This document shows, in pieces, positions 1 to 64,000 of a stretch of 64,000 nucleotides of DNA (its first letter is position 1; every line of letters begins with the position of its first letter). The notes below the pieces were generated by a model. That model was not told the DNA's origin, ran no database searches, and saw only the letters and a program-made list of their open reading frames with translations. The position numbers were made by a program, and so were the translations under genes. Origin of the DNA: Promicromonospora sukumoe 327MFSha3.1. GTDB taxonomy: Bacteria; Actinomycetota; Actinomycetes; Actinomycetales; Cellulomonadaceae. Location: positions 248,001-312,000 of the forward strand of contig NZ_ARQM01000011.1 of NCBI RefSeq assembly GCF_000385135.1, read 5' to 3'.

Positions 1-318
1 CCCCACGAACAGCACCGGGATGATGGTCAGCGCGCTGACCAGCGGGAACATCGTCCTCGCGCCGAACCGGTCGGTCAGCGCCCCCACGGGGATGCGCCCC
101 ACGGACCCGACCAGGACGGGCACGGCGACGAGCACCGACTGCTGCAGGTCCGACAGCGCGTACTCGACCCCGTACGCCTTGCCGAGCGGGCTGATCAGCG
201 CCCACGCCCAGAAGTTCACCGCGAAGCCCACGGTGGCCAGCGCGAGCTGCACGCCCGCCGACGACGTCCCGCTCGCCTCGGTCCGCCGGCTCGCCCGGCT
301 GGGTGGTGCCTGCGCCAT
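1..318 (-). CDS. narK: MFS nitrate/nitrite transporter (NarK-type), N-terminal part
   Basis: This is the first 106 codons of a major facilitator transporter; the rest lies beyond the left edge. A Ser/Arg-rich cytoplasmic tail of about 20 residues is followed by a membrane helix at about 23-43 (rich in Phe/Trp/Ala) and another at about 62-80. The loop between helices 2 and 3 carries the MFS signature GALTDRFGAR (79-88). The ATG at 318 lies one base after the narI stop and has AGGAG just upstream, so it is the last visible gene of the narGHJI operon. Position after narI is classic for nitrate uptake/nitrite export, which is why NarK-type is preferred over a generic MFS. Substrate is inferred from context. 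Confidence 0.8.
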   Translation of the reverse strand, partial: MAQAPPSRASRRTEASGTSSAGVQLALATVGFAVNFWAWALISPLGKAYGVEYALSDLQQSVLVAVPVLVGSVGRIPVGALTDRFGARTMFPLVSALTIIPVLFVG

Positions 319-319
319 G

Positions 320-1075
320 TCAGCTCCTCCTGGCAGGTCCGGTGGGCGGCTCCCACCCGGGACGGGGGCGGTGCGCACCGGACCCGCCGGGCGCCGCGGT
401 CGTGCGCCCCTCGTCGCGCGACCGGTACACGACGTACGGCCGGAACAGGTACGGCACCGGGGCGGAGAACGCGTGCACGAGCCGCGTGAACGGCCACAGC
501 GCGAACAGCAGGAACGCGGCCACGATGTGCACCTGGAAGGCGACGGGCACCCCCGCCATCAGCTCGGGCTGCGGCTGGAGGTACCAGAGCGAGCGGAACC
601 AGGGCGAGATGGTCTCCCGGTAGTCGTACCCGTGCTCGGTCACGAGCTGCGTGGTGGCGGTAGCCCACGCCCCGGACAGCACCGACAGCGCGAGCATCGC
701 GTACATGACCTTGTCCATCACGGTCGTCGCGAGGAACACGGCGCTCGTGGCCCGCCGGCGGTAGATCAGGATGAGCAGCCCGAGCACCAGCACGGCGGAC
801 GCCGCCGACCCCGCCAGCGCCGCGACCAGGTGGTAGACGTCCTCCGGGATGCCGACCGCCGCCGTCCACGACGCCGGGATCACCAGGCCCGCGAGGTGCC
901 CCAGGATCACCACGAGCAGCCCGATGTGGAACAGCGGGGAACCGATGCGCAGCAGCCGCTTCTCGTACAGCTCTGACGAGCGCGTGGTCCAGCCGAACCG
1001 GTCGTAGCGGTACCGCCACACCGACCCGACGACCAGCACGGCGAAGGTCACGTACGGCAGCACCACCCAGAGCAT
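320..1075 (-). CDS. narI: Respiratory nitrate reductase gamma subunit (cytochrome b)
   Basis: NarI is the membrane diheme cytochrome b that takes electrons from menaquinol and passes them to NarH. The 251-residue product has five hydrophobic helices. It shows the two pairs of heme-ligand histidines with family spacing: SPLFHIGLLVVILGH (His50 and His60, 10 apart) and a second pair 18 apart in the VHIVAAFLLFALWPFTRLVH segment. The ATG at 1075 overlaps the narJ stop as TGATG, so translation is coupled. Length is slightly above the roughly 225-residue norm because of a Gly/Pro/Arg-rich cytoplasmic tail of about 25 residues. Confidence 0.95.
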   Translation of the reverse strand: MLWVVLPYVTFAVLVVGSVWRYRYDRFGWTTRSSELYEKRLLRIGSPLFHIGLLVVILGHLAGLVIPASWTAAVGIPEDVYHLVAALAGSAASAVLVLGLLILIYRRRATSAVFLATTVMDKVMYAMLALSVLSGAWATATTQLVTEHGYDYRETISPWFRSLWYLQPQPELMAGVPVAFQVHIVAAFLLFALWPFTRLVHAFSAPVPYLFRPYVVYRSRDEGRTTAAPGGSGAHRPRPGWEPPTGPARRS

Positions 1076-1815
1076 CACGTCCACGGCGGTCCACCCCCTG
1101 CGGCGTCGGCCCCGTCCGCCCCGAAGCCCGGCAGCCCGGTCAGCCCGACCAGCTCCGCGGGCGGACCCTCCGCGACGAGCGCCGCCACGCGCTCCAGCGT
1201 CCGCGTGTCGACGGGCGGCAGCGTGAGGCAGACCGCCTCCACCGCCGCGACCCACGGCGAGCCCTCGGCGGCGAGCGCCTGCCGGAGCACCTCGATGCCG
1301 TCGCGGTGGGCGGCGAGCAGCGCGCCGACGATGCGGGCGCCGTCGCCGTCGGCCCGGGCGGAGAGCTCCAGCACGCTGCCGAGATGGTCGGGCAGCTCGC
1401 CGCGGGTGACCTCCCAGCCGACGGCGCGGTAGGCCTCGGCGAACCGGAGCAGCGCGGCGCCGCGGCGGCGCGTGTCGCCGGCCGCGTAGTACGACAGGTA
1501 GAGCGTGCAGCGGAGCTTGAGGTCGAACGTCGCGACGTAGGCGGCCTGGAGCGCCGCGATGTCGCCGTCGGTCAGGGCCGTGGCCAGGCCGGTCAGGCGT
1601 TCCGCCACGGGCGGCGGCAGGTGCCCGACGGCGGCGCGCACCTCGTGTGTGGCCCGCACCGCGTGCTCGTCGGGGTACGCCAGCAGGAGGGACGCGGCCA
1701 TGTGGGCCAGCCGCCGGTCGCCGTCGGACAGGGAGACCGGGGCGAGCGGCTCGCCCGCGGCGACCGGGCGGGCGCCGCGGCGGAGCATCGGGCGGGGCAG
1801 GAACGAGAGGCTCAC
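1075..1815 (-). CDS. narJ: Nitrate reductase assembly chaperone (delta subunit)
   Basis: NarJ is the TorD-like cytoplasmic chaperone that guides molybdenum cofactor insertion into NarG and membrane attachment of NarGH; it is not part of the final enzyme. The 246-residue all-helical product contains the family stretch DLKLRCTLYLSYYAAGDTRRRG followed by FAEAYRAVGWE (the first given here as DLKLRCTLYL, then SYYAAGDTRRRG) and a conserved ELPDHL. The GTG start at 1815 overlaps the narH stop. An ATG at 1788 is a possible shorter start. The gene sits between narH and narI with overlaps on both sides, as usual for the operon. Confidence 0.93.
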   Translation of the reverse strand: MSLSFLPRPMLRRGARPVAAGEPLAPVSLSDGDRRLAHMAASLLLAYPDEHAVRATHEVRAAVGHLPPPVAERLTGLATALTDGDIAALQAAYVATFDLKLRCTLYLSYYAAGDTRRRGAALLRFAEAYRAVGWEVTRGELPDHLGSVLELSARADGDGARIVGALLAAHRDGIEVLRQALAAEGSPWVAAVEAVCLTLPPVDTRTLERVAALVAEGPPAELVGLTGLPGFGADGADAAGGGPPWT

Positions 1816-3467
1816 GACGTCTTCCCCTCGTCGTCCGGCGGGAAGAGGCCGTCCGGCCGGCCGTTGCCGTCCCAGTTCAGGAGGTTGACCCGGCCAGGGG
1901 TGGACGGCCCGTTCGGCGAGTCGGCGGTCTGCCGGGACGACAGCGCGTGGAAGTTCTCCACGGCGACCGGGACCGGCGGGCCCGACGACTCCCCCAGGGG
2001 CCCGGCGCCGCCCATGCCCGGACCGCCCTCGTAGTCCAGGGAGCACGCGATCTCCTCGAGGTCGCGGGCCTGCTCGGCGTGCGCCGTCGGGATCACGTAC
2101 CGGTCGTCGTACTTGGCGATCGCCAGCAGCCGGTACATCTCCTCGACCTGCGGGCCGGTCATGCCGACGGCGCTCGCGGTCGCCTCGTCCGGGGTGTTGC
2201 CCAGGTTCACGTCGCGCATGTAGGAGCGCATGGCGGCCAGCCGGCGCAGCACGCGTTCGACGGGCCGCGTGTCCCCGGCGGTGAACAGCCCCGCGAGGTA
2301 CTCCAGCGGGATGCGCAGCCTCGAGATCGCCGCGAAGAGCGTGCGCGGGTCCTCGCCGTCGTTCCCGGAGCTCGCGACGACGTCGACGACGGGGGACAGC
2401 GGCGGGATGTACCAGACCATGGGCAGCGTGCGGTACTCGGGGTGCAGCGGCAGCGCCACCTCGTAGTCGCTGATCAGCTTCCAGATCGGGGACGCCTGCG
2501 CGGCGTCGATCCAGTCCTCGGGGATGCCCTCGCGGCGGGCGGCGGCGACCACCTCGGGGTCGTGCGGGTCCAGGAACAGGGACCGCTGGGCGGCCAGGAG
2601 CTCGTGCTCGTCCTCGACCGACGCCGCCTCGGTGACCCGGTCGGCGTCGTACAGCACGAGGCCGAGGTAGCGCAGGCGGCCCACGCACGTCTCCGAGCAG
2701 ACGGTGGGCAGGCCCACCTCGATGCGCGGGTAGCAGAGCGTGCACTTCTCGGCCTTGCCCGTCTTGTGGTTGAAGTAGACCTTCTTGTACGGGCAGCCGG
2801 TGACGCACTGCCGCCAGCCGCGGCAGGCCTCCTGGTCCACGAGCACGATGCCGTCCTCGGCCCGCTTGTACATCGCGCCCGACGGGCAGGACGCCACGCA
2901 CGCCGGGTTGAGGCAGTGCTCGCAGATGCGCGGCAGGTAGAACATGAACGTCTGCTCGAGCTCCTCGGCGACGTGCTCGCTCATGTGCTTCAGCACGGGG
3001 TCGTCCTGCATCGTCGCGGTGGACCCGGCGAGGTCGTCGTCCCAGTTGGCCGACCACTCGATCTTCATGTCCTTGCCCGTGAGCAGGGACCTGGGCCGCG
3101 CCACCGGGGTGTGCGCGCCCTGCGGGGCGGACAGCAGCATGTCGTACTCGTAGGTCCAGGGCTCGTAGTAGTCCTGGATGGACGGCATCTTGGGGCTGGC
3201 GAAGATGGTCGCGAGCTTCTTCAGCCGGCCGCCCGCGCGGAGCTTCAGCCGACCCCGCTTGGTCCGGACCCAGCCGCCGTGCCACTCGTCCTGGTCCTGG
3301 TACGTGCGCGGGTAGCCCAACCCGGGGCGGGTCTCCACGTTGTTGAACCAGACGTACTCCGTGCCGGACCGGTTGGTCCACGCCTGCTTGCAGGTCACCG
3401 AGCACGTGTGGCACCCGATGCACTTGTCGAGGTTCATCACCATCGACATCTGGGCCATGACCTTCAT
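1812..3467 (-). CDS. narH: Respiratory nitrate reductase beta subunit (iron-sulfur)
   Basis: NarH relays electrons from NarI hemes to NarG through one [3Fe-4S] and three [4Fe-4S] clusters. The 551-residue product has the expected Cys clusters: CIGCHTCSVTCKQAW near the N-terminus, CEHCLNPACVASCPSG at about 186-201, CRGWRQCVTGCPYKK at about 219-233, and CTLCYPRIEVG plus CSETCVGR at about 247-270. The Trp in CRGWRQC marks the [3Fe-4S] site. The start MKVMAQMSMV matches the family N-terminus. It lies 52 bp after narG and overlaps narJ. Confidence 0.96.
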   Translation of the reverse strand: MKVMAQMSMVMNLDKCIGCHTCSVTCKQAWTNRSGTEYVWFNNVETRPGLGYPRTYQDQDEWHGGWVRTKRGRLKLRAGGRLKKLATIFASPKMPSIQDYYEPWTYEYDMLLSAPQGAHTPVARPRSLLTGKDMKIEWSANWDDDLAGSTATMQDDPVLKHMSEHVAEELEQTFMFYLPRICEHCLNPACVASCPSGAMYKRAEDGIVLVDQEACRGWRQCVTGCPYKKVYFNHKTGKAEKCTLCYPRIEVGLPTVCSETCVGRLRYLGLVLYDADRVTEAASVEDEHELLAAQRSLFLDPHDPEVVAAARREGIPEDWIDAAQASPIWKLISDYEVALPLHPEYRTLPMVWYIPPLSPVVDVVASSGNDGEDPRTLFAAISRLRIPLEYLAGLFTAGDTRPVERVLRRLAAMRSYMRDVNLGNTPDEATASAVGMTGPQVEEMYRLLAIAKYDDRYVIPTAHAEQARDLEEIACSLDYEGGPGMGGAGPLGESSGPPVPVAVENFHALSSRQTADSPNGPSTPGRVNLLNWDGNGRPDGLFPPDDEGKTS

Positions 3468-3519
3468 GTGGTCGCGCTCCGCTCCGGACTCGTTCCTCGT
3501 CCTGCGTGTCGCCGCTCGG

Positions 3520-6500
3520 TCATTCGTAACGCACCTCCTGCGAACGACGCCGGACCACGGTCACCTCGTCGCGCTGGTTGCCGGTGGGCCCCAGGTAGTT
3601 GAAGGCGTAGGAGAGCTGGGCGTACCCGCCGGCCAGGTGCGACGGCTTGAGCAGGATCCGCGTCAGCGAGTTGTGGATGCCGCCGCGCAGCCCCGACGCC
3701 TCCGCGATCGGCACGTCCACCGTGCGGTCGGTGGCGTGGTGCATGTAGACGGTGCCTTCCGGCATGCGGTGGCTCACCACGGCCCGCGCCACGACGACGC
3801 CGTTGCGGTTCACGGCCTCGACCCACTCGTTGTCCGCGACGCCGATGCGGGCGGCGTCGCCCGGGGACATCCAGATGTTCGGCCCGCCGCGCGAGAGCGA
3901 GAGCATGAACAGGTTGTCCTGGTACTCGGAGTGGATGGACCACTTCGAGTGCGGGGTGAGGTAGCGGACGACGACCTCGGCACCCTCCGCGGGCCGATCG
4001 ACCACCGGGCGTCCGGACTCGGCCAGCGAGGGGGAGTCCGGGAACAGCCGGTGCATGTCCAGCGGCGGCCGGAACACCGGGAGCTGCTCGCCGAGCTCCA
4101 CGAGCCAGTCGTGGTCCAGGTAGAAGTGCTGCCGCCCGGTCAGGGTGTGCCATGGCTTGAGCCGCTCGACGTTCACCACGAACGCGCTGTACCGGCGTCC
4201 GCCGTGCTCGCTGCCCGACCACTCGGGCGACGTGATCACGGGGGTGGGCCGGGCCTGGACGTCGGCGAACGTGATGCGCCGGCCCTCGTCCTCGCGCGCC
4301 AGGTCGGCCAGCGGTCGCCCGGTGCGGCGCTCGACGCGCTCGAACCCCTGGACCGCGAGGCGGCCGTTGGTGGTTCCGCTGAGCGCCAGGATCGCCTCGC
4401 ACGCGTGCGTGTCGCGGTCCAGCCGCGGACGTCCGGCCACCGGACCGTCCGGCACGAGCCCGTTGATCTCGCCGAGGCGCCGCACCTCGGCGTCGGGCGA
4501 GAAAGGCACGCCCTTGGTGACCATGCCGACGCCGTCGGTCAGCGGGCCGAGCGCGGCCATCCGGGCCGCGAACGCCGGGTAGTCCCGCTCGACCTCCACG
4601 ATCTTGGGCATGTTCACGCCCGGCACCAGGTGCCGCCCGCGGAACGGCACGTTGCCGTCGGTCAGCGTGCCGTGGGGCACGGCCATCTCGTCGGGGGTGT
4701 CGTGCGCCAGCGGCGAGGCGACGACGTCCTGCCGCACGCCCAGGTGGTCGATCGCCATCGCGGAGATCTTCCGCGCGATGGCGTGGAACGCGGCGAAGTC
4801 GGTCTTGGTCTGCCACGGCGGGTCGATGGCCGGGCTGAACGCGTGCACGAACGGGTGCATGTCCGTCGAGGACAGGTCGTGCTTCTCGTACCAGGTCGCG
4901 GCGGGCAGCACGACGTCGGAGAACAGCGTGGTGCTCGTCATCCGGAAGTCCATCGTGACCAGCAGGTCGAGCTTGCCGCGCGGGGCCTCGTCGCGCCAGG
5001 TCATGGTGCTCGGACGACGCTCCGGTGCGGACTCCTCGGCGAACACCGCGGAGTCGGTGCCCAGCAGGTGCTTCAGGAAGTACTCGTTGCCCTTGCCGCT
5101 CGACCCGAGGATGTTGGCCCGCCACACGGTCAGCACGCGCGGGAAGTTGGCCGGGTCGTCCGGGTCCTCGACGGCGAACCGCAGCCGGCCCGCCTTCAGC
5201 TCGTCCACCACGTGCTCGGCCGGCGGCTTGCCCGCCGCCCGGGCCTCGTCGGCGAGGTCCAGCGGGTTGCGGTCGAACGTCGGGTAGCTCGGCATCCAGC
5301 CGCGCTGCGCGGAGTCCACGAGCGTGTCCGCCGTCGTCCGCCCCGCGAAGGTGCCCGGGGCCAGCGGCGAGGCCAGCGTGTCGGCGGGCAGGCCGTCGTA
5401 CCGCCACTGGTCGGTCGCGAGGTACCAGAACGCCGTGCCGATCATCTGCCGCGGCGGCCGCACCCAGTCCAGCCCGCCCGCGTACTGCGCCCAGCCCGTC
5501 ACGGGGCGGCACTTCTCCTGCCCCACGTAGTGCGCCCAGCCGCCGCCGTTCACGCCCTGGCAGCCGGTCATCGTGGTCAGCGCCAGGAACGCGCGGTAGA
5601 TGGTGTCCGAGTGGAACCAGTGGTTCGTACCGGCGCCCATGATGATCATCGACCGGCCGTCGGAGTCGACGGCGTTCTGCGCGAACTCCCGCCCGATCCG
5701 GGTCGCGGCGGCCGCGGGAACGCCCGTGATCTCCTCCTGCCACGCCGGGGTGCCGGGCGCGGGGTCGTCGTAGCCCGTGGGCCAGTCGCCCGGCAGGCCG
5801 GGGCGGCCCACGCCGTACTGGGCGAGCATCAGGTCGAACACCGTGGTCACCAGGTGCCCGCCGACGCGCCGCACCGGCACGCCGCGCACGACGACGCCCT
5901 TGCCACCGGTGTGGGCGTCGTCGTCGGGTCCGGGGACCACGTCGAAGCGGGGGAGGGCGACGGCTGCGGTCTCGACAGGCTCGATCAGCGGTGTCGGCCC
6001 CCCGCTGGTCGAGCCTGTCGAGACCCCCGGAAGGTCGGCCCCGCTGGTCGAGCCTGTCGAGACCCCCGGGAGGTCCGCGATGCTCAGCGCCGGGTCCACG
6101 TCACCGAGGTCCAGGTTCCAACGCCCCTCGTCTGCCTCGCCGTACCGGTGGCCCAGCGTGCCGTTCGGCACCACGGGCGAACCGTCGGCGTCGAGCAGCA
6201 CGGGCTTGAAGTGCGGGTTGGCCTCGGCGGTGACGCCGGGCAGGACGTCGTCGGACAGGTCGGCCGCCGTCAGGAACTTGCCCGGGACGTACGCCTCCTC
6301 GGCGTCGCCCGCCGCGTGCTGCCCCGCGCCGGACGAGGGCACGGGGTCCAGCCGCACGAGGAACGGCGAGTCGCTGTACTGCTTGAGGTAGGCCGCGAAG
6401 CGCTCCGTGCGCCGGTCCACGAGGTACTCGCGCAGGATCACGTGCCCCATGGCCAGGGCGAGCGCGCCGTCCGTGCCGGGGTGCGGTGCGAGCCACGCGT

Positions 6501-7382
6501 CGGCGAACTTGGTGTTGTCCGCGTAGTCGGGCGAGACCGCCACCACCTTCTGGCCGCGGTACCGGGCCTCCGTCATGAAGTGCGCGTCCGGCGTGCGCGT
6601 CACCGGGATGTTCGAGCCCCACATGATCAGGTAGGCGGCGTTCCACCAGTCCGCCGACTCCGGCACGTCCGTCTGGTCGCCGAACACCTGCGGGGAGGCC
6701 ACCGGGAGGTCGGCGTACCAGTCGTAGAAGCTGAGCATGGTGCCGCCGAGCATCTGCACGAACCGCGCGCCCACCCCGTGCGAGACCATCGACATCGCGG
6801 GGATCGGCGAGAACCCGGCGATCCGGTCCGGCCCGTGCTCCTTGATCGTGTGCACGTGGGCCGCCGCGACGATCTCCGCCGCCTCCTCCCACGTGGCCCG
6901 GACCAGGCCGCCCTTGCCACGCGCCCGCTTGTAGGCGCTCGCGACGGCGGGGTCGCCGGTGACCTCGGCCCACGCGCGGACCGGGTCCTCGGTCCGGGCC
7001 CGCGCCGCCCGGTAGGCCTCCAGCAGCACGCCGCGCACGTACGGGTAGCGCACCCGCGTGGGCGAGTACGTGTACCAGCTGAACGCGGCCCCGCGCGGGC
7101 AGCCGCGCGGCTCGTACTCGGGGAGTCCGGGCCCACCGACGGGTAGTCCGTCTGCTGGGTCTCCCACGTGATGATGCCGTCCTTGACGTACACCTTCCAC
7201 GAGCAGGACCCCGTGCAGTTCACACCGTGCGTGGAGCGGACCACCTTGTCGTGCGACCACCGGTCCCGGTAGAACGAGTCGCCGCCCCTGCCACCCTCCA
7301 GGTACAGCCGGCGCAGGTCCTCGGACACCTCCCCTCGGCGGAGGTGCCGTCCCAGCCTGACGAGTGCGTCCTCGGTGGCCAT
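3520..7382 (-). pseudogene. narG: Respiratory nitrate reductase alpha subunit, interrupted by a one-base frameshift
   Basis: NarG is the molybdopterin subunit that reduces nitrate to nitrite. The reading frame from the ATG at 7382 gives the conserved N-terminus (DRWSHDKVVRSTHGVNCTGS, then DYPSVGPDSP) and then goes out of frame at the GGGG run at 7120-7123. Conserved sequence resumes in the next frame (EYEPRGCPRGAAFSW) and stays intact to the stop at 3520. Restoring one base gives about 1287 residues, close to the 1247 of E. coli NarG. The break falls between the first ligands of the FS0 cluster (HGVNCTGSC) and its last Cys (RGCPRG), so an unrepaired product would be inactive. The interior also carries a repeat-derived insertion (GVSTGSTSG twice) near 5968-6069. 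Everything else looks functional and narHJI are intact, so a recent mutation or a base-calling error in a homopolymer are both possible. A weak ribosome binding site is seen; a GTG 15 bp upstream is an alternative start. Confidence 0.85.
5968..6069. repeat. Three copies of the GGTCTCGACAGGCTCGACCAGC family inside narG
   Basis: One copy at 5968-5990 and two direct copies 39 bp apart at 6003-6030 and 6042-6069. They are translated as a GVSTGSTSG-type insertion in a variable loop of NarG, in frame. Confidence 0.88.
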
Positions 7383-7485
7383 CTTTTTCAGTTTCACCTG
7401 GGGTCTGGGAATGCGCGACCTGGCCTGCGGCGCAGATGCCGCGGGCAACCCCTCACACCGCGGGCCGGCCCCCTGTGCGTTCTTC

Positions 7486-7501
7486 CTTACGGTCGATTAA
7501 C
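7486..7501. promoter_or_regulatory. Possible GlnR-type box between narG and the nas operon
   Basis: CTTAC, six bases, TTAAC, matching the actinobacterial nitrogen-regulator layout (GTNAC-N6-GAAAC) only partly. It lies in the 257-bp divergent region 7383-7639, which has no gene. No convincing -35/-10 pair was found there; a lone TAGGTT occurs at 7535-7540. Confidence 0.25.
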
Positions 7502-7639
7502 TGCTCTTTGTCGGGCGATGAAACACCGCCTCCTTAGGTTCCTGGCTGTCGGTCCGACGTCGGGCCGGCCCCGGACGGGCACCTGTCGGTCCGGGCGCGC
7601 CCGGCGTCGTCGGGCATACGCCCATGCAGGGAGGACGAC

Positions 7640-8968
7640 GTGTCCACTCCGACCACACGTGACCAGGCACCCACACCCAGCGAGCCCGCCGTCCGGCGGC
7701 GCACCGGCCGCTGGATCGAGCACTGGGACCCCGAGGACAAGACCCTCTGGGAGGACGGCGGCCGCCGGACCGCCCGGCGCAACCTCGTGCTCTCGATCTT
7801 CGCGGAGTTCCTCGGCTTCGGGGTCTGGGCCATCTGGTCGATCGTCGTGCCGCAGCTCCCCGCCGCGGGCTTCGACCTCAGCGTCGACCAGATGTTCTGG
7901 CTCATCTCCGTGCCGAGCCTCGTCGGCGCCACTCTGCGCATCCCCTACACGTTCGCCGTGCCGGTGTTCGGCGGCCGCAACTGGACCATCGTCTCCGCGC
8001 TGCTCCTGCTGCTGCCGACCGGCGCGCTCATCCTCACCGTCGGCGACCCCACCACGCCGTTCCCCGTGCTGCTCGCCGCCGCGGCGCTCGCGGGCCTGGG
8101 CGGCGGCAACTTCGCGTCGTCGATGGCGAACATCTCCTTCTTCTTCCCCGAGAAGGAGAAGGGCGCGGCCCTGGGCTGGAACGCCGCCGGCGGCAACATC
8201 GGCACGGCGGCCGTGCAGCTCGCGGTGCCGCTCGTCATCGTCACCGGGGCGGGCGTCGCGCTCGACCGGGCCGGCCTGATCTTCGTCCCGTTCATCCTGC
8301 TGGCCGCGTTCCTCGCCTGGCGCTACATGGACAACCTGTCCACGGCCAAGGCCGACCCGCGCTCGTTCGGCGTGGCGGTGCACCACAAGCACACGTGGGT
8401 CATCAGCTTCATCTACATCGGCACGTTCGGGTCGTTCATCGGCTACGCGGGCGCCTTTCCGACGCTCCTGGCGGCGCAGTTCCCCCAGGTCGCGATCCCG
8501 CTCGCCTTCGTCGGCGCGCTCGTGGGGTCCATCGCCCGCCCGCTCGGCGGCATCCTGGCCGACCGCGTGGGCGGCGCCCGCGTGACCATCGGTGCGTTCG
8601 CCGTGATGGCGCTCGGCGCCGTGGGCGCGATCACCGCCCTCGGCTCCGGGAGCTTCGCGCTGTTCTTCGGCTCGTTCCTCGGCCTGTTCGTCGCCACGGG
8701 CGTGGGCAACGGCTCCGTCTACCGGATGATCCCCGCGGTCTTCCGGGCGAGCGGCGGGACGGCGAAGGCCGCGGCCGGCTGCATCGGCATCGCCGGCGCC
8801 ATCGGGGCGTTCGGCGGGTTCCTCATCCCGCGCGGGTTCGCCCTGTCCACCACGGTGGCAGGGTCGATCGTGCCCGCGCTGTGGCTGTTCATCGGCGTCT
8901 ACGCGGTGATGGCGCTGGTCTGCTGGCTGGTCTACGGCCGCGGCGCCATGGCCGAGGCGCGGGTCTGA
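7640..8968 (+). CDS. narK: Nitrate/nitrite MFS transporter
   Basis: The 442-residue product is a 12-helix MFS permease of the nitrate/nitrite porter family. It begins with an unusual acidic, Trp-containing head (RTGRWIEHWDPEDKTLWEDG) that is typical of actinobacterial NarK/NarU-like proteins. Glycine-rich nitrate-signature-like stretches follow in the pore helices (AGLGGGNFASSMANISFFFP at about 154-173; the glycine-rich FVATGVGNGSVYRM segment in helix 10). The GTG start at 7640 has GGAGGAC just upstream. It ends 2 bp before the assimilatory nitrate reductase, so it most likely feeds nitrate to that enzyme. It is divergent from narG. Confidence 0.9.
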   Translation: MSTPTTRDQAPTPSEPAVRRRTGRWIEHWDPEDKTLWEDGGRRTARRNLVLSIFAEFLGFGVWAIWSIVVPQLPAAGFDLSVDQMFWLISVPSLVGATLRIPYTFAVPVFGGRNWTIVSALLLLLPTGALILTVGDPTTPFPVLLAAAALAGLGGGNFASSMANISFFFPEKEKGAALGWNAAGGNIGTAAVQLAVPLVIVTGAGVALDRAGLIFVPFILLAAFLAWRYMDNLSTAKADPRSFGVAVHHKHTWVISFIYIGTFGSFIGYAGAFPTLLAAQFPQVAIPLAFVGALVGSIARPLGGILADRVGGARVTIGAFAVMALGAVGAITALGSGSFALFFGSFLGLFVATGVGNGSVYRMIPAVFRASGGTAKAAAGCIGIAGAIGAFGGFLIPRGFALSTTVAGSIVPALWLFIGVYAVMALVCWLVYGRGAMAEARV

Positions 8969-8970
8969 CC

Positions 8971-11409
8971 ATGCTCGCCACCCCCGGGACCCCCGTCGAC
9001 TCGCACTGCCCCTACTGTGCGCTGCAGTGCGGGATGTCGCTGACACCCCGCGCGGCGTCGGGCCCGGGGGTGCCCGGGACCGGGGTGCCGGCGGCGTCCG
9101 GCGCCCCCGAGGTGCAGCCGCGCGACTTCCCGACCAACCGGGGCGGGCTGTGCCAGAAGGGGTGGACGTCGGCGGCGGTGCTCGGGGCGGCCGACCGGAT
9201 CACCACGCCGCTGGTCCGCCGGTCCGTGCTGACGGGCGCGGACCAGCCGACAGACCCGGCCGACCCGATCGCTCGCGGCCGGCGGGTCGACCCCCTGGTC
9301 CCCGTCGCCTGGGAGACTGCGCTCGACCTCGTGGCGTCCCGGCTCGCCACGCTGGCCGCCGAGTCCGGGCCGGAGACGGTGGCCGTCTTCGGCGGCGGCG
9401 GCCTGACCAACGAGAAGGCCTACGCGCTCGGCAAGTTCGCGCGGACCGTGCTGCGCACGCCCAACATCGACTACAACGGCCGGTTCTGCATGGCATCGGC
9501 GGCCGCCGGGATGAACCGGTCCTTCGGCGTCGACCGCGGCCTGCCGTTCCCGCTGGCCGACCTGGGCGGCGCCCAGGCCGTGCTGCTCCTGGGCTCGAAC
9601 GTGGCCGAGACCATGCCGCCCGCCGTCCAGCACCTCGCCGGGGCGCGGGCGGCAGGTGGCCTCGTCGTCGTCGACCCGCGGCGGTCCGCGACGGCTCGGC
9701 TCGCGGAGGACCCGGCGGCCGCGGGCGGGCCGGGCGCCGCCGAGGGCGTGCACCTCGCCCCCGTGCCGGGCACGGACCTCGCGGTGCTGCTCGGCCTGCT
9801 GCACGTGGTGCTCGCCGAGGGCCTCGCCGACCGGGAGTACCTGGAGGCGCGCACCACCGGGTTCGACGACGTCGCGCGCTCGGTCGCCGGCTGGTGGCCC
9901 GAGCGGGTCGAGTCGGTCTCGGGCGTGCCCGCCGCCGACCTGCGTCGCGTGGCCCGGCTGCTCGCGGCCGCCGCGCCGGTGCACGGCGGCACCGGCGCGT
10001 ACGTGCTGACCGGGCGCGGCGTCGAGCAGTCCACGCAGGGGACGGCCACCGTCACGGCGGCGATCAACCTGGCGCTGGCGCTCGGGCTGCCCGGCCGGGT
10101 CGGGTCGGGATACGGCGCGATCACCGGCCAGGGCAACGGGCAGGGCGGGCGCGAGCACGGGCAGAAGGCCGACCAGCTACCGGGCTACCGCAAGATCGAC
10201 GACCCGGCCGCGCGCGAGCACGTGGCCGCCGTCTGGGGCGTGGACCCCGAGACCCTGCCCGGCCCCGGCGTGCCCGCGGTGCGACTCCTCAAGTCGCTGG
10301 GCGCGATGGGCCCCGACGGCGCCCGGGTGCCCGGCCGGCCGCGCGCACTCCTGGTGCACGGCTCGAACCTCGTGGTCAGCGCCCCGAACGCGGGCGGCGT
10401 GATCGACCGGCTGCGCAGCCTCGACCTCCTGGTGGTCTGCGACTTCGTGCCGAGCGAGACGGCGCTGCTGGCCGACGTCGTGCTCCCGGTGACCCAGTGG
10501 GCCGAGGAGGAGGGCACGATGACGTCGCTCGAGGGGCGCGTGATCCGCCGTCGGGCCGCGGTGCGGGCGCCGGGCGAGGCACGCTCCGAGCTGTGGATCC
10601 TCGCGGAGCTCGCGCGCCGGCTCGGCGCGCCCGAGACGCTGGCCTTCCCGACCGACCCCGCCGTCGTGTTCGACGAGCTCGCCCGGGCCTCGGCGGGCGG
10701 CCCCGCCGACTACTCCGGGCTGTCGCACGCGCGGCTCGACGCCGACGAGGCGGCCGGCGGCCCGGGCCTGTTCTGGCCTGTCCCCGCTGGTGCCGCGGAC
10801 ATGTCAGACCCACAGCTCCCTGGAGGGACCTGTGGGTCTGACACGGCGCCGCATCCCGGGACGCCCCGGCTCTTCCTCGAGCGGTTCGCCACCCCCGACG
10901 GGCGGGCACGGATGGTGCCCGTCGACCACGTGGGCCCGAGCGACGACGTGCGGCCTGACGCGCCGTTCTACCTGGTCACCGGCCGGGTGCTGCAGCACTA
11001 CCAGTCGGGCGCGCAGACGCACCGCGTGGCCGAGCTGGAGAAGCTGGTGGCCGAGCCGTACGTGGAGCTGCACCCGGTGCTCGGCTTCCGGATCGGCGTG
11101 CCCGACGGCGCCCGCGTGCGCCTCACCAGCGCCCGCGGCCGCGTCGAGGCGACGGCGCGCTGGACCGACGCCGTGCGCCCCGACACGGTCTTCATGCCGT
11201 TCCACTGGAGCGGCGTCGGGTCGGTCAACCAGGTGACGACGGACGCCACCGACCCGATCTCCGGGATGCCGGAGTTCAAGGTCTGCGCGGTGGACGTCTC
11301 GATCGCCCCCGCGGAGGTCGAGCCCGTCGAGACCCCGGCGACGTCTGCCGCACCGGGTCTCGACGGGCTCGACCAGCGGGGTCCCGTACAGAAGGAGCTC
11401 TCGACATGA
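8971..11409 (+). CDS. nasA: Assimilatory nitrate reductase, molybdopterin catalytic subunit
   Basis: This 812-residue molybdopterin oxidoreductase reduces nitrate to nitrite in the cytoplasm for nitrogen assimilation. It opens with the [4Fe-4S] ligands CPYCALQC (Cys13, 16, 20) and the later Cys in GLCQKGW. The molybdopterin domains follow: CMASAAAGMNRSFG, LLLGSNVAETMPP, TGRGVEQSTQGT and GYGAITGQGNGQGGREHGQK. A C-terminal molydopterin-dinucleotide-binding domain contains LVTGRVLQHYQSGAQTHR. Two repeat elements are embedded: a 42-bp palindrome at 10802-10843 that adds MSDPQLPGGTCGSDT, and a palindromic pair at 11316-11376 that forms the last 30 or so residues. The stop overlaps the next start as ATGA. 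The symbol nasA is used for the catalytic subunit; naming varies between species. Confidence 0.9.
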   Translation: MLATPGTPVDSHCPYCALQCGMSLTPRAASGPGVPGTGVPAASGAPEVQPRDFPTNRGGLCQKGWTSAAVLGAADRITTPLVRRSVLTGADQPTDPADPIARGRRVDPLVPVAWETALDLVASRLATLAAESGPETVAVFGGGGLTNEKAYALGKFARTVLRTPNIDYNGRFCMASAAAGMNRSFGVDRGLPFPLADLGGAQAVLLLGSNVAETMPPAVQHLAGARAAGGLVVVDPRRSATARLAEDPAAAGGPGAAEGVHLAPVPGTDLAVLLGLLHVVLAEGLADREYLEARTTGFDDVARSVAGWWPERVESVSGVPAADLRRVARLLAAAAPVHGGTGAYVLTGRGVEQSTQGTATVTAAINLALALGLPGRVGSGYGAITGQGNGQGGREHGQKADQLPGYRKIDDPAAREHVAAVWGVDPETLPGPGVPAVRLLKSLGAMGPDGARVPGRPRALLVHGSNLVVSAPNAGGVIDRLRSLDLLVVCDFVPSETALLADVVLPVTQWAEEEGTMTSLEGRVIRRRAAVRAPGEARSELWILAELARRLGAPETLAFPTDPAVVFDELARASAGGPADYSGLSHARLDADEAAGGPGLFWPVPAGAADMSDPQLPGGTCGSDTAPHPGTPRLFLERFATPDGRARMVPVDHVGPSDDVRPDAPFYLVTGRVLQHYQSGAQTHRVAELEKLVAEPYVELHPVLGFRIGVPDGARVRLTSARGRVEATARWTDAVRPDTVFMPFHWSGVGSVNQVTTDATDPISGMPEFKVCAVDVSIAPAEVEPVETPATSAAPGLDGLDQRGPVQKELST
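10802..10843. repeat. 42-bp palindromic element inside nasA
   Basis: Perfect 14-bp arms TGTCAGACCCACAG and CTGTGGGTCTGACA around 14 bp; it adds 14 codons in frame. Confidence 0.93.
11316..11376. repeat. Inverted pair of the GGTCTCGAC family at the end of nasA
   Basis: GGTCGAGCCCGTCGAGACC and its near complement at 11356-11376 are separated by about 20 bp; together they encode the C-terminal tail of the protein. Confidence 0.8.
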
Positions 11410-13139
11410 ACCTGCGTGTCCCTGTGAAGGTGGTCGTGGTGGGGTTCGGGATGGTCGGCTCGCGGCTCGTCGACGAGCTGCTGCGCCGGGAGCCCGAGGC
11501 CTTCGACATCACGGTGCTCGGCAGCGAGCCCTACGAGCCGTACAACCGGGTGCTGCTGAGCGACGTCGTGGCGGGCCGCACCGACGTCGCGGCCATCACG
11601 ATGCCCCTGCCCGACGGCGCCCGGGTCACCGTTCGCCGGGGCGTCACCGCGGCGTCGATCGACCGGGCGTCGCGGGTGGTGCACGCCGACGACGGCACCC
11701 TGCACCCGTACGACCACGTGGTGCTGGCGACCGGCGCGGCCGCCCGCATCCCGCCGATCCCCGGCCTGCGCACGCCCGACGGTGGCCTGCCCGCCGGCGT
11801 GCACGCGCTGCGCACGCTCGACGACGCCCGCGAGATCGTGGCCGCCACCGTCAACTCCCCGCGCGCCGTGGTGGTGGGCGGCGGGGTGCTGGGCCTGGAG
11901 GCCGCCGTCGGGCTCGCGGGCCGCGGGCTGAACGTCACGCTCGTGCACCACGGCCAGGGCCTCATGGAGCGCCAGCTCGACGGGGAGGCCGCCGACGTCG
12001 TGCGGGCCGGGCTGGAGGGGCTGGGCGTGACCGTCCGGCAGAACAGCCTCTCCAGCGAGGTGCTCGTGGCGGGCGGTCACGCCGTGGGCATCCGCGTCCG
12101 GGAGAACGCGCAGGTCGTCTCCGCGGTGCCGGCGGGCGGCGGCCCGGCGGGCGGGCCGGGCTCGGCTGGTGCGGCCCCGCGCGACGAGGTGGTCGCCGCC
12201 CGTCTGGTCGTGTTCTCCGTCGGCACCATCCCGGAGACCGGGCTCGCCGCGGCGGCCGGGCTGACGACGGACCGCGGCGTCGTCGTCGGGCACGACCTGG
12301 CCAGCCCCGACGACCCGCGGGTGTACGCGGTCGGCGACTGCGCGCAGCCGCCGGGCGGGTCCCGGGGGCTCGTCGCCGAGGGCTGGGACCAGGCGCGGCG
12401 GCTGGCGGAGCACCTGGTGTCGCTGGTCGAGCCGGTTGTCCCGCTGGTGGCGCCTGTCCGCTCGCTGGTGGAGCCGGCCCGCTCGCTGGTCGAGCCTGTC
12501 GAGACCCGCCCGACGGCCCACCTGCGCCTGCCGGGCGGGGAGGCCGGGCCCAGCATGGCCGTGCGCCTCGGCGCGCTGCTGACCAGCGGGGCGACGACGA
12601 GCCGCGCGCAGACCGACCGCGGGATCGACACCCGCGGGACCGACGTCGTCAAGGTCAAGGCGGGCACGCTCAGCATCACCACGATGGGGGTCTGCGGCCC
12701 GGCGCGCCCGGACGAGCCGACGCAGCGGGCGGTCCGCCTGGCTGACCCGAGGGCGGGCCGGTACATCGAGGTAGTGGTGTCCGACGGCATCCTCGTGGGC
12801 GCCACCTGCGTGGGCGACCCGCGCGTGGCCGCCGACCTCACCGCCGCCTACACCCGCCGCACGCCCGCGCCGCTGGACCCCGCGTTCCTGCTGCTCACGC
12901 CGGTCATGGCCGCGGCGTCGCCGGCGTCGTCCCCGGAGCACATGCCCGAGGACGCCGTGGTCTGCCGCTGCAACGGCGTGACCAAGGGCGACATCGCGGG
13001 CGCGTGCCCGCCGGGCGCGCACTCGGTCGAGGACGTCGTGCGCGAGACCCGCGCCACGACGGGCTGCGGCTCGTGCAAGGACGCGGTGTGCGGCCTGGTG
13101 GACTGGCTCCGCACGGAGTCGGTCCCGGAGCCGGCGTAG
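11406..13139 (+). CDS. nasB: Assimilatory nitrate reductase electron-transfer subunit (FAD/NAD oxidoreductase with BFD domain)
   Basis: The 577-residue protein resembles the first half of NirB: an FAD/NAD(P)H-binding pyridine nucleotide-disulfide oxidoreductase with VVVGFGMVGSRLVDEL at the N-terminus, the second Rossmann motif VVVGGGVLGLEAAVGL at about 157-172, and VYAVGDCAQPPGG near residue 305. The C-terminal end has a [2Fe-2S] BFD-type cluster, VVCRCNGVTKGDI and TGCGSCKDAVCG. It is expected to pass NAD(P)H electrons to the catalytic subunit encoded just upstream, with which it overlaps by 4 bp. A run of heptad repeats built on SLVEPV at 12420-12508 is derived from the dispersed repeat family and interrupts the region after the FAD domain. 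Confidence 0.87.
   Translation: MNLRVPVKVVVVGFGMVGSRLVDELLRREPEAFDITVLGSEPYEPYNRVLLSDVVAGRTDVAAITMPLPDGARVTVRRGVTAASIDRASRVVHADDGTLHPYDHVVLATGAAARIPPIPGLRTPDGGLPAGVHALRTLDDAREIVAATVNSPRAVVVGGGVLGLEAAVGLAGRGLNVTLVHHGQGLMERQLDGEAADVVRAGLEGLGVTVRQNSLSSEVLVAGGHAVGIRVRENAQVVSAVPAGGGPAGGPGSAGAAPRDEVVAARLVVFSVGTIPETGLAAAAGLTTDRGVVVGHDLASPDDPRVYAVGDCAQPPGGSRGLVAEGWDQARRLAEHLVSLVEPVVPLVAPVRSLVEPARSLVEPVETRPTAHLRLPGGEAGPSMAVRLGALLTSGATTSRAQTDRGIDTRGTDVVKVKAGTLSITTMGVCGPARPDEPTQRAVRLADPRAGRYIEVVVSDGILVGATCVGDPRVAADLTAAYTRRTPAPLDPAFLLLTPVMAAASPASSPEHMPEDAVVCRCNGVTKGDIAGACPPGAHSVEDVVRETRATTGCGSCKDAVCGLVDWLRTESVPEPA
12420..12508. repeat. Four degenerate 21-bp repeats of the GGTCTCGAC family inside nasB
   Basis: Copies of TCGCTGGTCGAGCCTGTC, three degenerate and one complete, give heptad peptides based on SLVEPVR. 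Confidence 0.8.
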
Positions 13140-13153
13140 TCGGCAGTCCGGCA

Positions 13154-13231
13154 GAAGTGCGCTTCTACCCAGCCATTAGGCCCGAAAACAGGCCAGTTCC
13201 GGGCCTAATGGCTGGGTAGAAGCGCACCTTC
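13154..13231. repeat. 78-bp palindrome downstream of nasB
   Basis: Two arms of about 31 bp (core GCTTCTACCCAGCCATTAGG) form an almost perfect inverted repeat with a single bulged base and a central spacer. It starts 14 bp after the nasB stop. There is no T-run, so it is a REP-like element more than a classic terminator, though a hairpin in the transcript could still limit read-through into fic. Confidence 0.8.
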
Positions 13232-13320
13232 ACACCCCCGAACCAGCGGTTGGGCACGGTCCGGATGTCCGTGCGACCCCACGGCAACGGTGCGAAACCT
13301 GGAGCAAGCCGGGCCGTTAA

Positions 13321-13350
13321 TCCAAGTTTCGCCGAAACCTGGATTAGCGT
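13321..13350 (+). promoter_or_regulatory. fic promoter with inverted-repeat operator
   Basis: TCCAAGTTTCG, one base, CGAAACCTGGA forms an 11-bp inverted repeat with one mismatch at 13321-13343. It runs into the -10 hexamer TAGCGT (13345-13350), which is followed by exactly six bases and the fic ATG (13357). Further half sites occur at 13293-13304 (CGAAACCTGGAG) and just inside the gene (CTCCAAGTT). This suggests cooperative repression, perhaps by the Fic protein's own C-terminal winged helix. Confidence 0.55.
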
Positions 13351-13356
13351 TGGGGC

Positions 13357-14562
13357 ATGCTCCAAGTTCCTGCATTCCGGCACGAGGACGAGTACTGGGT
13401 CGCCGAGCCTGACGGCCTGACCAGTCGTGCGCGGATGGCCGAGGCCTCCGGGTCGTACCGGTCGGCAGTCCCGCCCCTCATCGAAGGCTGGACGCCAGTG
13501 ATCGCCGCAGACATCGCGGCTGACACGGAAGAAGCGGCTGCCGCCCTGAGCAGGTTCGACGCATACGCCCGCGCGGTGCTCGGGGAGACGAGCCCGTCGC
13601 TCGGGCCGATGAGTTCCATCCTGCTCCGGACGGAGTCCACGTCGTCGTCACAGATCGAGAACCTGACCGTGGGGGCGCGACAGCTCGCTCTGGCCGAGCT
13701 CGATCAGTCGACGTCGGACAACGCGCGGACCGTTGTCGCGAACGTCCACGCGATGGAAGCGGCGCTCGACCTTGCCGACCGCCTCGACACGGCCGCGGTC
13801 CTGGAGATGCACCGGGCACTGTTGTCGGGCCAGCGAGGTTGGGAGGAGCATGCCGGTCAGTGGCGCGATCAGCTGGTGTGGATCGGGACGAGCTCCGTGA
13901 GCCCGCGCGGTGCGTCCCATGTCGCGCCGCAGGCAGCCCTCGTGCCTGGTGCCATGGACGACCTGATGAGATTCGTGCGCCGAGACGACCTTCCCGTCGT
14001 GGTGCAGGCTGCGGTGGCGCACGCCCACTTCGAGAACATCCACCCGTTCTCCGACGGGAACGGCAGGACAGGCCGTGCGCTCGTGCACGCGATGTTCCGT
14101 GCCAAGCGACTCGTCACGAGCACGACGGCTCCTGTCTCGGCGGGATTGCTGAAGGACACCGACAGCTACTTCGCGACCCTGTCCGCCTACCGTGACGGAG
14201 ACGCCCGGCCGATCGTCGAGCAGTTTGCCGGTGCTGCTCGGTTCGCGGCGGCTGCGGGCGCTCGTCTGATCGATGACCTCGCCGCACAGATCGAGTTGTC
14301 CCGGGACAAGATGTCGGGGCTTCGCCCGCAGGCATCGGCGTGGAAGGTGCTTCCGCATCTGCTCTCCCATCCAGTGCTCAACGCCAACTACCTTTCCGCT
14401 CGGCTCGGCATGGGCGCGCAGAGTGCGCAGAACGCGCTCGGCCAGCTGGTGGACAGCGGTGTCCTGGAAGAACGAACGGGGCTCCGTCGCAACCGTGTCT
14501 GGCAGCATCCGGGGATACTCGCCGTGCTGGACCACTTCGCGCAGAGCCTGATCCGCACGTAG
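13357..14562 (+). CDS. Fic family protein (AMPylator) with C-terminal winged helix
   Basis: Fic proteins transfer AMP or another nucleotide moiety to target proteins. The 401-residue product has the complete active-site motif HPFSDGNGRTGR (229-240). An N-terminal inhibitory motif of the (S/T)xxxE(G/N) type, SSQIEN (97-102), predicts a class II, self-inhibited enzyme. Residues about 325-385 look like a winged helix-turn-helix (LSARLGMGAQSAQNALGQL), which is common in this subgroup and could bind DNA. The transcript looks leaderless (TAGCGT six bases before the ATG). Codon use is somewhat less GC-rich than its neighbours, and it sits between nasB and nirB, splitting the nitrogen cluster, so lateral gain is plausible. 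The target protein is unknown. Confidence 0.9.
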   Translation: MLQVPAFRHEDEYWVAEPDGLTSRARMAEASGSYRSAVPPLIEGWTPVIAADIAADTEEAAAALSRFDAYARAVLGETSPSLGPMSSILLRTESTSSSQIENLTVGARQLALAELDQSTSDNARTVVANVHAMEAALDLADRLDTAAVLEMHRALLSGQRGWEEHAGQWRDQLVWIGTSSVSPRGASHVAPQAALVPGAMDDLMRFVRRDDLPVVVQAAVAHAHFENIHPFSDGNGRTGRALVHAMFRAKRLVTSTTAPVSAGLLKDTDSYFATLSAYRDGDARPIVEQFAGAARFAAAAGARLIDDLAAQIELSRDKMSGLRPQASAWKVLPHLLSHPVLNANYLSARLGMGAQSAQNALGQLVDSGVLEERTGLRRNRVWQHPGILAVLDHFAQSLIRT

Positions 14563-14604
14563 CACCCGCGCTCACCGCGCCACCCCCGCCCCTGTGAGGA
14601 AGAT

Positions 14605-14658
14605 GTTCGGCCCGGGTAACCACGGACGCACCGGCGCGAAAAACCCGCGACCTACGGT
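14605..14658 (+). promoter_or_regulatory. nirB promoter with candidate GlnR/NnaR boxes
   Basis: Four 5-mers are spaced exactly 11 bp apart: GTTCG (14605), GTAAC (14616), CGCAC (14627) and GAAAA (14638). This is the layout of a GlnR site (GTNAC-N6-GAAAC twice), although matches to consensus are partial. A -10 hexamer TACGGT at 14653-14658 is followed by six bases and the nirB ATG, suggesting a leaderless mRNA. No -35 hexamer is evident, consistent with activator dependence. Confidence 0.4.
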
Positions 14659-14664
14659 CAAGAC

Positions 14665-17325
14665 ATGGTCAATTCCGGCAATCCTCAGCACCTTGTGGTG
14701 ATCGGCGGTGGCATGGTCGCGCAGCGGCTCGTCGAGGCGCTGCGCGCCCGGGACGACGCCGGCCGCTACCGCGTGACCGTGTTCGCGGAAGAGCCCCGCG
14801 CCCCCTACGACCGCGTGGGCCTGACCCGCTGGTTCGAGGAGGGGCCCGAGGGCATCGCCCTGGGCGACCCGTCCCTCTGGGCCGACCCGCTCGTCACCCT
14901 GCACACCGACCGCAAGATCGAGTCGATCGACCGCGCGGCGAAGACCGTCACGGACCGCCTCGGCAAGGTCCACGCGTACGACGAGCTCGTGCTCGCCACC
15001 GGCTCCAGCGCCGCGATGCCGCCCATCCCCGGGAACGACCTCCCGGGCGTCTTCGTCTACCGCACCATCGACGACGTCGCGGCCCTGCGCGGCTGGGTCG
15101 AGGAGAAGCGCCGGAGCTACCCCGAGGGCAAGCCGGTGCGCGGCGCCGTGATCGGCGGCGGCCTGCTCGGCCTGGAGGCCGCCGGCGCGCTGACCGCGCT
15201 CGACGCGCAGGCCACCGTGATCGAGTTCGGCACCCACCTGATGGGCGTGCAGGTCGACCTCGGCGGGGGCCACGCGCTGAAGCGCCTGATCAACGGCAAG
15301 GGCATCGGCGTCCGCGCCGAGACCGCGACGAGCCAGATGAAGCCGCACCGCCGCACCGGTCACGTGGGCCGGCTCGACTTCGCGGACGGCGGCCGGCTCG
15401 ACGTCGACGTCGTCGTGGTCGCCACCGGCGTGCGCCCCCGCGACGAGCTCGGCCGGGCGGCCGGGCTGCCGGTGGGCGAGCGCGGCGGCGTCGTCGTCGA
15501 CCTGACCTGCCGCACCGAGGACCCGCACGTCTGGGCCGTGGGCGAGGTGGCCTGCATCGAGGGCCGCTGCCTCGGCCTGGTGGCGCCCGGCAACACCATG
15601 GCCGAGGTGGTCGTGGACCGCCTGCTCGGCGGCCTCGCCGAGTTCCCCGGCGCGGACACGGCGACCAAGCTCAAGCTCTCGGGCGTCGACGTCGCGTCGT
15701 TCGGCGACGCGCACGCCCGCACCGAGGACGCCGTCGAGGTGGTCTGGGCCGACCCGGTGGCCGGCGTCTACAAGAAGCTCGTCCTGTCCGACGACGCGCG
15801 CACCCTGCTGGGCGGCGTCTTCGTGGGCGACGCCGCGCCGTACGCCAGCCTGCGCCCCATGCTCGGCGCGGAGCTGCCCGGCGACGACCCGAGCGCGTTC
15901 CTGCTGCCGGAGGGCGGCGGCGGTGCCCCGGGCCTCGAGCTGCCCGACGACGCCAACGTCTGCTCCTGCAACAACGTCTCCGCGGGCACGATCCGCGGCG
16001 CCGTCACCGAGCACCGGTGCACCGACGTCCCGGGCGTGAAGGCCTGCACGCGCGCCGGCACCACCTGCGGCGCCTGCCTGCCGCTGGTCAAGAAGCTCGT
16101 CGACACCGAGCTGGAGCGCGCGGGCATCGAGGTCAGCACGGCCCTGTGCGAGCACTTCGAGATGTCCCGCGCCCAGCTGTTCGACGCCGTCCGGGTCGCC
16201 GACCTGCACTCGTTCAGCGACATCGTGGCCCGGTTCGGGGTCTCGACCGAGGTCCCGACCGGCTCGACCACCGGGGACGCCTCGCTGGTCGAGCCTGTCG
16301 AGACCCCCGTCGGCAACCGAGGCTGCGACATCTGCAAGCCCGTCGTCGCGTCGATCCTGGCGAGCCTGGGCAACGGGCACATCCTGGCGGGCGAGCAGTC
16401 CACGCTGCAGGACACCAACGACCACATGCTCGCCAACCTGCAGAAGGACGGCACCTACTCGGTGGTGCCCCGGATGCCGGGCGGCGAGGTCACGCCGGAG
16501 GGGCTGATCGTCGTCGGCCAGGTGGCCAAGGACTTCGGGCTGTACACGAAGATCACGGGCGGCCAGCGCATCGACATGTTCGGCGCCCGGGTGGACCAGC
16601 TCCCGGACATCTGGCGCCGCCTGGTCGACGCCGGGTTCGAGTCCGGGCACGCGTACGGCAAGTCGCTGCGCACGGTGAAGTCGTGCGTCGGGTCCACCTG
16701 GTGCCGGTACGGCGTGCAGGACTCGGTGGGCATGGCCGTCGAGCTGGAGCTGCGCTACCGCGGCCTGCGCTCGCCGCACAAGCTCAAGATGGGCGTCTCG
16801 GGCTGCGCCCGCGAGTGCGCGGAGGCGCGCGGCAAGGACGTGGGCGTCATCGCCACGGACAAGGGCTGGAACGTGTACGTGGGCGGCAACGGCGGCCAGA
16901 CGCCGCGGCACGCGAAGCTGCTCGCCGAGGACCTGACGTCCGAGGAGCTGTTGCGCACCATCGACCGGTTCCTCATGTACTACGTGCGCACGGCCGACCG
17001 CCTGCAGCGCACCGCGCCGTGGATCGAGGAGGTCGACGGCGGCCTGGAGGGCGTGCGCGAGGTGATCATGGAGGACTCCCTCGGCATCTGCGCCGACCTG
17101 GACGCCGCCATGGCCCGCCACGTCGAGAACTACGAGGACGAGTGGAAGGCCGTGCTGGAGGACCCGGAGAAGCTGCGCCGGTTCTCCTCCTTCGTCAACG
17201 CCCCCAAGGACGCCGATCCGTCGCTGGCCTACGTGACCGAGCGTGGCCAGCGCCGTCCGGCGACGTCGGCCGAGCGAGCGTCCGGCGTCGTCATCGCAGG
17301 TCCCAAGCTGGAGGTACGAGCATGA
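14665..17325 (+). CDS. nirB: Assimilatory nitrite reductase [NAD(P)H] large subunit
   Basis: NirB reduces nitrite to ammonium using NAD(P)H, FAD, [2Fe-2S], [4Fe-4S] and siroheme. The 886-residue product starts with LVVIGGGMVAQRLVEAL (FAD site), with a second dinucleotide motif AVIGGGLLGLEAAGAL near 160. A BFD-type [2Fe-2S] region (CSCNN at about 432 to CGAC) follows. The sulfite/nitrite reductase half has siroheme-[4Fe-4S] Cys in VKSCVGSTWCRYG (about 672) and GCARECAEARGKD (about 712). A repeat-derived insertion at 16237-16309 (GVSTEVPTGSTTG and SLVEPVETP) lies between the BFD domain and the reductase half, just before a CDIC motif. The gene overlaps nirD by 4 bp. Confidence 0.96.
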   Translation: MVNSGNPQHLVVIGGGMVAQRLVEALRARDDAGRYRVTVFAEEPRAPYDRVGLTRWFEEGPEGIALGDPSLWADPLVTLHTDRKIESIDRAAKTVTDRLGKVHAYDELVLATGSSAAMPPIPGNDLPGVFVYRTIDDVAALRGWVEEKRRSYPEGKPVRGAVIGGGLLGLEAAGALTALDAQATVIEFGTHLMGVQVDLGGGHALKRLINGKGIGVRAETATSQMKPHRRTGHVGRLDFADGGRLDVDVVVVATGVRPRDELGRAAGLPVGERGGVVVDLTCRTEDPHVWAVGEVACIEGRCLGLVAPGNTMAEVVVDRLLGGLAEFPGADTATKLKLSGVDVASFGDAHARTEDAVEVVWADPVAGVYKKLVLSDDARTLLGGVFVGDAAPYASLRPMLGAELPGDDPSAFLLPEGGGGAPGLELPDDANVCSCNNVSAGTIRGAVTEHRCTDVPGVKACTRAGTTCGACLPLVKKLVDTELERAGIEVSTALCEHFEMSRAQLFDAVRVADLHSFSDIVARFGVSTEVPTGSTTGDASLVEPVETPVGNRGCDICKPVVASILASLGNGHILAGEQSTLQDTNDHMLANLQKDGTYSVVPRMPGGEVTPEGLIVVGQVAKDFGLYTKITGGQRIDMFGARVDQLPDIWRRLVDAGFESGHAYGKSLRTVKSCVGSTWCRYGVQDSVGMAVELELRYRGLRSPHKLKMGVSGCARECAEARGKDVGVIATDKGWNVYVGGNGGQTPRHAKLLAEDLTSEELLRTIDRFLMYYVRTADRLQRTAPWIEEVDGGLEGVREVIMEDSLGICADLDAAMARHVENYEDEWKAVLEDPEKLRRFSSFVNAPKDADPSLAYVTERGQRRPATSAERASGVVIAGPKLEVRA
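16237..16309. repeat. Two opposed copies of the GGTCTCGAC family inside nirB
   Basis: A degenerate copy at 16237-16273 and a complete reverse copy at 16282-16309, in frame. Confidence 0.83.
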
Positions 17326-17762
17326 CCGTCCACCACGTGTCAGACGTACAGGTCACCCGAGGGAACTGGGGGTCTGACAACCCGAGCGAGGTCCGCTGGG
17401 AGCGGGCCTGCCTGCTCACCGACCTGTTCCCCGAGCGCGGCGCGGCCGCGCTCTTCGGGGACGTCCAGGTGGCCCTCTTCCGCCTGCCCGACGACGCCGC
17501 CTACGGCGTCCACGCCGGCCAGGTCTACGCGGTGCAGAACCTGGACCCGTTCTCGGCGGCGAACGTGATCTCGCGCGGGATCGTCGGCACCCGTGCCGGG
17601 GAGCCCACGGTGGCCGCGCCGGTGTACAAGCAGGTGTTCTCCCTGGTCACGGGCACGTGCCTGGTGCTGGCGGACAAGACCCCGAAGGACGATCTGCCCG
17701 CCGACCTGGTGACCTACCCGGTCGAGGTCCGCGAGGACGTGATCTACGTGGGTCTCCCGTGA
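17322..17762 (+). CDS. nirD: Nitrite reductase small subunit (Rieske-like)
   Basis: NirD is the small partner of NirB with a Rieske-type fold that usually lacks the metal-binding Cys/His in this family. The 146-residue product has the conserved core QVALFRLPDDAAYGVHAGQV, ISRGIVGTRAGEP and VFSLVTGTCL. A 42-bp palindromic element (17338-17379) begins only five codons after the ATG and is translated as VSDVQVTRGNWGSDN, extending the N-terminus. ATG at 17322 overlaps the nirB stop, and the stop overlaps the cobA GTG. Confidence 0.93.
   Translation: MTVHHVSDVQVTRGNWGSDNPSEVRWERACLLTDLFPERGAAALFGDVQVALFRLPDDAAYGVHAGQVYAVQNLDPFSAANVISRGIVGTRAGEPTVAAPVYKQVFSLVTGTCLVLADKTPKDDLPADLVTYPVEVREDVIYVGLP
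17338..17379. repeat. 42-bp palindromic element inside nirD
   Basis: TGTCAGACGTACAG, 14 bp, CTGGGGGTCTGACA. Three mismatches between arms suggest it is older or has been adjusted for coding. Confidence 0.88.
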
Positions 17763-18580
17763 CGTCCGGGCGGGTGACGCTGGTCGGGGGCGGCCCGGGC
17801 GCCGTCGACCTGCTGACCGTGCGCGCCTGGCGGGCGCTGCAGGCGGCCGACGTCGTCGTCGCCGACCGGCTGGGGCCCGTCGAGATCCTCGCCGAGCTCC
17901 CGCCGCACGTCCGGGTGGTCGACGTCGGCAAGGAGCCCGGCCGGCACCCCGTGCCGCAGGAGCGCATCAACGAGCTGCTCGTGGAGCACGCGCTGGCGGG
18001 CGCCCACGTGGTGCGGCTCAAGGGCGGCGACCCGTTCGTGCTCGGCCGCGGCGGCGAGGAGGTGCTCGCGTGCGTGGCGGCCGGCGTGCCGGTCGAGGTG
18101 GTCCCGGGCATCACGTCCGCCGTCGCCGTGCCGGGGCTGGCCGGCATCCCGCTCACCCACCGCGGCGTCACCACGGGCTTCCACGTGGTCTCGGGCCACT
18201 GCGCCACCTCTGACGTGTCAGACGCACAGATCCCCGGACGGATCCGTGCGGCTGACACGTCCGGGCCGCTCGACGCCGCCGCGCTCTCCTGCGTGCGCGA
18301 CGGCACGGCTACGCTTGTCGTACTGATGGGGGTGCGGTCCCTCGGCGCGATCGTGGCGCAGTCCCTGGCCGCAGGCGCCGATCCCGGAACTCCCGTGGCG
18401 ATGGTGGAGAACGGTTCCACGCCGGAGCAGCGCGTCACGCGGGCCCGCCTCGACGAGGCGGCCGCCGTGGCGGCGGCCCGTGGTGTGCGGTCGCCCGCGG
18501 TCGTCGTCATCGGCCGCGTGGCCGCGGCAGGGCTTCTGGAGGGTGCGAATGAGCGACGTCTGGCAGGTGCCGGTGTCTGA
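17759..18580 (+). CDS. cobA: Uroporphyrinogen-III C-methyltransferase (siroheme synthesis)
   Basis: SUMT makes precorrin-2 from uroporphyrinogen III using two SAM, the first committed step to siroheme, the cofactor of NirB. The 273-residue protein shows VTLVGGGPGAVDLLTVRA, VVADRLG, VRLKGGDPFVLGRGGEE, VPVEVVPGITSA and a C-terminal VVVIGRVA. The 42-bp element at 18216-18257 is inserted in frame (VSDAQIPGRIRAADT) after SGHCA, where other SUMTs have a short variable loop. GTG start overlaps the nirD stop. There is no CysG-type dehydrogenase/chelatase domain, so those steps must be encoded elsewhere. Confidence 0.93.
   Translation: MTSGRVTLVGGGPGAVDLLTVRAWRALQAADVVVADRLGPVEILAELPPHVRVVDVGKEPGRHPVPQERINELLVEHALAGAHVVRLKGGDPFVLGRGGEEVLACVAAGVPVEVVPGITSAVAVPGLAGIPLTHRGVTTGFHVVSGHCATSDVSDAQIPGRIRAADTSGPLDAAALSCVRDGTATLVVLMGVRSLGAIVAQSLAAGADPGTPVAMVENGSTPEQRVTRARLDEAAAVAAARGVRSPAVVVIGRVAAAGLLEGANERRLAGAGV
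18216..18257. repeat. 42-bp palindromic element inside cobA
   Basis: TGTCAGACGCACAG, 14 bp, CCGTGCGGCTGACA, extended by ACG/CGT outside; arms partly diverged; in frame. Confidence 0.88.
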
Positions 18581-19724
18581 CGCCGCAGCGCCCGCCCGCG
18601 CGCAGGCCGCCCACCCGACGCTGGGCCAGGTCATGGCCGGTGCGACCGTGCTCGTCACCGCCGAGCGCCGGGCCTCCGAGCTCGCCGCCGCCCTCGAGCG
18701 GCGCGGCGCGACGATCCGGCACGCGCCCGCGCTCAGCATGATCCCGCACGTCGACGACGAGACACTGATCGCCGCGACCCGGGCCATCGTCGCCGCGCCG
18801 CCGGACGTCCTGGTGGTCACGACGGGCATCGGCTTCCGCGCCTGGATCGAGGCCGCCGACGCGCACGGGCTCGCGGAGCCGCTCCTCGGCATGCTCGCCG
18901 GGATCCGGCTCGTCGCGCGCGGGCCCAAGGCCCGCGGCGCGATCCAGGCCGCCGGGCTGCAGGCCGACTGGGTGGCCGAGTCCGAGACGTCCGCCGAGGT
19001 GGCGGAGGTGCTGCTCAGCGAGGGCGTGGACGGCCTGCGCATCGCGATCCAGCACCACGGCGCGGGCGCCGACGGCCTGGACGAGGTGTTCGAGAAGGCC
19101 GGCGCGCAGGTCGCCAGCCTCGTCGTCTACCGGTGGGGCCCCGCACCCGACCCCGCCGCCGTCCGCGACTCCGCGCACGCGGTGGCCGACGGCGACATCG
19201 ACGCGGTCGTGTTCACGTCCGCCCCGGGCGCCGAGGCCTGGCTGCAGGCCGTCGAGGCGGAGGGGCTGGTCGAGCGTGTCCGCGCCCGGTTCGCCGACGG
19301 CGGGACCGTCGCCGCCGCCGTCGGGCCCGTGACGGCCAAGCCGCTGGAGCACCGCGGGATCGTGCCCCTGCAGCCCGAGCGCGGCCGGCTCGGCGCGCTC
19401 GTGCGCGCGCTGGTGGGGCACTACGAGCGCATCGAGTCCGTGGCGCTGAGCACCGTGGCCGGGTCGCTGGTGATCCGCGCACGCGTGGCCGTGCTCGACG
19501 GGCAGGTGCTGCCCCTGTCCCCGACGGGTGTCGCGGTGCTGCGGCTGCTCGCCGCGGCGGAGGGCGACGTCGTGCCCCGCGACCAGGTGCTCGCCGCGCT
19601 GCCCGGCGACTCGCAGGACACACACGCCGCGGAGGTGGCTATCGCGCGCCTGCGCGAGGCGGCGGGCCGGCGCGACCTGATCCGCACCGTGGTCAAGCGG
19701 GGCTACCGCATAGAGCTGGCCTGA
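18549..19724 (+). CDS. nnaR: HemD-like transcriptional regulator (NnaR-type): uroporphyrinogen-III synthase fold plus winged helix
   Basis: The 391-residue product joins a uroporphyrinogen-III synthase-like region (about 30-270, with LVTAERRASELAAALERRGA and VVFTSAPGAEAWLQ) to an OmpR/PhoB-type DNA-binding domain (about 300-391, ending IRTVVKRGYRIELA). NnaR in Streptomyces and mycobacteria has this architecture and activates nitrate/nitrite assimilation genes. Its location overlapping cobA by 32 bp in the nir operon supports that role. Whether it still has synthase activity cannot be told. The ATG at 18549 has GGAGGG upstream. Confidence 0.8.
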   Translation: MSDVWQVPVSDAAAPARAQAAHPTLGQVMAGATVLVTAERRASELAAALERRGATIRHAPALSMIPHVDDETLIAATRAIVAAPPDVLVVTTGIGFRAWIEAADAHGLAEPLLGMLAGIRLVARGPKARGAIQAAGLQADWVAESETSAEVAEVLLSEGVDGLRIAIQHHGAGADGLDEVFEKAGAQVASLVVYRWGPAPDPAAVRDSAHAVADGDIDAVVFTSAPGAEAWLQAVEAEGLVERVRARFADGGTVAAAVGPVTAKPLEHRGIVPLQPERGRLGALVRALVGHYERIESVALSTVAGSLVIRARVAVLDGQVLPLSPTGVAVLRLLAAAEGDVVPRDQVLAALPGDSQDTHAAEVAIARLREAAGRRDLIRTVVKRGYRIELA

Positions 19725-19770
19725 GGCTCTGGCTCCCTCTTTCGGCGGGCTCGTTTTCGACGGGGCTGGT

Positions 19771-19840
19771 TCCCCTTTGAGGTCTAAGTTTCTTCGCTCT
19801 GCGGCTGTCCAAAGCGAAGAAACTTAGGCCTCAAAGGGGA
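19771..19840. repeat. 70-bp inverted repeat (copy 1 of 2)
   Basis: Arms of 28 bp with one mismatch (core AAGTTTCTTCGCT) enclose a 14-bp loop. A second 70-bp copy lies at 22143-22212. It fills the gap between the convergent nnaR and GyrI-like genes. There is no U-tract, but the hairpin could act bidirectionally on the two transcripts. Confidence 0.85.
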
Positions 19841-19861
19841 TCGGTCATCCGCGTCCAGGGA

Positions 19862-20359
19862 TCAGTCCGCCAGCTTGAACGCGAGCTCCGTGTCCCACTG
19901 CGCCATGTCAGGCTGCTCCGCGGGGTCGGTCAGGTAGAGCTCGAGCCGGCCCGCCCAGGCGTCGCCGGCGTCGGTGTCGTGCCGGTCGAAGGTGAGTCCC
20001 TCCTCCTCGGCCCACCGCAGCAGCGCACCGGTGGCGTCGACCAGGCTGTCGGGGTGCCCGTGGTGGACGGTCGTCACGTACCGCCCGGCCGGGATCGCGC
20101 CCACCGTGACGTCGCCGGACGAGGTGAGTGCGGCGTCGTCGGGCACGGGGAAGCCGACCTCGACGACGAGCTCGGCGTCCATGTCGATCACTTGGTACCG
20201 GAAGTACGGGGCGCCGGCGGGGTGCGAGCCGTGCTCGACGATCCAGCCGGCGACCTCGGGGATGCGGTCGGCGATCCTCGCGATCTCGGACATGGTGACC
20301 GTGTCGGTGATGCCGGCGGTGGCGGTCTCGGGGCGCGTCTCGACGCGGTAGGTGCTCAT
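19862..20359 (-). CDS. GyrI-like small-molecule-binding domain protein
   Basis: The 165-residue protein resembles stand-alone effector-binding domains of the GyrI/AraC-type SOUL-like fold. Characteristic pieces are PYFRYQVIDMDAELVVEVGF, AGRYVTTVHHGHPDSLVDAT, WAEEEGLTF and a C-terminal LELYLTDPAEQP. Such proteins bind or hydrolyse small hydrophobic ligands, and some inhibit gyrase. No DNA-binding domain is present. ATG 20359 was preferred over 20392 because homologous sequence starts at about MSTYRVE. It lies 37 bp after the tetR stop on the same strand, so the two probably form an operon. Confidence 0.7.
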   Translation of the reverse strand: MSTYRVETRPETATAGITDTVTMSEIARIADRIPEVAGWIVEHGSHPAGAPYFRYQVIDMDAELVVEVGFPVPDDAALTSSGDVTVGAIPAGRYVTTVHHGHPDSLVDATGALLRWAEEEGLTFDRHDTDAGDAWAGRLELYLTDPAEQPDMAQWDTELAFKLAD

Positions 20360-20396
20360 GCGGGTCGGACCGTCCGGACGCCGCGGACTCATCGGT

Positions 20397-20984
20397 CTAG
20401 CGGAGCGCGCCGACCAGGACGGACTCGACCAGCTCGCGGACGGCGGTGTCGTCCGGCCGTGCGCCGAGCTCGCCCGCGAACATCAGGTGCCCCGTGCCCA
20501 CGACCGTCATCGCGAGGTAGCGGGGCTCGGCGCCGGGCGTTACGCGCCCGTACGACTGCTCGGCGGTCAGGTAGGTCGCCAGCGCCCCGGTGATCTCGGC
20601 GAGCAGCGGCACACCCGCGGGCGAGGTCTCGCGCAGCCGGCGGCGCAGCTCGTCGCGCGCCGTGATGAGCGCGACGACGGCGAGCGCGACGTCGTCGAGC
20701 GTCGTGGCCAGGAACCCGGACACGTTGCCGACCACCGTGCCGGTGCCCGCGGCGGCGATCAGGCGTTCGCCGGCGTCGTCGGCCTGCTGGATGCGGGAGC
20801 GGACCAGCGCGGCGAGGAAGTCGTCGAAGTCCGCGAAGTGGCGGTGCAGCACACCTTTGGCGACACCGGCCTCGTCGGTCACGGCGCGGCTGGTCAGCGC
20901 CGCGGCGCCGCCCGTCGCGAGCAGCCGTTCCGCGGCGGCCACGAGCTGGGCGCGCGGGTCCTGGAGCGCCACTCCGGTGGGCAT
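20397..20984 (-). CDS. TetR family transcriptional regulator
   Basis: The 195-residue regulator has an N-terminal HTH (ALTSRAVTDEAGVAKGVLHR then HFADFDDFLAALV) and a helical ligand domain. The ATG at 20984 follows GGAGAGG. It is divergent from a SAM methyltransferase, and the gap contains two copies of an identical palindrome (21042-21059, 21063-21078). The most likely job is repression of that methyltransferase in response to a ligand. Confidence 0.88.
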   Translation of the reverse strand: MPTGVALQDPRAQLVAAAERLLATGGAAALTSRAVTDEAGVAKGVLHRHFADFDDFLAALVRSRIQQADDAGERLIAAAGTGTVVGNVSGFLATTLDDVALAVVALITARDELRRRLRETSPAGVPLLAEITGALATYLTAEQSYGRVTPGAEPRYLAMTVVGTGHLMFAGELGARPDDTAVRELVESVLVGALR

Positions 20985-21034
20985 GGACGGCCCCTCTCCT
21001 GTCGCCGGGCCGCGGGGGTGCGGCTGAAGCAATG

Positions 21035-21078
21035 TTGCACGAGTGGGCGACTGCCCACTAGCGTGGGCGCATGCCCAC
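21035..21078 (+). promoter_or_regulatory. Methyltransferase promoter with twin TetR operators
   Basis: TTGCAC (21035-21040), 18 bp, TAGCGT (21059-21064), six bases, then the ATG: a leaderless promoter. GTGGGC-N4-GCCCAC occurs twice, at 21043-21058 (filling the -35/-10 spacer; extended by A/T on each side to 21042-21059) and at 21063-21078 (covering the start site). The centres are 20 bp apart, about two helical turns. Confidence 0.75.
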
Positions 21079-21991
21079 TTCGAGCTCGTCCGGCGACCTC
21101 ACCAGCTCTCACCTGCATCGCGGCGCCGCCGAAGGGTTCGGCGCGGACGCCGAGCGGTACGACCGCTCGCGGCCCGTCACGCCACGTGCGGTCGCGGACG
21201 CCGTCCTCACCTTTCTGTCCGACGGCGGCCGGCTGGGCGCCGGCGGCAGGCTGGGCGACGGCCGGGCAACCGAGGCCGACGGCACGCCGGGCGCAGCCGT
21301 CGAACCCGTGCCGCCCCGCCTGCTCGACGTCGGCATCGGCACCGGCCTCTCCGCCCTGCCGTTCCGCGCCGCGGGCGCCGAGGTACTGGGCGTCGAGGTC
21401 GACGCCCGCATGGCGGCCGTGGCCCGGGCGCGCGGCCTCGACGTCGAGGTGGCGCGGTTCGAGGACTGGGACCCGGCGGGCCGGCGGTTCGACGCCGTCG
21501 TCTCCGGCATGACGTGGCACTGGGTGGACCCGGTCGCGGGTGCCGCGCAGGCCGCCCGGACACTGCGCGACCGGGGCGTGCTGGCGGTGTTCTGGCACGC
21601 GGCCGACCTGCCGCCCACGCTCCGGGCGGCGCTGCACGGCCTCTACTCCCGCGAGCTGGCCGGCACCCCGGGAGCGGGCATGTACGCGCCCGGCCGCTCG
21701 GCCGCCGACGGCTACGAGGCGATGCTCGACCGCGCCGAAGCAGGCCTGGCGGAGGTTGGCGGGTTCGGCACTCCGCAGCGCTGGCGGCACGCCTCGGAGC
21801 GCCGGTACACGGCCGACGAGTGGCTGGACCAGGTGCCGACGTCGGGCGGGTTCGGCCGGCTGCCCGAGCCGGTGCAGCGCGCGGTCCTGGCCGGAGTCCG
21901 GGGCGCCCTGGAGGAGAACGAGGCCGTGACCGACGGCGCGTTCACCGTGCGCCACACCACCGTCCTGCTGGCGGCCCGCCGCACGGCCTGA
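21071..21991 (+). CDS. Class I SAM-dependent methyltransferase
   Basis: The 306-residue product is a class I methyltransferase of the methyltransferase-11 type. Motif I is LLDVGIGTGLSALPF, motif II VLGVEVDARM, and a GMTWHWVD motif follows, as in trans-aconitate methyltransferase-like and menaquinone-type enzymes. Substrate is unknown. An Ala/Gly-rich insertion of about 25 residues lies before motif I. Transcription appears leaderless and controlled by the divergent TetR through two operators. Confidence 0.85.
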   Translation: MPTSSSSGDLTSSHLHRGAAEGFGADAERYDRSRPVTPRAVADAVLTFLSDGGRLGAGGRLGDGRATEADGTPGAAVEPVPPRLLDVGIGTGLSALPFRAAGAEVLGVEVDARMAAVARARGLDVEVARFEDWDPAGRRFDAVVSGMTWHWVDPVAGAAQAARTLRDRGVLAVFWHAADLPPTLRAALHGLYSRELAGTPGAGMYAPGRSAADGYEAMLDRAEAGLAEVGGFGTPQRWRHASERRYTADEWLDQVPTSGGFGRLPEPVQRAVLAGVRGALEENEAVTDGAFTVRHTTVLLAARRTA

Positions 21992-22049
21992 CCACCACGA
22001 CCCGGCTGGCCCGGACCCGCCCCGCCCGTCCCAGCAGACCCCGCCCAGC

Positions 22050-22139
22050 CGATCCCGTCCCGCCCGATCCCGTCCCGGCCGATCCCGTCCCGGCCGATCC
22101 CGCCCCGCCCGATCCCGTCTCGACCGATCCCGTCTCGAC
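22050..22139. repeat. Six 15-bp tandem repeats
   Basis: Units of CGATCCCGTCCCGGC with minor changes run six times without gaps and end against the 70-bp palindrome. The 306-bp gap 21992-22297 therefore holds this array, the palindrome and the sigma-operon promoter, and no gene. Confidence 0.9.
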
Positions 22140-22142
22140 CAA

Positions 22143-22212
22143 TCTCCTTTGAGGCCCAAGTTTCTTCGCTTTGCGCCGCCGCAAAGCGAAGAAACTTAGG
22201 CCTCAAAGGGGA
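22143..22212. repeat. 70-bp inverted repeat (copy 2 of 2)
   Basis: Arms of 32 bp (core AAGTTTCTTCGCTTTGC) around a 6-bp loop, nearly the same as 19771-19840 and the same total length. It lies between the methyltransferase and the first sigma operon. Confidence 0.85.
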
Positions 22213-22241
22213 TCGCCCCAGCAGACCCGGTCTCAGGCATC

Positions 22242-22265
22242 ATCGTTTTGCCCCCACCGCCCGTC
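22242..22265 (+). promoter_or_regulatory. ECF-type promoter, copy 1
   Basis: ATC, 17 bases, CGTC, the variant copy of the AAC-N17-CGTC motif found ahead of every unit of the sigma array. It lies 33 bp upstream of the fused sigma gene ATG. Confidence 0.6.
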
Positions 22266-22297
22266 GGAGAGGGTGAGAGGGAAAGGGGGCGTCACCG

Positions 22298-24049
22298 ATG
22301 GCGCAGTGGGAGAGCGAGCTCGAGGAGCTCATGGCGCGGCGGGGCCGCGCACTGGTGGGGTACGGGTACACGCTGTGCCGGGACCGGGGGCAGGCCGAGG
22401 ACCTGGTGCAGGACGCGCTGGTCAAGGTGTTCTCGCGGCTGCGGCGTCCCCGGGACATGTCCGGCACCGCCCAGGTCACGGACCTGGACCAGCCGCGACT
22501 GACCAACGCGGAGGCCTACGTGCGCCGGGCCATGCTGACCATCTACCTGGACGGCTACCGCCGGCAGACGAGCTGGACCGGCATCAAGCACCTGCTGGCG
22601 GACGACGACCGGGCGCCCGCCGCGGAGCGCGTCGCGACGGCCCGGGTCGACGTCGGCGTGGCGCTCGCCAGGCTCTCCCCGCGGCAGCGCGAGTCGGTGG
22701 TGCTGCGGTTCTTCGAGGACATGACGGTGCCGCAGATCGCGCAGACCCTGGGTACGAGCCCGGGCACCATCAAGCGGCACCTGTCCAACGCGATGGACCT
22801 GCTGCGCGACTCGCTCGCGGAGATCACGGTCCCGGAGATGGACACGACGCTGGACGAGCGGCTCGACGCGGTCTCTGGCCTGGTGCGCCGTCGCCGCGGG
22901 GTCAAGGTGGCGGCCATCGGCGGCGCCTCGCTGGTGGTCGCGGGCATGCTCGCCGTCGCTGCGCTGTGGGGGCCGTCGCGGCTCCTGTCCGAGCCGGTGG
23001 TCCCGGCCACGCAGAGCCCCGAGCTGTCCAGCGCCCAGGCGGGCGGGCAGGTGCCCAGCCAGTGGAGCGAGCACGGCCCGAAGTACCAGTGCGGCATGGA
23101 GGTCACGGAGCTGACGTCGACGTCGGACACGGTGGAGCTGGAGCTGACCGGCGACCTGGAGGTCGGCGAGTACGGCCTCACCGCGCCCGTCCGGATCACC
23201 CGGACGGACACCGAGGGCCCGGCGCTGGACGGCGGCGAGCCCATGCTGGTCTTCGCCCAGAACGGCCAGGTCGTCGACCTCGGGGCGGGCTGGCACGAGG
23301 GCGGCTACGTGCTGCCCGACGCCGGGAGGTCCCAGGATGACGTCGCCGGGGCCAGCGCGGCCACGGCCTGCGGCGACTGGACCATCGGCATGGTCGCCGA
23401 GACCTACCTGGAGCCGCGGCCGGCCGGCACCTACGACGTCTACGCGGTCATGCCGTGGACCGACTTCGAGGACCAGAGCGGGATGGCCGTCAGCGAGCCG
23501 GTCACCATGGAGGTCCCGGAGGTCGATGTCGAGGCCGAGGATGCGCTGACCGTCGACATCCGCGACGGCTACCAGCCCGAGTGGCTGGCGGGCACGGACC
23601 TGACCTGCGGCGCCCACGCCTCGGACATCCCGGCCGGCCCGCACCTGCCGTGGGAGCGGTCGGGCCTGTCGCTCGGCGACGCCTCCGACGGCGACGACGC
23701 CTTCACGCCTAACGGCAAGGTCCGCGTCGTGTTCACCGAGCTCCGGGGCAAGGTCGTCGACACGACGCGCACCCCGGTCACGCTGGTCTGGATCAGCGCC
23801 GGCGGGCAGGTCGTCGGGGTGGGCCGCGACGTCTGGTCCGAGCCGGCGGAGCCGCTGCGGCTCCAGCCGAAGGGCACGCAGATCCTCGACGTGCCGCTCG
23901 AACCCGACACGACCTGCCTGACGCACCCGGAGGAGGGCATGCCCGACGGCACCTACGTGCTGTACGCCCTCACGCAGCTCGACCCCGGCGCTGACGGGGA
24001 GCCGCAGTACGTGGCCGCGGAGGCGTCCGTCCACATGATCGGTGAGTGA
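22298..24049 (+). CDS. ECF sigma factor fused to a membrane-anchored extracellular domain
   Basis: The first 175 residues are a SigE-family ECF sigma factor: region 2 (LVGYGYTLCRDRGQAEDLVQ) and region 4 (LSPRQRESVVLRFFEDMTVP then QIAQTLGTSPGTIKRHL). The same frame continues through an Arg-rich stop-transfer (VRRRRGVK), one membrane helix at about 203-224, and roughly 355 extracellular residues. The ectodomain has two lobes, each with paired Cys and shared motifs (QNGQVVDLGAGWHEGG; IRDGYQPEWLAGTDLTCG). In the three neighbouring loci the equivalent sigma and membrane proteins are separate overlapping genes, so this is a true fusion. An in-frame ATG at 22838 marks where the second gene would begin and could give a separate product, although its ribosome binding site is weak. 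The predicted topology tethers the sigma domain at the inner face of the membrane. No ZAS zinc anti-sigma motif is visible. Confidence 0.85.
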   Translation: MAQWESELEELMARRGRALVGYGYTLCRDRGQAEDLVQDALVKVFSRLRRPRDMSGTAQVTDLDQPRLTNAEAYVRRAMLTIYLDGYRRQTSWTGIKHLLADDDRAPAAERVATARVDVGVALARLSPRQRESVVLRFFEDMTVPQIAQTLGTSPGTIKRHLSNAMDLLRDSLAEITVPEMDTTLDERLDAVSGLVRRRRGVKVAAIGGASLVVAGMLAVAALWGPSRLLSEPVVPATQSPELSSAQAGGQVPSQWSEHGPKYQCGMEVTELTSTSDTVELELTGDLEVGEYGLTAPVRITRTDTEGPALDGGEPMLVFAQNGQVVDLGAGWHEGGYVLPDAGRSQDDVAGASAATACGDWTIGMVAETYLEPRPAGTYDVYAVMPWTDFEDQSGMAVSEPVTMEVPEVDVEAEDALTVDIRDGYQPEWLAGTDLTCGAHASDIPAGPHLPWERSGLSLGDASDGDDAFTPNGKVRVVFTELRGKVVDTTRTPVTLVWISAGGQVVGVGRDVWSEPAEPLRLQPKGTQILDVPLEPDTTCLTHPEEGMPDGTYVLYALTQLDPGADGEPQYVAAEASVHMIGE

Positions 24050-24074
24050 GCTGCCCGGTCGAGGCGGGCCGACC

Positions 24075-24098
24075 AACGATTCCTCCCCGGTGCGCGTC
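24075..24098 (+). promoter_or_regulatory. ECF-type promoter, copy 2
   Basis: AAC, 17 bases, CGTC, 50 bp upstream of the second sigma gene. GATTCC follows the AAC, as in copy 3 (GGTTCC). Confidence 0.65.
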
Positions 24099-24147
24099 AT
24101 GGGGTGTGTGGAGACGATGACAGCACACACGCACCGGGGAGGTGGCC

Positions 24148-24720
24148 ATGGCGGGGTGGGAGACCGAGCTCGATGAGCTCATGAGGACGCGCGGGAGCGC
24201 GCTGGTCCGCTACGCCTACATGCTCTCCGGCGACCGCGCCCTCGCCGAGGACCTGGTCCAGGACGCCCTGGTGAAGGTCTACTCGCGGCTGCGCCGGCCC
24301 GGTCGCGGCGGGGTGGGCGTGGCCGCGGGGAGCAGGGCGCACGATCTCGACTCCCCGTTCACCAACGTGGAGGGCTACGTGCGGCGCGCGGTCCTGACCA
24401 TCTACCTGGACGGCTACCGCAAGCGGCAGCGCTGGTCCGGCATCAAGCACCTGCTGGCCGACGACCCCAGCACCCGCGGCGCCGACCAGGCGGCGTCGGC
24501 CCGTGTCGACGTGATGACGGCGCTCGCGAAGCTCGGCGCCCGGGAACGCGCCTGCGTGGTGCTGCGCTACTTCGAGGACATGACGGTGCCGCAGATCGCC
24601 GACGCCCTGGGCACCGCCCAGGGCACGGTCAAGCGGTACCTGTCCGACGCGACCAAGAACCTGCAGGAGATCCTGCGCCCCGACGACTTCCGACCTGCCG
24701 AAGGGAGGGCCGCCCGATGA
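24148..24720 (+). CDS. SigE-family ECF RNA polymerase sigma factor
   Basis: The 190-residue protein has sigma-70 region 2 (LVRYAYMLSGDRALAEDLVQ) and region 4 (RERACVVLRYFEDMTVPQIA then DALGTAQGTVKRYL). A Gly-rich linker of about 15 residues separates them. The ATG at 24148 is preferred over GTG 24142 because GGGGAGG lies 5-6 bases upstream of it. The stop overlaps the next gene by ATGA, the usual arrangement of an ECF sigma with its membrane regulator. Its own promoter carries the array motif, so autoregulation is likely. Confidence 0.92.
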   Translation: MAGWETELDELMRTRGSALVRYAYMLSGDRALAEDLVQDALVKVYSRLRRPGRGGVGVAAGSRAHDLDSPFTNVEGYVRRAVLTIYLDGYRKRQRWSGIKHLLADDPSTRGADQAASARVDVMTALAKLGARERACVVLRYFEDMTVPQIADALGTAQGTVKRYLSDATKNLQEILRPDDFRPAEGRAAR

Positions 24721-26435
24721 GTCACGACGACCTGAACGACCGAACCGGCCAGAACGACTTCCTGAGCGGTGCGCTCCATGGCGCAGCCGACGCCATGCCC
24801 GGTGGGGAGGCGAACGACTTGCACGTCTCGTTCGGAGTGGTGCGCGACCGTGTGCGGCGCCGTCGTGCAGTCAAGGTCGGCGGCCTCGCCGGCGCCAGCC
24901 TGGCGGTGGCGGGCGTGCTGGCCTTCGGCCTCACGCAGTCGCCGGTGTGGGACAGCGAGCCGGTGCTGCCCGGGACGCCCAGCGAGAACGTGGCCCCGAA
25001 CCGGTCGGCGGAACCGACCAGCGAGCCTTCGGGGCCGCCCGCGACGAGCGTGATCCAGGACGGGTACGTGCCCTCGTGGATCAACGACCTCGACGTCGGT
25101 CTGTCGTGCGGCATGCCGGCGGAAGACCTGGAGACGACGGCGGCCGGCTGGTCGTCGACGTCGATCGGCGACATCTACTCCGTGACCTCGGAGCTGGACG
25201 GCGAGCCCTCGACGAGTCTGGGCATGGCCGCGACCGTCGAGGGGCCGGCGGACTGGTCGCTGCCCGCCCCGCCGGTCCTGGTCTGGAGCCAGGGCGGCGT
25301 GGTGGTGGACCTGGGGATGAACGTCTTCGAGGGGCCGGTTCTGCGCGAGCCGCTGGTGGGTTCCGTCGGCAACGCGACCGAGGCGCAGGGCATGGAGTTC
25401 ACCACCTGCGCGCCCCGCGAGTCCGAGACGCAGGACGGCTTCGGGACGCGCCTGCCCGAGGGCGACTACGAGGTCCGGGTGGTCGGCTTCCCGCAGTCTC
25501 CCGCGGGCCAGTGGGAGACGGCGGTGAGCGAGCCCGTCACCGTCCACATCGACGCCGACGGCGCGCACAGCCCCACCGGAACGCGCGGCGGCGACGCGAC
25601 CGCCGAGCCGCCGGAGCGCGTCGAGGGCGAGCTCACCCGCATGGTCCTGGACCGCAGCACCCGCTGGGTCTCGGCGCAGGAGACGCATTTCGGGTACATC
25701 ACGACCGGCACCCCGGTGATCACCGCCGAGTGCGAGAGCACCAACCCCGAGGACGAGGTGTCGATCGAGGCGGTGCGCCCGTCCACCGACGAGTCGTTCG
25801 CGACGTTCGACGTCCCCTGTGATGGTGAGCCGTTCGTGTCGGACCCCGTGGTGGGCGGTGGCGAGGAGGAGGTCATCGACATCCGGCTGGCGAACGTGCC
25901 CGACGGCGTCGCGCGGTTCTGGGCGACCCTCGCCCCGGGCACGGGCGACGGCGGGAGCGGCGACGCCGCCGGGGCCTGCTCCGCGGACGGCCTCGACTCT
26001 TCCTTCGACCCGGCGAACGCGCCCAGCGAGGCTGCCGGGGCGACCGCGGGAGCCATCGTGGAGGCAGCGCTGGCCTGCGACCAGGACCGGCTCGTCGAGC
26101 TGGCGACCGAGTACCCCACGGAGCTGATGATCCCCGCCCAGCCCGCAGAGCAGGTGTTCGCCCTGCCCGAGGACGACTCGCTGCACTACCTGACGCTGGT
26201 CGGGCTCCTGGCGGGCACGCAGGGGGCCGACCAGGGGGAGGGGACATTCGTCTGGCCCCGGGTCGCGACCGAGGAGTTCCGCGAGTCGGACGAGGCCTGG
26301 CAGGAGGTGGTGGACGCGGGTGTGCTCTCGCCGGGGGACGCCGACGCGCAGCGCGCCGAGGGGCTCGGCTACACGGGGCTTCGGATCGCGATCGACGACG
26401 CCGGCAACTGGCGGTACTACTCGGCCACCCCCTGA
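24717..26435 (+). CDS. Single-pass membrane protein with extracellular domain, putative sigma regulator
   Basis: A cytoplasmic head of about 50 residues ending in RVRRRRAVK is followed by a membrane helix (53-72), a Pro/Ser/Glu linker and a large extracellular part. The ectodomain motifs are shared with the paralogues in this array: IQDGYVPSWINDLDVGLSCG, VLVWSQGGVVVDLG, LPEGDYEVRVVGFPQ, AVSEPVTV and DGAHSPT. A C-terminal extra domain of about 150 residues (from SADGLDSSFDP) is unique to this copy. Position and overlap with the sigma gene point to an anti-sigma or sensor role. The cytoplasmic head lacks a zinc-binding HxxxCxxC motif, so any sigma contact must use another mode. Function is inferred. 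Confidence 0.75.
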   Translation: MSHDDLNDRTGQNDFLSGALHGAADAMPGGEANDLHVSFGVVRDRVRRRRAVKVGGLAGASLAVAGVLAFGLTQSPVWDSEPVLPGTPSENVAPNRSAEPTSEPSGPPATSVIQDGYVPSWINDLDVGLSCGMPAEDLETTAAGWSSTSIGDIYSVTSELDGEPSTSLGMAATVEGPADWSLPAPPVLVWSQGGVVVDLGMNVFEGPVLREPLVGSVGNATEAQGMEFTTCAPRESETQDGFGTRLPEGDYEVRVVGFPQSPAGQWETAVSEPVTVHIDADGAHSPTGTRGGDATAEPPERVEGELTRMVLDRSTRWVSAQETHFGYITTGTPVITAECESTNPEDEVSIEAVRPSTDESFATFDVPCDGEPFVSDPVVGGGEEEVIDIRLANVPDGVARFWATLAPGTGDGGSGDAAGACSADGLDSSFDPANAPSEAAGATAGAIVEAALACDQDRLVELATEYPTELMIPAQPAEQVFALPEDDSLHYLTLVGLLAGTQGADQGEGTFVWPRVATEEFRESDEAWQEVVDAGVLSPGDADAQRAEGLGYTGLRIAIDDAGNWRYYSATP

Positions 26436-26498
26436 CCCCCGCCTCGTGACCGCCGTCGGCTGCCCGGCGGTGTCGTGAAAAAGTTCGGCTCGTGTCCC

Positions 26499-26522
26499 AA
26501 CGGTTCCTGTGCCCCGCTCGTA
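26499..26522 (+). promoter_or_regulatory. ECF-type promoter, copy 3
   Basis: AAC, 17 bases, CGTA, 48 bp upstream of a short leader ORF and about 92 bp upstream of the third sigma gene. Confidence 0.6.
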
Positions 26523-26569
26523 TCTGTGTGCGAGCGGGGCACAGCCGCGCCGGGCGAGGGGAGCAGGAC

Positions 26570-26617
26570 ATGAGCGGGCAGCGGATCCGACGACGGCAGG
26601 GCCGGGGCGCGGGATGA
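26570..26617 (+). CDS. Possible 15-codon leader peptide overlapping a sigma gene
   Basis: ATG at 26570 has a strong ribosome binding site (GAGGGGAGCAGG) while the sigma gene that follows has a poor one. The small frame encodes MSGQRIRRRQGRGAG and stops at a TGA that overlaps the sigma ATG (ATGA at 26614-26617). This arrangement would couple sigma synthesis to translation of the leader. It could also be chance, or a false start. Confidence 0.35.
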   Translation: MSGQRIRRRQGRGAG

Positions 26618-27165
26618 GCGCGCGGTGGGACGAGGAACTCACCGAGCTCGTCACGAGCAGGGGGCGCGCCCTCGTGGGGTACGGGTACGCGCTGACCGGT
26701 GACGTGCGCCGGGCGGAGGACCTGGTGCAGGACGCTCTCGTGCGTGTCTTCCGCCGGTTCCGCCGCCCCGAGGCGGCGGGCGTCGAGGGGCGCACCGAGT
26801 TCCCCCTGACCGACGAGGGCAGCCGGGCCGGTATCGAGGCGTACGTGCGCCGCACGATGCTCAACATCTACTTCGACGAGACGCGGCGCTTCGCGCTGTG
26901 GCGCAAGGCGCAGCCCAAGGTCGCGACGGCGGGCGAGGTGAAGGCGCCGGCGTCGGACATCACGGCCCGCGCCGACGTGACGGCCGCGCTGCGCGGCCTG
27001 TCCCCGCGGCAGCGCGCCTGCGTGGTGCTCCGCTACTACGACGACATGACGGTGCCCCAGATCGCGACCACGCTCGGGGTCGCACAGGGCACCGTCAAGC
27101 GACACCTGGCCGACGGCATCAACGCGCTGCGTGGGGTGCTGGCGACGGAAGGAAACCTCCTGTGA
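26614..27165 (+). CDS. SigE-family ECF RNA polymerase sigma factor
   Basis: The 183-residue protein has region 2 (LVGYGYALTGDVRRAEDLVQ) and region 4 (LSPRQRACVVLRYYDDMTVP then ATTLGVAQGTVKRHL). The ATG at 26614 was chosen because sigma homology starts at SARWDEELTEL; upstream in-frame ATG 26509 falls inside the promoter. Translation may be coupled to a short leader ORF. The stop overlaps a GTG start of the next membrane protein. Confidence 0.9.
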   Translation: MSARWDEELTELVTSRGRALVGYGYALTGDVRRAEDLVQDALVRVFRRFRRPEAAGVEGRTEFPLTDEGSRAGIEAYVRRTMLNIYFDETRRFALWRKAQPKVATAGEVKAPASDITARADVTAALRGLSPRQRACVVLRYYDDMTVPQIATTLGVAQGTVKRHLADGINALRGVLATEGNLL

Positions 27166-28175
27166 GCAGGCACGACGACCCCGGGTTCGACGACCTCGGC
27201 CCCGGCCGCGACGTCCTGAGGCAGACCATCGACGCGCTGGTCGACGGCGCCACCCCCCGGGGCCTGCCCAGCGTGCCGGAGGAGAACCTCGGCCGCCTGC
27301 GGCGCAGGGTGCGCACCTGGCGCATCGCCAAGGCCGGGGCGGTCGGGGTGGGTACGGCGGTCGTGATCAGCGCGCTCGCCTTCAGCGCCGCGGAGGCCTC
27401 GACCTGGACGCGGACGGAGCCGCTGCCCGGACGGCCCACCATCCAGAGCACCGACTCCGGTCCGGTGCCCTCGCAGGTCCCGACGACCCTCCTGTCGCCG
27501 GGACCGACGGCGAGCCCGTCGCCGTCTGCCTCGCCGTCGCCGTCCCCGTCGCCTTCGCCTTCGGACGTACCCGTCGGGGAGCCGACGCCGGACGCGAGCG
27601 CGTCGTCGGCCTCTGTCGACCCTGCCGACCTGATCACCGCGCCGTTCGACGACGGGTATCGGCCGTGGTTCGACGCGTATCCCGTGTGGTGCGGCATGTC
27701 CGAGGACGACCTCGTGTCGGTGAGTCCGACAGTCTCGATCGAGATCGTCGGCGAACTGACATACGAGCGCGGCCGGGGTGGGACCATCCCGGTCAGACTC
27801 TCGGGGGAGATGCCGGGCTATGTCGACCCGTCCGACGACTCGGAGTTCGACGAGGTCATCGCGGACGACGCGCTCCTGATCTGGTCACAGGGCGGGCGCG
27901 TGGTCGACCTGGGTACTTACTGGCACGAGGGCAACGACGAGATCCCGCCGGCGCTCAACGACACGGGAGAGTGGACCGGCCTGGCGTACGCGCAGCATTA
28001 CACCAGCTGTATCGAGGCCGACCTGATCGAAGGTCTGTCCGGTTACGACAACGAACGGGCGGCCGGCACGTACCAGGTGCGGGCAGCGCAGATGCACAGC
28101 ATCGGCCGCATTGGACACGACGACGCGCTTCAGTACCTGGTTCTGAGCGAACCCGTGACGGTGACGATCCCCTGA
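27162..28175 (+). CDS. Single-pass membrane protein with Ser/Pro linker and extracellular domain, putative sigma regulator
   Basis: The 337-residue protein has a cytoplasmic head with RLRRRVRTWRIAK, a membrane helix at about 57-77, a Ser/Pro repeat linker at about 110-130 and a short version of the array ectodomain (FDDGYRPWFDAYPVWCGM; LLIWSQGGRVVDLGTYWHEG; a single C-terminal Cys in YTSCIEAD). It keeps one lobe only, matching the first lobe of the fused protein at 22298. GTG start overlaps the sigma stop. The downstream half has lower GC than its neighbours. Role as sensor or anti-sigma is inferred from context. Confidence 0.72.
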   Translation: MSRHDDPGFDDLGPGRDVLRQTIDALVDGATPRGLPSVPEENLGRLRRRVRTWRIAKAGAVGVGTAVVISALAFSAAEASTWTRTEPLPGRPTIQSTDSGPVPSQVPTTLLSPGPTASPSPSASPSPSPSPSPSDVPVGEPTPDASASSASVDPADLITAPFDDGYRPWFDAYPVWCGMSEDDLVSVSPTVSIEIVGELTYERGRGGTIPVRLSGEMPGYVDPSDDSEFDEVIADDALLIWSQGGRVVDLGTYWHEGNDEIPPALNDTGEWTGLAYAQHYTSCIEADLIEGLSGYDNERAAGTYQVRAAQMHSIGRIGHDDALQYLVLSEPVTVTIP

Positions 28176-28184
28176 CTCCGAACG

Positions 28185-28226
28185 TGTCAGATGCTCAGGT
28201 CACTCCAGGGACCTGAGCATCTGACA
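28185..28226. repeat. 42-bp palindromic element (intergenic copy)
   Basis: Perfect 14-bp arms (TGTCAGATGCTCAG and its complement) around 14 bp, extended by ACG/CGT outside. It lies between two convergent genes and touches the stop codon of the MpaB-like gene. Confidence 0.9.
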
Positions 28227-28228
28227 CG

Positions 28229-29665
28229 TCAGGAGCGTTCCGGTCGGTAGGTCGCCAGGATCGCCCGGCTCCGGCGTCGGCCCCGGCGGTCGAGGCGCTC
28301 GCGGCCCCCGGGGAGCCGGCCGACCACGCGGTACCGCCACGTGTTGAGCGGCAGCAGGTACGCGTGCGCCCATGGCGGGCGCACCGGCAGGCCGAGCTCG
28401 CGCATGCTGCGCACCCCGAGGAACGCCGTCAGCATCGACAGCAGCCGCTCCCGCTCGAACCGTGCCCGCGCCGGCTGCCACCATGCCGGCCCGCGGTAGG
28501 ACCGCTCGGCCTGGGCGGCGACCACGGCCCGCGCCAGCCGCGGCCCGGCGTCCGAGATCCCGGCCTGCGCGAGCAGCACGTGCTGGTTGAGGCGGTGGCG
28601 CGCCCACTCGTCGTCGACCAGGAAGTCGGGGTGCACGCCCAGCAGGCGCCCCACCCACTTCCACAGGTGCATCAGCGCCCGGCTGTCCGACGGCGGGACG
28701 GGCACCCCGAGCGCGCGGCACCCCAGGATCAGCGTGCCGTCGAACAGGCCGAGCGTCGCCGCCTGGTCCGCCTGGTTGATCGGCAGGCCCCAGCGGGCGG
28801 TGTCCCAGCGGGCCGTGTCGGTGCCTCGCCGGGCGGCAGCCGGGCCCGAGGCGCCCGTGCTGCCGAGGCTCCCGCCGCCCGGATCGTCCGGCGGTTCGGT
28901 GAACGACGCCGCGACCAGCGCGTGCATCACCCGGACGTGCACGGTGGCGCGCCAGGCCGGGCCGAACGGCCGCAGCGCCCCGGGCTCCGTCAGCCCCACG
29001 GTCCACTCCTGGGTCTCGGAGAGCCGGCGCAGCGTGCCGCCGGTCAGGGCGCCGGTCGCCGCGAGCAGATCCGTGGGCCCGCCGAACCGGTACCCGCCCA
29101 CGAGCGAGAGCTGGAGCAGCACGTCGGCGGCGTTCTGCCCCAGCCGCCGCTGCACCGCCGCCCCCTGCTCGACGAGGTCCCAGTCCACCCAGGAGGGCAC
29201 GGCGGTGACCTCCCCAAGGAACTCCTGCAACACCTGGGGTTGCCCTTGCTGGCTGGCCCCTTCCCGCCGTCGGGAATTGAGATCGCTCGGTTGCATCGAG
29301 ACCGGTCCGTCAACCGACCGGTCTCGATGCAACCAACCGATCTCATCTGCGCCGCCAGCGCCAGCGCCAGCGCCAGCGCCAGGGGCAGGGGCAGCGAGCG
29401 CCGCCCGCAGCATCGCGTGCGTGACCCGGCCCTGGGCGCCCGCGGGCAGGCGCATGGCGGCGGCGAGGGCCGCCCCGGCGTCGTCCTGCTCGAAGAAGGC
29501 GCGGCCGATCCGGTCGAGGAGGGCCTCATCGACGCCGCGGACCCGGCCGAGCACGCGCAGCGGGCGGCCGATCCGCACCCCGCGGGCCTCGGCGGAGCGG
29601 AACCGGAGCGGGTACGCGGGGGCGCGCCCGGCGTCGTCCACAGGGTTGTCCACCGTCTCGGCCAT
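28229..29665 (-). CDS. Oxygenase MpaB family protein (DUF2236)
   Basis: The 478-residue protein belongs to the DUF2236 family, which includes fungal MpaB and is related to latex-clearing heme oxygenases. Recognisable stretches are VPSWVDWDLVEQGA, GGYRFGGPTDLLAATG, WRATVHVRVMHALV, LPINQADQAATLGLF and LMHLWKWVGRLLGV. The substrate in bacteria is unknown. The ATG at 29665 starts the homologous region. Two oddities stand out: an (AP)GAGAGAG stretch coded by GCCAGC repeats (29350-29385) and an in-frame 68-bp palindrome (29278-29345). It interrupts the sigma array on the opposite strand. Confidence 0.78.
   Translation of the reverse strand: MAETVDNPVDDAGRAPAYPLRFRSAEARGVRIGRPLRVLGRVRGVDEALLDRIGRAFFEQDDAGAALAAAMRLPAGAQGRVTHAMLRAALAAPAPGAGAGAGAGGADEIGWLHRDRSVDGPVSMQPSDLNSRRREGASQQGQPQVLQEFLGEVTAVPSWVDWDLVEQGAAVQRRLGQNAADVLLQLSLVGGYRFGGPTDLLAATGALTGGTLRRLSETQEWTVGLTEPGALRPFGPAWRATVHVRVMHALVAASFTEPPDDPGGGSLGSTGASGPAAARRGTDTARWDTARWGLPINQADQAATLGLFDGTLILGCRALGVPVPPSDSRALMHLWKWVGRLLGVHPDFLVDDEWARHRLNQHVLLAQAGISDAGPRLARAVVAAQAERSYRGPAWWQPARARFERERLLSMLTAFLGVRSMRELGLPVRPPWAHAYLLPLNTWRYRVVGRLPGGRERLDRRGRRRSRAILATYRPERS
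29278..29345. repeat. 68-bp palindrome inside the MpaB-family gene
   Basis: Arms of 30 bp with two mismatches (core GGTTGCATCGAGACCGGTC) and an 8-bp loop. It is read through as part of the protein (EIGWLHRDRSVDGPVSMQPS). It belongs to neither of the other families in the window. Confidence 0.85.
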
Positions 29666-29714
29666 GTCCTCATCCTGACCCGGACGGGTTCGGCGCGAAA
29701 AGGGATCCGACCCC

Positions 29715-29738
29715 AACTGTTCGCCGGACCGGGGCGTC
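29715..29738 (+). promoter_or_regulatory. ECF-type promoter, copy 4
   Basis: AAC, 17 bases, CGTC, 45 bp upstream of the orphan ectodomain gene. It is the only unit of the array with this motif but without a sigma gene. Confidence 0.65.
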
Positions 29739-29782
29739 ATAGGGGGTGAAAAGCAAGTACGCCAACTACCGGGGGAACAGAG

Positions 29783-30874
29783 ATGAGCCACGGAGACAAC
29801 CGCACGGACCACGGCACGCGCGCACCTCGCGGGCGGACGGCGCGGCTGGTCGGCGTAGGCGGCGGGGCGCTGGTCGCGGCGGGCGCGCTGGTGCTGGGCG
29901 CCACGCAGCTCGCGACGCCGGGCCTGGCGGCGCCGCTTGCCACCTATGACCCGCAGGCGGCGTCGGACGTCGCGCAGCGCGACGTCCCGCAGCCGGACCT
30001 GCTGACCGGGACGCCGCTGCGGTGCGGCGCGAACCTGGCCGACCTGAGCTTCGGCAAGGACGTGACGCTCGCCGCCACCGGCGACCTGACCACGGAGTCG
30101 GTGTACTACGAGAGCGAGTGGTCCACCCATGACTCGCTGCCGCTGCGGGCGGCCGACGCCGACGGCGCGGACGCCTCGGAGAACGACCTGAACTCGCCGA
30201 CCCTGGTCTGGGTGGACGAGGACGGCACGGTCGTGGACCTGGGCGGCTGGGAGAAGTACCCGATGTACCTCACCCGCGAGGACAGCGGCCCGACGGCGCA
30301 GGAGGACCGCACCTCGTCGTGCGCCCCGGACGACGCCGAGCAGTGGCTGCCCGACGGCGAGTACACGGCCTACCCGATGACCATCGAGTACTCGAGCGAC
30401 ACCCTGGTGGCGGGCGCCCCGCTGCCGGTGACCGTCGAGGACGGGGAGCCGCGGTGGGCGGCCGGCGGCCAGGAGGCGCCGGTGCCGTTCGAGCTGCCGG
30501 GCGACCCGGACCAGACCCTGCTCCCGGACCGCGGGTTCGGCAGCGTGGTCGTGGACCGCACCGGCACGTGGGAGCGTCGCGACACCTACCGCGCCGTCTG
30601 GCCGGATGGCGAGATCACCGAGGGCGAGGGGTACGTGGTCCAGGCGCGGTGCACGTCGTCCGACCCGGGGGACAGCATCACCTACGCGCTGTCCGGCACG
30701 TGGGGCGACGTCGCCGGCGAGATCCGGTGCGACGGCCACGACCGCACGGACGGCACCTGGGGCTACCAGGCCCCCGACGTCCCGGGCGAGCCGGTCGGCA
30801 TCGAGCTGACCGACGTGCCGGACGGCGTCGCGCTCGCGTACGCGCGCCTGGTCCCGGCCTCCGTGGCGGGCTGA
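29783..30874 (+). CDS. Orphan single-pass membrane protein with array-type extracellular domain
   Basis: The 363-residue product has a short cytoplasmic head, a membrane helix at about 22-42 (or an uncleaved signal anchor) and a two-lobed ectodomain with four or more Cys (LRCGANLADLSFGKDV; LVWVDEDGTVVDLGGW; a final VQARCTSSDPGDS and EIRCDG). The pattern parallels the partner proteins of the sigma genes, yet there is no sigma gene next to it. The shared promoter makes it a likely target or accessory of one of the array sigmas. A cleaved, secreted form is possible, since ATPGLAAPLA after the helix resembles a signal peptidase site. Confidence 0.7.
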   Translation: MSHGDNRTDHGTRAPRGRTARLVGVGGGALVAAGALVLGATQLATPGLAAPLATYDPQAASDVAQRDVPQPDLLTGTPLRCGANLADLSFGKDVTLAATGDLTTESVYYESEWSTHDSLPLRAADADGADASENDLNSPTLVWVDEDGTVVDLGGWEKYPMYLTREDSGPTAQEDRTSSCAPDDAEQWLPDGEYTAYPMTIEYSSDTLVAGAPLPVTVEDGEPRWAAGGQEAPVPFELPGDPDQTLLPDRGFGSVVVDRTGTWERRDTYRAVWPDGEITEGEGYVVQARCTSSDPGDSITYALSGTWGDVAGEIRCDGHDRTDGTWGYQAPDVPGEPVGIELTDVPDGVALAYARLVPASVAG

Positions 30875-30879
30875 CCCGG

Positions 30880-30970
30880 CCGAACCACACCGGTCGAGCC
30901 TGACCACGCAGGTCGAACCACGCCGGTCGAGCCTGTCGAGACCCCCGGGTCCCGGCAGGCTCGACCCGTG
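30880..30970. repeat. Cluster of GTCGAGCCTGTCGAGACC-type repeats (intergenic)
   Basis: Three full or partial copies of the family whose core reads CGGTCGAGCCTGTCGAGACC, in both orientations, fill the gap between the orphan ectodomain gene and the fourth sigma operon. Confidence 0.8.
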
Positions 30971-31011
30971 TCCGGGCAGTCCCGGCCCGCAGTCCCGCAG
31001 AATCGGTCCAC

Positions 31012-31035
31012 AACCTCCTGGCGCCCTGGTTCGTC
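31012..31035 (+). promoter_or_regulatory. ECF-type promoter, copy 5
   Basis: AAC, 17 bases, CGTC, 32 bp upstream of the fourth sigma ATG. Confidence 0.65.
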
Positions 31036-31066
31036 GACACGGTCAGGACGGCAGGAAGGAGCCGGA

Positions 31067-31660
31067 ATGGGCTGGCACGAAGACCTGGAGCTGCTCGCCA
31101 CCCAGCGGGGTGGCGCGCTCGTCGGGTACGCCTACACGCTGTGCGGCGACGTGCGGCAGGCGGAGGACCTGGTGCAGGAGGCACTGGTCAAGTACTGCTC
31201 GCGGCTGGTCGGGCGGGGCGGACGACGACGCCGGGCGGCGTCGGGCGTGTGGGCGGTACCCCTGGACGGGGCGGACGGCGCAGACGGCGGCGACGGCGCG
31301 CGGGCGCCGCAGCACCCCGAGGCGTACGTGCGCCGCATGGTGCTGAACCTGTACCTGGACGGCTGGCGCCGCAGCCGGAAGTGGGCGGACATCGCACCAC
31401 GCGTGGCCGTGGAGGACGTGCGGTTCCCCGACTCGGGCGTCACGGCCCGGGCGGACGTCGTGCACGCGCTGACCCGGCTCACGCCGCGGCAGCGCGCGAG
31501 CGTGGTGCTGCGCTACTTCGAGGACATGACGATCGCGCAGGTCGCGGACGCGATGGGCACCGCGCCCGGCACGGTCAAGCGCTATCTGCACGACGCCATG
31601 CGCACGCTGCGCGACGTGCTCGAACCGGTGGAAGCGACGACGGAAGGGAAGCGGCGATGA
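31067..31660 (+). CDS. SigE-family ECF RNA polymerase sigma factor
   Basis: The 197-residue protein shows region 2 (LVGYAYTLCGDVRQAEDLVQ) and region 4 (LTPRQRASVVLRYFEDMTIA then VADAMGTAPGTVKRYL). A Gly/Asp/Ala-rich linker of about 30 residues joins them. The ATG at 31067 follows AGGAAGGAG. The stop overlaps the ATG of the partner membrane gene by ATGA. Confidence 0.92.
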   Translation: MGWHEDLELLATQRGGALVGYAYTLCGDVRQAEDLVQEALVKYCSRLVGRGGRRRRAASGVWAVPLDGADGADGGDGARAPQHPEAYVRRMVLNLYLDGWRRSRKWADIAPRVAVEDVRFPDSGVTARADVVHALTRLTPRQRASVVLRYFEDMTIAQVADAMGTAPGTVKRYLHDAMRTLRDVLEPVEATTEGKRR

Positions 31661-32910
31661 ACCGGCACGACGAATCCAGGGACCACGACCACGGCTGGGC
31701 CGATCCCGGAGGGACGGACCTCCTGGCCCAGACCCTCGGCGCGATGGCGGGCGGCGTCGACCCGGCGTCCCCGACAGGGCCTGCGGCGGCGCTGACGACT
31801 ATGAGCCGGCGGGTGCGGCTGCGCCGGGGCGCCAAGCTCGGCGGGCTCGGCGGGGGAGCGCTTGCGGTGGCGGGTGCCTTGGTGCTCGGGGCCGCACAAC
31901 TGGTGCCCTTGGACCAGCCTGAGACGCTGTTGCCGGGGGCGACGGCGCCCTCGCCCGTGGAGCCCTCCCCGTCGTCGTCCGGGCCGGACCTCCAGATCCA
32001 GGACGGCTACCAGCCCTCCTGGCTCGAATGGAGCGATCTGACGTGCGGTATGCAGGTCGCCGACCTGGAGTCCACGGCGCCGGGCTGGTCGGTCGAGGTG
32101 GCCGGCGACATCTATGACCGGCCAGCCGATCTCGGCGGCGGCGAATCCGTGACGGTGCGGGGTTTGGCGGCGACGGTCCAGCAGGGGGACGGGGTGCTCC
32201 AGGGGGCCCCCGTGCTGGTGTGGAGCCAGGGCGGCGTGGTGGTCGACCTGGGCGACGACGCCTTCGAGGGGTCGGACCTGCGGGCTCCGCTGGTCGGTTC
32301 CGGTGCGGACGTGATCGAGGCCAAGGGGGGTGCGTCCACGACGTGCGCGCCCAGCGGGACCGGTGAGAGCACCAGCTTCAAGACACCGCTGCCCGAGGGC
32401 GACTACGAGGTACGGGTGGTCGCCTTCCCACAGGCTGCGTCCGGCGGGTGGACGACGGCGGTGAGCGAGCCGGTGCCGGTCCGGATCGACTCCGACGGTG
32501 CACACAGCCCGACCAGGGCGCGTGGTGGCGAGTCGGCGATCGAGTTCCCGGAGCCGGTCGGCGGTCAGGTCGCGCGGTTCGAGCTGGATCGCACCACCGA
32601 CTGGGTCACCGCGGAGCTGACCCAGCCCGGCTACTCGTCCGACACGCCGATGCGGGTCATGGGCCAGTGCGAAGGACCGGACCCGGAGGCCACGCTGCCG
32701 ATCGAGGTTGTTCTGTGGCCCATGGGTGAGGTGCTCGCGTCCACCCAGATCAGCTGCGACGGGGCCGAGGCGGGGAGCGAGGTCGACCTCCAGACAGGCG
32801 AAGGGGCGATCATCGACATCCGGCTGCCGAGCATCCCGGACGGGGTCGGGCGGGCCTGGGTCTCTCTCGAACCGGCCACGCCCCAGGGCGGAGACACCGC
32901 GGGCGAGTAG
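31657..32910 (+). CDS. Single-pass membrane protein with extracellular domain, putative sigma regulator
   Basis: The 417-residue product has a cytoplasmic head ending RRVRLRRGAK, a membrane helix at about 62-82 and a two-lobed ectodomain. It is clearly a paralogue of the 24717 gene product: IQDGYQPSWLEWSDLTCGM, VLVWSQGGVVVDLG, LPEGDYEVRVVAFPQA, AVSEPVPVRID, DGAHSPT and VTAELTQPGYSSDTP all align. It lacks the extra C-terminal domain of that paralogue. Overlap with the upstream sigma gene suggests a regulator or sensor of that sigma. Confidence 0.75.
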   Translation: MNRHDESRDHDHGWADPGGTDLLAQTLGAMAGGVDPASPTGPAAALTTMSRRVRLRRGAKLGGLGGGALAVAGALVLGAAQLVPLDQPETLLPGATAPSPVEPSPSSSGPDLQIQDGYQPSWLEWSDLTCGMQVADLESTAPGWSVEVAGDIYDRPADLGGGESVTVRGLAATVQQGDGVLQGAPVLVWSQGGVVVDLGDDAFEGSDLRAPLVGSGADVIEAKGGASTTCAPSGTGESTSFKTPLPEGDYEVRVVAFPQAASGGWTTAVSEPVPVRIDSDGAHSPTRARGGESAIEFPEPVGGQVARFELDRTTDWVTAELTQPGYSSDTPMRVMGQCEGPDPEATLPIEVVLWPMGEVLASTQISCDGAEAGSEVDLQTGEGAIIDIRLPSIPDGVGRAWVSLEPATPQGGDTAGE

Positions 32911-32931
32911 CCACTCCGGTGTGTGAGAAGT

Positions 32932-32989
32932 GCATCCGGTGGTCGAGCTTGTCGAGACCCAGGTCTCGACAAGCTCGACCACCGGATGC
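32932..32989. repeat. Perfect 28-bp inverted repeat of the GGTCTCGAC family
   Basis: Two identical 28-bp arms (each containing GGTCTCGACAAGCTCGACCA) separated by two bases, CA. It lies between the fourth sigma operon and the M18 peptidase. It is the most complete, symmetrical member of the dispersed family. Confidence 0.95.
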
Positions 32990-33013
32990 GTCCGGGGGAC
33001 CGGCGTCGGCGGA

Positions 33014-33019
33014 GATAAT
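33014..33019 (+). promoter_or_regulatory. -10 element of a leaderless promoter (pepM18)
   Basis: GATAAT followed by exactly six bases and the ATG at 33026. No good -35; the upstream side is occupied by the 28-bp inverted repeat. Confidence 0.5.
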
Positions 33020-33025
33020 GGCCGG

Positions 33026-34408
33026 ATGACGGACCAGAACCTCACCACCGCCCAGTCCGGACCAGTCGAGATCGCACCCGTCCAGCCCGCCGTCGTCCCG
33101 CAGGAGGCCCGCGCCCACGCCGCGGACCTCGGTGAGTTCATCGCGGCGTCGCCGTCGTCGTACCACGCGGCGGCCGAGGTGGCGCGGCGCGCGCAGGCGG
33201 CGGGCTTCACGCTCCTCACCGAGGACGCCGCCTGGCCCGTCACCCCGGGCGGGCGCTACGTCGTGGTCCGCGACGGCTCGGTCATCGCCTTCACCGTGCC
33301 CGCCACCGCCGGCCCCACGACGCCGTTCACCATCGTGGGCGCCCACACCGACTCCACCGGCTTCAAGCTGAAGCCCAAGCCGACCACGCACGGCGCCGGC
33401 GGCTGGTGGCAGGTCGGCGTCGAGGTCTACGGCGGGCCGCTGCTCAACTCCTGGCTCGACCGCGAGCTGGAGCTGGCCGGGCGGATCGTCACGCACGACG
33501 GCACCGAGCACCTGGTGCGCACCGGCCCCATGCTGCGCATCCCGCAGCTCGCCATCCACCTGGACCGTGGCGTCAACGACAACGGCCTCGCCCTGGACAA
33601 GCAGCGCCACACCCAGCCCGTCTGGGGCCTCGGCGACGCGCAGAGCGCGGACGTCCTGGCGGCGCTCGCGGCCGACGCCGGCGTCGACCCCGCGGACATC
33701 GGCGGCTACGACGTGGTGCTGGCCGAGACGCAGCCCGCCCGCGCGTTCGGCGCCGGCCAGGCGCTGTTCGCCTCCGCGCGGCTCGACAACCTGCTCTCGA
33801 CGCACGCCGGGCTGACGGCGCTGCTCGGGCGGGTCTCGACGAGCTCGGCCAGCGCCGGCTCGACCAGCGAGGGCTCGACCAGCGTCGAGATGTTCGCCGC
33901 GTTCGACCACGAGGAGATCGGCAGCGCCTCGCGCTCCGGCGCCGCCGGCCCGTTCCTGGAGGAGGTCCTGGTCCGGATCTCGACCGCGCTCGGCGCCACG
34001 GCGGAGGAGCGCTCGCGCGCGTTCGCGGCGTCCCTGCACGTGTCGTCCGACGTCGGGCACGCGGTGCACCCGAACTACCCCGAGCGGCACGACCCGGCCA
34101 ACCACCCCGTCGCCGGCGGCGGCCCGATCCTCAAGATCAACGCCAACCAGCGCTACGCCACGGACGCGCACGGAGCGGCCGCGTGGAACGCGGCGTGCCG
34201 GGACGCAGGGGTGCCCACCCAGGAGTTCGTCTCGAGCAACGTCGTGCCGTGCGGTTCGACGATCGGACCCATCTCGGCGACGCGTCTGGGCATTCGCACT
34301 GTCGATGTCGGAGTGCCAATTTTGTCGATGCACTCGGCCCGTGAGCTGACCGCCGTGGTCGATCCCTGGTACCTCTCACGTGCCATGAGCGCCGTCCTCG
34401 GCGGGTGA
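33026..34408 (+). CDS. M18 family aminopeptidase
   Basis: The 460-residue cytosolic zinc aminopeptidase releases N-terminal (often acidic) residues from peptides. Metal and catalytic motifs are present: IVGAHTDSTGFKLKPKP, QLAIHLDRGVND, FAAFDHEEIGS, SSDVGHAVHPNY and ILSMHSARE. A Ser/Thr-rich insertion (RVSTSSASAGSTSEGSTS) directly before VEMFAAFDHEE derives from the dispersed GGTCTCGAC repeat (33831-33886). The ATG at 33026 appears to be the first base of the transcript. Confidence 0.93.
   Translation: MTDQNLTTAQSGPVEIAPVQPAVVPQEARAHAADLGEFIAASPSSYHAAAEVARRAQAAGFTLLTEDAAWPVTPGGRYVVVRDGSVIAFTVPATAGPTTPFTIVGAHTDSTGFKLKPKPTTHGAGGWWQVGVEVYGGPLLNSWLDRELELAGRIVTHDGTEHLVRTGPMLRIPQLAIHLDRGVNDNGLALDKQRHTQPVWGLGDAQSADVLAALAADAGVDPADIGGYDVVLAETQPARAFGAGQALFASARLDNLLSTHAGLTALLGRVSTSSASAGSTSEGSTSVEMFAAFDHEEIGSASRSGAAGPFLEEVLVRISTALGATAEERSRAFAASLHVSSDVGHAVHPNYPERHDPANHPVAGGGPILKINANQRYATDAHGAAAWNAACRDAGVPTQEFVSSNVVPCGSTIGPISATRLGIRTVDVGVPILSMHSARELTAVVDPWYLSRAMSAVLGG
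33831..33886. repeat. Degenerate GGTCTCGAC-family repeats inside the M18 peptidase
   Basis: GGTCTCGACGAGCTCGGCCAGC followed by two GGCTCGACCAGCG copies; adds a Ser/Thr-rich loop in frame. Confidence 0.8.
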
Positions 34409-34523
34409 AAAGCCGAATCGTCCCGGAACGAGGCGCTAAGGACGGTTGATCGGGGCGACCTGCGCTTTTGCATGTTTCCGTTGGTTCTGTCCGGGTATAC
34501 ATTTGACACAATGCGGACATGAG

Positions 34524-34539
34524 TTGGACGTTTGTCCAA
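34524..34539. promoter_or_regulatory. Palindromic site upstream of the XRE regulator gene
   Basis: TTGGAC-N4-GTCCAA is a perfect 16-bp palindrome in an AT-richer gap (34409-34618) that holds no gene. It lies about 40 bp upstream of the predicted -35 and could be an operator for the downstream regulator. Confidence 0.35.
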
Positions 34540-34578
34540 GAAAGAATCAGCCTGACCTGCGAAAACGTCCGATCCTGC

Positions 34579-34607
34579 TTGTCCGCTGGTCTGGAGAAAA
34601 ATACCTA
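34579..34607 (+). promoter_or_regulatory. Promoter of the XRE-TPR regulator
   Basis: TTGTCC (34579-34584), 17 bp, TACCTA (34602-34607). It would start transcription only a few bases before the ATG at 34619, favouring that start. Confidence 0.45.
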
Positions 34608-34618
34608 GTACCGTCCAG

Positions 34619-36331
34619 ATGCATGGACCTCGTGGGGGTGATACCACTGTGGTCATCCAGAGCCGTGAACTCGGCAAAAGAGAAATGCCGGACCCTCAGG
34701 AGCCCCCTGTGCCTCGTGCAACCGTACGCACCTGCGCTCGATGTGGCTGTGTCCTCAGCCGCTACAACTCCGAAGCGCGCTGTGCCGCATGCCGGCGCAC
34801 CGAGTCAGTCCCCGTGGTGTCGCTGCCCAGCGTCCCGTCACGGGTCTGGCAGGACGAAGCCGTCCGCTCGGCGCTGGCCGACTGGGACTTCGGTCAGGTC
34901 AGCCGCATGGTGCGGCAGCTCGTCCCGCTGCGGCAGGAGGACGTGGCAGCCCTGACCGGGCTGAGCCAGTCCTACCTGTCGATGCTGGAGTGCGGAGACC
35001 GCCGACTGACCGACGTCTCCCGCGTCGTCCAGTTCCTCACGGGACTGGGCACGCCGCCGGACCTGGTGCGCCTCCCGCTCCCCGGGATCAGCCCGCTGCC
35101 CGACGCCGCCGCGCCCGCTCGGACCGCGTCGTCCGGACAGGCCGCGAGCGCACCCGTGACCGTGACGCCCACCGCGCCCGACCCCACGCTGCCGTGGACG
35201 GCGGACCGCATGCTCACCGCGCTCCGCCTGGCGCACGTCGCCGACAACACGGCGGACTGGCTGCCCGCGGACTCGAACGGCCCCGTGTCGGCCACCGCGA
35301 TGGCCGACGCGGCCGGGACGGACACGCCGCGGCCGGCGTCGGGCATCGCGCTCAACTCGATGATCCAGCGCTGGGACGCGGAGCAGGCGGAGCCGCTGCG
35401 CCGCGCCACCGTCGGCACCCGGGTGTCGCTGGAGCTCTGCGGGCACCTGCAGGGCACGCTCGACGAGCTCCGCGTCATGGACAAGGGCTCGGGCAGCGGG
35501 TCGGTGGCCGACCTGGCCCGTGCCCACCTCGCCCTGGTGGTCCGGATCCTGGAGCGCAGCACGTACGACGAGGTCACGGGCCGGCTGCTCGCCGCCGTCG
35601 CCGCGGACACCGCCACGCAGGCCGGCTGGTTCGCGTTCGACGCCGGGCGCACCGACGCGGCGCGCGCCTACATGCTCGCCGGGCTCCGTGCCGCGCACGC
35701 GGCGGCGGACGACCGGCTCGGCGCCGGCGCGCTGTCCTACCTCGCGATCCACGGCTACTCGAGCGGCGACCCGCGCGACGCCGTCCGGGCCGCGGAGGCG
35801 GGCCGACGCCGGATCGCCCGGCTCGACGCGCCGCACCTGTCGGCGACGCTGCTGACCCGCCAGGCGCGCGGCCACGCCGCCGCCGGCGAGGGCGAGGCCG
35901 CGCGCCGGGCCCTCGGCGAGGCGTCGGAGCTGTGTGCCCGCGGCCGCGGCGAGGACGACCCGCACTGGCTGTACTGGATGAACGAGGGCGAGATCCACGG
36001 CCAGTCCGGCTCGGCGCACCTGGCGCTCGGCAACACGGCCCGCGCCGTCGAGAGCTTCGGCCACGCGATCCGCGCCGAGCGGGCGGGCGAGCGGCGCACG
36101 CACGGGCTGTTCCTCAGCCGCGCGGCCCAGGCGCACGCCCGGGCGGGCGACCTCGACGCGGCCTGCGCCACCGGCGAGGAGGCCGTGGCCATCGCCGAGA
36201 CCGTGCAGTCGGCGCGCCTGCGGGAGCACCTGCGGGACCTGTCGGCCGACCTGCGCCGAGGTGGCTCGACGCGGCGCTCCGGAGTAGGGGCGCGGGTGCT
36301 GACCGAGCGGATCGCGGCACTGGCGTCGTGA
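34619..36331 (+). CDS. XRE family transcriptional regulator with zinc-ribbon-like head and TPR region
   Basis: The 570-residue protein starts with two CxxC pairs (CARCGC and CAAC, about 38-57), a likely small zinc ribbon. An XRE helix-turn-helix follows at about 98-125 (LRQEDVAALTGLSQSYLSML), then a long helical repeat region resembling TPRs (HLALGNTARAVESFGHAIRA). This architecture is common in actinobacterial pleiotropic or antibiotic-cluster regulators. Start choice is uncertain: ATG 34619 fits the promoter, while ATG 34685 would drop 22 residues. The stop overlaps the HAD gene GTG, so the two are co-translated. Confidence 0.8.
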   Translation: MHGPRGGDTTVVIQSRELGKREMPDPQEPPVPRATVRTCARCGCVLSRYNSEARCAACRRTESVPVVSLPSVPSRVWQDEAVRSALADWDFGQVSRMVRQLVPLRQEDVAALTGLSQSYLSMLECGDRRLTDVSRVVQFLTGLGTPPDLVRLPLPGISPLPDAAAPARTASSGQAASAPVTVTPTAPDPTLPWTADRMLTALRLAHVADNTADWLPADSNGPVSATAMADAAGTDTPRPASGIALNSMIQRWDAEQAEPLRRATVGTRVSLELCGHLQGTLDELRVMDKGSGSGSVADLARAHLALVVRILERSTYDEVTGRLLAAVAADTATQAGWFAFDAGRTDAARAYMLAGLRAAHAAADDRLGAGALSYLAIHGYSSGDPRDAVRAAEAGRRRIARLDAPHLSATLLTRQARGHAAAGEGEAARRALGEASELCARGRGEDDPHWLYWMNEGEIHGQSGSAHLALGNTARAVESFGHAIRAERAGERRTHGLFLSRAAQAHARAGDLDAACATGEEAVAIAETVQSARLREHLRDLSADLRRGGSTRRSGVGARVLTERIAALAS

Positions 36332-37071
36332 CCGCGCCGGCCACCTCCGGCGGCGATGCCCGGGCCCTCGTGCTCTGGGACATCGACCGGACGCTCGTCT
36401 ACGTCGGAGAGGTGGACCGGACGGCATACCGGGAGGCGTTCGCCGAGGTCGTGGGACGGCCCGCCGAACGCCTCCCGGCCAAGGGCACCGGGGTGACCAT
36501 GCCGCTCGCGATCCGCGGGCTGCTGGCCGACAACGGCGTCCCCGAGCACGAGGCGGAGGACCTGCTGCCGCGGATGCTCGCGGCGGTGCCCCTGCACTTC
36601 GCGGCCCGCACCGACGAGGTGCGGCGCCTGGGGACCGTGCTCCCCGGGGCGATGGGCGCCCTGAAGGCCGTGGCCGCCGAGCCCGACCTGGTGGCCACGG
36701 TGCTGACGGGCAACCTCGAGCCGAACGCCCGCATCAAGCTCGGCGTGTTCGGCATGGACCGGTACGTCGACGCCGCCGTGGGCGGCTACTCCTCCGACGA
36801 CGCCCACCGGCCCGCCCTCGTGGCGGTGGCCCAGCGGCGCGCGAGCGAGCGGTACGAGAGCGCGTTCCACAAGGGCAACACCGTGATCGTCGGCGACTCG
36901 CTGGAGGACGTGCGCACCGGCCTGGAGGGCGGGGCGCACGTGGTGGCGGTCGCCTCGGGGACCACGCCGGCGAACCGGCTGGCCGAGGCGGGGGCCGACG
37001 TGGTGCTCCCGGACCTCACCGACTCGGGCCGGCTGATCCAGGAGATCCGGGTCCTCACCGACACCGCCTGA
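36328..37071 (+). CDS. HAD superfamily hydrolase
   Basis: The 247-residue enzyme has HAD motif I LWDIDRTLV (nucleophile Asp and the DxD pair), motif II VLTGN, a Lys in NARIKLGVF and motif IV IVGDSLEDVRTG. It is of the phosphoglycolate phosphatase-like type with a helical cap. Substrate cannot be assigned. GTG 36328 overlaps the upstream stop. Confidence 0.88.
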   Translation: MTAPATSGGDARALVLWDIDRTLVYVGEVDRTAYREAFAEVVGRPAERLPAKGTGVTMPLAIRGLLADNGVPEHEAEDLLPRMLAAVPLHFAARTDEVRRLGTVLPGAMGALKAVAAEPDLVATVLTGNLEPNARIKLGVFGMDRYVDAAVGGYSSDDAHRPALVAVAQRRASERYESAFHKGNTVIVGDSLEDVRTGLEGGAHVVAVASGTTPANRLAEAGADVVLPDLTDSGRLIQEIRVLTDTA

Positions 37072-37121
37072 CCTCCTCGGCGAGGTCGCGCCGGGGTGCG
37101 GAAGACTCCATGCTTCGACAT

Positions 37122-37137
37122 AGTGACTGGCGTCACA
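37122..37137. promoter_or_regulatory. CRP/GlxR-like site upstream of the pyrophosphatase gene
   Basis: AGTGA-N6-TCACA differs from the CRP/GlxR consensus TGTGA-N6-TCACA by one base. It lies 130 bp upstream of the ATG. A TAGACT at 37144-37149 may be a -10. No gene occurs in 37072-37266. Confidence 0.4.
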
Positions 37138-37266
37138 TGTGAGTAGACTCTGGTCTCTTCCCGCCATCGACGGTGCTGGCGGGATGCATCGGCCTTGCAC
37201 GGGTCAAGCCTGTGCAGGGCATTACATATCTGGGGGAACCGCCCCGGAGCTCGTCGAGGAGGACGG

Positions 37267-39570
37267 ATGCTCGAAGACGACATTGTTTTCGGCGCAGGGA
37301 GCTACACCACGGTGGCGGTGATCGCCGTCATCGCGGCCGCTGCCCTCGGGTGCGCTTTCGTGCTGCGCCGCCAGGTGCTCGCCGCGCCTGATGGAACCGC
37401 GAAGATGCAGGACATCGGCCAGGCCGTGCAAGAGGGCGCCTCCGCTTATCTGAAGCGGCAGTTCCGCACCCTCGTGCTGTTCGCCGCGGTGGTGTTCGCG
37501 CTGCTCTTCCTGCTGCCGGGCGACGGCGGGGTGCGTGTCGGGCGCTCCATCGCGTTCCTGTTCGGCGCCGGGTTCTCCGCGGCCATCGGCTACCTCGGCA
37601 TGTGGCTCGCGGTGCGCGCCAACGTCCGTGTGGCCTCGGCCGCGACCCGGCCCGGCGGCCGGGCCGAGGGCGCCCGCATCGCGTTCCGCACCGGCGGCGT
37701 CGTCGGCATGTCCGTGGTGGGCCTGGGCCTGCTCGGTGCCGCGCTCGTCGTGCTCGTGTACGACGTCGACGCGCCCGCCGTGCTGGAGGGCTTCGGCTTC
37801 GGCGCCGCGCTGCTCGCCATGTTCATGCGCGTGGGCGGCGGCATCTTCACCAAGGCGGCCGACGTCGGCGCCGACCTGGTCGGCAAGGTCGAGCAGGGCA
37901 TCCCGGAGGACGACCCCCGCAACGCGGCCACCATCGCGGACAACGTGGGCGACAACGTCGGCGACTGCGCCGGCATGGCGGCCGACCTCTTCGAGTCCTA
38001 CGCCGTGACGCTCGTGGCCGCCCTCATCCTGGGCAAGGCCGCCATGGGCGAGCAGGGTCTCGTGTTCCCGCTGATCGTCACGGCGATCGGCGCGTTCGTC
38101 GCGCTGCTGGGCGTCTTCATCACCCGGGTGCGCGGGTCCGAGAGCGGGCTCGCCGCGATCAACCGCGGCTTCTACATCTCCGCCGTCGTCGGCGCCGTGC
38201 TGGCCGGCATCGCGGCCTTCGTCTACCTGCCGTCCTCGTTCGGCCAGATGACCGGCACCGCCGACCTCACCGACGTGACCGCCGACCCGCGGATCGTCTC
38301 CGCCCTCGCCGTGCTCATCGGCGTGGTGCTCGCGGGCGTCATCCTCTGGGTCACGGGCTACTTCACCGGCACCGACAAGAAGCCGACCCTGCACGTGGCC
38401 GAGACGTCCCGCACGGGCGCCGCGACCGTCGTCCTGTCCGGCATCGGCGTGGGCTTCGAGTCGGCCGTGTACACGGCCGGCATCATCGCCGCCGCGATCT
38501 GCGGCGTGTTCCTGCTGGCCGGCGGCTCGGTGCCGCTCGCGCTGTTCCTCGTGGCCCTCGCCGGCTGCGGCCTGCTCACCACGGTCGGCGTCATCGTCGC
38601 CATGGACACGTTCGGCCCGGTCAGCGACAACGCGCAGGGCATCGCCGAGATGTCGGGCGACGTCGACGAGGAGGGCGCGCAGATCCTCACCGACCTGGAC
38701 GCCGTCGGCAACACCACCAAGGCCATCACCAAGGGCATCGCGATCGCCACGGCCGTGCTGGCCGCGACCGCGCTGTTCGGCTCCTACGCCGACGCCGTGT
38801 CGCACGCGCTCGCGCAGGTGGGCGACGTCGGCTCCGGCCTCGTGACCTCGATGCTCAGCTACGAGATCATCTCGCCGGTCACCCTCGTGGGCGTGATCCT
38901 GGGCGGCGCCACCGTGTTCCTGTTCTCCGGGCTCGCGATCGACGCCGTGACCCGCGCCGCGGGCGCCATCGTGTTCGAGGTGCGCCGCCAGTTCCGCGAG
39001 CACCCGGGCATCATGACCTTCGACGAGCGCCCGGAGTACGGCAAGGTCGTGGACATCTGCACCCGGGACTCGCTGCGCGAGCTCGTCACCCCGGGTCTGC
39101 TGGCCGCGTTCGCGCCCATCGCGGTGGGCTTCGGCCTCGGCGTCGGGCCGCTCGCCGGGTTCCTGGCCGGTGCGATCGGCTCCGGTGTGCTCATGGCGAT
39201 CTTCCTGGCCAACTCGGGCGGCGCCTGGGACAACGCCAAGAAGATCGTCGAGGACGGCAAGTACGGCGGCAAGGGCTCGGAGGCGCACGCGGCGACCGTC
39301 ATCGGCGACACCGTGGGCGACCCGTTCAAGGACACCGCCGGCCCCGCGATCAACCCGCTGATCAAGGTGATGAACCTGGTCGCGCTGCTCATCGCCCCGG
39401 CGGTGGTGGCGCTCAGCGTCCCGGCTGATGCCAACCACGCGCTGCGCATCGGCATCGCGCTGGTGGCGGCGGCCGTGGCCTTCGGTGCCGTGATCTGGTC
39501 GCGCGTGCGGGCCTCCCGCGTCGACGCGGCGCAGCAGGAGGAGCAGGACCGCACGGCGGCCACCGTCTGA
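37267..39570 (+). CDS. hppA: K+-independent H+-translocating membrane pyrophosphatase
   Basis: The 767-residue, roughly 16-helix protein couples pyrophosphate hydrolysis to proton export. The substrate motif DVGADLVGKVEQGIPEDDPR is followed by NAATIADNVGDNVGDCAGMA, and the C-terminal acidic motifs GDTVGDPFKDTAGPAINP are intact. In GNTTKAITKG (DNA 38707-38736) the Lys at the position that is Ala in K+-dependent enzymes marks the K+-independent H+ class. The ATG at 37267 follows GAGGAGG; the gene stands alone. Confidence 0.96.
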   Translation: MLEDDIVFGAGSYTTVAVIAVIAAAALGCAFVLRRQVLAAPDGTAKMQDIGQAVQEGASAYLKRQFRTLVLFAAVVFALLFLLPGDGGVRVGRSIAFLFGAGFSAAIGYLGMWLAVRANVRVASAATRPGGRAEGARIAFRTGGVVGMSVVGLGLLGAALVVLVYDVDAPAVLEGFGFGAALLAMFMRVGGGIFTKAADVGADLVGKVEQGIPEDDPRNAATIADNVGDNVGDCAGMAADLFESYAVTLVAALILGKAAMGEQGLVFPLIVTAIGAFVALLGVFITRVRGSESGLAAINRGFYISAVVGAVLAGIAAFVYLPSSFGQMTGTADLTDVTADPRIVSALAVLIGVVLAGVILWVTGYFTGTDKKPTLHVAETSRTGAATVVLSGIGVGFESAVYTAGIIAAAICGVFLLAGGSVPLALFLVALAGCGLLTTVGVIVAMDTFGPVSDNAQGIAEMSGDVDEEGAQILTDLDAVGNTTKAITKGIAIATAVLAATALFGSYADAVSHALAQVGDVGSGLVTSMLSYEIISPVTLVGVILGGATVFLFSGLAIDAVTRAAGAIVFEVRRQFREHPGIMTFDERPEYGKVVDICTRDSLRELVTPGLLAAFAPIAVGFGLGVGPLAGFLAGAIGSGVLMAIFLANSGGAWDNAKKIVEDGKYGGKGSEAHAATVIGDTVGDPFKDTAGPAINPLIKVMNLVALLIAPAVVALSVPADANHALRIGIALVAAAVAFGAVIWSRVRASRVDAAQQEEQDRTAATV

Positions 39571-39573
39571 CGC

Positions 39574-39677
39574 CGAGGTAGAACCGCAGCGAGATAGAAC
39601 TGCGGCGAAGTAGAACTGCAGCGAGGTAGAACCCTGGCGATCCGGCCAGGGTTCTACCTCGCTGCAGTTCTGTCTCG
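39574..39677. repeat. 16-bp tandem repeats ending in a 27-bp inverted repeat
   Basis: Four units of CGAGGTAGAACTGCAG-type sequence (39574-39637) are followed by the same sequence inverted, giving a perfect 27-bp stem (39612-39638 with 39645-39671) and a 6-bp loop. It starts 3 bp after the hppA stop and faces the convergent DinB-like gene. No U-tract follows. Confidence 0.9.
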
Positions 39678-39687
39678 GCAGGGTGGG

Positions 39688-40269
39688 CTACTGGCCCACC
39701 CGGCCGTCGACGCACTCGCGGAGCAGGTCGGCGTGGCCCACGTGCCGGGAGTACTCCTCGATCATGTGCACCAGGATGTCCCGGACGGGCACCTGGTCCC
39801 CGTTGTGCGCGACGGTCTCGCCCAGCCCGTCCTCGGGCAGGGTCTCCATCCAGGCGTCGGCGTCCCGGACCTCGCGCCGCCAGTTCTCCCACGCGTCCTC
39901 GACGACGGCGGGGTCGGCCACGGCGCCGTCGAAGTCCGCGTCGGGGTTCTCCGGCCCCTTGCCGAACATCTTGGGCAGGTCCGCGCGACCCTGCAGCGCC
40001 CGCTGGAACCAGCTCTGCTCGACGTCGGCCAGGTGCCGCACCAGCCCGAGCAGCGACATGGTCGACGGCGGCACCGACCGGCGGGCGAGCTGCTCGGCGT
40101 CGAGCCCGTCGCACTTCATCTCCAGCGTGAGCCGGTAGTGCCGCAGGTAGTTCCAGAGGGTCTCCTTCTCGCCGACCGGGCTGGCCAGCGCCTCCCTCGG
40201 GTCGCTGTCGGGGTCCACCCACATGTCGGGGTAGACGGTGGCTGAGGTCCATCGCTCCGTGGTGGTCAT
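39688..40269 (-). CDS. DinB family protein (DUF664-type)
   Basis: The 193-residue protein is a DinB-like four-helix bundle. Typical features are ETLWNYLRHYRLTLEMKCDG, the metal His in LLGLVRHLADVEQSWF and the C-terminal ILVHMIEEYSRHVGHADLLR with two His. Actinobacterial relatives include mycothiol-dependent transferases, but the substrate here is unknown. Confidence 0.87.
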   Translation of the reverse strand: MTTTERWTSATVYPDMWVDPDSDPREALASPVGEKETLWNYLRHYRLTLEMKCDGLDAEQLARRSVPPSTMSLLGLVRHLADVEQSWFQRALQGRADLPKMFGKGPENPDADFDGAVADPAVVEDAWENWRREVRDADAWMETLPEDGLGETVAHNGDQVPVRDILVHMIEEYSRHVGHADLLRECVDGRVGQ

Positions 40270-40439
40270 GAACCCAGTGCACCGCCGCCTCCGGCCCCGG
40301 TCAACGGCATTGTTCCGCGGCGCGGGCCCGCCGATCGGCCGCGAACCCGGGGCGCCGGGCCATGCGGTCGCCGCGATTGATTCCCGGTCCGGCCTCCGGA
40401 TGGTCCAGACTTGGCCGGATTGTCGCTGGGGAGGCTCCG

Positions 40440-43067
40440 TTGCTCGCTCGTACCCGCTTGCTCGCCGCGCTGACCGGCGCGGTGACCGGCGTGACGCTGG
40501 CCGTCGGCGGCGCCGTGCCCGCGACGGCGACGTCGGGCGGCTCCGGACCTGCCGTGGCGGACGTCCGGACGGGACCCGCCGACGGCCCGACCGACCCGGG
40601 CGCGTTCATCGCGTCGTACGTGCCGCCCGACCCGGTGCCGCGCGGCCCGGCCGAGGTGCGCATGCCGGCGTCGTACCCGTACCAGCCCCGGCTGCGGGTC
40701 TTCCCACCGGCCGAGCGCGACGCCACGGACCGCAACCGGACGGCGAGCCACGCCGACCTGGCGCCCCGCCTGCAGCGGCTGATGGAGCGCAGCGACCGGG
40801 TCTCGACGCAGGTGGTGGGGCAGTCCACCGAAGGGCGCGACCTCTACCTGGTCACGGTGACGGCGCCGGAGAGCGCGGCGGAGACCGCGCGGCAGACGGG
40901 GTGGCGCACGGAGATCCGCGACCGGCCCAACCTGGCCGCGCACGATGCGGCCCTGCGGTCGGGCTACAAGACCCCCGTCTGGATGACCGCGAACATCCAC
41001 GGCGACGAGTGGGAGGGCACGGACGCCGCGCTGCGGGTCATCGACCGCCTCGCCACGGCCGACGACCGGGCCACGCGCGAGACCCTGGCCCACCACCGGA
41101 TCGTGTTCAGCCTGACGCTCAACCCCGACGGGCGCACCCACGCGACCCGCTCGACGTCGCTCGGCCTGGACGCCAACCGCGACATGATCACGCTCGCCAC
41201 GCCCGAGGCGCGCTCGTACGTGCGCACCCTCCAGGCGGTGCAGCCGCTGCTCGCGGCGGACTTCCACGGCTACACGGACGTGCTCCAGCTCGAGCCGGCC
41301 GGCCCGCCGCACGGCGAGAACTACGAGTACGACCTGCTCCTGCCGCACGGCTACGCCATCGCGCGCCAGGTGGAGGACGACGTGGTCGCCGCCGACATCG
41401 CCGGGAACACGTACTACGACCCGGACACGGGCCGGGCGGTCGAGCGGGACACGGGGTTCGTCAAGATCCCGTACCGGGACACCCCGTCCGGCTGGGACGA
41501 CTACCCACCGGTCTTCACGGCGCAGTACGCGGCCCTGCACGGCGCGGTGACCACCACGGTCGAGCTGCCGCTGGGCCGCACGGGTGCCACCACCACGCCG
41601 GCCGACTCCGCGGTGGACACCGAGGTGGCCGTCACGGCGATGACGTCGATGATCGACTACGTCCGCCGCAGCTCGGACGCCATGCTCGCGGGCCAGGTCG
41701 AGACGTTCCGTCGCGGCGTGTCCGGCGCGCCCAAGGTCGCGCTCACCACCGAGAACGTCGCCGACGTCGCCGGCCCGGACGAGTGGAAGCGGCACTGGGG
41801 CGCCACCGACGACCAGGAGCCCGTGCGGCTCCCGCGCGCCTACGTGATCCCCGTGGGCGAACGTCAGCGGTCGGCGAGCGACGCCGAGGACCTGGTCGAC
41901 ACGCTCCGGTTCCACGGCATCGAGGTGGGCCGGCTGGACGCCCCGGCGCGCGTGCCGGGCACGGGCACCACCTATCCCGCGGGCTCGTACGTGGTGGACC
42001 TGCACCAGCCGCTGCGGGGCCTGGCGAACGCCCTGCTCGGCCTCGGCTCCGACATCTCCGGCAAGGTCCCCGGCATGTATGACATCTCGGCGTGGTCGCT
42101 GGCCGAGCTCTGGGGCGCGACGGTGGACCCGGTGGGCGCCACGACCGACGGCCCGGTGGGGCGCACCACGCGTCTGCGCGGCCCCGTCGAGCACGGCGCC
42201 GCCCTGCCCGACGAGCGCTACCTGCGGTTCGACCTGGCCGGCGTCGCGGACCACCGCGCCCTGAACGACCTGCTGGGCCAGGACGTGGCCGCGCGGCTGA
42301 CGGCGGACGGCGGCGTCGTCGTCGGGCCGGACGGGCGGGGTGCGGCCCGGGTCGCAGCCAGCCGGTACGGCGTCGACCTCGAGGCGTCGACGCCCGTCGC
42401 GTACCGGGCGGCGGATCCGGCCGAGGACCTGACCATCGCGTACGTGGGCGACCAGGACGACCGGCTGGCGCTCACGGCGCTCGGCTTCGACGACCTGGTG
42501 GCGGTCTCGGCGGGCGGTATCCGGACGAGCGCCGCCGTCGGCCGGCCGACGGGCCTCGACGGCGCCGACGTGCTGTGGGTGGGCACGACCCTGGACCTCC
42601 CGCCGGGGACTGCGGGTCACGACTACGTCCGGTCCTGGTTGCGCGACGGCGGCGCGATCGTCGGGCGCGGCGCCGGCGCCTTCGCGGCGGCCAAGTCCTT
42701 CGGGCTGGTCAGCGGTACCGCGGTCACCGGGGACGAGGCGGGCAACGGCATCATCGAGACCGACACCCCGGGCGACGTCCTGGGCGACCACCCGCAGGAC
42801 CGCGGGTTCGTCTACCCCGCGGTGTGGTTCACGGACGTGGGCCCGGGCACGACGGCGGAGCTGACGTACGGCAGCTTCCTGGCCGGCCACTGGTCGTCGT
42901 CGGGGGACGGCTCCGGGCCCGACGCCGCCAGTGGGCGAATTGCTGCTGTATCCGGCAAAATAGGACACGCGCGGGCGTTCGTGTTCGGCACGTCGGTGTT
43001 CTTCCGTACCCATCCCCGGGGTGGCCTGAGCCAGGCGGGGACGGCGATCCACTGGGCCGCGGGCTGA
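40440..43067 (+). CDS. Secreted M14 family zinc carboxypeptidase
   Basis: The TTG at 40440 is chosen because GGGGAGG lies five bases upstream and it opens directly on a signal peptide (ARTRLLAALTGAVTGVTLAV, then GGAVPATATSG); the in-frame ATG at 40362 has no such site. The mature protein has the M14 zinc ligands HGDEWEG, the substrate-binding NPDGR and NRD, a FHGYTD segment supplying the third ligand region and the catalytic Glu in TTTVELPLGR. A long C-terminal part of about 400 residues without family assignment follows, perhaps a glutamine-amidotransferase-like or adhesion module. Length is 875 residues. Confidence 0.85.
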   Translation: MLARTRLLAALTGAVTGVTLAVGGAVPATATSGGSGPAVADVRTGPADGPTDPGAFIASYVPPDPVPRGPAEVRMPASYPYQPRLRVFPPAERDATDRNRTASHADLAPRLQRLMERSDRVSTQVVGQSTEGRDLYLVTVTAPESAAETARQTGWRTEIRDRPNLAAHDAALRSGYKTPVWMTANIHGDEWEGTDAALRVIDRLATADDRATRETLAHHRIVFSLTLNPDGRTHATRSTSLGLDANRDMITLATPEARSYVRTLQAVQPLLAADFHGYTDVLQLEPAGPPHGENYEYDLLLPHGYAIARQVEDDVVAADIAGNTYYDPDTGRAVERDTGFVKIPYRDTPSGWDDYPPVFTAQYAALHGAVTTTVELPLGRTGATTTPADSAVDTEVAVTAMTSMIDYVRRSSDAMLAGQVETFRRGVSGAPKVALTTENVADVAGPDEWKRHWGATDDQEPVRLPRAYVIPVGERQRSASDAEDLVDTLRFHGIEVGRLDAPARVPGTGTTYPAGSYVVDLHQPLRGLANALLGLGSDISGKVPGMYDISAWSLAELWGATVDPVGATTDGPVGRTTRLRGPVEHGAALPDERYLRFDLAGVADHRALNDLLGQDVAARLTADGGVVVGPDGRGAARVAASRYGVDLEASTPVAYRAADPAEDLTIAYVGDQDDRLALTALGFDDLVAVSAGGIRTSAAVGRPTGLDGADVLWVGTTLDLPPGTAGHDYVRSWLRDGGAIVGRGAGAFAAAKSFGLVSGTAVTGDEAGNGIIETDTPGDVLGDHPQDRGFVYPAVWFTDVGPGTTAELTYGSFLAGHWSSSGDGSGPDAASGRIAAVSGKIGHARAFVFGTSVFFRTHPRGGLSQAGTAIHWAAG

Positions 43068-43253
43068 TTTCCGCGGACGTGCTGGTCACACCGTGACCGG
43101 GGCGACGGCGATCACCAGGGGTATGTGGAAAACCGGGTGCTACCGCTATCGTCTGCCGTGTTGTGCTCCCGAACGCCCCGTGGTCCGCGGGCGTGGTCGG
43201 GAGCCCCGACGCAGGGGTCCCGTCGTGGGAGGCCCGGAGCAGGAGAAGGTCCC

Positions 43254-44894
43254 GTGAGTGCCGACATCGACCCGACCGAGGCCATTCCTCAGGTCACGGC
43301 CGAAATGATCGCGAGGGCGGCGGCCCAGCAGGCCCCGGCCGAGCGTGAGACCGCCGCCGCACCCGAGCGCAAGCCGGCCGGGAAGCCCCAGGCGCAGCCG
43401 CAGCCGCAGCCCAAGCCGGAGTCCCGGCCGAAGCCGGAGCCCGTCGCCGAGCAGCCCGCCGCGCCGGACGCCGTGCTCTCCACGCGGCCGGGCTCGTCGC
43501 CGTTCACCGCGTCGGAGCCGTACGCCGACCGGCACACGTCGGCCGGGCACATCGCCGCCGGGCACCTCTCCTCGCTCGTGCAGATCCCGACGGTGTCCGC
43601 GTGGGACCCGCAGCTCCTCGACCACGAGTCGTTCGCCCGGCACCGCGCCGCGCTGGCGACCTTCTACCCGCGCGTGCACGCCCTGCAGAGCGAGCCGGCG
43701 GGCGAGCACGGCCTGCTCTACCGCTGGCCCGGCCGGGGTCGCCAGGACGTGCTGCACCCCTACCCCGTGGTGCTCGTGGCGCACCAGGACGTGGCGCCGG
43801 TCCGGGTCATGGACTGGCCCGGCGGCAACCCGTTCTCGGGCGAGATCCGCGAGGGCGTGGTGCACGGCCGCGGCACGCTCGACGACAAGGGCGCGCTCGT
43901 CGCGGTGCTCGACGCCGTGGAGACGCTGCTCGGCGAGGGCTTCGTGCCCGAGCGCGACATCTGGCTCTTCTTCGGCGCGGACGAGGAGACGGTGGGGGAG
44001 TCCGCCCAGATCGCCGTCCGCCGGCTGTACGAGCTCGGGGTGCGCCCGTGGCTCGTGGTCGACGAGGGCGGGTTCGTCGGGACCGACGTCTTTCCCGGCG
44101 TCGACCGGCAGACCGCCCTGGTGGGCGTCGCGGAGCGCGGCCTGATCGGGATCAACCTCTACACCACCGACGTCGGCGGTCACGCCGCGACCCCCGGCCG
44201 CTGGACCGCGACCACGCGTCTGGCCCGCGCCGTGACGCGTGCGGGCCGGCACCGGTTCGCGGCCCGCGTCAGCCCGCCGACCGTCGAGATGCTCGCCGCC
44301 GTGGCCCCGCGCGGGACCGGCTTCCGGGGCACGATGCTCCGGCTGGTCGCCAAGGTGGCCGCCGGGCCGTTCCGCAAGCTCGCGGCCTGGATGCTGGCGG
44401 GCGCCGGCCCGGAGGCGACCGCGATCGTCCGTACCACCGTGGCGGTCACCGAGCTGGAGGGCAGCCCCGGCGCGAACGTCGCGGCCGCGACGGCCCGGGC
44501 CCGCCTCGACGTCCGCGTGGCCCCCGGCGACACCGTGGAGCGGACCGTCGCGCGGCTGCGCCGCGTCATCGCGGACAAGCGGGTCGAGATCGAGGTCGTG
44601 GAGAGCGACGAGCCCAGCGAGGTCTCGCCCACCGACAGCCAGCAGTTCGCGCTCCTGAGCGAGTCGATCGGGGCCGCGTACCCGGACGCCCTGGTGGTGC
44701 CGCACGTGGCGCCGGCAGCGTCCGACGCGCGCCGGTTCACCCCCATCAGCGACCACGTCTACCGGTTCCGGCCGTTCGTCATGAGCCGCGAGCAGCGACA
44801 GTCGTCGCACGGCGCCGGAGAGCGGCTGAGCGTCGATTCCCTGAGCCGGGGAGTGCATTTCTATCGCGAGGTGCTGCGCAAGATCCCGGGCTGA
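43254..44894 (+). CDS. M20 family metallopeptidase (dipeptidase-like)
   Basis: The 546-residue product has an N-terminal 95-residue low-complexity head rich in Pro/Gln/Lys (PQAQPQPQPKPESRPKPEPV) and then an M20/ArgE-type peptidase: VLVAHQDVAPV, RGTLDDKGALVA, FFGADEETVGES and WLVVDEGG. A C-terminal SASDARRF-like segment (APAASDARRFTPISDHVYRF) closes the active site. The GTG at 43254 has AGGAGAAGG upstream. An upstream in-frame ATG at 43125 is less likely. The head has no signal peptide, so it is probably cytoplasmic. Confidence 0.87.
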   Translation: MSADIDPTEAIPQVTAEMIARAAAQQAPAERETAAAPERKPAGKPQAQPQPQPKPESRPKPEPVAEQPAAPDAVLSTRPGSSPFTASEPYADRHTSAGHIAAGHLSSLVQIPTVSAWDPQLLDHESFARHRAALATFYPRVHALQSEPAGEHGLLYRWPGRGRQDVLHPYPVVLVAHQDVAPVRVMDWPGGNPFSGEIREGVVHGRGTLDDKGALVAVLDAVETLLGEGFVPERDIWLFFGADEETVGESAQIAVRRLYELGVRPWLVVDEGGFVGTDVFPGVDRQTALVGVAERGLIGINLYTTDVGGHAATPGRWTATTRLARAVTRAGRHRFAARVSPPTVEMLAAVAPRGTGFRGTMLRLVAKVAAGPFRKLAAWMLAGAGPEATAIVRTTVAVTELEGSPGANVAAATARARLDVRVAPGDTVERTVARLRRVIADKRVEIEVVESDEPSEVSPTDSQQFALLSESIGAAYPDALVVPHVAPAASDARRFTPISDHVYRFRPFVMSREQRQSSHGAGERLSVDSLSRGVHFYREVLRKIPG

Positions 44895-44963
44895 CCTGGG
44901 CATTCAACAAATCGCCGAAATTGCACTAAGTTCTCCCTCTATATCGGTGAGGGGGGACATTTC

Positions 44964-45296
44964 ATGAGTAACTCGGCAGCGCAGCCCGGGAGCTCGGGCC
45001 GCTCCCGTGCGCCCGTGAACGTCAACGTCCACACCTACCCCGCGCAGCTGCAGTACCCGCCGCCGACGTATCTCGTGTTCACCGTTCTGGTCACCCTGTT
45101 CGGATTCCCGCCGACGGGAATCATCGCGCTGGTGAACTCCATGCGCGTCAACACCCTGTGGAAGACCGGACAGCACGCCAAGGCACGCAAGGCGTCCCGC
45201 CGCGCGCGCAACTGGGGACTGCTCACGCTCGCCGTCTGGGTCGTGGCCGTCGTCGTCGTGGTGTTCTGGGCGAGCATCGCCTACCTGAACGGGTAG
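44964..45296 (+). CDS. CD225/dispanin family small membrane protein
   Basis: The 110-residue protein has the CD225 layout: a Pro-rich head, an intramembrane helix (YLVFTVLVTLFGFPPTGIIA, 36-55), a conserved loop with ALVNSMRVNTLW and a C-terminal membrane helix at about 84-106. Eukaryotic relatives (IFITMs) remodel membranes; bacterial roles are unknown. A TATATC hexamer at 44940-44945 lies close upstream. Confidence 0.8.
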   Translation: MSNSAAQPGSSGRSRAPVNVNVHTYPAQLQYPPPTYLVFTVLVTLFGFPPTGIIALVNSMRVNTLWKTGQHAKARKASRRARNWGLLTLAVWVVAVVVVVFWASIAYLNG

Positions 45297-45374
45297 CACT
45301 TCACCCACAGTTCGTCAGCTATCACACGATTGCCCCTCCTGTCTTCCCCGGTTCTGCGGGTAAAGTGCGCGGCT

Positions 45375-46592
45375 ATGAGTGCGACACGGCGCAAGGGCTC
45401 GCGAGGTGGGCGTGCTGCTGCCCGCGCTGGTGGTCCCCCCGCGAGCAATGCGCTCACCTGGGCGGAGAGCCTCGCGTCGGGCGAGGCCGCACCGGGCGCG
45501 AGCGCGCTCGAGTGGGCCGAGGGGCTCGCCCAGGACGCCAAGGACAACGCCGCGCCCAGCCCGTGGGGCGCCGCGGCAGGCGCTGCGGCGCCGGCTGAGC
45601 CGGCCCCGGCCGAGGACGCCGCCGGATCCCCCTGGGGACCCGTCCCGGCGCCCGCCGTCGCCGACGACGAGGGCGACGCCGAGCCCGAGGCCGACGCCAA
45701 CCCGTGGGGCTCCGTGGCCGCGGCCGAGCCCGCGACGACCCGGGGCCGGGGCAAGAACGCCGGCGGCAAGAGCGGCAAGGCCGGCAAGTCGCGCGGCAAG
45801 GGCAAGGGCGCGCGGTCCGGCGCCAAGGGCGCGCCCAAGGAAGACCTCGCGCCGACCCCCGCGGGCGGCTTCCCGCTGATCGCGGGCCAGGCGGCCGACG
45901 AGGCCCCGCAGGAGCCGCTGCCCGACGACGGTGCGCTGCCCGGTCTGCCGAGCATCTCCGGCGCCGACGCCGCCGTCCCGGCGGGGGCCGGCGAACCCTC
46001 CGGCCCGGGCCGGTCCGGCTCGTCGAAGGCCGGCTCGTCGAAGGCCGGCAAGGGCCCCCGGAGCCGCATCCCCACGCCCAGCACGGCGCAGCAGCGCAAG
46101 ATCAGGAAGACCCTGCGCCGCGGCCTGCCCAAGTTCCTGGACCGCCCGCTCGTGCTCGTCCTGGCCGGCGTCGTCTCCGCGGGCCTGGGCCTGGGCGCGG
46201 GCTGGGGCATGGACACCTTCTCCGGCGGCGCCGGTGGCTCGGGCTCGACGGCGGACGCCGCGTCGTGCGCGCAGACGCAGATGGCCTGGACGCAGGCCGC
46301 CAACGCCCAGTCGGCGATGGTCGAGGACCAGCCCGACACCCTGCGCAAGGGCTTCATCAACGCGCGCAACGCGCTGGACGGCGTCACGCCGCCCGAGGAG
46401 ATCTCGCAGGAGTGGGCGGTCGCCTTCACCTACTACTCCACGGTGGCCAACAACATCGAGAAGGTGAAGGCCAACGACGGCCCCGCGATCTCCTCGGCGG
46501 TCGGCGGCGCGCAGAAGGAGCTCGACACCAACGCGATGCTCGAGGCGACCAAGACCATCGGCCTCTACGTCAACTCGAACTGCACCCGGTAG
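45375..46592 (+). CDS. Hypothetical single-pass membrane protein with PWG repeats
   Basis: I do not recognise this 405-residue protein. The N-terminal 245 residues are Ala/Pro/Gly-rich and contain three SPWG/NPWG motifs, a Lys/Gly-rich tract (GKNAGGKSGKAGKSRGKGKG) and a duplicated GSSKAGSSKAG. A membrane helix lies at about 270-292 (LVLVLAGVVSAGLGLGAGWG). The roughly 110-residue extracellular end is helical, with two Cys that could form a disulfide (ASCAQTQMAW and NSNCTR). A TAAAGT hexamer eight bases before the ATG suggests leaderless transcription. Confidence 0.75.
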   Translation: MSATRRKGSRGGRAAARAGGPPASNALTWAESLASGEAAPGASALEWAEGLAQDAKDNAAPSPWGAAAGAAAPAEPAPAEDAAGSPWGPVPAPAVADDEGDAEPEADANPWGSVAAAEPATTRGRGKNAGGKSGKAGKSRGKGKGARSGAKGAPKEDLAPTPAGGFPLIAGQAADEAPQEPLPDDGALPGLPSISGADAAVPAGAGEPSGPGRSGSSKAGSSKAGKGPRSRIPTPSTAQQRKIRKTLRRGLPKFLDRPLVLVLAGVVSAGLGLGAGWGMDTFSGGAGGSGSTADAASCAQTQMAWTQAANAQSAMVEDQPDTLRKGFINARNALDGVTPPEEISQEWAVAFTYYSTVANNIEKVKANDGPAISSAVGGAQKELDTNAMLEATKTIGLYVNSNCTR

Positions 46593-46602
46593 TCAGGTCA
46601 GG

Positions 46603-48195
46603 ATGGTGCCCGTGCACCCTCCTGTGACCGATCCCGCCCTCGTCGCGTCCCTCCGGGACGACCTGGTCTCTTCCGCCTACGACGTCGACGGCGTCGAGGA
46701 CGTGCTCGGCCCGCTGGCCGCGGCCGCGCTGCACCGGGAGCAGGCCCTGCCGGCGCGCCGGGCCCTTGCCGCGGCGGTGGCGGGCAAGCCGGCCGCGGAC
46801 CGTGACCCGCGCGCCACGCTCGCCACCCTGTTCCTGCTGGGCGAGCCCGTGCCGCGCGGGGCGCTGGACCGCGCGCTGCCCGGCACCGGGACCGCGGGCG
46901 CGGAGCGCCTCGGCCTCGTCGCCGCCCAGGGCACGGAGGACGACGACGCCGTGCGCGCCGTCGTCGACCTGCGGCCCTACTCGTCGGTCGACGCCGTCGG
47001 CGACGCCCGCTGGTGGCTCGCCAGCGACCTGGGCGAGCTGGCGACGGGCGGACGCCTGGCGACCGACCACGTGCTCGGGGCCGGCGGCGCGTCGCTGACG
47101 CTCGCCCAGGTCACGGTGCGCAACCGGGTCGGCCGGGTGCTCGACCTCGGCACCGGCTGCGGCATCCAGGCCCTCCACGCGGCCCGGCACGCCCAGCACG
47201 TGGTGGGCACCGACATCTCGCACCGCGCGCTGTCGTTCGCGGGGTTCAACGCGGCGCTGAACCTGCCCGACGGCGCGGAGCTGGACCTGCGGCACGGGTC
47301 CATGCTGGAGCCGGTCGCGGGGGAGCGGTTCGACCTCGTGGTCTCCAACCCGCCGTTCGTCATCACGCCGCACGCCGGCGCGGCGGGCCGCGCCGTCGCC
47401 GACGCGCTCGGCGACTACGAGTACCGCGACGGCGGCCGGGCGGGCGACGACCTGGTGCGGGACCTGGTCCTTGGCGTCGGCGGCGTGCTCGCGCCGGGCG
47501 GCACGGCCCAGCTCCTGGCGAACTGGGAGCACCGGCGTGGTGAGCCGTGGACCGAGCGCGTGGGCCGCTGGCTCGACGAGGCGGGCCTGGACGGCTGGAT
47601 CATCCAGCGCGAGGTGCTCGACCCCGCCGAGTACGCCGAGACCTGGATCCGCGACGGCGGCACCACGCCCGACCGCGAGCCGGACGCGTGGGCCGCGGCG
47701 TACGGCGCCTGGCTGGACGACTTCGCGTCCCGGGACGTCGAGGCGGTCGGCTTCGGGATCGTCACCCTGCGCCGCCCCGCGTCGGGTGCCCCGACGCTGC
47801 GCCGCCTCGAGGAGCACACCGGGTCGGTGCGGCAGCCGCTCGGCGCGCACATCGCCCGCAGCCTCGCCGGGCACGACTGGCTCGCCACCCGGGACGACGA
47901 CGCTCTCGCCGCGGCGCACCTGGTGACCGCCGCCGACGTCACCGAGGAGCGCTACCTGACGCCCGGCGCGGCGGACCCGAACGTCGTCGTGCTGCGGCAG
48001 GGGGACGGGCTGGGCAGGGGCGTGCACGCGTCGACGCCGCTCGCGGCGCTCGTCGGCGCGTGCGACGGCGACCTGACCGTCGGGCAGATCGTGGGCGCCA
48101 TCGCCTCGCTGTTCGAGGTGCCCGCGGACGCGCTGGCGGCGGAGCTGCTCCCCGCCGTCCGCGGCCTGGTCCGGGACGGTTTCCTGGAGGGCTGA
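46603..48195 (+). CDS. Class I SAM-dependent methyltransferase (HemK/PrmC-like core)
   Basis: The 530-residue protein has an N-terminal helical region and a methyltransferase core with motif I VLDLGTGCGIQALHAAR (about 178-194) and the NPPF motif (SNPPFVITP, about 249-257) typical of enzymes acting on amide or amino nitrogens of protein or nucleic acid. The C-terminal 150 residues look like a separate winged or helical domain (ACDGDLTVGQIVGAIASLFE). The substrate cannot be assigned. ATG 46603 has AGG very close; GTG 46606 is an alternative. Confidence 0.85.
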   Translation: MVPVHPPVTDPALVASLRDDLVSSAYDVDGVEDVLGPLAAAALHREQALPARRALAAAVAGKPAADRDPRATLATLFLLGEPVPRGALDRALPGTGTAGAERLGLVAAQGTEDDDAVRAVVDLRPYSSVDAVGDARWWLASDLGELATGGRLATDHVLGAGGASLTLAQVTVRNRVGRVLDLGTGCGIQALHAARHAQHVVGTDISHRALSFAGFNAALNLPDGAELDLRHGSMLEPVAGERFDLVVSNPPFVITPHAGAAGRAVADALGDYEYRDGGRAGDDLVRDLVLGVGGVLAPGGTAQLLANWEHRRGEPWTERVGRWLDEAGLDGWIIQREVLDPAEYAETWIRDGGTTPDREPDAWAAAYGAWLDDFASRDVEAVGFGIVTLRRPASGAPTLRRLEEHTGSVRQPLGAHIARSLAGHDWLATRDDDALAAAHLVTAADVTEERYLTPGAADPNVVVLRQGDGLGRGVHASTPLAALVGACDGDLTVGQIVGAIASLFEVPADALAAELLPAVRGLVRDGFLEG

Positions 48196-48266
48196 CCGGC
48201 GTCCGTGGTGAGGCGTCCCGCGAGACCCGGCAGGGCCGCTCCGGCGGCCTCGCGGGCCCGCGGAGG

Positions 48267-48286
48267 CCGTTACCGGGACGTAACGG
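48267..48286. promoter_or_regulatory. LysR-type operator
   Basis: CCGTTAC-N6-GTAACGG, a perfect 7-bp inverted repeat containing the T-N11-A core of LysR sites, 50 bp upstream of the lysR-type gene. It suggests autoregulation. Confidence 0.5.
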
Positions 48287-48336
48287 TCTTTCGCGCAGAC
48301 CGATAAATTTTGTCGATGCCCGAGACATATGGGGCT

Positions 48337-49311
48337 ATGACAGATATTTTCCACCCTGTGGAACTCGACATGCGGCACTTGAGGATGGTCGTCGCGGTTG
48401 CCGAGTCGGGCAGCGTCACGAAGGCGGCCGCTGCCCTCGGCATCGCGCAGCCGGCGTTGACCGCGCAGCTCAACCGCATCGACCGGTCCCTGGGCGGGAA
48501 CGTCTTCGTCCGCGACCGGTTCGGTGCGCGACCGACCGAGCTCGGCGAGCTGGTACTCAGGCACGCTCGCGTGCTTCTCCCCGCCATGGCCGCCCTGGCC
48601 GACGACGCCGAGCGCCTCGTCAACGGCGACGTCGCCCACGGCGAGACCGTCCGGGTCGGCATCACCGGCACCGGACTGGGCGGGCTGTTCGTCAACCAGC
48701 TGCACATCGGCATGCCCGGTGCGCAGGTCACCACGGCCATGCCCCACCTGCCCGACGACGTCGCGGCGCGCCTCGCCCGCGGCACCATCGACGTCGGGCT
48801 GGTCGGCATGTGCTCCGACGTCTCGCCCCCGGCGGCCGTCGAGGTCTCGTGGACCCGGGTCTGCACCGACCCGATGTTCGTGCTCATCGACGAGCACCAC
48901 CCGTATGCGGGCAAGCCCGAGGTGTCGCTGGCGGAGCTGGCCGAGGAGCAGTGGCTCCGCGTGCCCTCGCACGGCTGCCTCGAGGAGTGCTTCGTCTCGG
49001 CGTGCGTGCGCGCGGGGTTCACGCCCCGTGGCATGGGCGAGGCCGAGTGGACCACCGCCGTCGACCAGGTGCGCGCGGGGCGCGCCGTCGCGCTCGTGGA
49101 GCCCGGCCAGCCGGACCCGCCGGGCGTGGCCGCCGTCCCCCTGGCCGGGGCGCCCTTGCGCCGTACCCACTACCTGGGCTGGCGGCATGACGCCGACCTG
49201 CGCGTGGACCTGGAGGCCGTCGAGGGCGCGGCCCACCGCGCGCACCGCGACGCGGTGCGCCGCAGCCCGCAGTACGAGCAGTGGCTGGCGATGTACGGGA
49301 TGCTCGGCTGA
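48337..49311 (+). CDS. LysR family transcriptional regulator
   Basis: The 324-residue protein has the N-terminal LysR HTH (SVTKAAAALGIAQPALTAQL) and a periplasmic-binding-protein-like effector domain (RVGITGTGLGGLFVNQL, then LPDDVAARLARGTIDVGLVG). ATG 48337 was preferred; ATG 48316 (with GATAAA eight bases before it) and TTG 48310 are alternatives that add 7-9 residues. Target genes could include the two secreted proteases downstream, but nothing proves it. Confidence 0.88.
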   Translation: MTDIFHPVELDMRHLRMVVAVAESGSVTKAAAALGIAQPALTAQLNRIDRSLGGNVFVRDRFGARPTELGELVLRHARVLLPAMAALADDAERLVNGDVAHGETVRVGITGTGLGGLFVNQLHIGMPGAQVTTAMPHLPDDVAARLARGTIDVGLVGMCSDVSPPAAVEVSWTRVCTDPMFVLIDEHHPYAGKPEVSLAELAEEQWLRVPSHGCLEECFVSACVRAGFTPRGMGEAEWTTAVDQVRAGRAVALVEPGQPDPPGVAAVPLAGAPLRRTHYLGWRHDADLRVDLEAVEGAAHRAHRDAVRRSPQYEQWLAMYGMLG

Positions 49312-49322
49312 CCCACCCTTCG

Positions 49323-49364
49323 TGTCAGACGTACCGGTCACTCCTGTGACCTGTACGTCTGACA
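49323..49364. repeat. 42-bp palindromic element (intergenic copy)
   Basis: TGTCAGACGTACCG, 14 bp, CTGTACGTCTGACA; one mismatch between arms. Its centre GTCACTCCTGTGAC is itself a small inverted repeat. It lies 12 bp after the lysR stop. Confidence 0.9.
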
Positions 49365-49477
49365 CGTCGTGCCTGGGGGAGTGGGTGGGCACTTACGTGG
49401 TTTGCCCTCCATAGGAAATATGTATGACCTGAGTGTGATCTGGGCGTGAAGTCCAGCTCCTCCTACTGTGGCGGTGC

Positions 49478-49493
49478 GGGTGAAAAATCACCC
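49478..49493. promoter_or_regulatory. Palindrome upstream of the first S1 protease
   Basis: GGGTGA-N4-TCACCC, a perfect 16-bp palindrome 44 bp before the ATG. The related half site TTCACCC is found at 49505-49511. It could be an operator or a leader hairpin; it is absent upstream of the second protease. Confidence 0.35.
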
Positions 49494-49536
49494 GGGGGTG
49501 GAACTTCACCCTCATCGACCCAAGGAGTCGCTGGAG

Positions 49537-50658
49537 ATGAGACGTACTTCCCTCCGGGGCGTCGCCGTGGCAACAGCCACCGTGGGCCTCTTTGCCGGCA
49601 CCATCAGCGCCGTCGCCGCCGCACCGTCCGACGTCGAGGCCGCGACCTCCGGCTACACGCCGGGCCTCGTCGCCGCCATGGAGCGCGACCTCGGCCTGAG
49701 CACGGCGGACGCCGTGGCCCAGATCGAGGCGCAGGAGCTCCTGGCCGACACGCAGCAGAGCCTGGAGAAGTCGCTCGGCGCCTCCTACGCCGGAGCCTGG
49801 GTCGAGGGGTCGGACGCGCTGCACGTCGCCGTCACCGACGCCGCGCAGGCCGCCGACGTCCGCGCGGCCGGGGCCACTCCCGTGACCGTGGACAACTCGC
49901 TCAAGGCGCTCGACGCCTGGACGGCGGACCTGGACGGCGCGCTGTCCTCGTCCGACGTGACCTCGTACCACGTGGACGTGGAGACCAACGAGATCGTCAT
50001 CGACGTGGTCAAGGGCGCCGCGGCCGACGTCCGGGCCGACGTCGCCGAGGCCGGTGTGCCGGCCGGCGTCGTCTCGCTGACGCAGGCCACCGAGCGGCCC
50101 CGTACCTTCGCCGACGTGATCGGCGGCGAGGCGTACTTCATCGACGGCAGCGCGCGCTGCTCCGTCGGGTTCGCCGTCACCGGCGGCTTCGTCTCGGCCG
50201 GCCACTGCGGCTCGGTCGGCTCCTCGGCGAGCGAGCCGAACGGCACCTTCGAGGTCTCGGAGTTCCCGGGCAGCGACTACAGCTACGTCTCGGTCGACTC
50301 CGACACCCCGGTGGGCGTCGTCGACGACTGGAACGGCGGCACCGTGGCCGTCGAGGGTTCGACGCCGGCCGCCGTCGGCGCCAGCGTCTGCCGCTCGGGC
50401 TCCACGACCGGCTGGCACTGCGGCACCATCGAGGCGCTCAACGCCACGGTGAACTACGCCGAGGGCAGCGTCTCCGGCCTCATCCAGACCGACGTCTGCG
50501 CCGAGCCGGGCGACTCGGGCGGCTCGCTGCTCGCCGGCTCGCAGGCCCAGGGCATGACCTCCGGCGGCAGCGGCAACTGCTCCTCCGGCGGCCAGACCTT
50601 CTTCCAGCCGGTGGGCGAGGCGCTGAGCGCGGCCGGTGTGTCGCTCCTGACGAACTGA
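49537..50658 (+). CDS. Secreted S1 family serine protease with alpha-lytic-type prodomain
   Basis: The 373-residue preproprotein has a signal peptide (MRRTSLRGVAVATATVGLFA ... ISAVAAAP), an alpha-lytic-protease-like prodomain (about 30-185) and a streptogrisin-like catalytic domain. The triad is visible as SAGHCGSVG (His), YSYVSVDSD (Asp) and CAEPGDSGGSL (Ser). Six Cys in the mature part give the usual disulfides. Translation starts at ATG 49537 after AAGGAG. It is a tandem paralogue of the following gene, sharing the same 14-base AAGGAGTCGCTGGA leader. Confidence 0.94.
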   Translation: MRRTSLRGVAVATATVGLFAGTISAVAAAPSDVEAATSGYTPGLVAAMERDLGLSTADAVAQIEAQELLADTQQSLEKSLGASYAGAWVEGSDALHVAVTDAAQAADVRAAGATPVTVDNSLKALDAWTADLDGALSSSDVTSYHVDVETNEIVIDVVKGAAADVRADVAEAGVPAGVVSLTQATERPRTFADVIGGEAYFIDGSARCSVGFAVTGGFVSAGHCGSVGSSASEPNGTFEVSEFPGSDYSYVSVDSDTPVGVVDDWNGGTVAVEGSTPAAVGASVCRSGSTTGWHCGTIEALNATVNYAEGSVSGLIQTDVCAEPGDSGGSLLAGSQAQGMTSGGSGNCSSGGQTFFQPVGEALSAAGVSLLTN

Positions 50659-50877
50659 AGCAGCATGAGCTGAACCAGCCGAGGCGCTGACGCGAGGGTG
50701 CTGAGCGCCACCGCCGTCGGGCCGCGGGGCGGGTAGGGGAAGTCCCTACCCGCTCTGCGGCATGTCCGCATATTGCGTCGATATGTCCAAAACGGTATCT
50801 GGGAGTTACCTGAACGCGACCTTACGCTCTGTCGCACTGGGTGAATTCATTGCCCCGACGACAAGGAGTCGCTGGAC

Positions 50878-52332
50878 ATGAGACGCACATCCTTCAAGGC
50901 GATCACCGTGGCCACAGCCGCGGCGACGCTTCTCGCCGGCAGCATCACCGCTGCGACCGCAACCGCTGCTGCCGGAGCCGACAAGCCCGAGGTGTCCAGC
51001 TACGCCCCGGGCATGGTCGACGCCATGGAGCGCGACCTCGGCCTGACCACCTCCCAGGCCGTGGCCCGTCTCAAGACCGACGAGGCCCTGTCCGACAAGC
51101 AGCACGCCATCGCGAAGTCCCTCGACAAGGGCTACGCGGGCGCCTGGGTGAGCGGCACCGAGCTGTACGTCGCGGTCACCGACAAGGCCGGGGCTGCCGA
51201 GGTCCGGGCCGCCGGCGCCACGGCCGTCACCGTCGACAGGTCCCTGGCTCAGCTCGACCGCCTGGCCACGAAGGCGTACCAGGCGGCTCCCGAGGCCAAG
51301 GTGGCCGGTGCGTACGTGGACGTCGAGTCCAACGCGGTGGTGCTGGAGGTTGCCAAGGGGGCCAAGGCCGCCGTCGCCGCCGCCGTCGAGCGGGCCGGTA
51401 TCGCCGCCGGCACGGTCTCCCTCGTCGAGGTGAAGGAGATGCCCCGCACGTTCATCAACGTCATCGGCGGCAACGCCTACTACATCGGCGGCTCGCGCTG
51501 CTCGGTCGGCTTCTCGGCCACCGGCGGGTTCGTCACCGCGGGCCACTGCGGCAACGTCGGCAACGCGACCACCAGCCCCAGCGGCACCTTCCGCACCTCC
51601 TCGTTCCCGGGCAACGACTACGCCTACGTGAACGTCGGCACGGACGACACCCCCGTGGGCGCCGTCAACAACTACAGCGGCGGCACCGTGAACGTCGCGG
51701 GCTCGACGGCGGCCGCCGTGGGCGCCACCGTCTGCCGCTCGGGTTCCACGACCGGCTGGCACTGCGGCACCATCCAGGCGCTGAACGCCTCGGTCACCTA
51801 CGCCGAGGGCACCGTCTCGGGCCTGATCCGCACCAACGTCTGCGCCGAGCCGGGCGACTCCGGCGGCTCGCTGCTGGCCGGCACCCAGGCCCAGGGCATG
51901 ACCTCGGGCGGTAACGGCAACTGCTCCTCGGGTGGTACCACCTACTTCCAGCCGGTGAACGAGGCGCTCAGCGCCGCGGGCGTCACCCTGATCACCGGTG
52001 GCGGCGGCACCACGCCCCCGACCGGCTGCGCGAGCCAGGAGACGGCGTTCAGCGGTTCGCTGAGCAGCGGCGCCTACACGTACAAGCCGAGCAGCAGCGG
52101 CTTCTCGGCGTCGTCCGGCACCATCACGGGCTGCCTCGACGGCCCGACCGGCGCGGACTTCGACCTGTTCCTGCAGAAGGTGAGCGGCAGCAGCTGGGTC
52201 ACCGTGGCCCAGGGCATCACGTCCTCGCCCGACGAGAGCGTGAGCTACAACGGCACGGCGGGCACGTACCGCTGGGTCGTGGAGTCCTACTCGGGCTCGG
52301 GCTCGTACACGGGCGGCTACTCCACCCCGTGA
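50878..52332 (+). CDS. Secreted S1 family serine protease with C-terminal PPC-like domain
   Basis: The 484-residue preproprotein has the same layout as its upstream neighbour (signal peptide, prodomain, catalytic triad TAGHCGNVG, YAYVNVGTDD, CAEPGDSGGSL) but adds a C-terminal pre-peptidase domain after a GGGGTTPPTG linker. This domain (SGSLSSGAYTYKPSSSGFSA; FDLFLQKVSGSSWVTVAQG; YRWVVESYSGSGSYT) is often removed after export and helps folding or binding. The 219-bp gap before it has no gene. Confidence 0.94.
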   Translation: MRRTSFKAITVATAAATLLAGSITAATATAAAGADKPEVSSYAPGMVDAMERDLGLTTSQAVARLKTDEALSDKQHAIAKSLDKGYAGAWVSGTELYVAVTDKAGAAEVRAAGATAVTVDRSLAQLDRLATKAYQAAPEAKVAGAYVDVESNAVVLEVAKGAKAAVAAAVERAGIAAGTVSLVEVKEMPRTFINVIGGNAYYIGGSRCSVGFSATGGFVTAGHCGNVGNATTSPSGTFRTSSFPGNDYAYVNVGTDDTPVGAVNNYSGGTVNVAGSTAAAVGATVCRSGSTTGWHCGTIQALNASVTYAEGTVSGLIRTNVCAEPGDSGGSLLAGTQAQGMTSGGNGNCSSGGTTYFQPVNEALSAAGVTLITGGGGTTPPTGCASQETAFSGSLSSGAYTYKPSSSGFSASSGTITGCLDGPTGADFDLFLQKVSGSSWVTVAQGITSSPDESVSYNGTAGTYRWVVESYSGSGSYTGGYSTP

Positions 52333-52348
52333 CCCCCGTCCCATGACG

Positions 52349-52390
52349 TGTCAGACGCTCAGACCACTCCGGTGACCTGAGCGTCTGACA
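52349..52390. repeat. 42-bp palindromic element (intergenic copy)
   Basis: TGTCAGACGCTCAG, 14 bp, CTGAGCGTCTGACA, perfect arms. It lies between the second protease and the convergent PAP2 gene. Confidence 0.92.
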
Positions 52391-52448
52391 CGTTCGCCGG
52401 GGCTGGGACCGGGGCCGGGGCCGGGCCAAGATCAGGGCCGGGCCGAGA

Positions 52449-53399
52449 TCAGGGGCGGGCCGTGGACTGGCGGACCAGGAGGAGCAGGGCGAACGAGCCC
52501 AGGGTCACGGCCACCACGCCGAGCGCCCCGCCCATGTACGCGGTGAGGTCGCCGCCGATCGGCAGGGCCCAGCCGTAGCCGCGCACGCTGCCCAGCGCGC
52601 CGACGCCGAGCGCGCCGCTGACCAGGGCGCCGAGCAGCAGCAGGCCCGCCGCGCCCGACGACCCGGGCTCCGCGCCGAAGCGCGGCTCGTCCAGGGACGA
52701 CCGCGAGCTCAGCGCGCAGACGCCGGCGCCCCAGGCGAGCACCACGAGGATCGCGGCGACGACGTCGGACGGCCGGTGCCACTGCCCGATCAGCGTGGAG
52801 ACGCCGGTCGCCGCCGTGTAGGCCGCACCCGCCAGCGCGACGAGCGGGCGCCAGCGCCGCGGCACCGCGATGAGCAGCCCGGCGGCGATCGAGGCGGCGA
52901 CGGTCGTGTGCCCGCTGGGCAGCGTGTTGATGTCGGCGCGCGCGGTGTCGAGCAGCGCGGGCCGGTCGAGCACCACGTGCTTGAGCACCTGCGTGGTGAG
53001 GTTCGCGCCGGCCACCAGGATCACGACCTGCGCCGCCAGCCACCAGCGCCCGCGGGCCAGCGCGAGCACGACGGCGACCGCGAGGCCCAGGCCGATGAAC
53101 GAGTTGGACACCACACCGAGCACCGGCTCGGCCAGCTCCCACAGCACGCCCTGCCCCGTGGCAGCGCCCTCGAGCGCGAGCTGGTCGGCGTGCTGGCCGC
53201 GCCCGGAGGCGACGAAGGTGTCCCAGGTGGCCCACATGCCCCACATGCCCAGGACGGCGACGACGGCGGCCGCCACGCGCGGCCCCAGGCGGGGCCGTTG
53301 ACCAGGCGTCCGACCTGGCATCGGGCTGCTGACGCTGCCGATGGCACGGCCCTCGGCGGGCTGCGACAGCTCGGGTGGCGGGAGGGTGCGGTCGGTCAT
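52449..53399 (-). CDS. PAP2 family phosphatase (membrane)
   Basis: The 316-residue protein with about six membrane helices is a lipid phosphatase of the PAP2 superfamily. The three catalytic signatures are present: KHVVLDRP (C1), LPSGHTTVA (C2) and GQWHRPSDVVAA (C3). It probably dephosphorylates undecaprenyl pyrophosphate or a phosphatidate at the outer face of the membrane. ATG 53399 was chosen; an upstream ATG at 53687 lies across the topA promoter side. Confidence 0.88.
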   Translation of the reverse strand: MTDRTLPPPELSQPAEGRAIGSVSSPMPGRTPGQRPRLGPRVAAAVVAVLGMWGMWATWDTFVASGRGQHADQLALEGAATGQGVLWELAEPVLGVVSNSFIGLGLAVAVVLALARGRWWLAAQVVILVAGANLTTQVLKHVVLDRPALLDTARADINTLPSGHTTVAASIAAGLLIAVPRRWRPLVALAGAAYTAATGVSTLIGQWHRPSDVVAAILVVLAWGAGVCALSSRSSLDEPRFGAEPGSSGAAGLLLLGALVSGALGVGALGSVRGYGWALPIGGDLTAYMGGALGVVAVTLGSFALLLLVRQSTARP

Positions 53400-53634
53400 T
53401 GCCCCACCGTAGAGGAGTCGGTTGGAGAGACCGTGGCGCTGATGTGTGGCTCCCTGTGGCATCGCCGCCTTGTCCTTGACGCCACGAGTGAAAATCACCA
53501 CGGTCATGTGAAACTGCCGGGCGGCGCCTTGTGAGCCCGGATAGGGTGCGATCCGTCGCGCCTGGCGTACCGTGAACTCTCCAACGCCACCCGGCGCACG
53601 TCCCCCAGACCCAGCAGGAAGCAGGCAGGACCGG

Positions 53635-56433
53635 ATGTCCCAGGCACGCAAGCTCGTGATCGTCGAGTCGCCCACGAAGGCTCGCAAGATCCAGAGCTAT
53701 CTCGGTGACGGCTACGAGGTCGAAGCCAGCGTGGGGCACATTCGCGACCTTCCGCAGCCCAAGGACCTGCCCGCGGAGATGAAGAAGGGCCCGTACGGCA
53801 AGTTCTCCGTCGACGTCGACAACGGGTTCGACCCCTACTACGTGGTCCACGCGGACAAGAAGAAGAAGGTCTCCGAGCTCAAGAAGGCCCTCAAGGACGC
53901 CGACGAGCTCTTCCTCGCGACCGATGAGGACCGCGAGGGCGAGGCCATCGCCTGGCACCTGATCCAGGAGCTCAAGCCCAAGGTCCCCGTCAAGCGCATG
54001 GTGTTCCACGAGATCACCCGCGACGCGATCCTCCGCGCGCTGGAGAACACGCGCGAGCTGGACCAGGACCTGGTCGACGCCCAGGAGACCCGCCGCATCC
54101 TCGACCGCCTGTACGGCTACGAGGTCTCGCCGGTCCTGTGGCGCAAGGTGCGGCAGGGCCTGTCGGCCGGCCGCGTGCAGTCGGTGGCCACGCGCCTGGT
54201 GGTCGAGCGGGAGCGCGAGCGCATGGCGTTCGTCTCGGCCGACTACTGGGACGTCGCGGGCACCTTCGCGGTCGCGGACGACGGCGCCGGCTCCGGCCAG
54301 CCCTCCTTCCGCGCGCGGCTCACCCAGCTCGCGGGCCAGAAGGTCGCGTCCGGCCGGGACTTCGACGACCGGGGCCGGCTCAAGGTCCGCACGGGCGTCG
54401 TGCAGCTCGACGAGGCGTCGGCCCGCGCCGTCGTCGCCGGGCTGGAGGCCGCCGACTTCGCGGTCAAGAGCCTGGAGACCAAGCCGTACACGCGCCGTCC
54501 GGCCGCGCCGTTCACCACCTCGACGATGCAGCAGGAGGCGGGCCGCAAGCTGCGGATGTCGTCGCGGCAGGCGATGCGCACCGCGCAGGGCCTGTACGAG
54601 AACGGCTACATCACCTACATGCGTACCGACAGCCCGTCGCTCTCCAAGGAGGCGACGGACGCGGCGCGGCGGCAGGCCGCCGAGCTGTACGGCGCGGAGT
54701 ACGTGCCGGGCGCGCCGCGGCTCTACGCCAGCAAGGCCAAGGGCGCCCAGGAGGCGCACGAGGCGATCCGCCCCGCGGGCGACTCGTTCCGCACCCCGGC
54801 GCAGGTCGCCGGCGAGCTGAGCGGCGACCAGTTCCGGCTGTACGAGCTGATCTGGAAGCGCACGGTGGCCTCGCAGATGGCCGACGCCAAGGGTTCGACG
54901 GCGTCCGTGCGGCTCGGCGCGACCATCAGCGGCGGCGCGCAGGACGGCAACGAGGCGGTGTTCTCGGCGTCCGGCACGGTGATCTCGTTCCGCGGCTTCC
55001 TCGCGGCGTACGAGGAGGGCGCGGACGCCGAGACCGACGCGCCCGACACCGCGGCGGCGGCCAAGGAGACGCGCTTGCCGACGATGGCCGAGGGCGACGC
55101 GCTGACCGGCACCGACCTCGCCGCGGACGGCCACTCGACCACCCCGCCCGCCCGGTACACGGAGGCCTCGCTGGTCAAGGCGCTGGAGGAGCGCGGCATC
55201 GGCCGCCCGTCCACCTACGCGGCGACCATCTCGACCATCCAGGACCGCGGCTACGTGATCACGCGCGGCCAGGCCCTGGTGCCGACGTGGCTCGCGTTCG
55301 CGGTGATCCGCCTGCTGGAGGAGCACTTCGACCGGCTCGTCGACTACGACTTCACCGCCACGATGGAGGAGGACCTCGACCAGATCGCGGCCGGCTCCCG
55401 CGAGCGGGTGGCGTGGCTGCGCGAGTTCTACTTCGGCGAGGTGCCGGGCAACATCGGCACGTCCGACGAGCTCGGCGTGGACAGCGAGGGCGGCGGGCTG
55501 CGCGCCCTGGTCGAGAACCTCGGCGAGATCGACGCCGCGGCGATCAACTCCGTGGACATCGGCGAGGGCATCCGGGTGCGCGTGGGCCGGTACGGCCCCT
55601 ACCTGGAGGACCTCGCGGCCGAGGTCGAGGAGGGCAAGAACCCGCCCCGTGCCTCGGTGCCGGACGACGTCGCGCCCGACGAGCTGACCGTCGCCAAGGC
55701 GCGCGAGCTGCTCGCGGCGGGTGCCGACGACGGCCGTGTGCTGGGCGAGCACCCCGAGACGCACAACCCGATCGTGGCCAAGAACGGCCGCTACGGCCCG
55801 TACGTCACCGAGCAGCTGCCTGAGCCCGACCTCGACCCGGACCTGTCGGCCGCGGCGAAGAAGCGGGCGCTGTCCGCGCTGCCCAAGCCGAAGACGGCGT
55901 CGCTGCTCAAGACGCAGTCCCTGGACTCGGTGACCCTGGAGGACGCCCTGAAGCTCATGTCGCTGCCGCGCGTCGTCGGCACCGACCCGGAGTCGGGCGA
56001 CGAGATCACGGCGCAGAACGGCCGCTACGGCCCGTACCTCAAGAAGGGCACGGACTCGCGGACCCTGCCGAGCGAGGAGGCCATGTTCACGGTCACCCTC
56101 GAGGAGGCGCTGGAGATCTACAAGCAGCCCAAGCGGGGCCGCGGGCGCACCGCGACGCCGCCGCTGCGCGAGCTCGGCGACGACCCGAACAGCGGCAAGC
56201 CGATCACGGTCAAGGACGGGCGGTTCGGCCCGTACGTGACCGACGGCGAGACCAACCGCACCCTGCCGCGTGATCTCACCCCGGAGTCGGTGACGGCCGA
56301 GCGGGCCATCGAGCTGCTCGCCGAGAAGCGTGCCCAGGGCCCGGCCAAGAAGCGCACTCCCGCGAAGAAGGCGCCGGCCAAGAAGGCGCCCGCGAAGAAG
56401 GCCCCGGCCAAGAAGCCCGCGGCCAAGAAGTAG
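53635..56433 (+). CDS. topA: DNA topoisomerase I
   Basis: The 932-residue type IA topoisomerase relaxes negative supercoils. Features: N-terminal KLVIVESPTKARKIQSYLG, the Toprim acidic motif TDEDREGEAIAWH, the active-site Tyr328 in YITYMRTDSPSLS, GRVQSVATRLVVERE and the C-terminal repeats of the actinobacterial type (NGRYGPYVTEQ, NGRYGPYLKKG, DGRFGPYVTDG). The Lys/Ala/Pro-rich tail (PAKKAPAKKAPAKK) is typical and binds DNA. There are no Cys4 zinc fingers. ATG 53635 opens the homology; the upstream ATG-less extension to 53572 is not supported. Confidence 0.97.
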   Translation: MSQARKLVIVESPTKARKIQSYLGDGYEVEASVGHIRDLPQPKDLPAEMKKGPYGKFSVDVDNGFDPYYVVHADKKKKVSELKKALKDADELFLATDEDREGEAIAWHLIQELKPKVPVKRMVFHEITRDAILRALENTRELDQDLVDAQETRRILDRLYGYEVSPVLWRKVRQGLSAGRVQSVATRLVVERERERMAFVSADYWDVAGTFAVADDGAGSGQPSFRARLTQLAGQKVASGRDFDDRGRLKVRTGVVQLDEASARAVVAGLEAADFAVKSLETKPYTRRPAAPFTTSTMQQEAGRKLRMSSRQAMRTAQGLYENGYITYMRTDSPSLSKEATDAARRQAAELYGAEYVPGAPRLYASKAKGAQEAHEAIRPAGDSFRTPAQVAGELSGDQFRLYELIWKRTVASQMADAKGSTASVRLGATISGGAQDGNEAVFSASGTVISFRGFLAAYEEGADAETDAPDTAAAAKETRLPTMAEGDALTGTDLAADGHSTTPPARYTEASLVKALEERGIGRPSTYAATISTIQDRGYVITRGQALVPTWLAFAVIRLLEEHFDRLVDYDFTATMEEDLDQIAAGSRERVAWLREFYFGEVPGNIGTSDELGVDSEGGGLRALVENLGEIDAAAINSVDIGEGIRVRVGRYGPYLEDLAAEVEEGKNPPRASVPDDVAPDELTVAKARELLAAGADDGRVLGEHPETHNPIVAKNGRYGPYVTEQLPEPDLDPDLSAAAKKRALSALPKPKTASLLKTQSLDSVTLEDALKLMSLPRVVGTDPESGDEITAQNGRYGPYLKKGTDSRTLPSEEAMFTVTLEEALEIYKQPKRGRGRTATPPLRELGDDPNSGKPITVKDGRFGPYVTDGETNRTLPRDLTPESVTAERAIELLAEKRAQGPAKKRTPAKKAPAKKAPAKKAPAKKPAAKK

Positions 56434-56442
56434 CCCCGCGGG

Positions 56443-56844
56443 TCAGCGCCGCAGGCGGCGGCCCGTCACGTGGGTGGGCGTGATGCGCACCCACGTGTCC
56501 CGGGTCTCCTCCAGGTAGCTGATCAGGTTGGTCGACTCGGCCGCCGCGATGTCGGCGTCGGTCTCCAGGATCTCGGCGGTGCCCTTCACGACGACGCTGT
56601 AGGCGATCTCCGGGCCCCACTGGTCGACCTCGAACGCGACCTTCTCGTTGATCGCCACCTCCGCGACCTTCGTGCCCGGGATGGTGTGGAAGTAGATGGT
56701 CCGGTCCGCGACCGCGAAGTTCAGCGGGAAGATCTCGGGCTCGCCGCCGACGGCGGTGCCGAGGCGCCCGATGGGCTGCATGGAGAGGAACTCCCAGCAC
56801 TCGTCCTCGGTGATCGACGTGATGCTCTGCTCGTTGTCGTCCAT
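56443..56844 (-). CDS. Pyridoxamine 5'-phosphate oxidase-like flavin protein
   Basis: The 133-residue split-barrel protein has ECWEFLSMQPIGRLGTAVGG, IFPLNFAVADRTIYFHTIPG and VAFEVDQWGPE, the pattern of nitroreductase-like or F420/FMN-binding PNPOx proteins in actinobacteria. The physiological substrate is unknown. It converges on topA with only 9 bp between stops, and the upstream side is 84 bp from tmk. Confidence 0.86.
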   Translation of the reverse strand: MDDNEQSITSITEDECWEFLSMQPIGRLGTAVGGEPEIFPLNFAVADRTIYFHTIPGTKVAEVAINEKVAFEVDQWGPEIAYSVVVKGTAEILETDADIAAAESTNLISYLEETRDTWVRITPTHVTGRRLRR

Positions 56845-56916
56845 CTCCCCATCGTGCGCCGGGTGCGCGGACGCCGCCCAGCGGGAGCCGCCCGGGTCGA
56901 TGTCAGCGGGCCCGGT

Positions 56917-56922
56917 TAGGGT
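56917..56922 (+). promoter_or_regulatory. -10 element of a leaderless promoter (tmk)
   Basis: TAGGGT followed by exactly six bases and the GTG start at 56929, the same spacing as for fic, nirB, the 21071 methyltransferase, the M18 peptidase and the lipoprotein hydrolase at 61459. Confidence 0.5.
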
Positions 56923-56928
56923 GGCGGC

Positions 56929-57621
56929 GTGAACGCACCGGGCTACTTCATCTCCTTCGAGGGCGGCGAGGGCGTGGGCAAGTCGACTCAGTCCCGCCTC
57001 CTCGGCGACTGGCTGGCGGACCTGACGGGCCGCGAGGTCCTGCTCACGTTCGAGCCGGGCGCCACCACGCTCGGGCAGGAGCTGCGGTCCGCCGTCATGC
57101 ACGGCCAGGACATGGGGCCGCGCGCCGAGGCGCTCATCTACGCCGCCGACCGCGCGCACCATGTCGAGACCGTGGTCCGGCCCGCGCTGGACCGCGGCGC
57201 CGTGGTGATCACCGACCGCTACGTCGACTCCTCGATCGCCTACCAGTCCGGCGGCCGCGACCTGCCGCCCGGCGAGGTGGAGCACCTCTCGCTGTGGGCC
57301 ACCAAGGGCCTGCGCACGGACATCACGATCCTGCTCGACCTCGACCCCGAGGCGGCCGCCGCCCGCCGCGCCGCGGCCGAGGGCAAGGGCGCGCTGGACC
57401 GGCTGGAGCGGGCCGGCCTCGAGTTCCACACGCGGGTGCGCGACACGTTCCTCCAGCGCGCGGCGGCCGACCCGGAGCGCTACGTGGTCATCGACGCCGC
57501 GGCCCCGGTCGACGACATCCAGGCGCAGATCCGCGTCGACGTGGTCGCGCGGCTGGGCCTGACGCCCGTGGTCACCGAGGCGGCCGCCGTCACGGTCCCC
57601 GATTCCGAGGACCGCTCGTGA
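56929..57621 (+). CDS. tmk: Thymidylate kinase
   Basis: Tmk phosphorylates dTMP to dTDP. The 230-residue product has the P-loop FEGGEGVGKSTQ, the DR motif ITDRYVDSSIAYQ and a lid region with RRAAAEGKG. A Glu in TFEPGAT replaces the usual EPG segment conserved in bacterial enzymes. GTG 56929 lies six bases after TAGGGT, so the mRNA is probably leaderless. The stop overlaps the holB start; tmk-holB pairing is typical. Confidence 0.95.
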   Translation: MNAPGYFISFEGGEGVGKSTQSRLLGDWLADLTGREVLLTFEPGATTLGQELRSAVMHGQDMGPRAEALIYAADRAHHVETVVRPALDRGAVVITDRYVDSSIAYQSGGRDLPPGEVEHLSLWATKGLRTDITILLDLDPEAAAARRAAAEGKGALDRLERAGLEFHTRVRDTFLQRAAADPERYVVIDAAAPVDDIQAQIRVDVVARLGLTPVVTEAAAVTVPDSEDRS

Positions 57622-58754
57622 CGGTGTGGGACGACGTCGTCGGGCAGGAGTCCGCCGTCGCCGCGCTGCAGGCCGCCGTGGCCAGCCCGGCCGCGATGAC
57701 GCACGCCTGGCTGGTCACCGGGCCGCCGGGCTCGGGCCGGTCGGTCGCCGCGCGCGCCTTCGCGGCCGCGCTCCAGTGCCCGCAGGGCGGGTGCGGCGTG
57801 TGCCGGTCGTGCACCACCACCATGGCGGGCACGCACCCCGACGTGACGCTGCTGGCCACGGAGAAGGTGGTCATCACCATCGACGAGGTGCGCGACCTGA
57901 TCATGACGGCGTCCCGGTCGCCCTCGGGCGGCCGGTGGCGCGTGATCGTCATCGAGGACGCCGACCGCATGGCCGAGCGCACCACGAACGTGCTGCTCAA
58001 GGCCATCGAGGAGCCGCCGCCGCACACCGTCTGGGTGCTGTGCGCGCCGTCGGTCCAGGACGTGCTGCCCACGATCCGCTCCCGCTGCCGCGGCGTGGTG
58101 CTGCGCGTGCCGCCCCCGCAGGCGGTCGCCGACCTGCTGGTGCGGCGCGACGGCGCCGACCCGGCGGTCGCGCTCAGCGCGGCCCGCGCGGCGCAGAGCC
58201 ACGTCGGCCTGGCCAAGCGCCTGGCCCGGGACGCCGGGGCGCGCGAGCGGCGCACGGCCGTGCTGAGCATCGCGCGGCGCATCCGCGGCGTCGGCGACGC
58301 CGTGCTCGCCGCGGGCGAGCTGGTGGACGTGGCCAAGGCGGAGGCGGTCTCGGCCACGCAGGAGCGCGACGCGGCCGAGAAGGCCGAGCTGCTGCGCGCC
58401 CTGGGCGTGGCCGACGGCGAGACGCTGCCCCCGCGCCTGCGCTCCCAGCTCAAGCAGCTGGAGGACGACCAGAAGCGGCGCGCCACGCGGCACCAGCGCG
58501 ATGTGCTCGACCGTGCGATGGTTGACCTGCTCTCCCTCTACCGGGACGTGCTCGTGGTGCAGCTCGGGGCAGAGGTCGACCTGGTCAACGCCGAGCTCGC
58601 CGAGACGGTGCGGGCCCTGGCGGCCGACTCGACCCCCGAGCAGACGGTGCGGCGCATGGACTCGATCGGGGTGGCCCGCACCCGCCTGGACGGCAACGTG
58701 GCGCCGCTCCTGGCCCTGGAGGCGATGGCGATCGCGCTGCGTCCGCAGGGCTGA
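57618..58754 (+). CDS. holB: DNA polymerase III delta prime subunit
   Basis: Delta prime is part of the clamp loader. The 378-residue AAA+-like protein has VVGQESAVAALQAAV, the P-loop VTGPPGSGRSVAARA, four zinc-binding Cys (CPQGGCGVCRSC), the Walker B-like VIEDADRM and the SRC motif TIRSRCRGVV. GTG 57618 overlaps the tmk stop; a second GTG six bases on is equally possible. Confidence 0.94.
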   Translation: MTVWDDVVGQESAVAALQAAVASPAAMTHAWLVTGPPGSGRSVAARAFAAALQCPQGGCGVCRSCTTTMAGTHPDVTLLATEKVVITIDEVRDLIMTASRSPSGGRWRVIVIEDADRMAERTTNVLLKAIEEPPPHTVWVLCAPSVQDVLPTIRSRCRGVVLRVPPPQAVADLLVRRDGADPAVALSAARAAQSHVGLAKRLARDAGARERRTAVLSIARRIRGVGDAVLAAGELVDVAKAEAVSATQERDAAEKAELLRALGVADGETLPPRLRSQLKQLEDDQKRRATRHQRDVLDRAMVDLLSLYRDVLVVQLGAEVDLVNAELAETVRALAADSTPEQTVRRMDSIGVARTRLDGNVAPLLALEAMAIALRPQG

Positions 58755-58820
58755 AGTACCTCAGCACTGTCCGCCACGTGTGAAGATTTGGCACGGGTGA
58801 ATCTGAACCACCGTGGCACA

Positions 58821-58849
58821 TTGTCCCGAATGCCGTCCCTGGTTAGGCT
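58821..58849 (+). promoter_or_regulatory. hoxX promoter
   Basis: TTGTCC (58821-58826), 17 bp, TAGGCT (58844-58849), giving a leader of about 40 bases with AGGAG before the ATG at 58898. Confidence 0.55.
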
Positions 58850-58897
58850 GCGGCACGCCCCCAGAGCTCTTCCGTGCGATTAGGAGTCCACCGTCCG

Positions 58898-60568
58898 ATG
58901 AGGATCCTCCTGCTGGTTTCTGCCTTCAACGGTCTTACCCAGCGGGTCTGGTGCTCCCTCAGGGAGCAGGGGCACGACGTCGGCGTCGAGCTCGCCCCGA
59001 CCTTCGAGTCGGGTGCCGCCATGACCCGCGCCGTCGAGCGGGTGGACCCGGACCTGATCCTCTGCCCCTTCCTCAAGCACCGCGTGCCGGACACGATCTA
59101 CGACCGCTGGCCGACCGTCATCGTGCACCCGGGCCCGGTGGGTGACCGCGGGCCCTCGTCGCTGGACCACGCGATCCGCGACGGCCGGGACCGCTGGGGC
59201 GTCACGGCCCTGTCCGCCGTCGAGGAGCTGGACGCCGGGCCGGTGTGGGCCACCGCCGTCTTCGACATGCCGGACCAGCCCATCTCCAAGAGCGCGCTGT
59301 ACAACAGCCGCGTCGCGGACGCCGCCATGGCCTGCATCGGCGAGGTGGTCCGCAAGGTCGCCGACGGCGAGCGGCCCATCCCCTCGGAGGCCTGCCTGCG
59401 GATCGTGCCGGTCAGCGGCGAGCTGCCGCTGCTGCGCCGCGAGGACTTCCGGATCGACTGGAGCCGCCCCGCCACCGAGCTGGAGCGGCTCGTCGCCGCG
59501 GCCGACGGCGCCCCCGGTGCCCCCGCCGGCGTGAACGGCCGCTCGGTCTGCGTGTTCGACGCCGTCGCGTCGCCGGAGCACACCGGCGCCCTGCCCGGCA
59601 CCGTGGTGGGCCGCAACCTCGACGCCGTGGCGATCGCCTGCGGCGTCGGCACGCTCTGGGTGGGCTACGCCGCCGAGCTGAGCGGGCGGCGCGGCACCAA
59701 GCTCCCGGCCGCACAGGTCATCGACGCGGGCAACGCCCCGTTCCGCCGCGTGCCGGACTCCATGGCGGAGACCACCTACGTGCGCGACGGCGCCGTCGGC
59801 TACCTGACGTTCCGCTCCTACAGCGGCGCGATGTACACCGAGCAGTGCCGCCGCATGACGAGCGCCGTGGAGAAGGCCCTCACCGAGGACACCCGGGTGC
59901 TGGTCATCAAGGGCACGGAGCACGCGTTCTCCAACGGGATCCACCTGGGCACCGTCGACGCGTCGCCCGACCCGGCCGCCGAGGCCTGGGACAACATCTG
60001 CGCCATCGACGAGCTCTGCCTCGCCATCGCGACCGCCGAGCAGCTCACGGTCGCCGCGTTCACCGCGAACGCCGGCGCCGGCGGCGTCATGGCCGGGCTG
60101 TGCGCGGACGTGACGCTGGCCCGCGAGGGCGTCGTCCTGAACCCGTACTACGACATGGGCATCTTCGGCTCCGAGCTGCACTCGTGGAGCATGCCGGCGC
60201 GGGTGGGCGACCACCGGGCGTCGCTGCTGCTGTCGCGCAAGCTGCCGATCTCGGTCGCCGAGGCGGCGCGGATCGGGCTGATCAGCGCCGTCGGGCCACG
60301 CGAGTGGGGCGAGTTCACCACCTGGCTGCAGTCGGCGGCGCAGGGGTATGAGGAGCCCGCGACGCTCGGCTGGATGCTCGCCGCGCGTGCGGAGCGCCGG
60401 GCGACCGACCGGCCGCTGTCGTACTACCAGACCATCGAGCTGGCCGAGATGGCGCGCGACTTCTTCGACGACCGCAACGCCTTCTCGGTGCACCGCCGGG
60501 CCTTCCTGCGCAAGACGGCCGCGGACGCCACGCCCGAGAAGCTCCGGTTCGCGACCTCTCGCGTCTGA
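58898..60568 (+). CDS. hoxX: HoxX-like hydrogenase maturation protein (formyltransferase-hydratase fusion)
   Basis: The 556-residue product joins an N-terminal formyltransferase domain (HPGPVGDRGPSSLDHAI, the HoxX form of the formyl-THF-binding motif) with a C-terminal crotonase-like domain (VIKGTEHAFSNGIHLGTVD; NAGAGGVMAGLCADVTLARE; DMGIFGSELHSWSMPARVG). HoxX uses formyl-THF to make CO for the active site of [NiFe]-hydrogenases under aerobic conditions. No hydrogenase or hyp gene is in the window, so it stands alone here. The ATG at 58898 begins the homology. Confidence 0.88.
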   Translation: MRILLLVSAFNGLTQRVWCSLREQGHDVGVELAPTFESGAAMTRAVERVDPDLILCPFLKHRVPDTIYDRWPTVIVHPGPVGDRGPSSLDHAIRDGRDRWGVTALSAVEELDAGPVWATAVFDMPDQPISKSALYNSRVADAAMACIGEVVRKVADGERPIPSEACLRIVPVSGELPLLRREDFRIDWSRPATELERLVAAADGAPGAPAGVNGRSVCVFDAVASPEHTGALPGTVVGRNLDAVAIACGVGTLWVGYAAELSGRRGTKLPAAQVIDAGNAPFRRVPDSMAETTYVRDGAVGYLTFRSYSGAMYTEQCRRMTSAVEKALTEDTRVLVIKGTEHAFSNGIHLGTVDASPDPAAEAWDNICAIDELCLAIATAEQLTVAAFTANAGAGGVMAGLCADVTLAREGVVLNPYYDMGIFGSELHSWSMPARVGDHRASLLLSRKLPISVAEAARIGLISAVGPREWGEFTTWLQSAAQGYEEPATLGWMLAARAERRATDRPLSYYQTIELAEMARDFFDDRNAFSVHRRAFLRKTAADATPEKLRFATSRV

Positions 60569-60726
60569 CTTCTCACCCGCTCGAGGTGCCGATCACCTGA
60601 CCGTTTGCCAATGTTGGTCGCGGTGTCGTGCAAGAACCACGCCGCTCGCCACATGACAGGGGTGGAGGCGTCGCATTCCTGCGACACACACCTGGTGGTG
60701 TCAGAGGCGAGCGGAAGGAACTGGGC

Positions 60727-61395
60727 ATGAGGATCGAGCGGACGAACCGGTCGGGTGCTGCGGCACGGACTCTCACGCGCGCGGGCGCGTCGGCGCTGGG
60801 CATCGGGGTGATCGCGGTCCTCGCGCTGGCGGGGTGCGCGCAGGCCGACACCTCGGGATCCCAGACGGGCGGGTCGGTGTCGACGTCGTCCCCGGAGGAG
60901 AGCGACATGACCAGCCCCAGCCCCAGCGCGTCCGACGGCGGGTCCGAGGACGGCAAGCTGCCGGAGGCCGCCGACATGGAGCTCGCCGCCGGGAACTCGG
61001 GCCGCGGCCTGCCGCCGGGGCTCGAGGGCAGCACCGACTCGACCGTGGGCGTCGCGTGGTCGCCGGAGCCCGGTCTGCTGTACGTCGTGACCAACGGTTC
61101 CAGCTCGTGCCCCACGTTCGCGGAGCCGCAGGCGACCATCGGCTCGGGCGGCGAGTCCAGCGGCAAGTCCGACGGCGTGGCCGCAGCGGACGGTGTGCTC
61201 ACGGTGACCTTCGTGCCCGCCGAGGACGGCATCTGCACCATGGACTTCGTGCCCACGACCACGGTGGTCGAGGTCCCGGCCGAGTCCGACACCGGGCAGC
61301 CGGTGCCTGTCCAGCTCGACGACAAGGGCAAGGTCGAGCTCCAGCCGCGCAGCGCCGACGGCGAGCCCGGCCCGGTCGCCTGGCTCGACTCGTGA
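60727..61395 (+). CDS. Hypothetical lipoprotein
   Basis: The 222-residue protein has a lipoprotein signal with lipobox LALAGC (Cys at about 38), a Ser/Thr/Pro-rich linker and a small domain with two Cys (SSSCPTFAEP; EDGICTMDF). ATG 60727 follows GGAAGGAA. I do not recognise the domain. Two small palindromes, GTCGCA-N4-TGCGAC (60670-60685) and an ACACC/GGTGT pair just after, lie in the 158-bp gap upstream. Confidence 0.78.
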   Translation: MRIERTNRSGAAARTLTRAGASALGIGVIAVLALAGCAQADTSGSQTGGSVSTSSPEESDMTSPSPSASDGGSEDGKLPEAADMELAAGNSGRGLPPGLEGSTDSTVGVAWSPEPGLLYVVTNGSSSCPTFAEPQATIGSGGESSGKSDGVAAADGVLTVTFVPAEDGICTMDFVPTTTVVEVPAESDTGQPVPVQLDDKGKVELQPRSADGEPGPVAWLDS

Positions 61396-61446
61396 GGGTC
61401 GCGTGTCGGTTCGCCAACGGGTAAGAAATCCACCGAGCACAACCGG

Positions 61447-61452
61447 TAGGTT
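61447..61452 (+). promoter_or_regulatory. -10 element of a leaderless promoter (lipoprotein hydrolase)
   Basis: TAGGTT, six bases, then the GTG start at 61459. There is no ribosome binding site. Confidence 0.5.
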
Positions 61453-61458
61453 GGCCGG

Positions 61459-63000
61459 GTGATTCGCCCCGCCCGCCGTCGTCAGCCTGCGGCCGTCGTC
61501 GCCACGCTGCTCGCTTCTGCCCTGCTCCTCGCCGCCTGCGGAGCACCTCCCAAGGTGCAGACGGCGCTGGAGGACGTGGGCAAGTCGGACGGCTCGGCGA
61601 CGGAGGGCGCGCCCAAGGGCTACGAGGACTACTACGGCCAGTCGCTGGAGTGGACCGAGTGCGGCGAGGACTTCCAGTGCGCGACGGCGGCGGCGCCGCT
61701 GTCGTGGCACGACCCGGGGGCGGGGAGCATCGAGATCGCGCTCAAGCGCATCCCCGCCACCGGGCAGAAGACCGGGTCTCTGCTGGTCAACCCGGGCGGG
61801 CCGGGCGGCTCCGGGGTCGACTTCGTGGCCGACCCGTCGCGCTTCGGGCAGGCGCTGCGCTCGTCGTTCGACATCGTCGGCTTCGACCCGCGCGGGGTGG
61901 GGCGGTCGACGCCGGTCAAGTGCTACGACGACGCCGGCAAGGACGAGTTCCTCAGCACGGACTACCCGTACACGCCGGAGGGCCTGGCGGAGCGGCAGGA
62001 CGCCGTCCGCGCCTGGGGCAAGGCGTGCGACGAGAACACCGGCCCGCTGCTGGGCAACGTGGACACCCAGTCCGCGGCGCGCGACATGGACATGCTCCGG
62101 GGCGCGCTCGGCGACGACGAGCTGAACTACCTCGGCTACTCGTACGGCACCCAGCTCGGGGCGACCTACGCCGGCCTCTTCCCGGACCGGGCCGGCCGCC
62201 TCGTGCTCGACGGCGCGCTGGACACCACGCTCAGCTCCGACGAGGTGGCGCTGCAGCAGGCCGAGGGCTTCGAGAGCGCGCTGCGCGCCTACGTGACCGA
62301 CTGCCAGGCGGGCAGCGACTGCCCGCTCGGTGACGACGTGGACGCCGGCCTGAAGCGGATCCAGGACATGGTCGAGGACGCCGAGCCCAACCCGATCCCG
62401 ACGTCGTCGGGGCGGGACGTGACCAAGAAGCTCGCGTTCTACGGCGTGGCCGTGACGATGTACGACGAGGCCTCCTGGTCGTTCCTCACCCAGGCGCTGC
62501 GGGAGGTCTTCTGGGAGGGCACCGGCGACGACCTGCTCTACCTGGCGGACGTCTACAACGACCGCAACGACGACGGCACCTTCAAGTCCAACAGCGAGGA
62601 GGCGTTCCGCGCGATCAACTGCGCCGACTCCCGCGCCGAGGAGGACATGACGAAGATGCGCGACATCGCCGCCGAGATCGAGGCCGCCGCCCCCACCCTC
62701 GGCGAGTCGTTCGGCTACTCCGGCATCGAGTGCACCGACTGGCCGTACCCGCCGGCCGAGCAGGAGTTCGACCCCGCCGCCAAGGGTGCGCCGCCGATCG
62801 TCGTCATCGGCACCACGAACGACCCGGCCACCCCGTACCGCTGGGCCGAGGCCCTCGCGGACACGCTGTCGACGGGTGTTCTGGTGACCTACGAGGGCGA
62901 GGGGCACACGGCCTACGGCCGCTCCAACACCTGCGTCAGCAACGCCGTGGAGACCTACCTGCTGGAGGGCAAGGCGCCGAAGGACGGGCTCACCTGCTGA
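61459..63000 (+). CDS. Alpha/beta-hydrolase lipoprotein (S33 tripeptidyl aminopeptidase-like)
   Basis: The 513-residue exported lipoprotein has lipobox LLLAACG (Cys27), the oxyanion segment VNPGGPGGSGV, the nucleophile elbow GYSYGTQLG, and late Asp (TTNDPATPY) and His (EGEGHTAYG). This matches secreted mycelial peptidases SlpD/SlpE and S33 proline-type aminopeptidases. Two pairs of Cys in the mature part suggest disulfides. The gene appears to be transcribed leaderless from GTG 61459. Confidence 0.92.
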   Translation: MIRPARRRQPAAVVATLLASALLLAACGAPPKVQTALEDVGKSDGSATEGAPKGYEDYYGQSLEWTECGEDFQCATAAAPLSWHDPGAGSIEIALKRIPATGQKTGSLLVNPGGPGGSGVDFVADPSRFGQALRSSFDIVGFDPRGVGRSTPVKCYDDAGKDEFLSTDYPYTPEGLAERQDAVRAWGKACDENTGPLLGNVDTQSAARDMDMLRGALGDDELNYLGYSYGTQLGATYAGLFPDRAGRLVLDGALDTTLSSDEVALQQAEGFESALRAYVTDCQAGSDCPLGDDVDAGLKRIQDMVEDAEPNPIPTSSGRDVTKKLAFYGVAVTMYDEASWSFLTQALREVFWEGTGDDLLYLADVYNDRNDDGTFKSNSEEAFRAINCADSRAEEDMTKMRDIAAEIEAAAPTLGESFGYSGIECTDWPYPPAEQEFDPAAKGAPPIVVIGTTNDPATPYRWAEALADTLSTGVLVTYEGEGHTAYGRSNTCVSNAVETYLLEGKAPKDGLTC

Positions 63001-63050
63001 CCTCCTGCGGGGCGCCGTTCCGCCGGTCAGGGAAGTCACACGGTTTCGCT

Positions 63051-63080
63051 TTGGAACCTGGGTCATGCATTGGGTACAGT
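63051..63080 (+). promoter_or_regulatory. tRNA-Thr promoter
   Basis: TTGGAA (63051-63056), 18 bp, TACAGT (63075-63080), about 45 bp before the mature 5' end of the tRNA. Confidence 0.55.
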
Positions 63081-63125
63081 TGGGCCCGCTCACCCATCCG
63101 GTCCTGACCGGTGTGCGGTGCGTGC

Positions 63126-63198
63126 GCCGCCTTAGCTCAGTCGGCAGAGCGTCTCACTCGTAATGAGAAGGTCGTGGGTTCGATTCCCACAGGCGGCT
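63126..63198 (+). tRNA. tRNA-Thr (anticodon CGT)
   Basis: A full cloverleaf can be folded: acceptor GCCGCCT with AGGCGGC, D-arm GCTC/GAGC, anticodon arm TCTCA/TGAGA with loop CTCGTAA (anticodon CGT at 63159-63161), variable loop AGGTC and T-arm GTGGG/CCCAC with TTCGATT. The CCA end is not encoded. It reads the ACG threonine codon. Confidence 0.97.
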
Positions 63199-63209
63199 CA
63201 GTGTGAAGG

Positions 63210-63241
63210 AAGGCCCGGAACCTCGACGGTTCCGGGCCTTT
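63210..63241 (+). terminator. Intrinsic terminator after tRNA-Thr
   Basis: A 13-bp GC-rich stem (AAGGCCCGGAACC with GGTTCCGGGCCTT), a 5-base loop and a short T run, 12 bp after the tRNA. Confidence 0.85.
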
Positions 63242-63313
63242 CGCGTTGCTGCTTGCCGATCGGCTGTACCGCGTCCGGTGAGATGCCCCGGACGCGCCCG
63301 TCTCGGTCAGCGG

Positions 63314-63362
63314 TTGGCATGGCTGTGTTTCTCGCTCTAGGCTGTTTCTCACGATGAGAAAC
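63314..63362 (+). promoter_or_regulatory. Antitoxin promoter with palindromic operator
   Basis: TTGGCA (63314-63319), 18 bp, TAGGCT (63338-63343). GTTTCTC-N5-GAGAAAC (63344-63362) is a perfect inverted repeat that spans the start codon. An extra direct copy of GTTTCTC lies at 63327-63333, inside the spacer. The layout fits autorepression. Confidence 0.65.
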
Positions 63363-64000
63363 AGCGGTTTTCGGGAAACAGAGATCGTGGAGGGCGCGCT
63401 TCGTCGCGTCACCGACCTGTTGCCTGGTTCGTGGGAACTCCTGGTGCGTCGTCAGGTTCGGAACGGCTCGCTGCCTTTCGACGCCGTTGTCGAACTGGTC
63501 GCACCAACCCGTGAGCGAGTCTCTTTCGTCATCGAGGCGCTGCGGTCGGGCACCCTGCCGACGAACACCCTGATCGACCTCCTCCTGGCACTGGAACGGC
63601 CGGCAGGCGTGCCGCTCTTGTTCGTCTCGGACTACATCGGGCCAACGGTCCGTCGCGCTGCTGCCGAGAAGGGCATCAACTTCGCCGACACCACAGGCTG
63701 GGTCCGCATCGTCAACGACAACCCCTTGATCCTCCTGACCGGGCAGGGCGCCGATCGGTCTCCCCGCACGCGGTCCAGCAGCGCTGTGACTCGGCTGAAT
63801 GGACGTGCTGCAGGTCGCACGGTGCGAGCACTCGCCGCCGCTCAGCTGCCCGTCGGGGTCAGAGATCTCGCGGCCATCGCAGACGTGGCCCCCAGCTCCG
63901 TCTCCAAGCTGCTCGTCACCCTTGCCTCGGAGGGCATCGTCGATCGTGACTCCGACGGGAGTGTGCTCGCCGTCAGGCGGCGATCACTCATCGGGCGATG
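63354..64000 (+). CDS. AbiEi-like antitoxin / HTH regulator, C-terminus cut by window edge
   Basis: An open frame of at least 215 codons starts at ATG 63354 and runs off the right edge. The middle part (VPLLFVSDYIGPTVRRAAAE then FADTTGWVRI) has the restriction-endonuclease-like fold pattern found in AbiEi-type antitoxins and related regulators. A helix-turn-helix follows (VRDLAAIADVAPSSVSKLLV). The palindromic operator over its start supports an autorepressing antitoxin. In type IV systems a nucleotidyltransferase toxin follows, which would lie outside the window. Lower GC than neighbours and position beside a tRNA suggest an acquired segment. Confidence 0.65.
   Translation, partial: MRNSGFRETEIVEGALRRVTDLLPGSWELLVRRQVRNGSLPFDAVVELVAPTRERVSFVIEALRSGTLPTNTLIDLLLALERPAGVPLLFVSDYIGPTVRRAAAEKGINFADTTGWVRIVNDNPLILLTGQGADRSPRTRSSSAVTRLNGRAAGRTVRALAAAQLPVGVRDLAAIADVAPSSVSKLLVTLASEGIVDRDSDGSVLAVRRRSLIGR

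Follow-up and report, generated by a model that had tools for sequence, protein, structure and literature searches.

An array of SigE-type sigma factors coupled to membrane ectodomain proteins in Promicromonospora sukumoe: candidate self-amplifying sigma/anti-sigma modules

The window, that is, the whole stretch of 64,000 nucleotides from Promicromonospora sukumoe 327MFSha3.1 analysed here (contig NZ_ARQM01000011.1, positions 248,001 to 312,000), contains an array that probably consists of parallel, self-amplifying sigma/anti-sigma modules, which would sense the envelope or extracellular polymers and in which a short two-helix head would be the anti-sigma part. The preliminary description of this DNA had listed four SigE-type sigma genes and five ectodomain proteins, and this is borne out: one pair is fused and three have a 4-bp overlap (Table 1). 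The fifth ectodomain protein, E4, had been described as standing alone, and it indeed has no sigma gene. Each membrane partner in the window has one strong hydrophobic segment, which points to a single-pass protein. The architecture, the pairing, the overlap, the head conservation and the promoter elements are all read from the sequence.

Table 1. Features of the array, in positions of the window.
Feature	Positions	Strand	Remarks
Promoter-like element, module 1: TCATC-N17-CGTC	22240..22265	+	at -58 of the fused gene; class-F1 9/9 at -58 to -60
S1/E1, fused: sigma factor and single-pass protein with two tandem ectodomain units, 583 aa	22298..24049	+	
Promoter-like element, module 2: CCAAC-N17-CGTC	24073..24098	+	at -75 in 13/13 orthologues
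S2, SigE-type ECF sigma factor	24148..24720	+	Pfam/NCBIfam searches
E2: head, TM, ectodomain unit, second beta domain, C-terminal domain	24717..26435	+	ATGA overlap with S2
Promoter-like element, module 3: CCAAC-N17-CGTA	26497..26522	+	strict pattern 9/11 orthologues, wider pattern 11/11
Inverted repeat TGCCCCGCTC/GAGCGGGGCA, overlapping the -10 part of the module 3 element	26510-26541		present in 11/11 orthologues
S3, SigE-type ECF sigma factor	26614..27165	+	Pfam/NCBIfam searches
E3: head, TM, ectodomain unit	27162..28175	+	GTGA overlap with S3
MPAB/Lcp-type oxygenase gene inside the array, unrelated to the modules	28229-29659	-	Pfam
Promoter-like element CCAAC-N17-CGTC	29713..29738	+	70 bp before lone ectodomain gene E4
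E4: lone membrane-anchored ectodomain protein, without sigma or cytoplasmic head	29783..30874	+	
Promoter-like element, module 4: ACAAC-N17-CGTC	31010..31035	+	class-S4 13/13 at -57 to -59
S4, SigE-type ECF sigma factor	31067..31660	+	Pfam/NCBIfam searches
E5: head (predicted helices 19-31, 42-65), TM, ectodomain unit, second beta domain	31657..32910	+	ATGA overlap with S4

Actinobacteria commonly carry sigma factors of the SigE type. All four in the window have region-2 and region-4 Pfam matches, the region-2 match of the fused S1 (23.3 bits) lying just below the Pfam cut-off of 24. The best NCBIfam model of each is TIGR02983 (SigE-fam_strep), at 107-127 bits, and none of the four reaches its cut-off of 141.55 bits. 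Elsewhere in the same genome, ten loci score at least 117 bits with this model and eight pass its cut-off. The closest sigma model and the promoter layout AAC-N16/17-CGTC liken the window sigmas to the S. coelicolor SigE (ECF39) type. According to an excerpt of PMC8999054, SigE, the best-studied SigE-type factor, is under two-component control (via CseBC and CseA) and not under that of an anti-sigma factor, and SigQ, also of ECF39, is likewise under a two-component system; the window sigmas, in contrast, each have an adjacent or fused membrane partner.

The coupling of the two genes is tight. Among 42 sigma-paired split partners, taken from 17 loci with settled starts and with the start picked that lies nearest to the sigma gene's final codon, 41 can start in that codon (37 ATGA, 4 GTGA), and the remaining one overlaps by 1 bp. 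Together with class-specific heads and class-specific promoter elements, this translational overlap suggests that each ectodomain may feed its own sigma factor.

Ahead of the TM segment, the sigma-paired partners have a cytoplasmic head of about 45-60 residues, with an invariant R-V-R..R..K in common; E4 is without it. The absence of a ZAS zinc anti-sigma motif, stated in the preliminary description, is confirmed on a larger scale, as none of the 42 sigma-paired split partners from the 17 loci (window included) has a Cys in residues 1-80. The heads come close to the sigma factors in conservation, while the ectodomains diverge fast: for classes 2, 3 and 5, pN/pS is 0.17, 0.22 and 0.37 for the sigma, 0.27, 0.35 and 0.35 for the head, and 0.61, 0.90 and 0.61 for the first ectodomain unit (S4 of locus L053 and the extra S4 of locus L060 left out). 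An alternative to be considered here is that the partner is a co-activator or envelope effector, and as such a merely co-transcribed target, with control of the sigma lying mostly in its transcription, as for S. coelicolor SigE under CseBC. The two-component control of the ECF39 members and the existence of lone ectodomain genes with a promoter-like element fit this picture. We consider it unlikely, however, because the near-sigma conservation of the head, the headless lone partner of the window and the natural sigma-TM-ectodomain fusions together argue for a physical link between sigma and partner.

We have also compared the heads with known anti-sigma domains. The class I, or ZAS, domain has the zinc signature Hx3Cx2C and about 101 +/- 33 residues (excerpt of PMC7406223), whereas the present heads are Cys-free and shorter. 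They are closer to class II (CnrY-like), described in the same excerpt as a short two-helix region without zinc signature, but this likeness is by prediction only. In CnrY-like proteins helix 1 lies on sigma domain 4 and helix 2 on domain 2. AlphaFold gives two helices for the E5 head (19-31 and 42-65) with moderate to low confidence, the block pLDDT falling from 77-78 to 47 towards the membrane. The natural fusion was considered as a way to read the docking of the head on the sigma and was abandoned, since the linker helix 185-196 predicted for S1/E1 has too low a confidence to be informative. By sequence, Pfam and PDB profile searches gave no anti-sigma domain match to the heads; for a profile of 11 heads against PDB sequences (E <= 10), no anti-sigma chain was among the matches listed, and the top matches, designed helical proteins (E 6e-4), were taken as composition.

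Two other systems resemble parts of the array. The actinobacterial fused groups ECF48, ECF52 and ECF53 (SCO4117) share with S1/E1 the fusion of sigma, TM helix and extracellular part, but they have a zinc-finger domain (excerpt of PMC8999054), while residues 175-205 of S1/E1 (P0001), between sigma and TM, have no Cys or His and no zinc-finger Pfam match. The SigI/RsgI sets of Clostridium thermocellum are described as a large series of paralogous sigma/anti-sigma pairs that differ in their extracellular sensing parts. SigI, however, belongs to a different sigma group, and the window has no RsgI domain match; Pfam gives no RsgI_N-type domain for E2, E3, E4 or E5.

We now turn to the promoter-like elements. 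An AAC-N16/17-CGTC-type element stands upstream of modules 2, 3 (as CGTA) and 4, with CATC for CAAC at module 1, and the target promoters of S. coelicolor sigmaE have the same layout (excerpt of PMC6767563). The strict patterns were found in 13/13 S2, 9/11 S3, 13/13 S4 and 9/9 F1 modules, against 1.2% (CAAC form) and 0.4% (CATC form) of random windows; in other genera they occur in 21/25, where the counts are not independent because several of these entries (e.g. L103/L104) are near relatives. In the fused classes the strict CAAC pattern is found in 0/26, and the CATC form in only 4/17 of class F0. The wider pattern (CAAC or CATC)-N17-CGT, which was set after inspection of F-class sequences, lies just upstream of 85/87 modules, compared to 3.3% of random windows (L082, whose upstream region repeats that of L097, left out of the promoter counts). 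The lone gene E4 is also preceded by an element; before the lone ectodomain genes of L061 and three of another genus, whose starts are uncertain, none was seen.

The promoter variants largely track the sigma clades, and the two bases before CGT require 20 changes on the tree (built without L053 S4). Since promoter and gene are neighbours, such tracking can arise by shared ancestry alone. This bears on the option that the modules are not parallel but cross-talk, with one or two sigmas serving all promoters and the ectodomains feeding a common pool. CAAC-N17-CGT is indeed common to the S2, S3 and S4 promoters. However, each class has its own promoter flanks and -10 variants, and S2- and S4-type elements stay with S2- and S4-type sigmas in another genus, so that we consider cross-talk rather unlikely.

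The array is present in all 12 other genomes of the genus that were searched, with 3 to 7 sigma modules each. Sigma and membrane genes co-occur in these and in further genera of the same bacterial family. This co-occurrence, together with the pairing, supports the earlier proposal of a duplicated signalling module with different ectodomains for different sigmas. The ectodomain unit was found in 49/221 genomes of the family; samples taken across the order and the phylum gave none from outside it. The module counts exclude L068-L071, where the sigma had no ectodomain match, L108 and L115, which have no sigma, L109 and L111, whose sigma is weak, and a third sigma of L107 that is unpaired. The variable copy number, an in-frame stop in the S4 orthologue of L053 and an array copy in L052 that is a sigma fragment could be taken as signs that the tandem duplication is neutral or in decay and that few of its modules work. 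This is very improbable, as constraint is measured (pN/pS 0.17-0.37 for sigma and head), the elements are kept in nearly all modules, and class 2 occurs in 13/13 genus loci, class 3 in 11 and class 4 in 12 (one disrupted).

The five ectodomains are mutually related: in BLASTP, 9/10 protein pairs match at E <= 0.001 one way or both ways, with E2/E5 the best (6e-92). The remaining pair, E3/E4, has no match at E <= 1, although a profile built from all five necessarily recovers these two. As the fused protein has two tandem copies, there are six units in the five proteins. The motifs SQGGVVVDLG, EGDYEVRVV and DGAHSPT, earlier given as common, are literal in E2 and E5 and degenerate in the other three. 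Pfam and NCBIfam hold no fitting family: Pfam has no match for E2 and E4, and for E3 and E5 only chance-level sub-threshold matches to other families. With no named family for the ectodomains, and with sigma and membrane genes co-occurring in relatives, the preliminary description stands on both points. PDB sequence searches with the ectodomains gave nothing convincing (best E 0.2), and a plasmid search no match.

At the structural level, the VIA-align matches of the E5 model are middling (best Z 6.7), the first unit being Ig/FnIII-like and the second domain near CBM36/CBM6 and TNF-like folds. For the fused model, a single unit aligns with 5g50_B (Z 7.7, rmsd 4.5, 107 aligned) and the tandem units with the tandem domains of V. 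cholerae RbmA (4kkq_A, Z 8.0, rmsd 13.9, 190 aligned). Carbohydrate binding is thus only a lead, since a Z under about 8 may reflect a common arrangement. A BsuPI-like fold, our first guess, found no support, having no Pfam match and being absent among the VIA-align matches listed for the E5 model, though it may still apply.

Genome-wide, the strict pattern gave 9 matches, 2 of them in the array, and its reversed control 0; with one more from a further search, eight lie outside the array. Three or four of these precede cell-wall or exported-protein genes, the genes following being an L,D-transpeptidase with PG_binding_1, an S8 subtilase and a putatively secreted protein. L116, L120 and L123 look like promoters; for L123 we took the ATG 120 bp downstream as the start, and a longer open frame also covers the element. 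L119 is a doubtful case, followed by a 61-aa ORF at 77 bp and by a PBP-dimer protein at 259 bp; L117, L124 and L126 lie inside ORFs, and L118 has no clear gene. The matches are too few to define a regulon, and given the ten further TIGR02983-like loci they could serve other SigE-type sigmas of the genome.

From these results we infer head-sigma binding, sequestration, release, feedback and ligand class as follows. Each module would consist of a SigE-type ECF sigma and a single-pass membrane protein, coupled by the 4-bp overlap or by fusion. The Cys-free head, two predicted helices ending R-V-R-x-x-R-x-x-K, would act as an anti-sigma factor and keep its own sigma at the membrane, by a covalent tether where the two are fused. 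The fast-evolving, predicted beta-sandwich ectodomain would sense a change outside, either cell-envelope damage or an extracellular polymer, leading to proteolysis or release of the sigma. The freed sigma would then transcribe its own module from the AAC/ATC-N17-CGT element, a positive feedback, along with a few genes for envelope and secreted proteins. E4, headless but preceded by an element, would belong to the target genes and serve as a decoy, a buffer or a co-receptor.

More tentatively, many actinobacterial SigE-type sigmas may be held by such an unnamed minimal head, a zinc-free pair of helices of about 45-60 residues on a split or a fused partner. The present array would be its most expanded form, with several insulated self-amplifying channels whose sensors evolve fast and a regulon that includes headless decoy sensors. 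In one large distant genome with eight SigE-type loci (frames provisional), three have an overlapping single-pass partner, for three none was found and two are unparsed.

What is new here is the Cys-free conserved head, the promoter element of each module, the element at the lone gene and the strict matches outside the array. They offer a system for testing how SigE-type sigma factors may be controlled, since a conserved short head in split and fused partners and an upstream element per module make direct binding and reporter tests possible. The array may in addition be a source of natural orthogonal sets of sigma, promoter and anti-sigma, and it is a case of rapid sensor diversification over a constant intracellular core.

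The four ECF sigma genes of the array lie together with five membrane proteins. In one case sigma and partner form a single fused protein; in the other three the sigma gene shares 4 bp with the partner gene. Identity among the four sigmas is 47-62%, and their best model is TIGR02983, at a score under the model cut-off; a shortened Pfam region-2 match goes together with additional residues past region 2.2. All 26 sigmas that are fused in the genus fall into one group (SH-aLRT 99) in a quick tree, which suggests a single fusion event for this class; fusions at other SigE-type loci (L002, L003, L006) were outside the tree.

In the sigma-paired partners an N-terminal cytoplasmic head is followed by a single transmembrane (TM) segment, then a linker, then extracellular domains rich in beta structure. 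Two invariant cysteines and a W-x-x-x-G-x-V-V-D-L-G-like stretch mark the repeated ectodomain unit. Two units are found in the fused protein, while the partners E2 and E5 have a second beta domain in common and E2 a third. Since this third domain is often present in the class-5 partners of other species, and a similar one in two fusions, ectodomain parts appear to have been shuffled. The ectodomain is confident in the AlphaFold model of E5. Structure comparison gives weak fold matches, the fusion's tandem units being closest to the tandem domains of RbmA.

The head lacks cysteine in the first 80 residues of all 42 sigma-paired split partners (17 loci), and by uncorrected pN/pS it evolves nearly as slowly as the sigmas, the ectodomains far faster. 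AlphaFold predicts two helices in it. The class II anti-sigma CnrY likewise has two helices, wrapped around its sigma, according to PMC7406223, and the predicted head resembles this type.

Clustered matches to the array proteins were found in all 12 other genus genomes searched, with three to seven sigma modules per locus, ordered as one to four fused copies followed by split classes 2, 3 and 4. Class 3 is absent from L055 and L062, and class 4 from L059, where the stretch runs to the contig end. At E <= 1e-4 the unit profile matches 49 of 221 genomes of the bacterial family, spread over 12 of 25 genera. Across the order it matches 3 of 297 at E <= 1e-8, namely the genome of the window and two others from its family, and across the phylum 1 of 296 at E <= 1e-6, again the genome of the window. 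A whole-partner search gave weak matches in two other-family genomes (G044, G048), limited to head, TM and linker positions; sigma ORFs are present around them (L069-L071). Stretches were also taken from 20 loci of remoter relatives within the family: in 16 of them one or more sigma ORFs overlap an ORF that bears the unit, and, L112 aside, the head and TM pattern is visible in nearly all of these. The other four are L108 and L115, which have no sigma, and L109 and L111, which have a weak one.

Alignments of upstream sequence revealed conserved blocks for each class ahead of the sigma start. The strict pattern NCAAC-N17-CGT[AC] precedes 13/13 S2 genes (always at -75), 9/11 S3, 13/13 S4 and 21/25 modules of other genera, against 1.2% of 20,000 random 135-bp windows from the same loci; it precedes none of the 26 fused genes. 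For these, TCATC-N17-CGTC is found in 9/9 of class F1 and 4/17 of class F0 (random windows, 0.4%). A wider pattern, chosen after inspection, covers 85 of 87 modules at a 3.3% background. In another genus, S2-type elements remain with S2-type sigmas and S4-type elements with S4-type sigmas; the remaining flank bases are less ordered, with 20 changes for the two bases preceding CGT. The layout matches that of S. coelicolor sigmaE targets such as sco2334, as given in PMC6767563. The inverted repeat of module 3 could be either an operator or a 5' RNA hairpin.

Genome-wide, the stringent pattern has nine matches, two within the array (reversed-pattern control, 0), and the S4-type pattern two, one within the array. 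Outside the array, elements precede an L,D-transpeptidase with PG_binding_1, an S8 subtilase, a putatively secreted protein without a Pfam match and, as a doubtful case, an ORF of 61 aa with a PBP-dimer-domain protein after it; the other four lie inside ORFs or have no clear gene. The genes fit envelope and secretion functions, but these elements may belong to other SigE-type sigmas. AACC-type elements are also present near the first possible starts of other SigE-type loci in this genome.

Five ectodomain proteins without a sigma were observed: E4 of the window and those of L057, L063, L022 and L061. In the first three the N-terminus is short and basic, with TM onset at residue 22-35 versus 49-67 in sigma-paired partners. 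The L022 protein looks exported and is perhaps a lipoprotein; the gene two ORFs ahead is uvrA-like. E4 has CCAAC-N17-CGTC at -70, and an element also precedes the lone genes of L057, L063 and L022. None was found before the lone gene of L061 or the three of L108, whose starts are ambiguous.

Features and side observations with their coordinates
Feature	Location	Coordinates	Observation
Sigma/ectodomain array	window	22298-32910	window's genome is 6.25 Mb and sigma-rich (49 sigma-70 region-2 matches)
Inverted repeat	window	26510-26541	perfect, 10 bp; overlaps the module 3 -10 element; conserved in 11/11 species, two of which show a T-A to C-G pair change
MPAB/Lcp-type oxygenase gene	window	28229-29659 (-)	within array; homologue in array of 12/12 other genus loci
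Partner of another SigE-type sigma, same genome	L001	1394-2530	C-terminal PASTA domain
Stand-alone ectodomain unit	L022	1474-2250	export-signal-like N-terminus; SigE-type element
S4 orthologue, P. umidemergens	L079	9402-10004	interrupted by in-frame stop; partner frame open
Three headless ectodomain genes	L108, other genus	1997-6096	in tandem, without sigma gene

Sequence establishes the architecture, the pairing, the gene overlap, the conservation and the promoter elements. As to mechanism, we infer inhibition of the sigma by the head, its release by proteolysis, the reading of its own promoter by each sigma, and the kind of signal that is sensed.

Among the titles and abstracts listed for Promicromonospora sigma factors, ECF39 and fused or membrane-linked systems, none describes the array; a mention in the main ECF reclassification paper is possible. 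Elsewhere in the genome, the strong SigE-type loci inspected (ten sigmas in L001-L009) are also fused to a partner or overlap its gene by 4 bp, and in each partner a short N-terminal part precedes a hydrophobic segment. Of eight SigE-type loci in a large genome of a distant organism, three have an overlapping single-pass partner. The sigma/partner architecture is thus broader than the array, and what is locally new are the ectodomain family and its tandem expansion.
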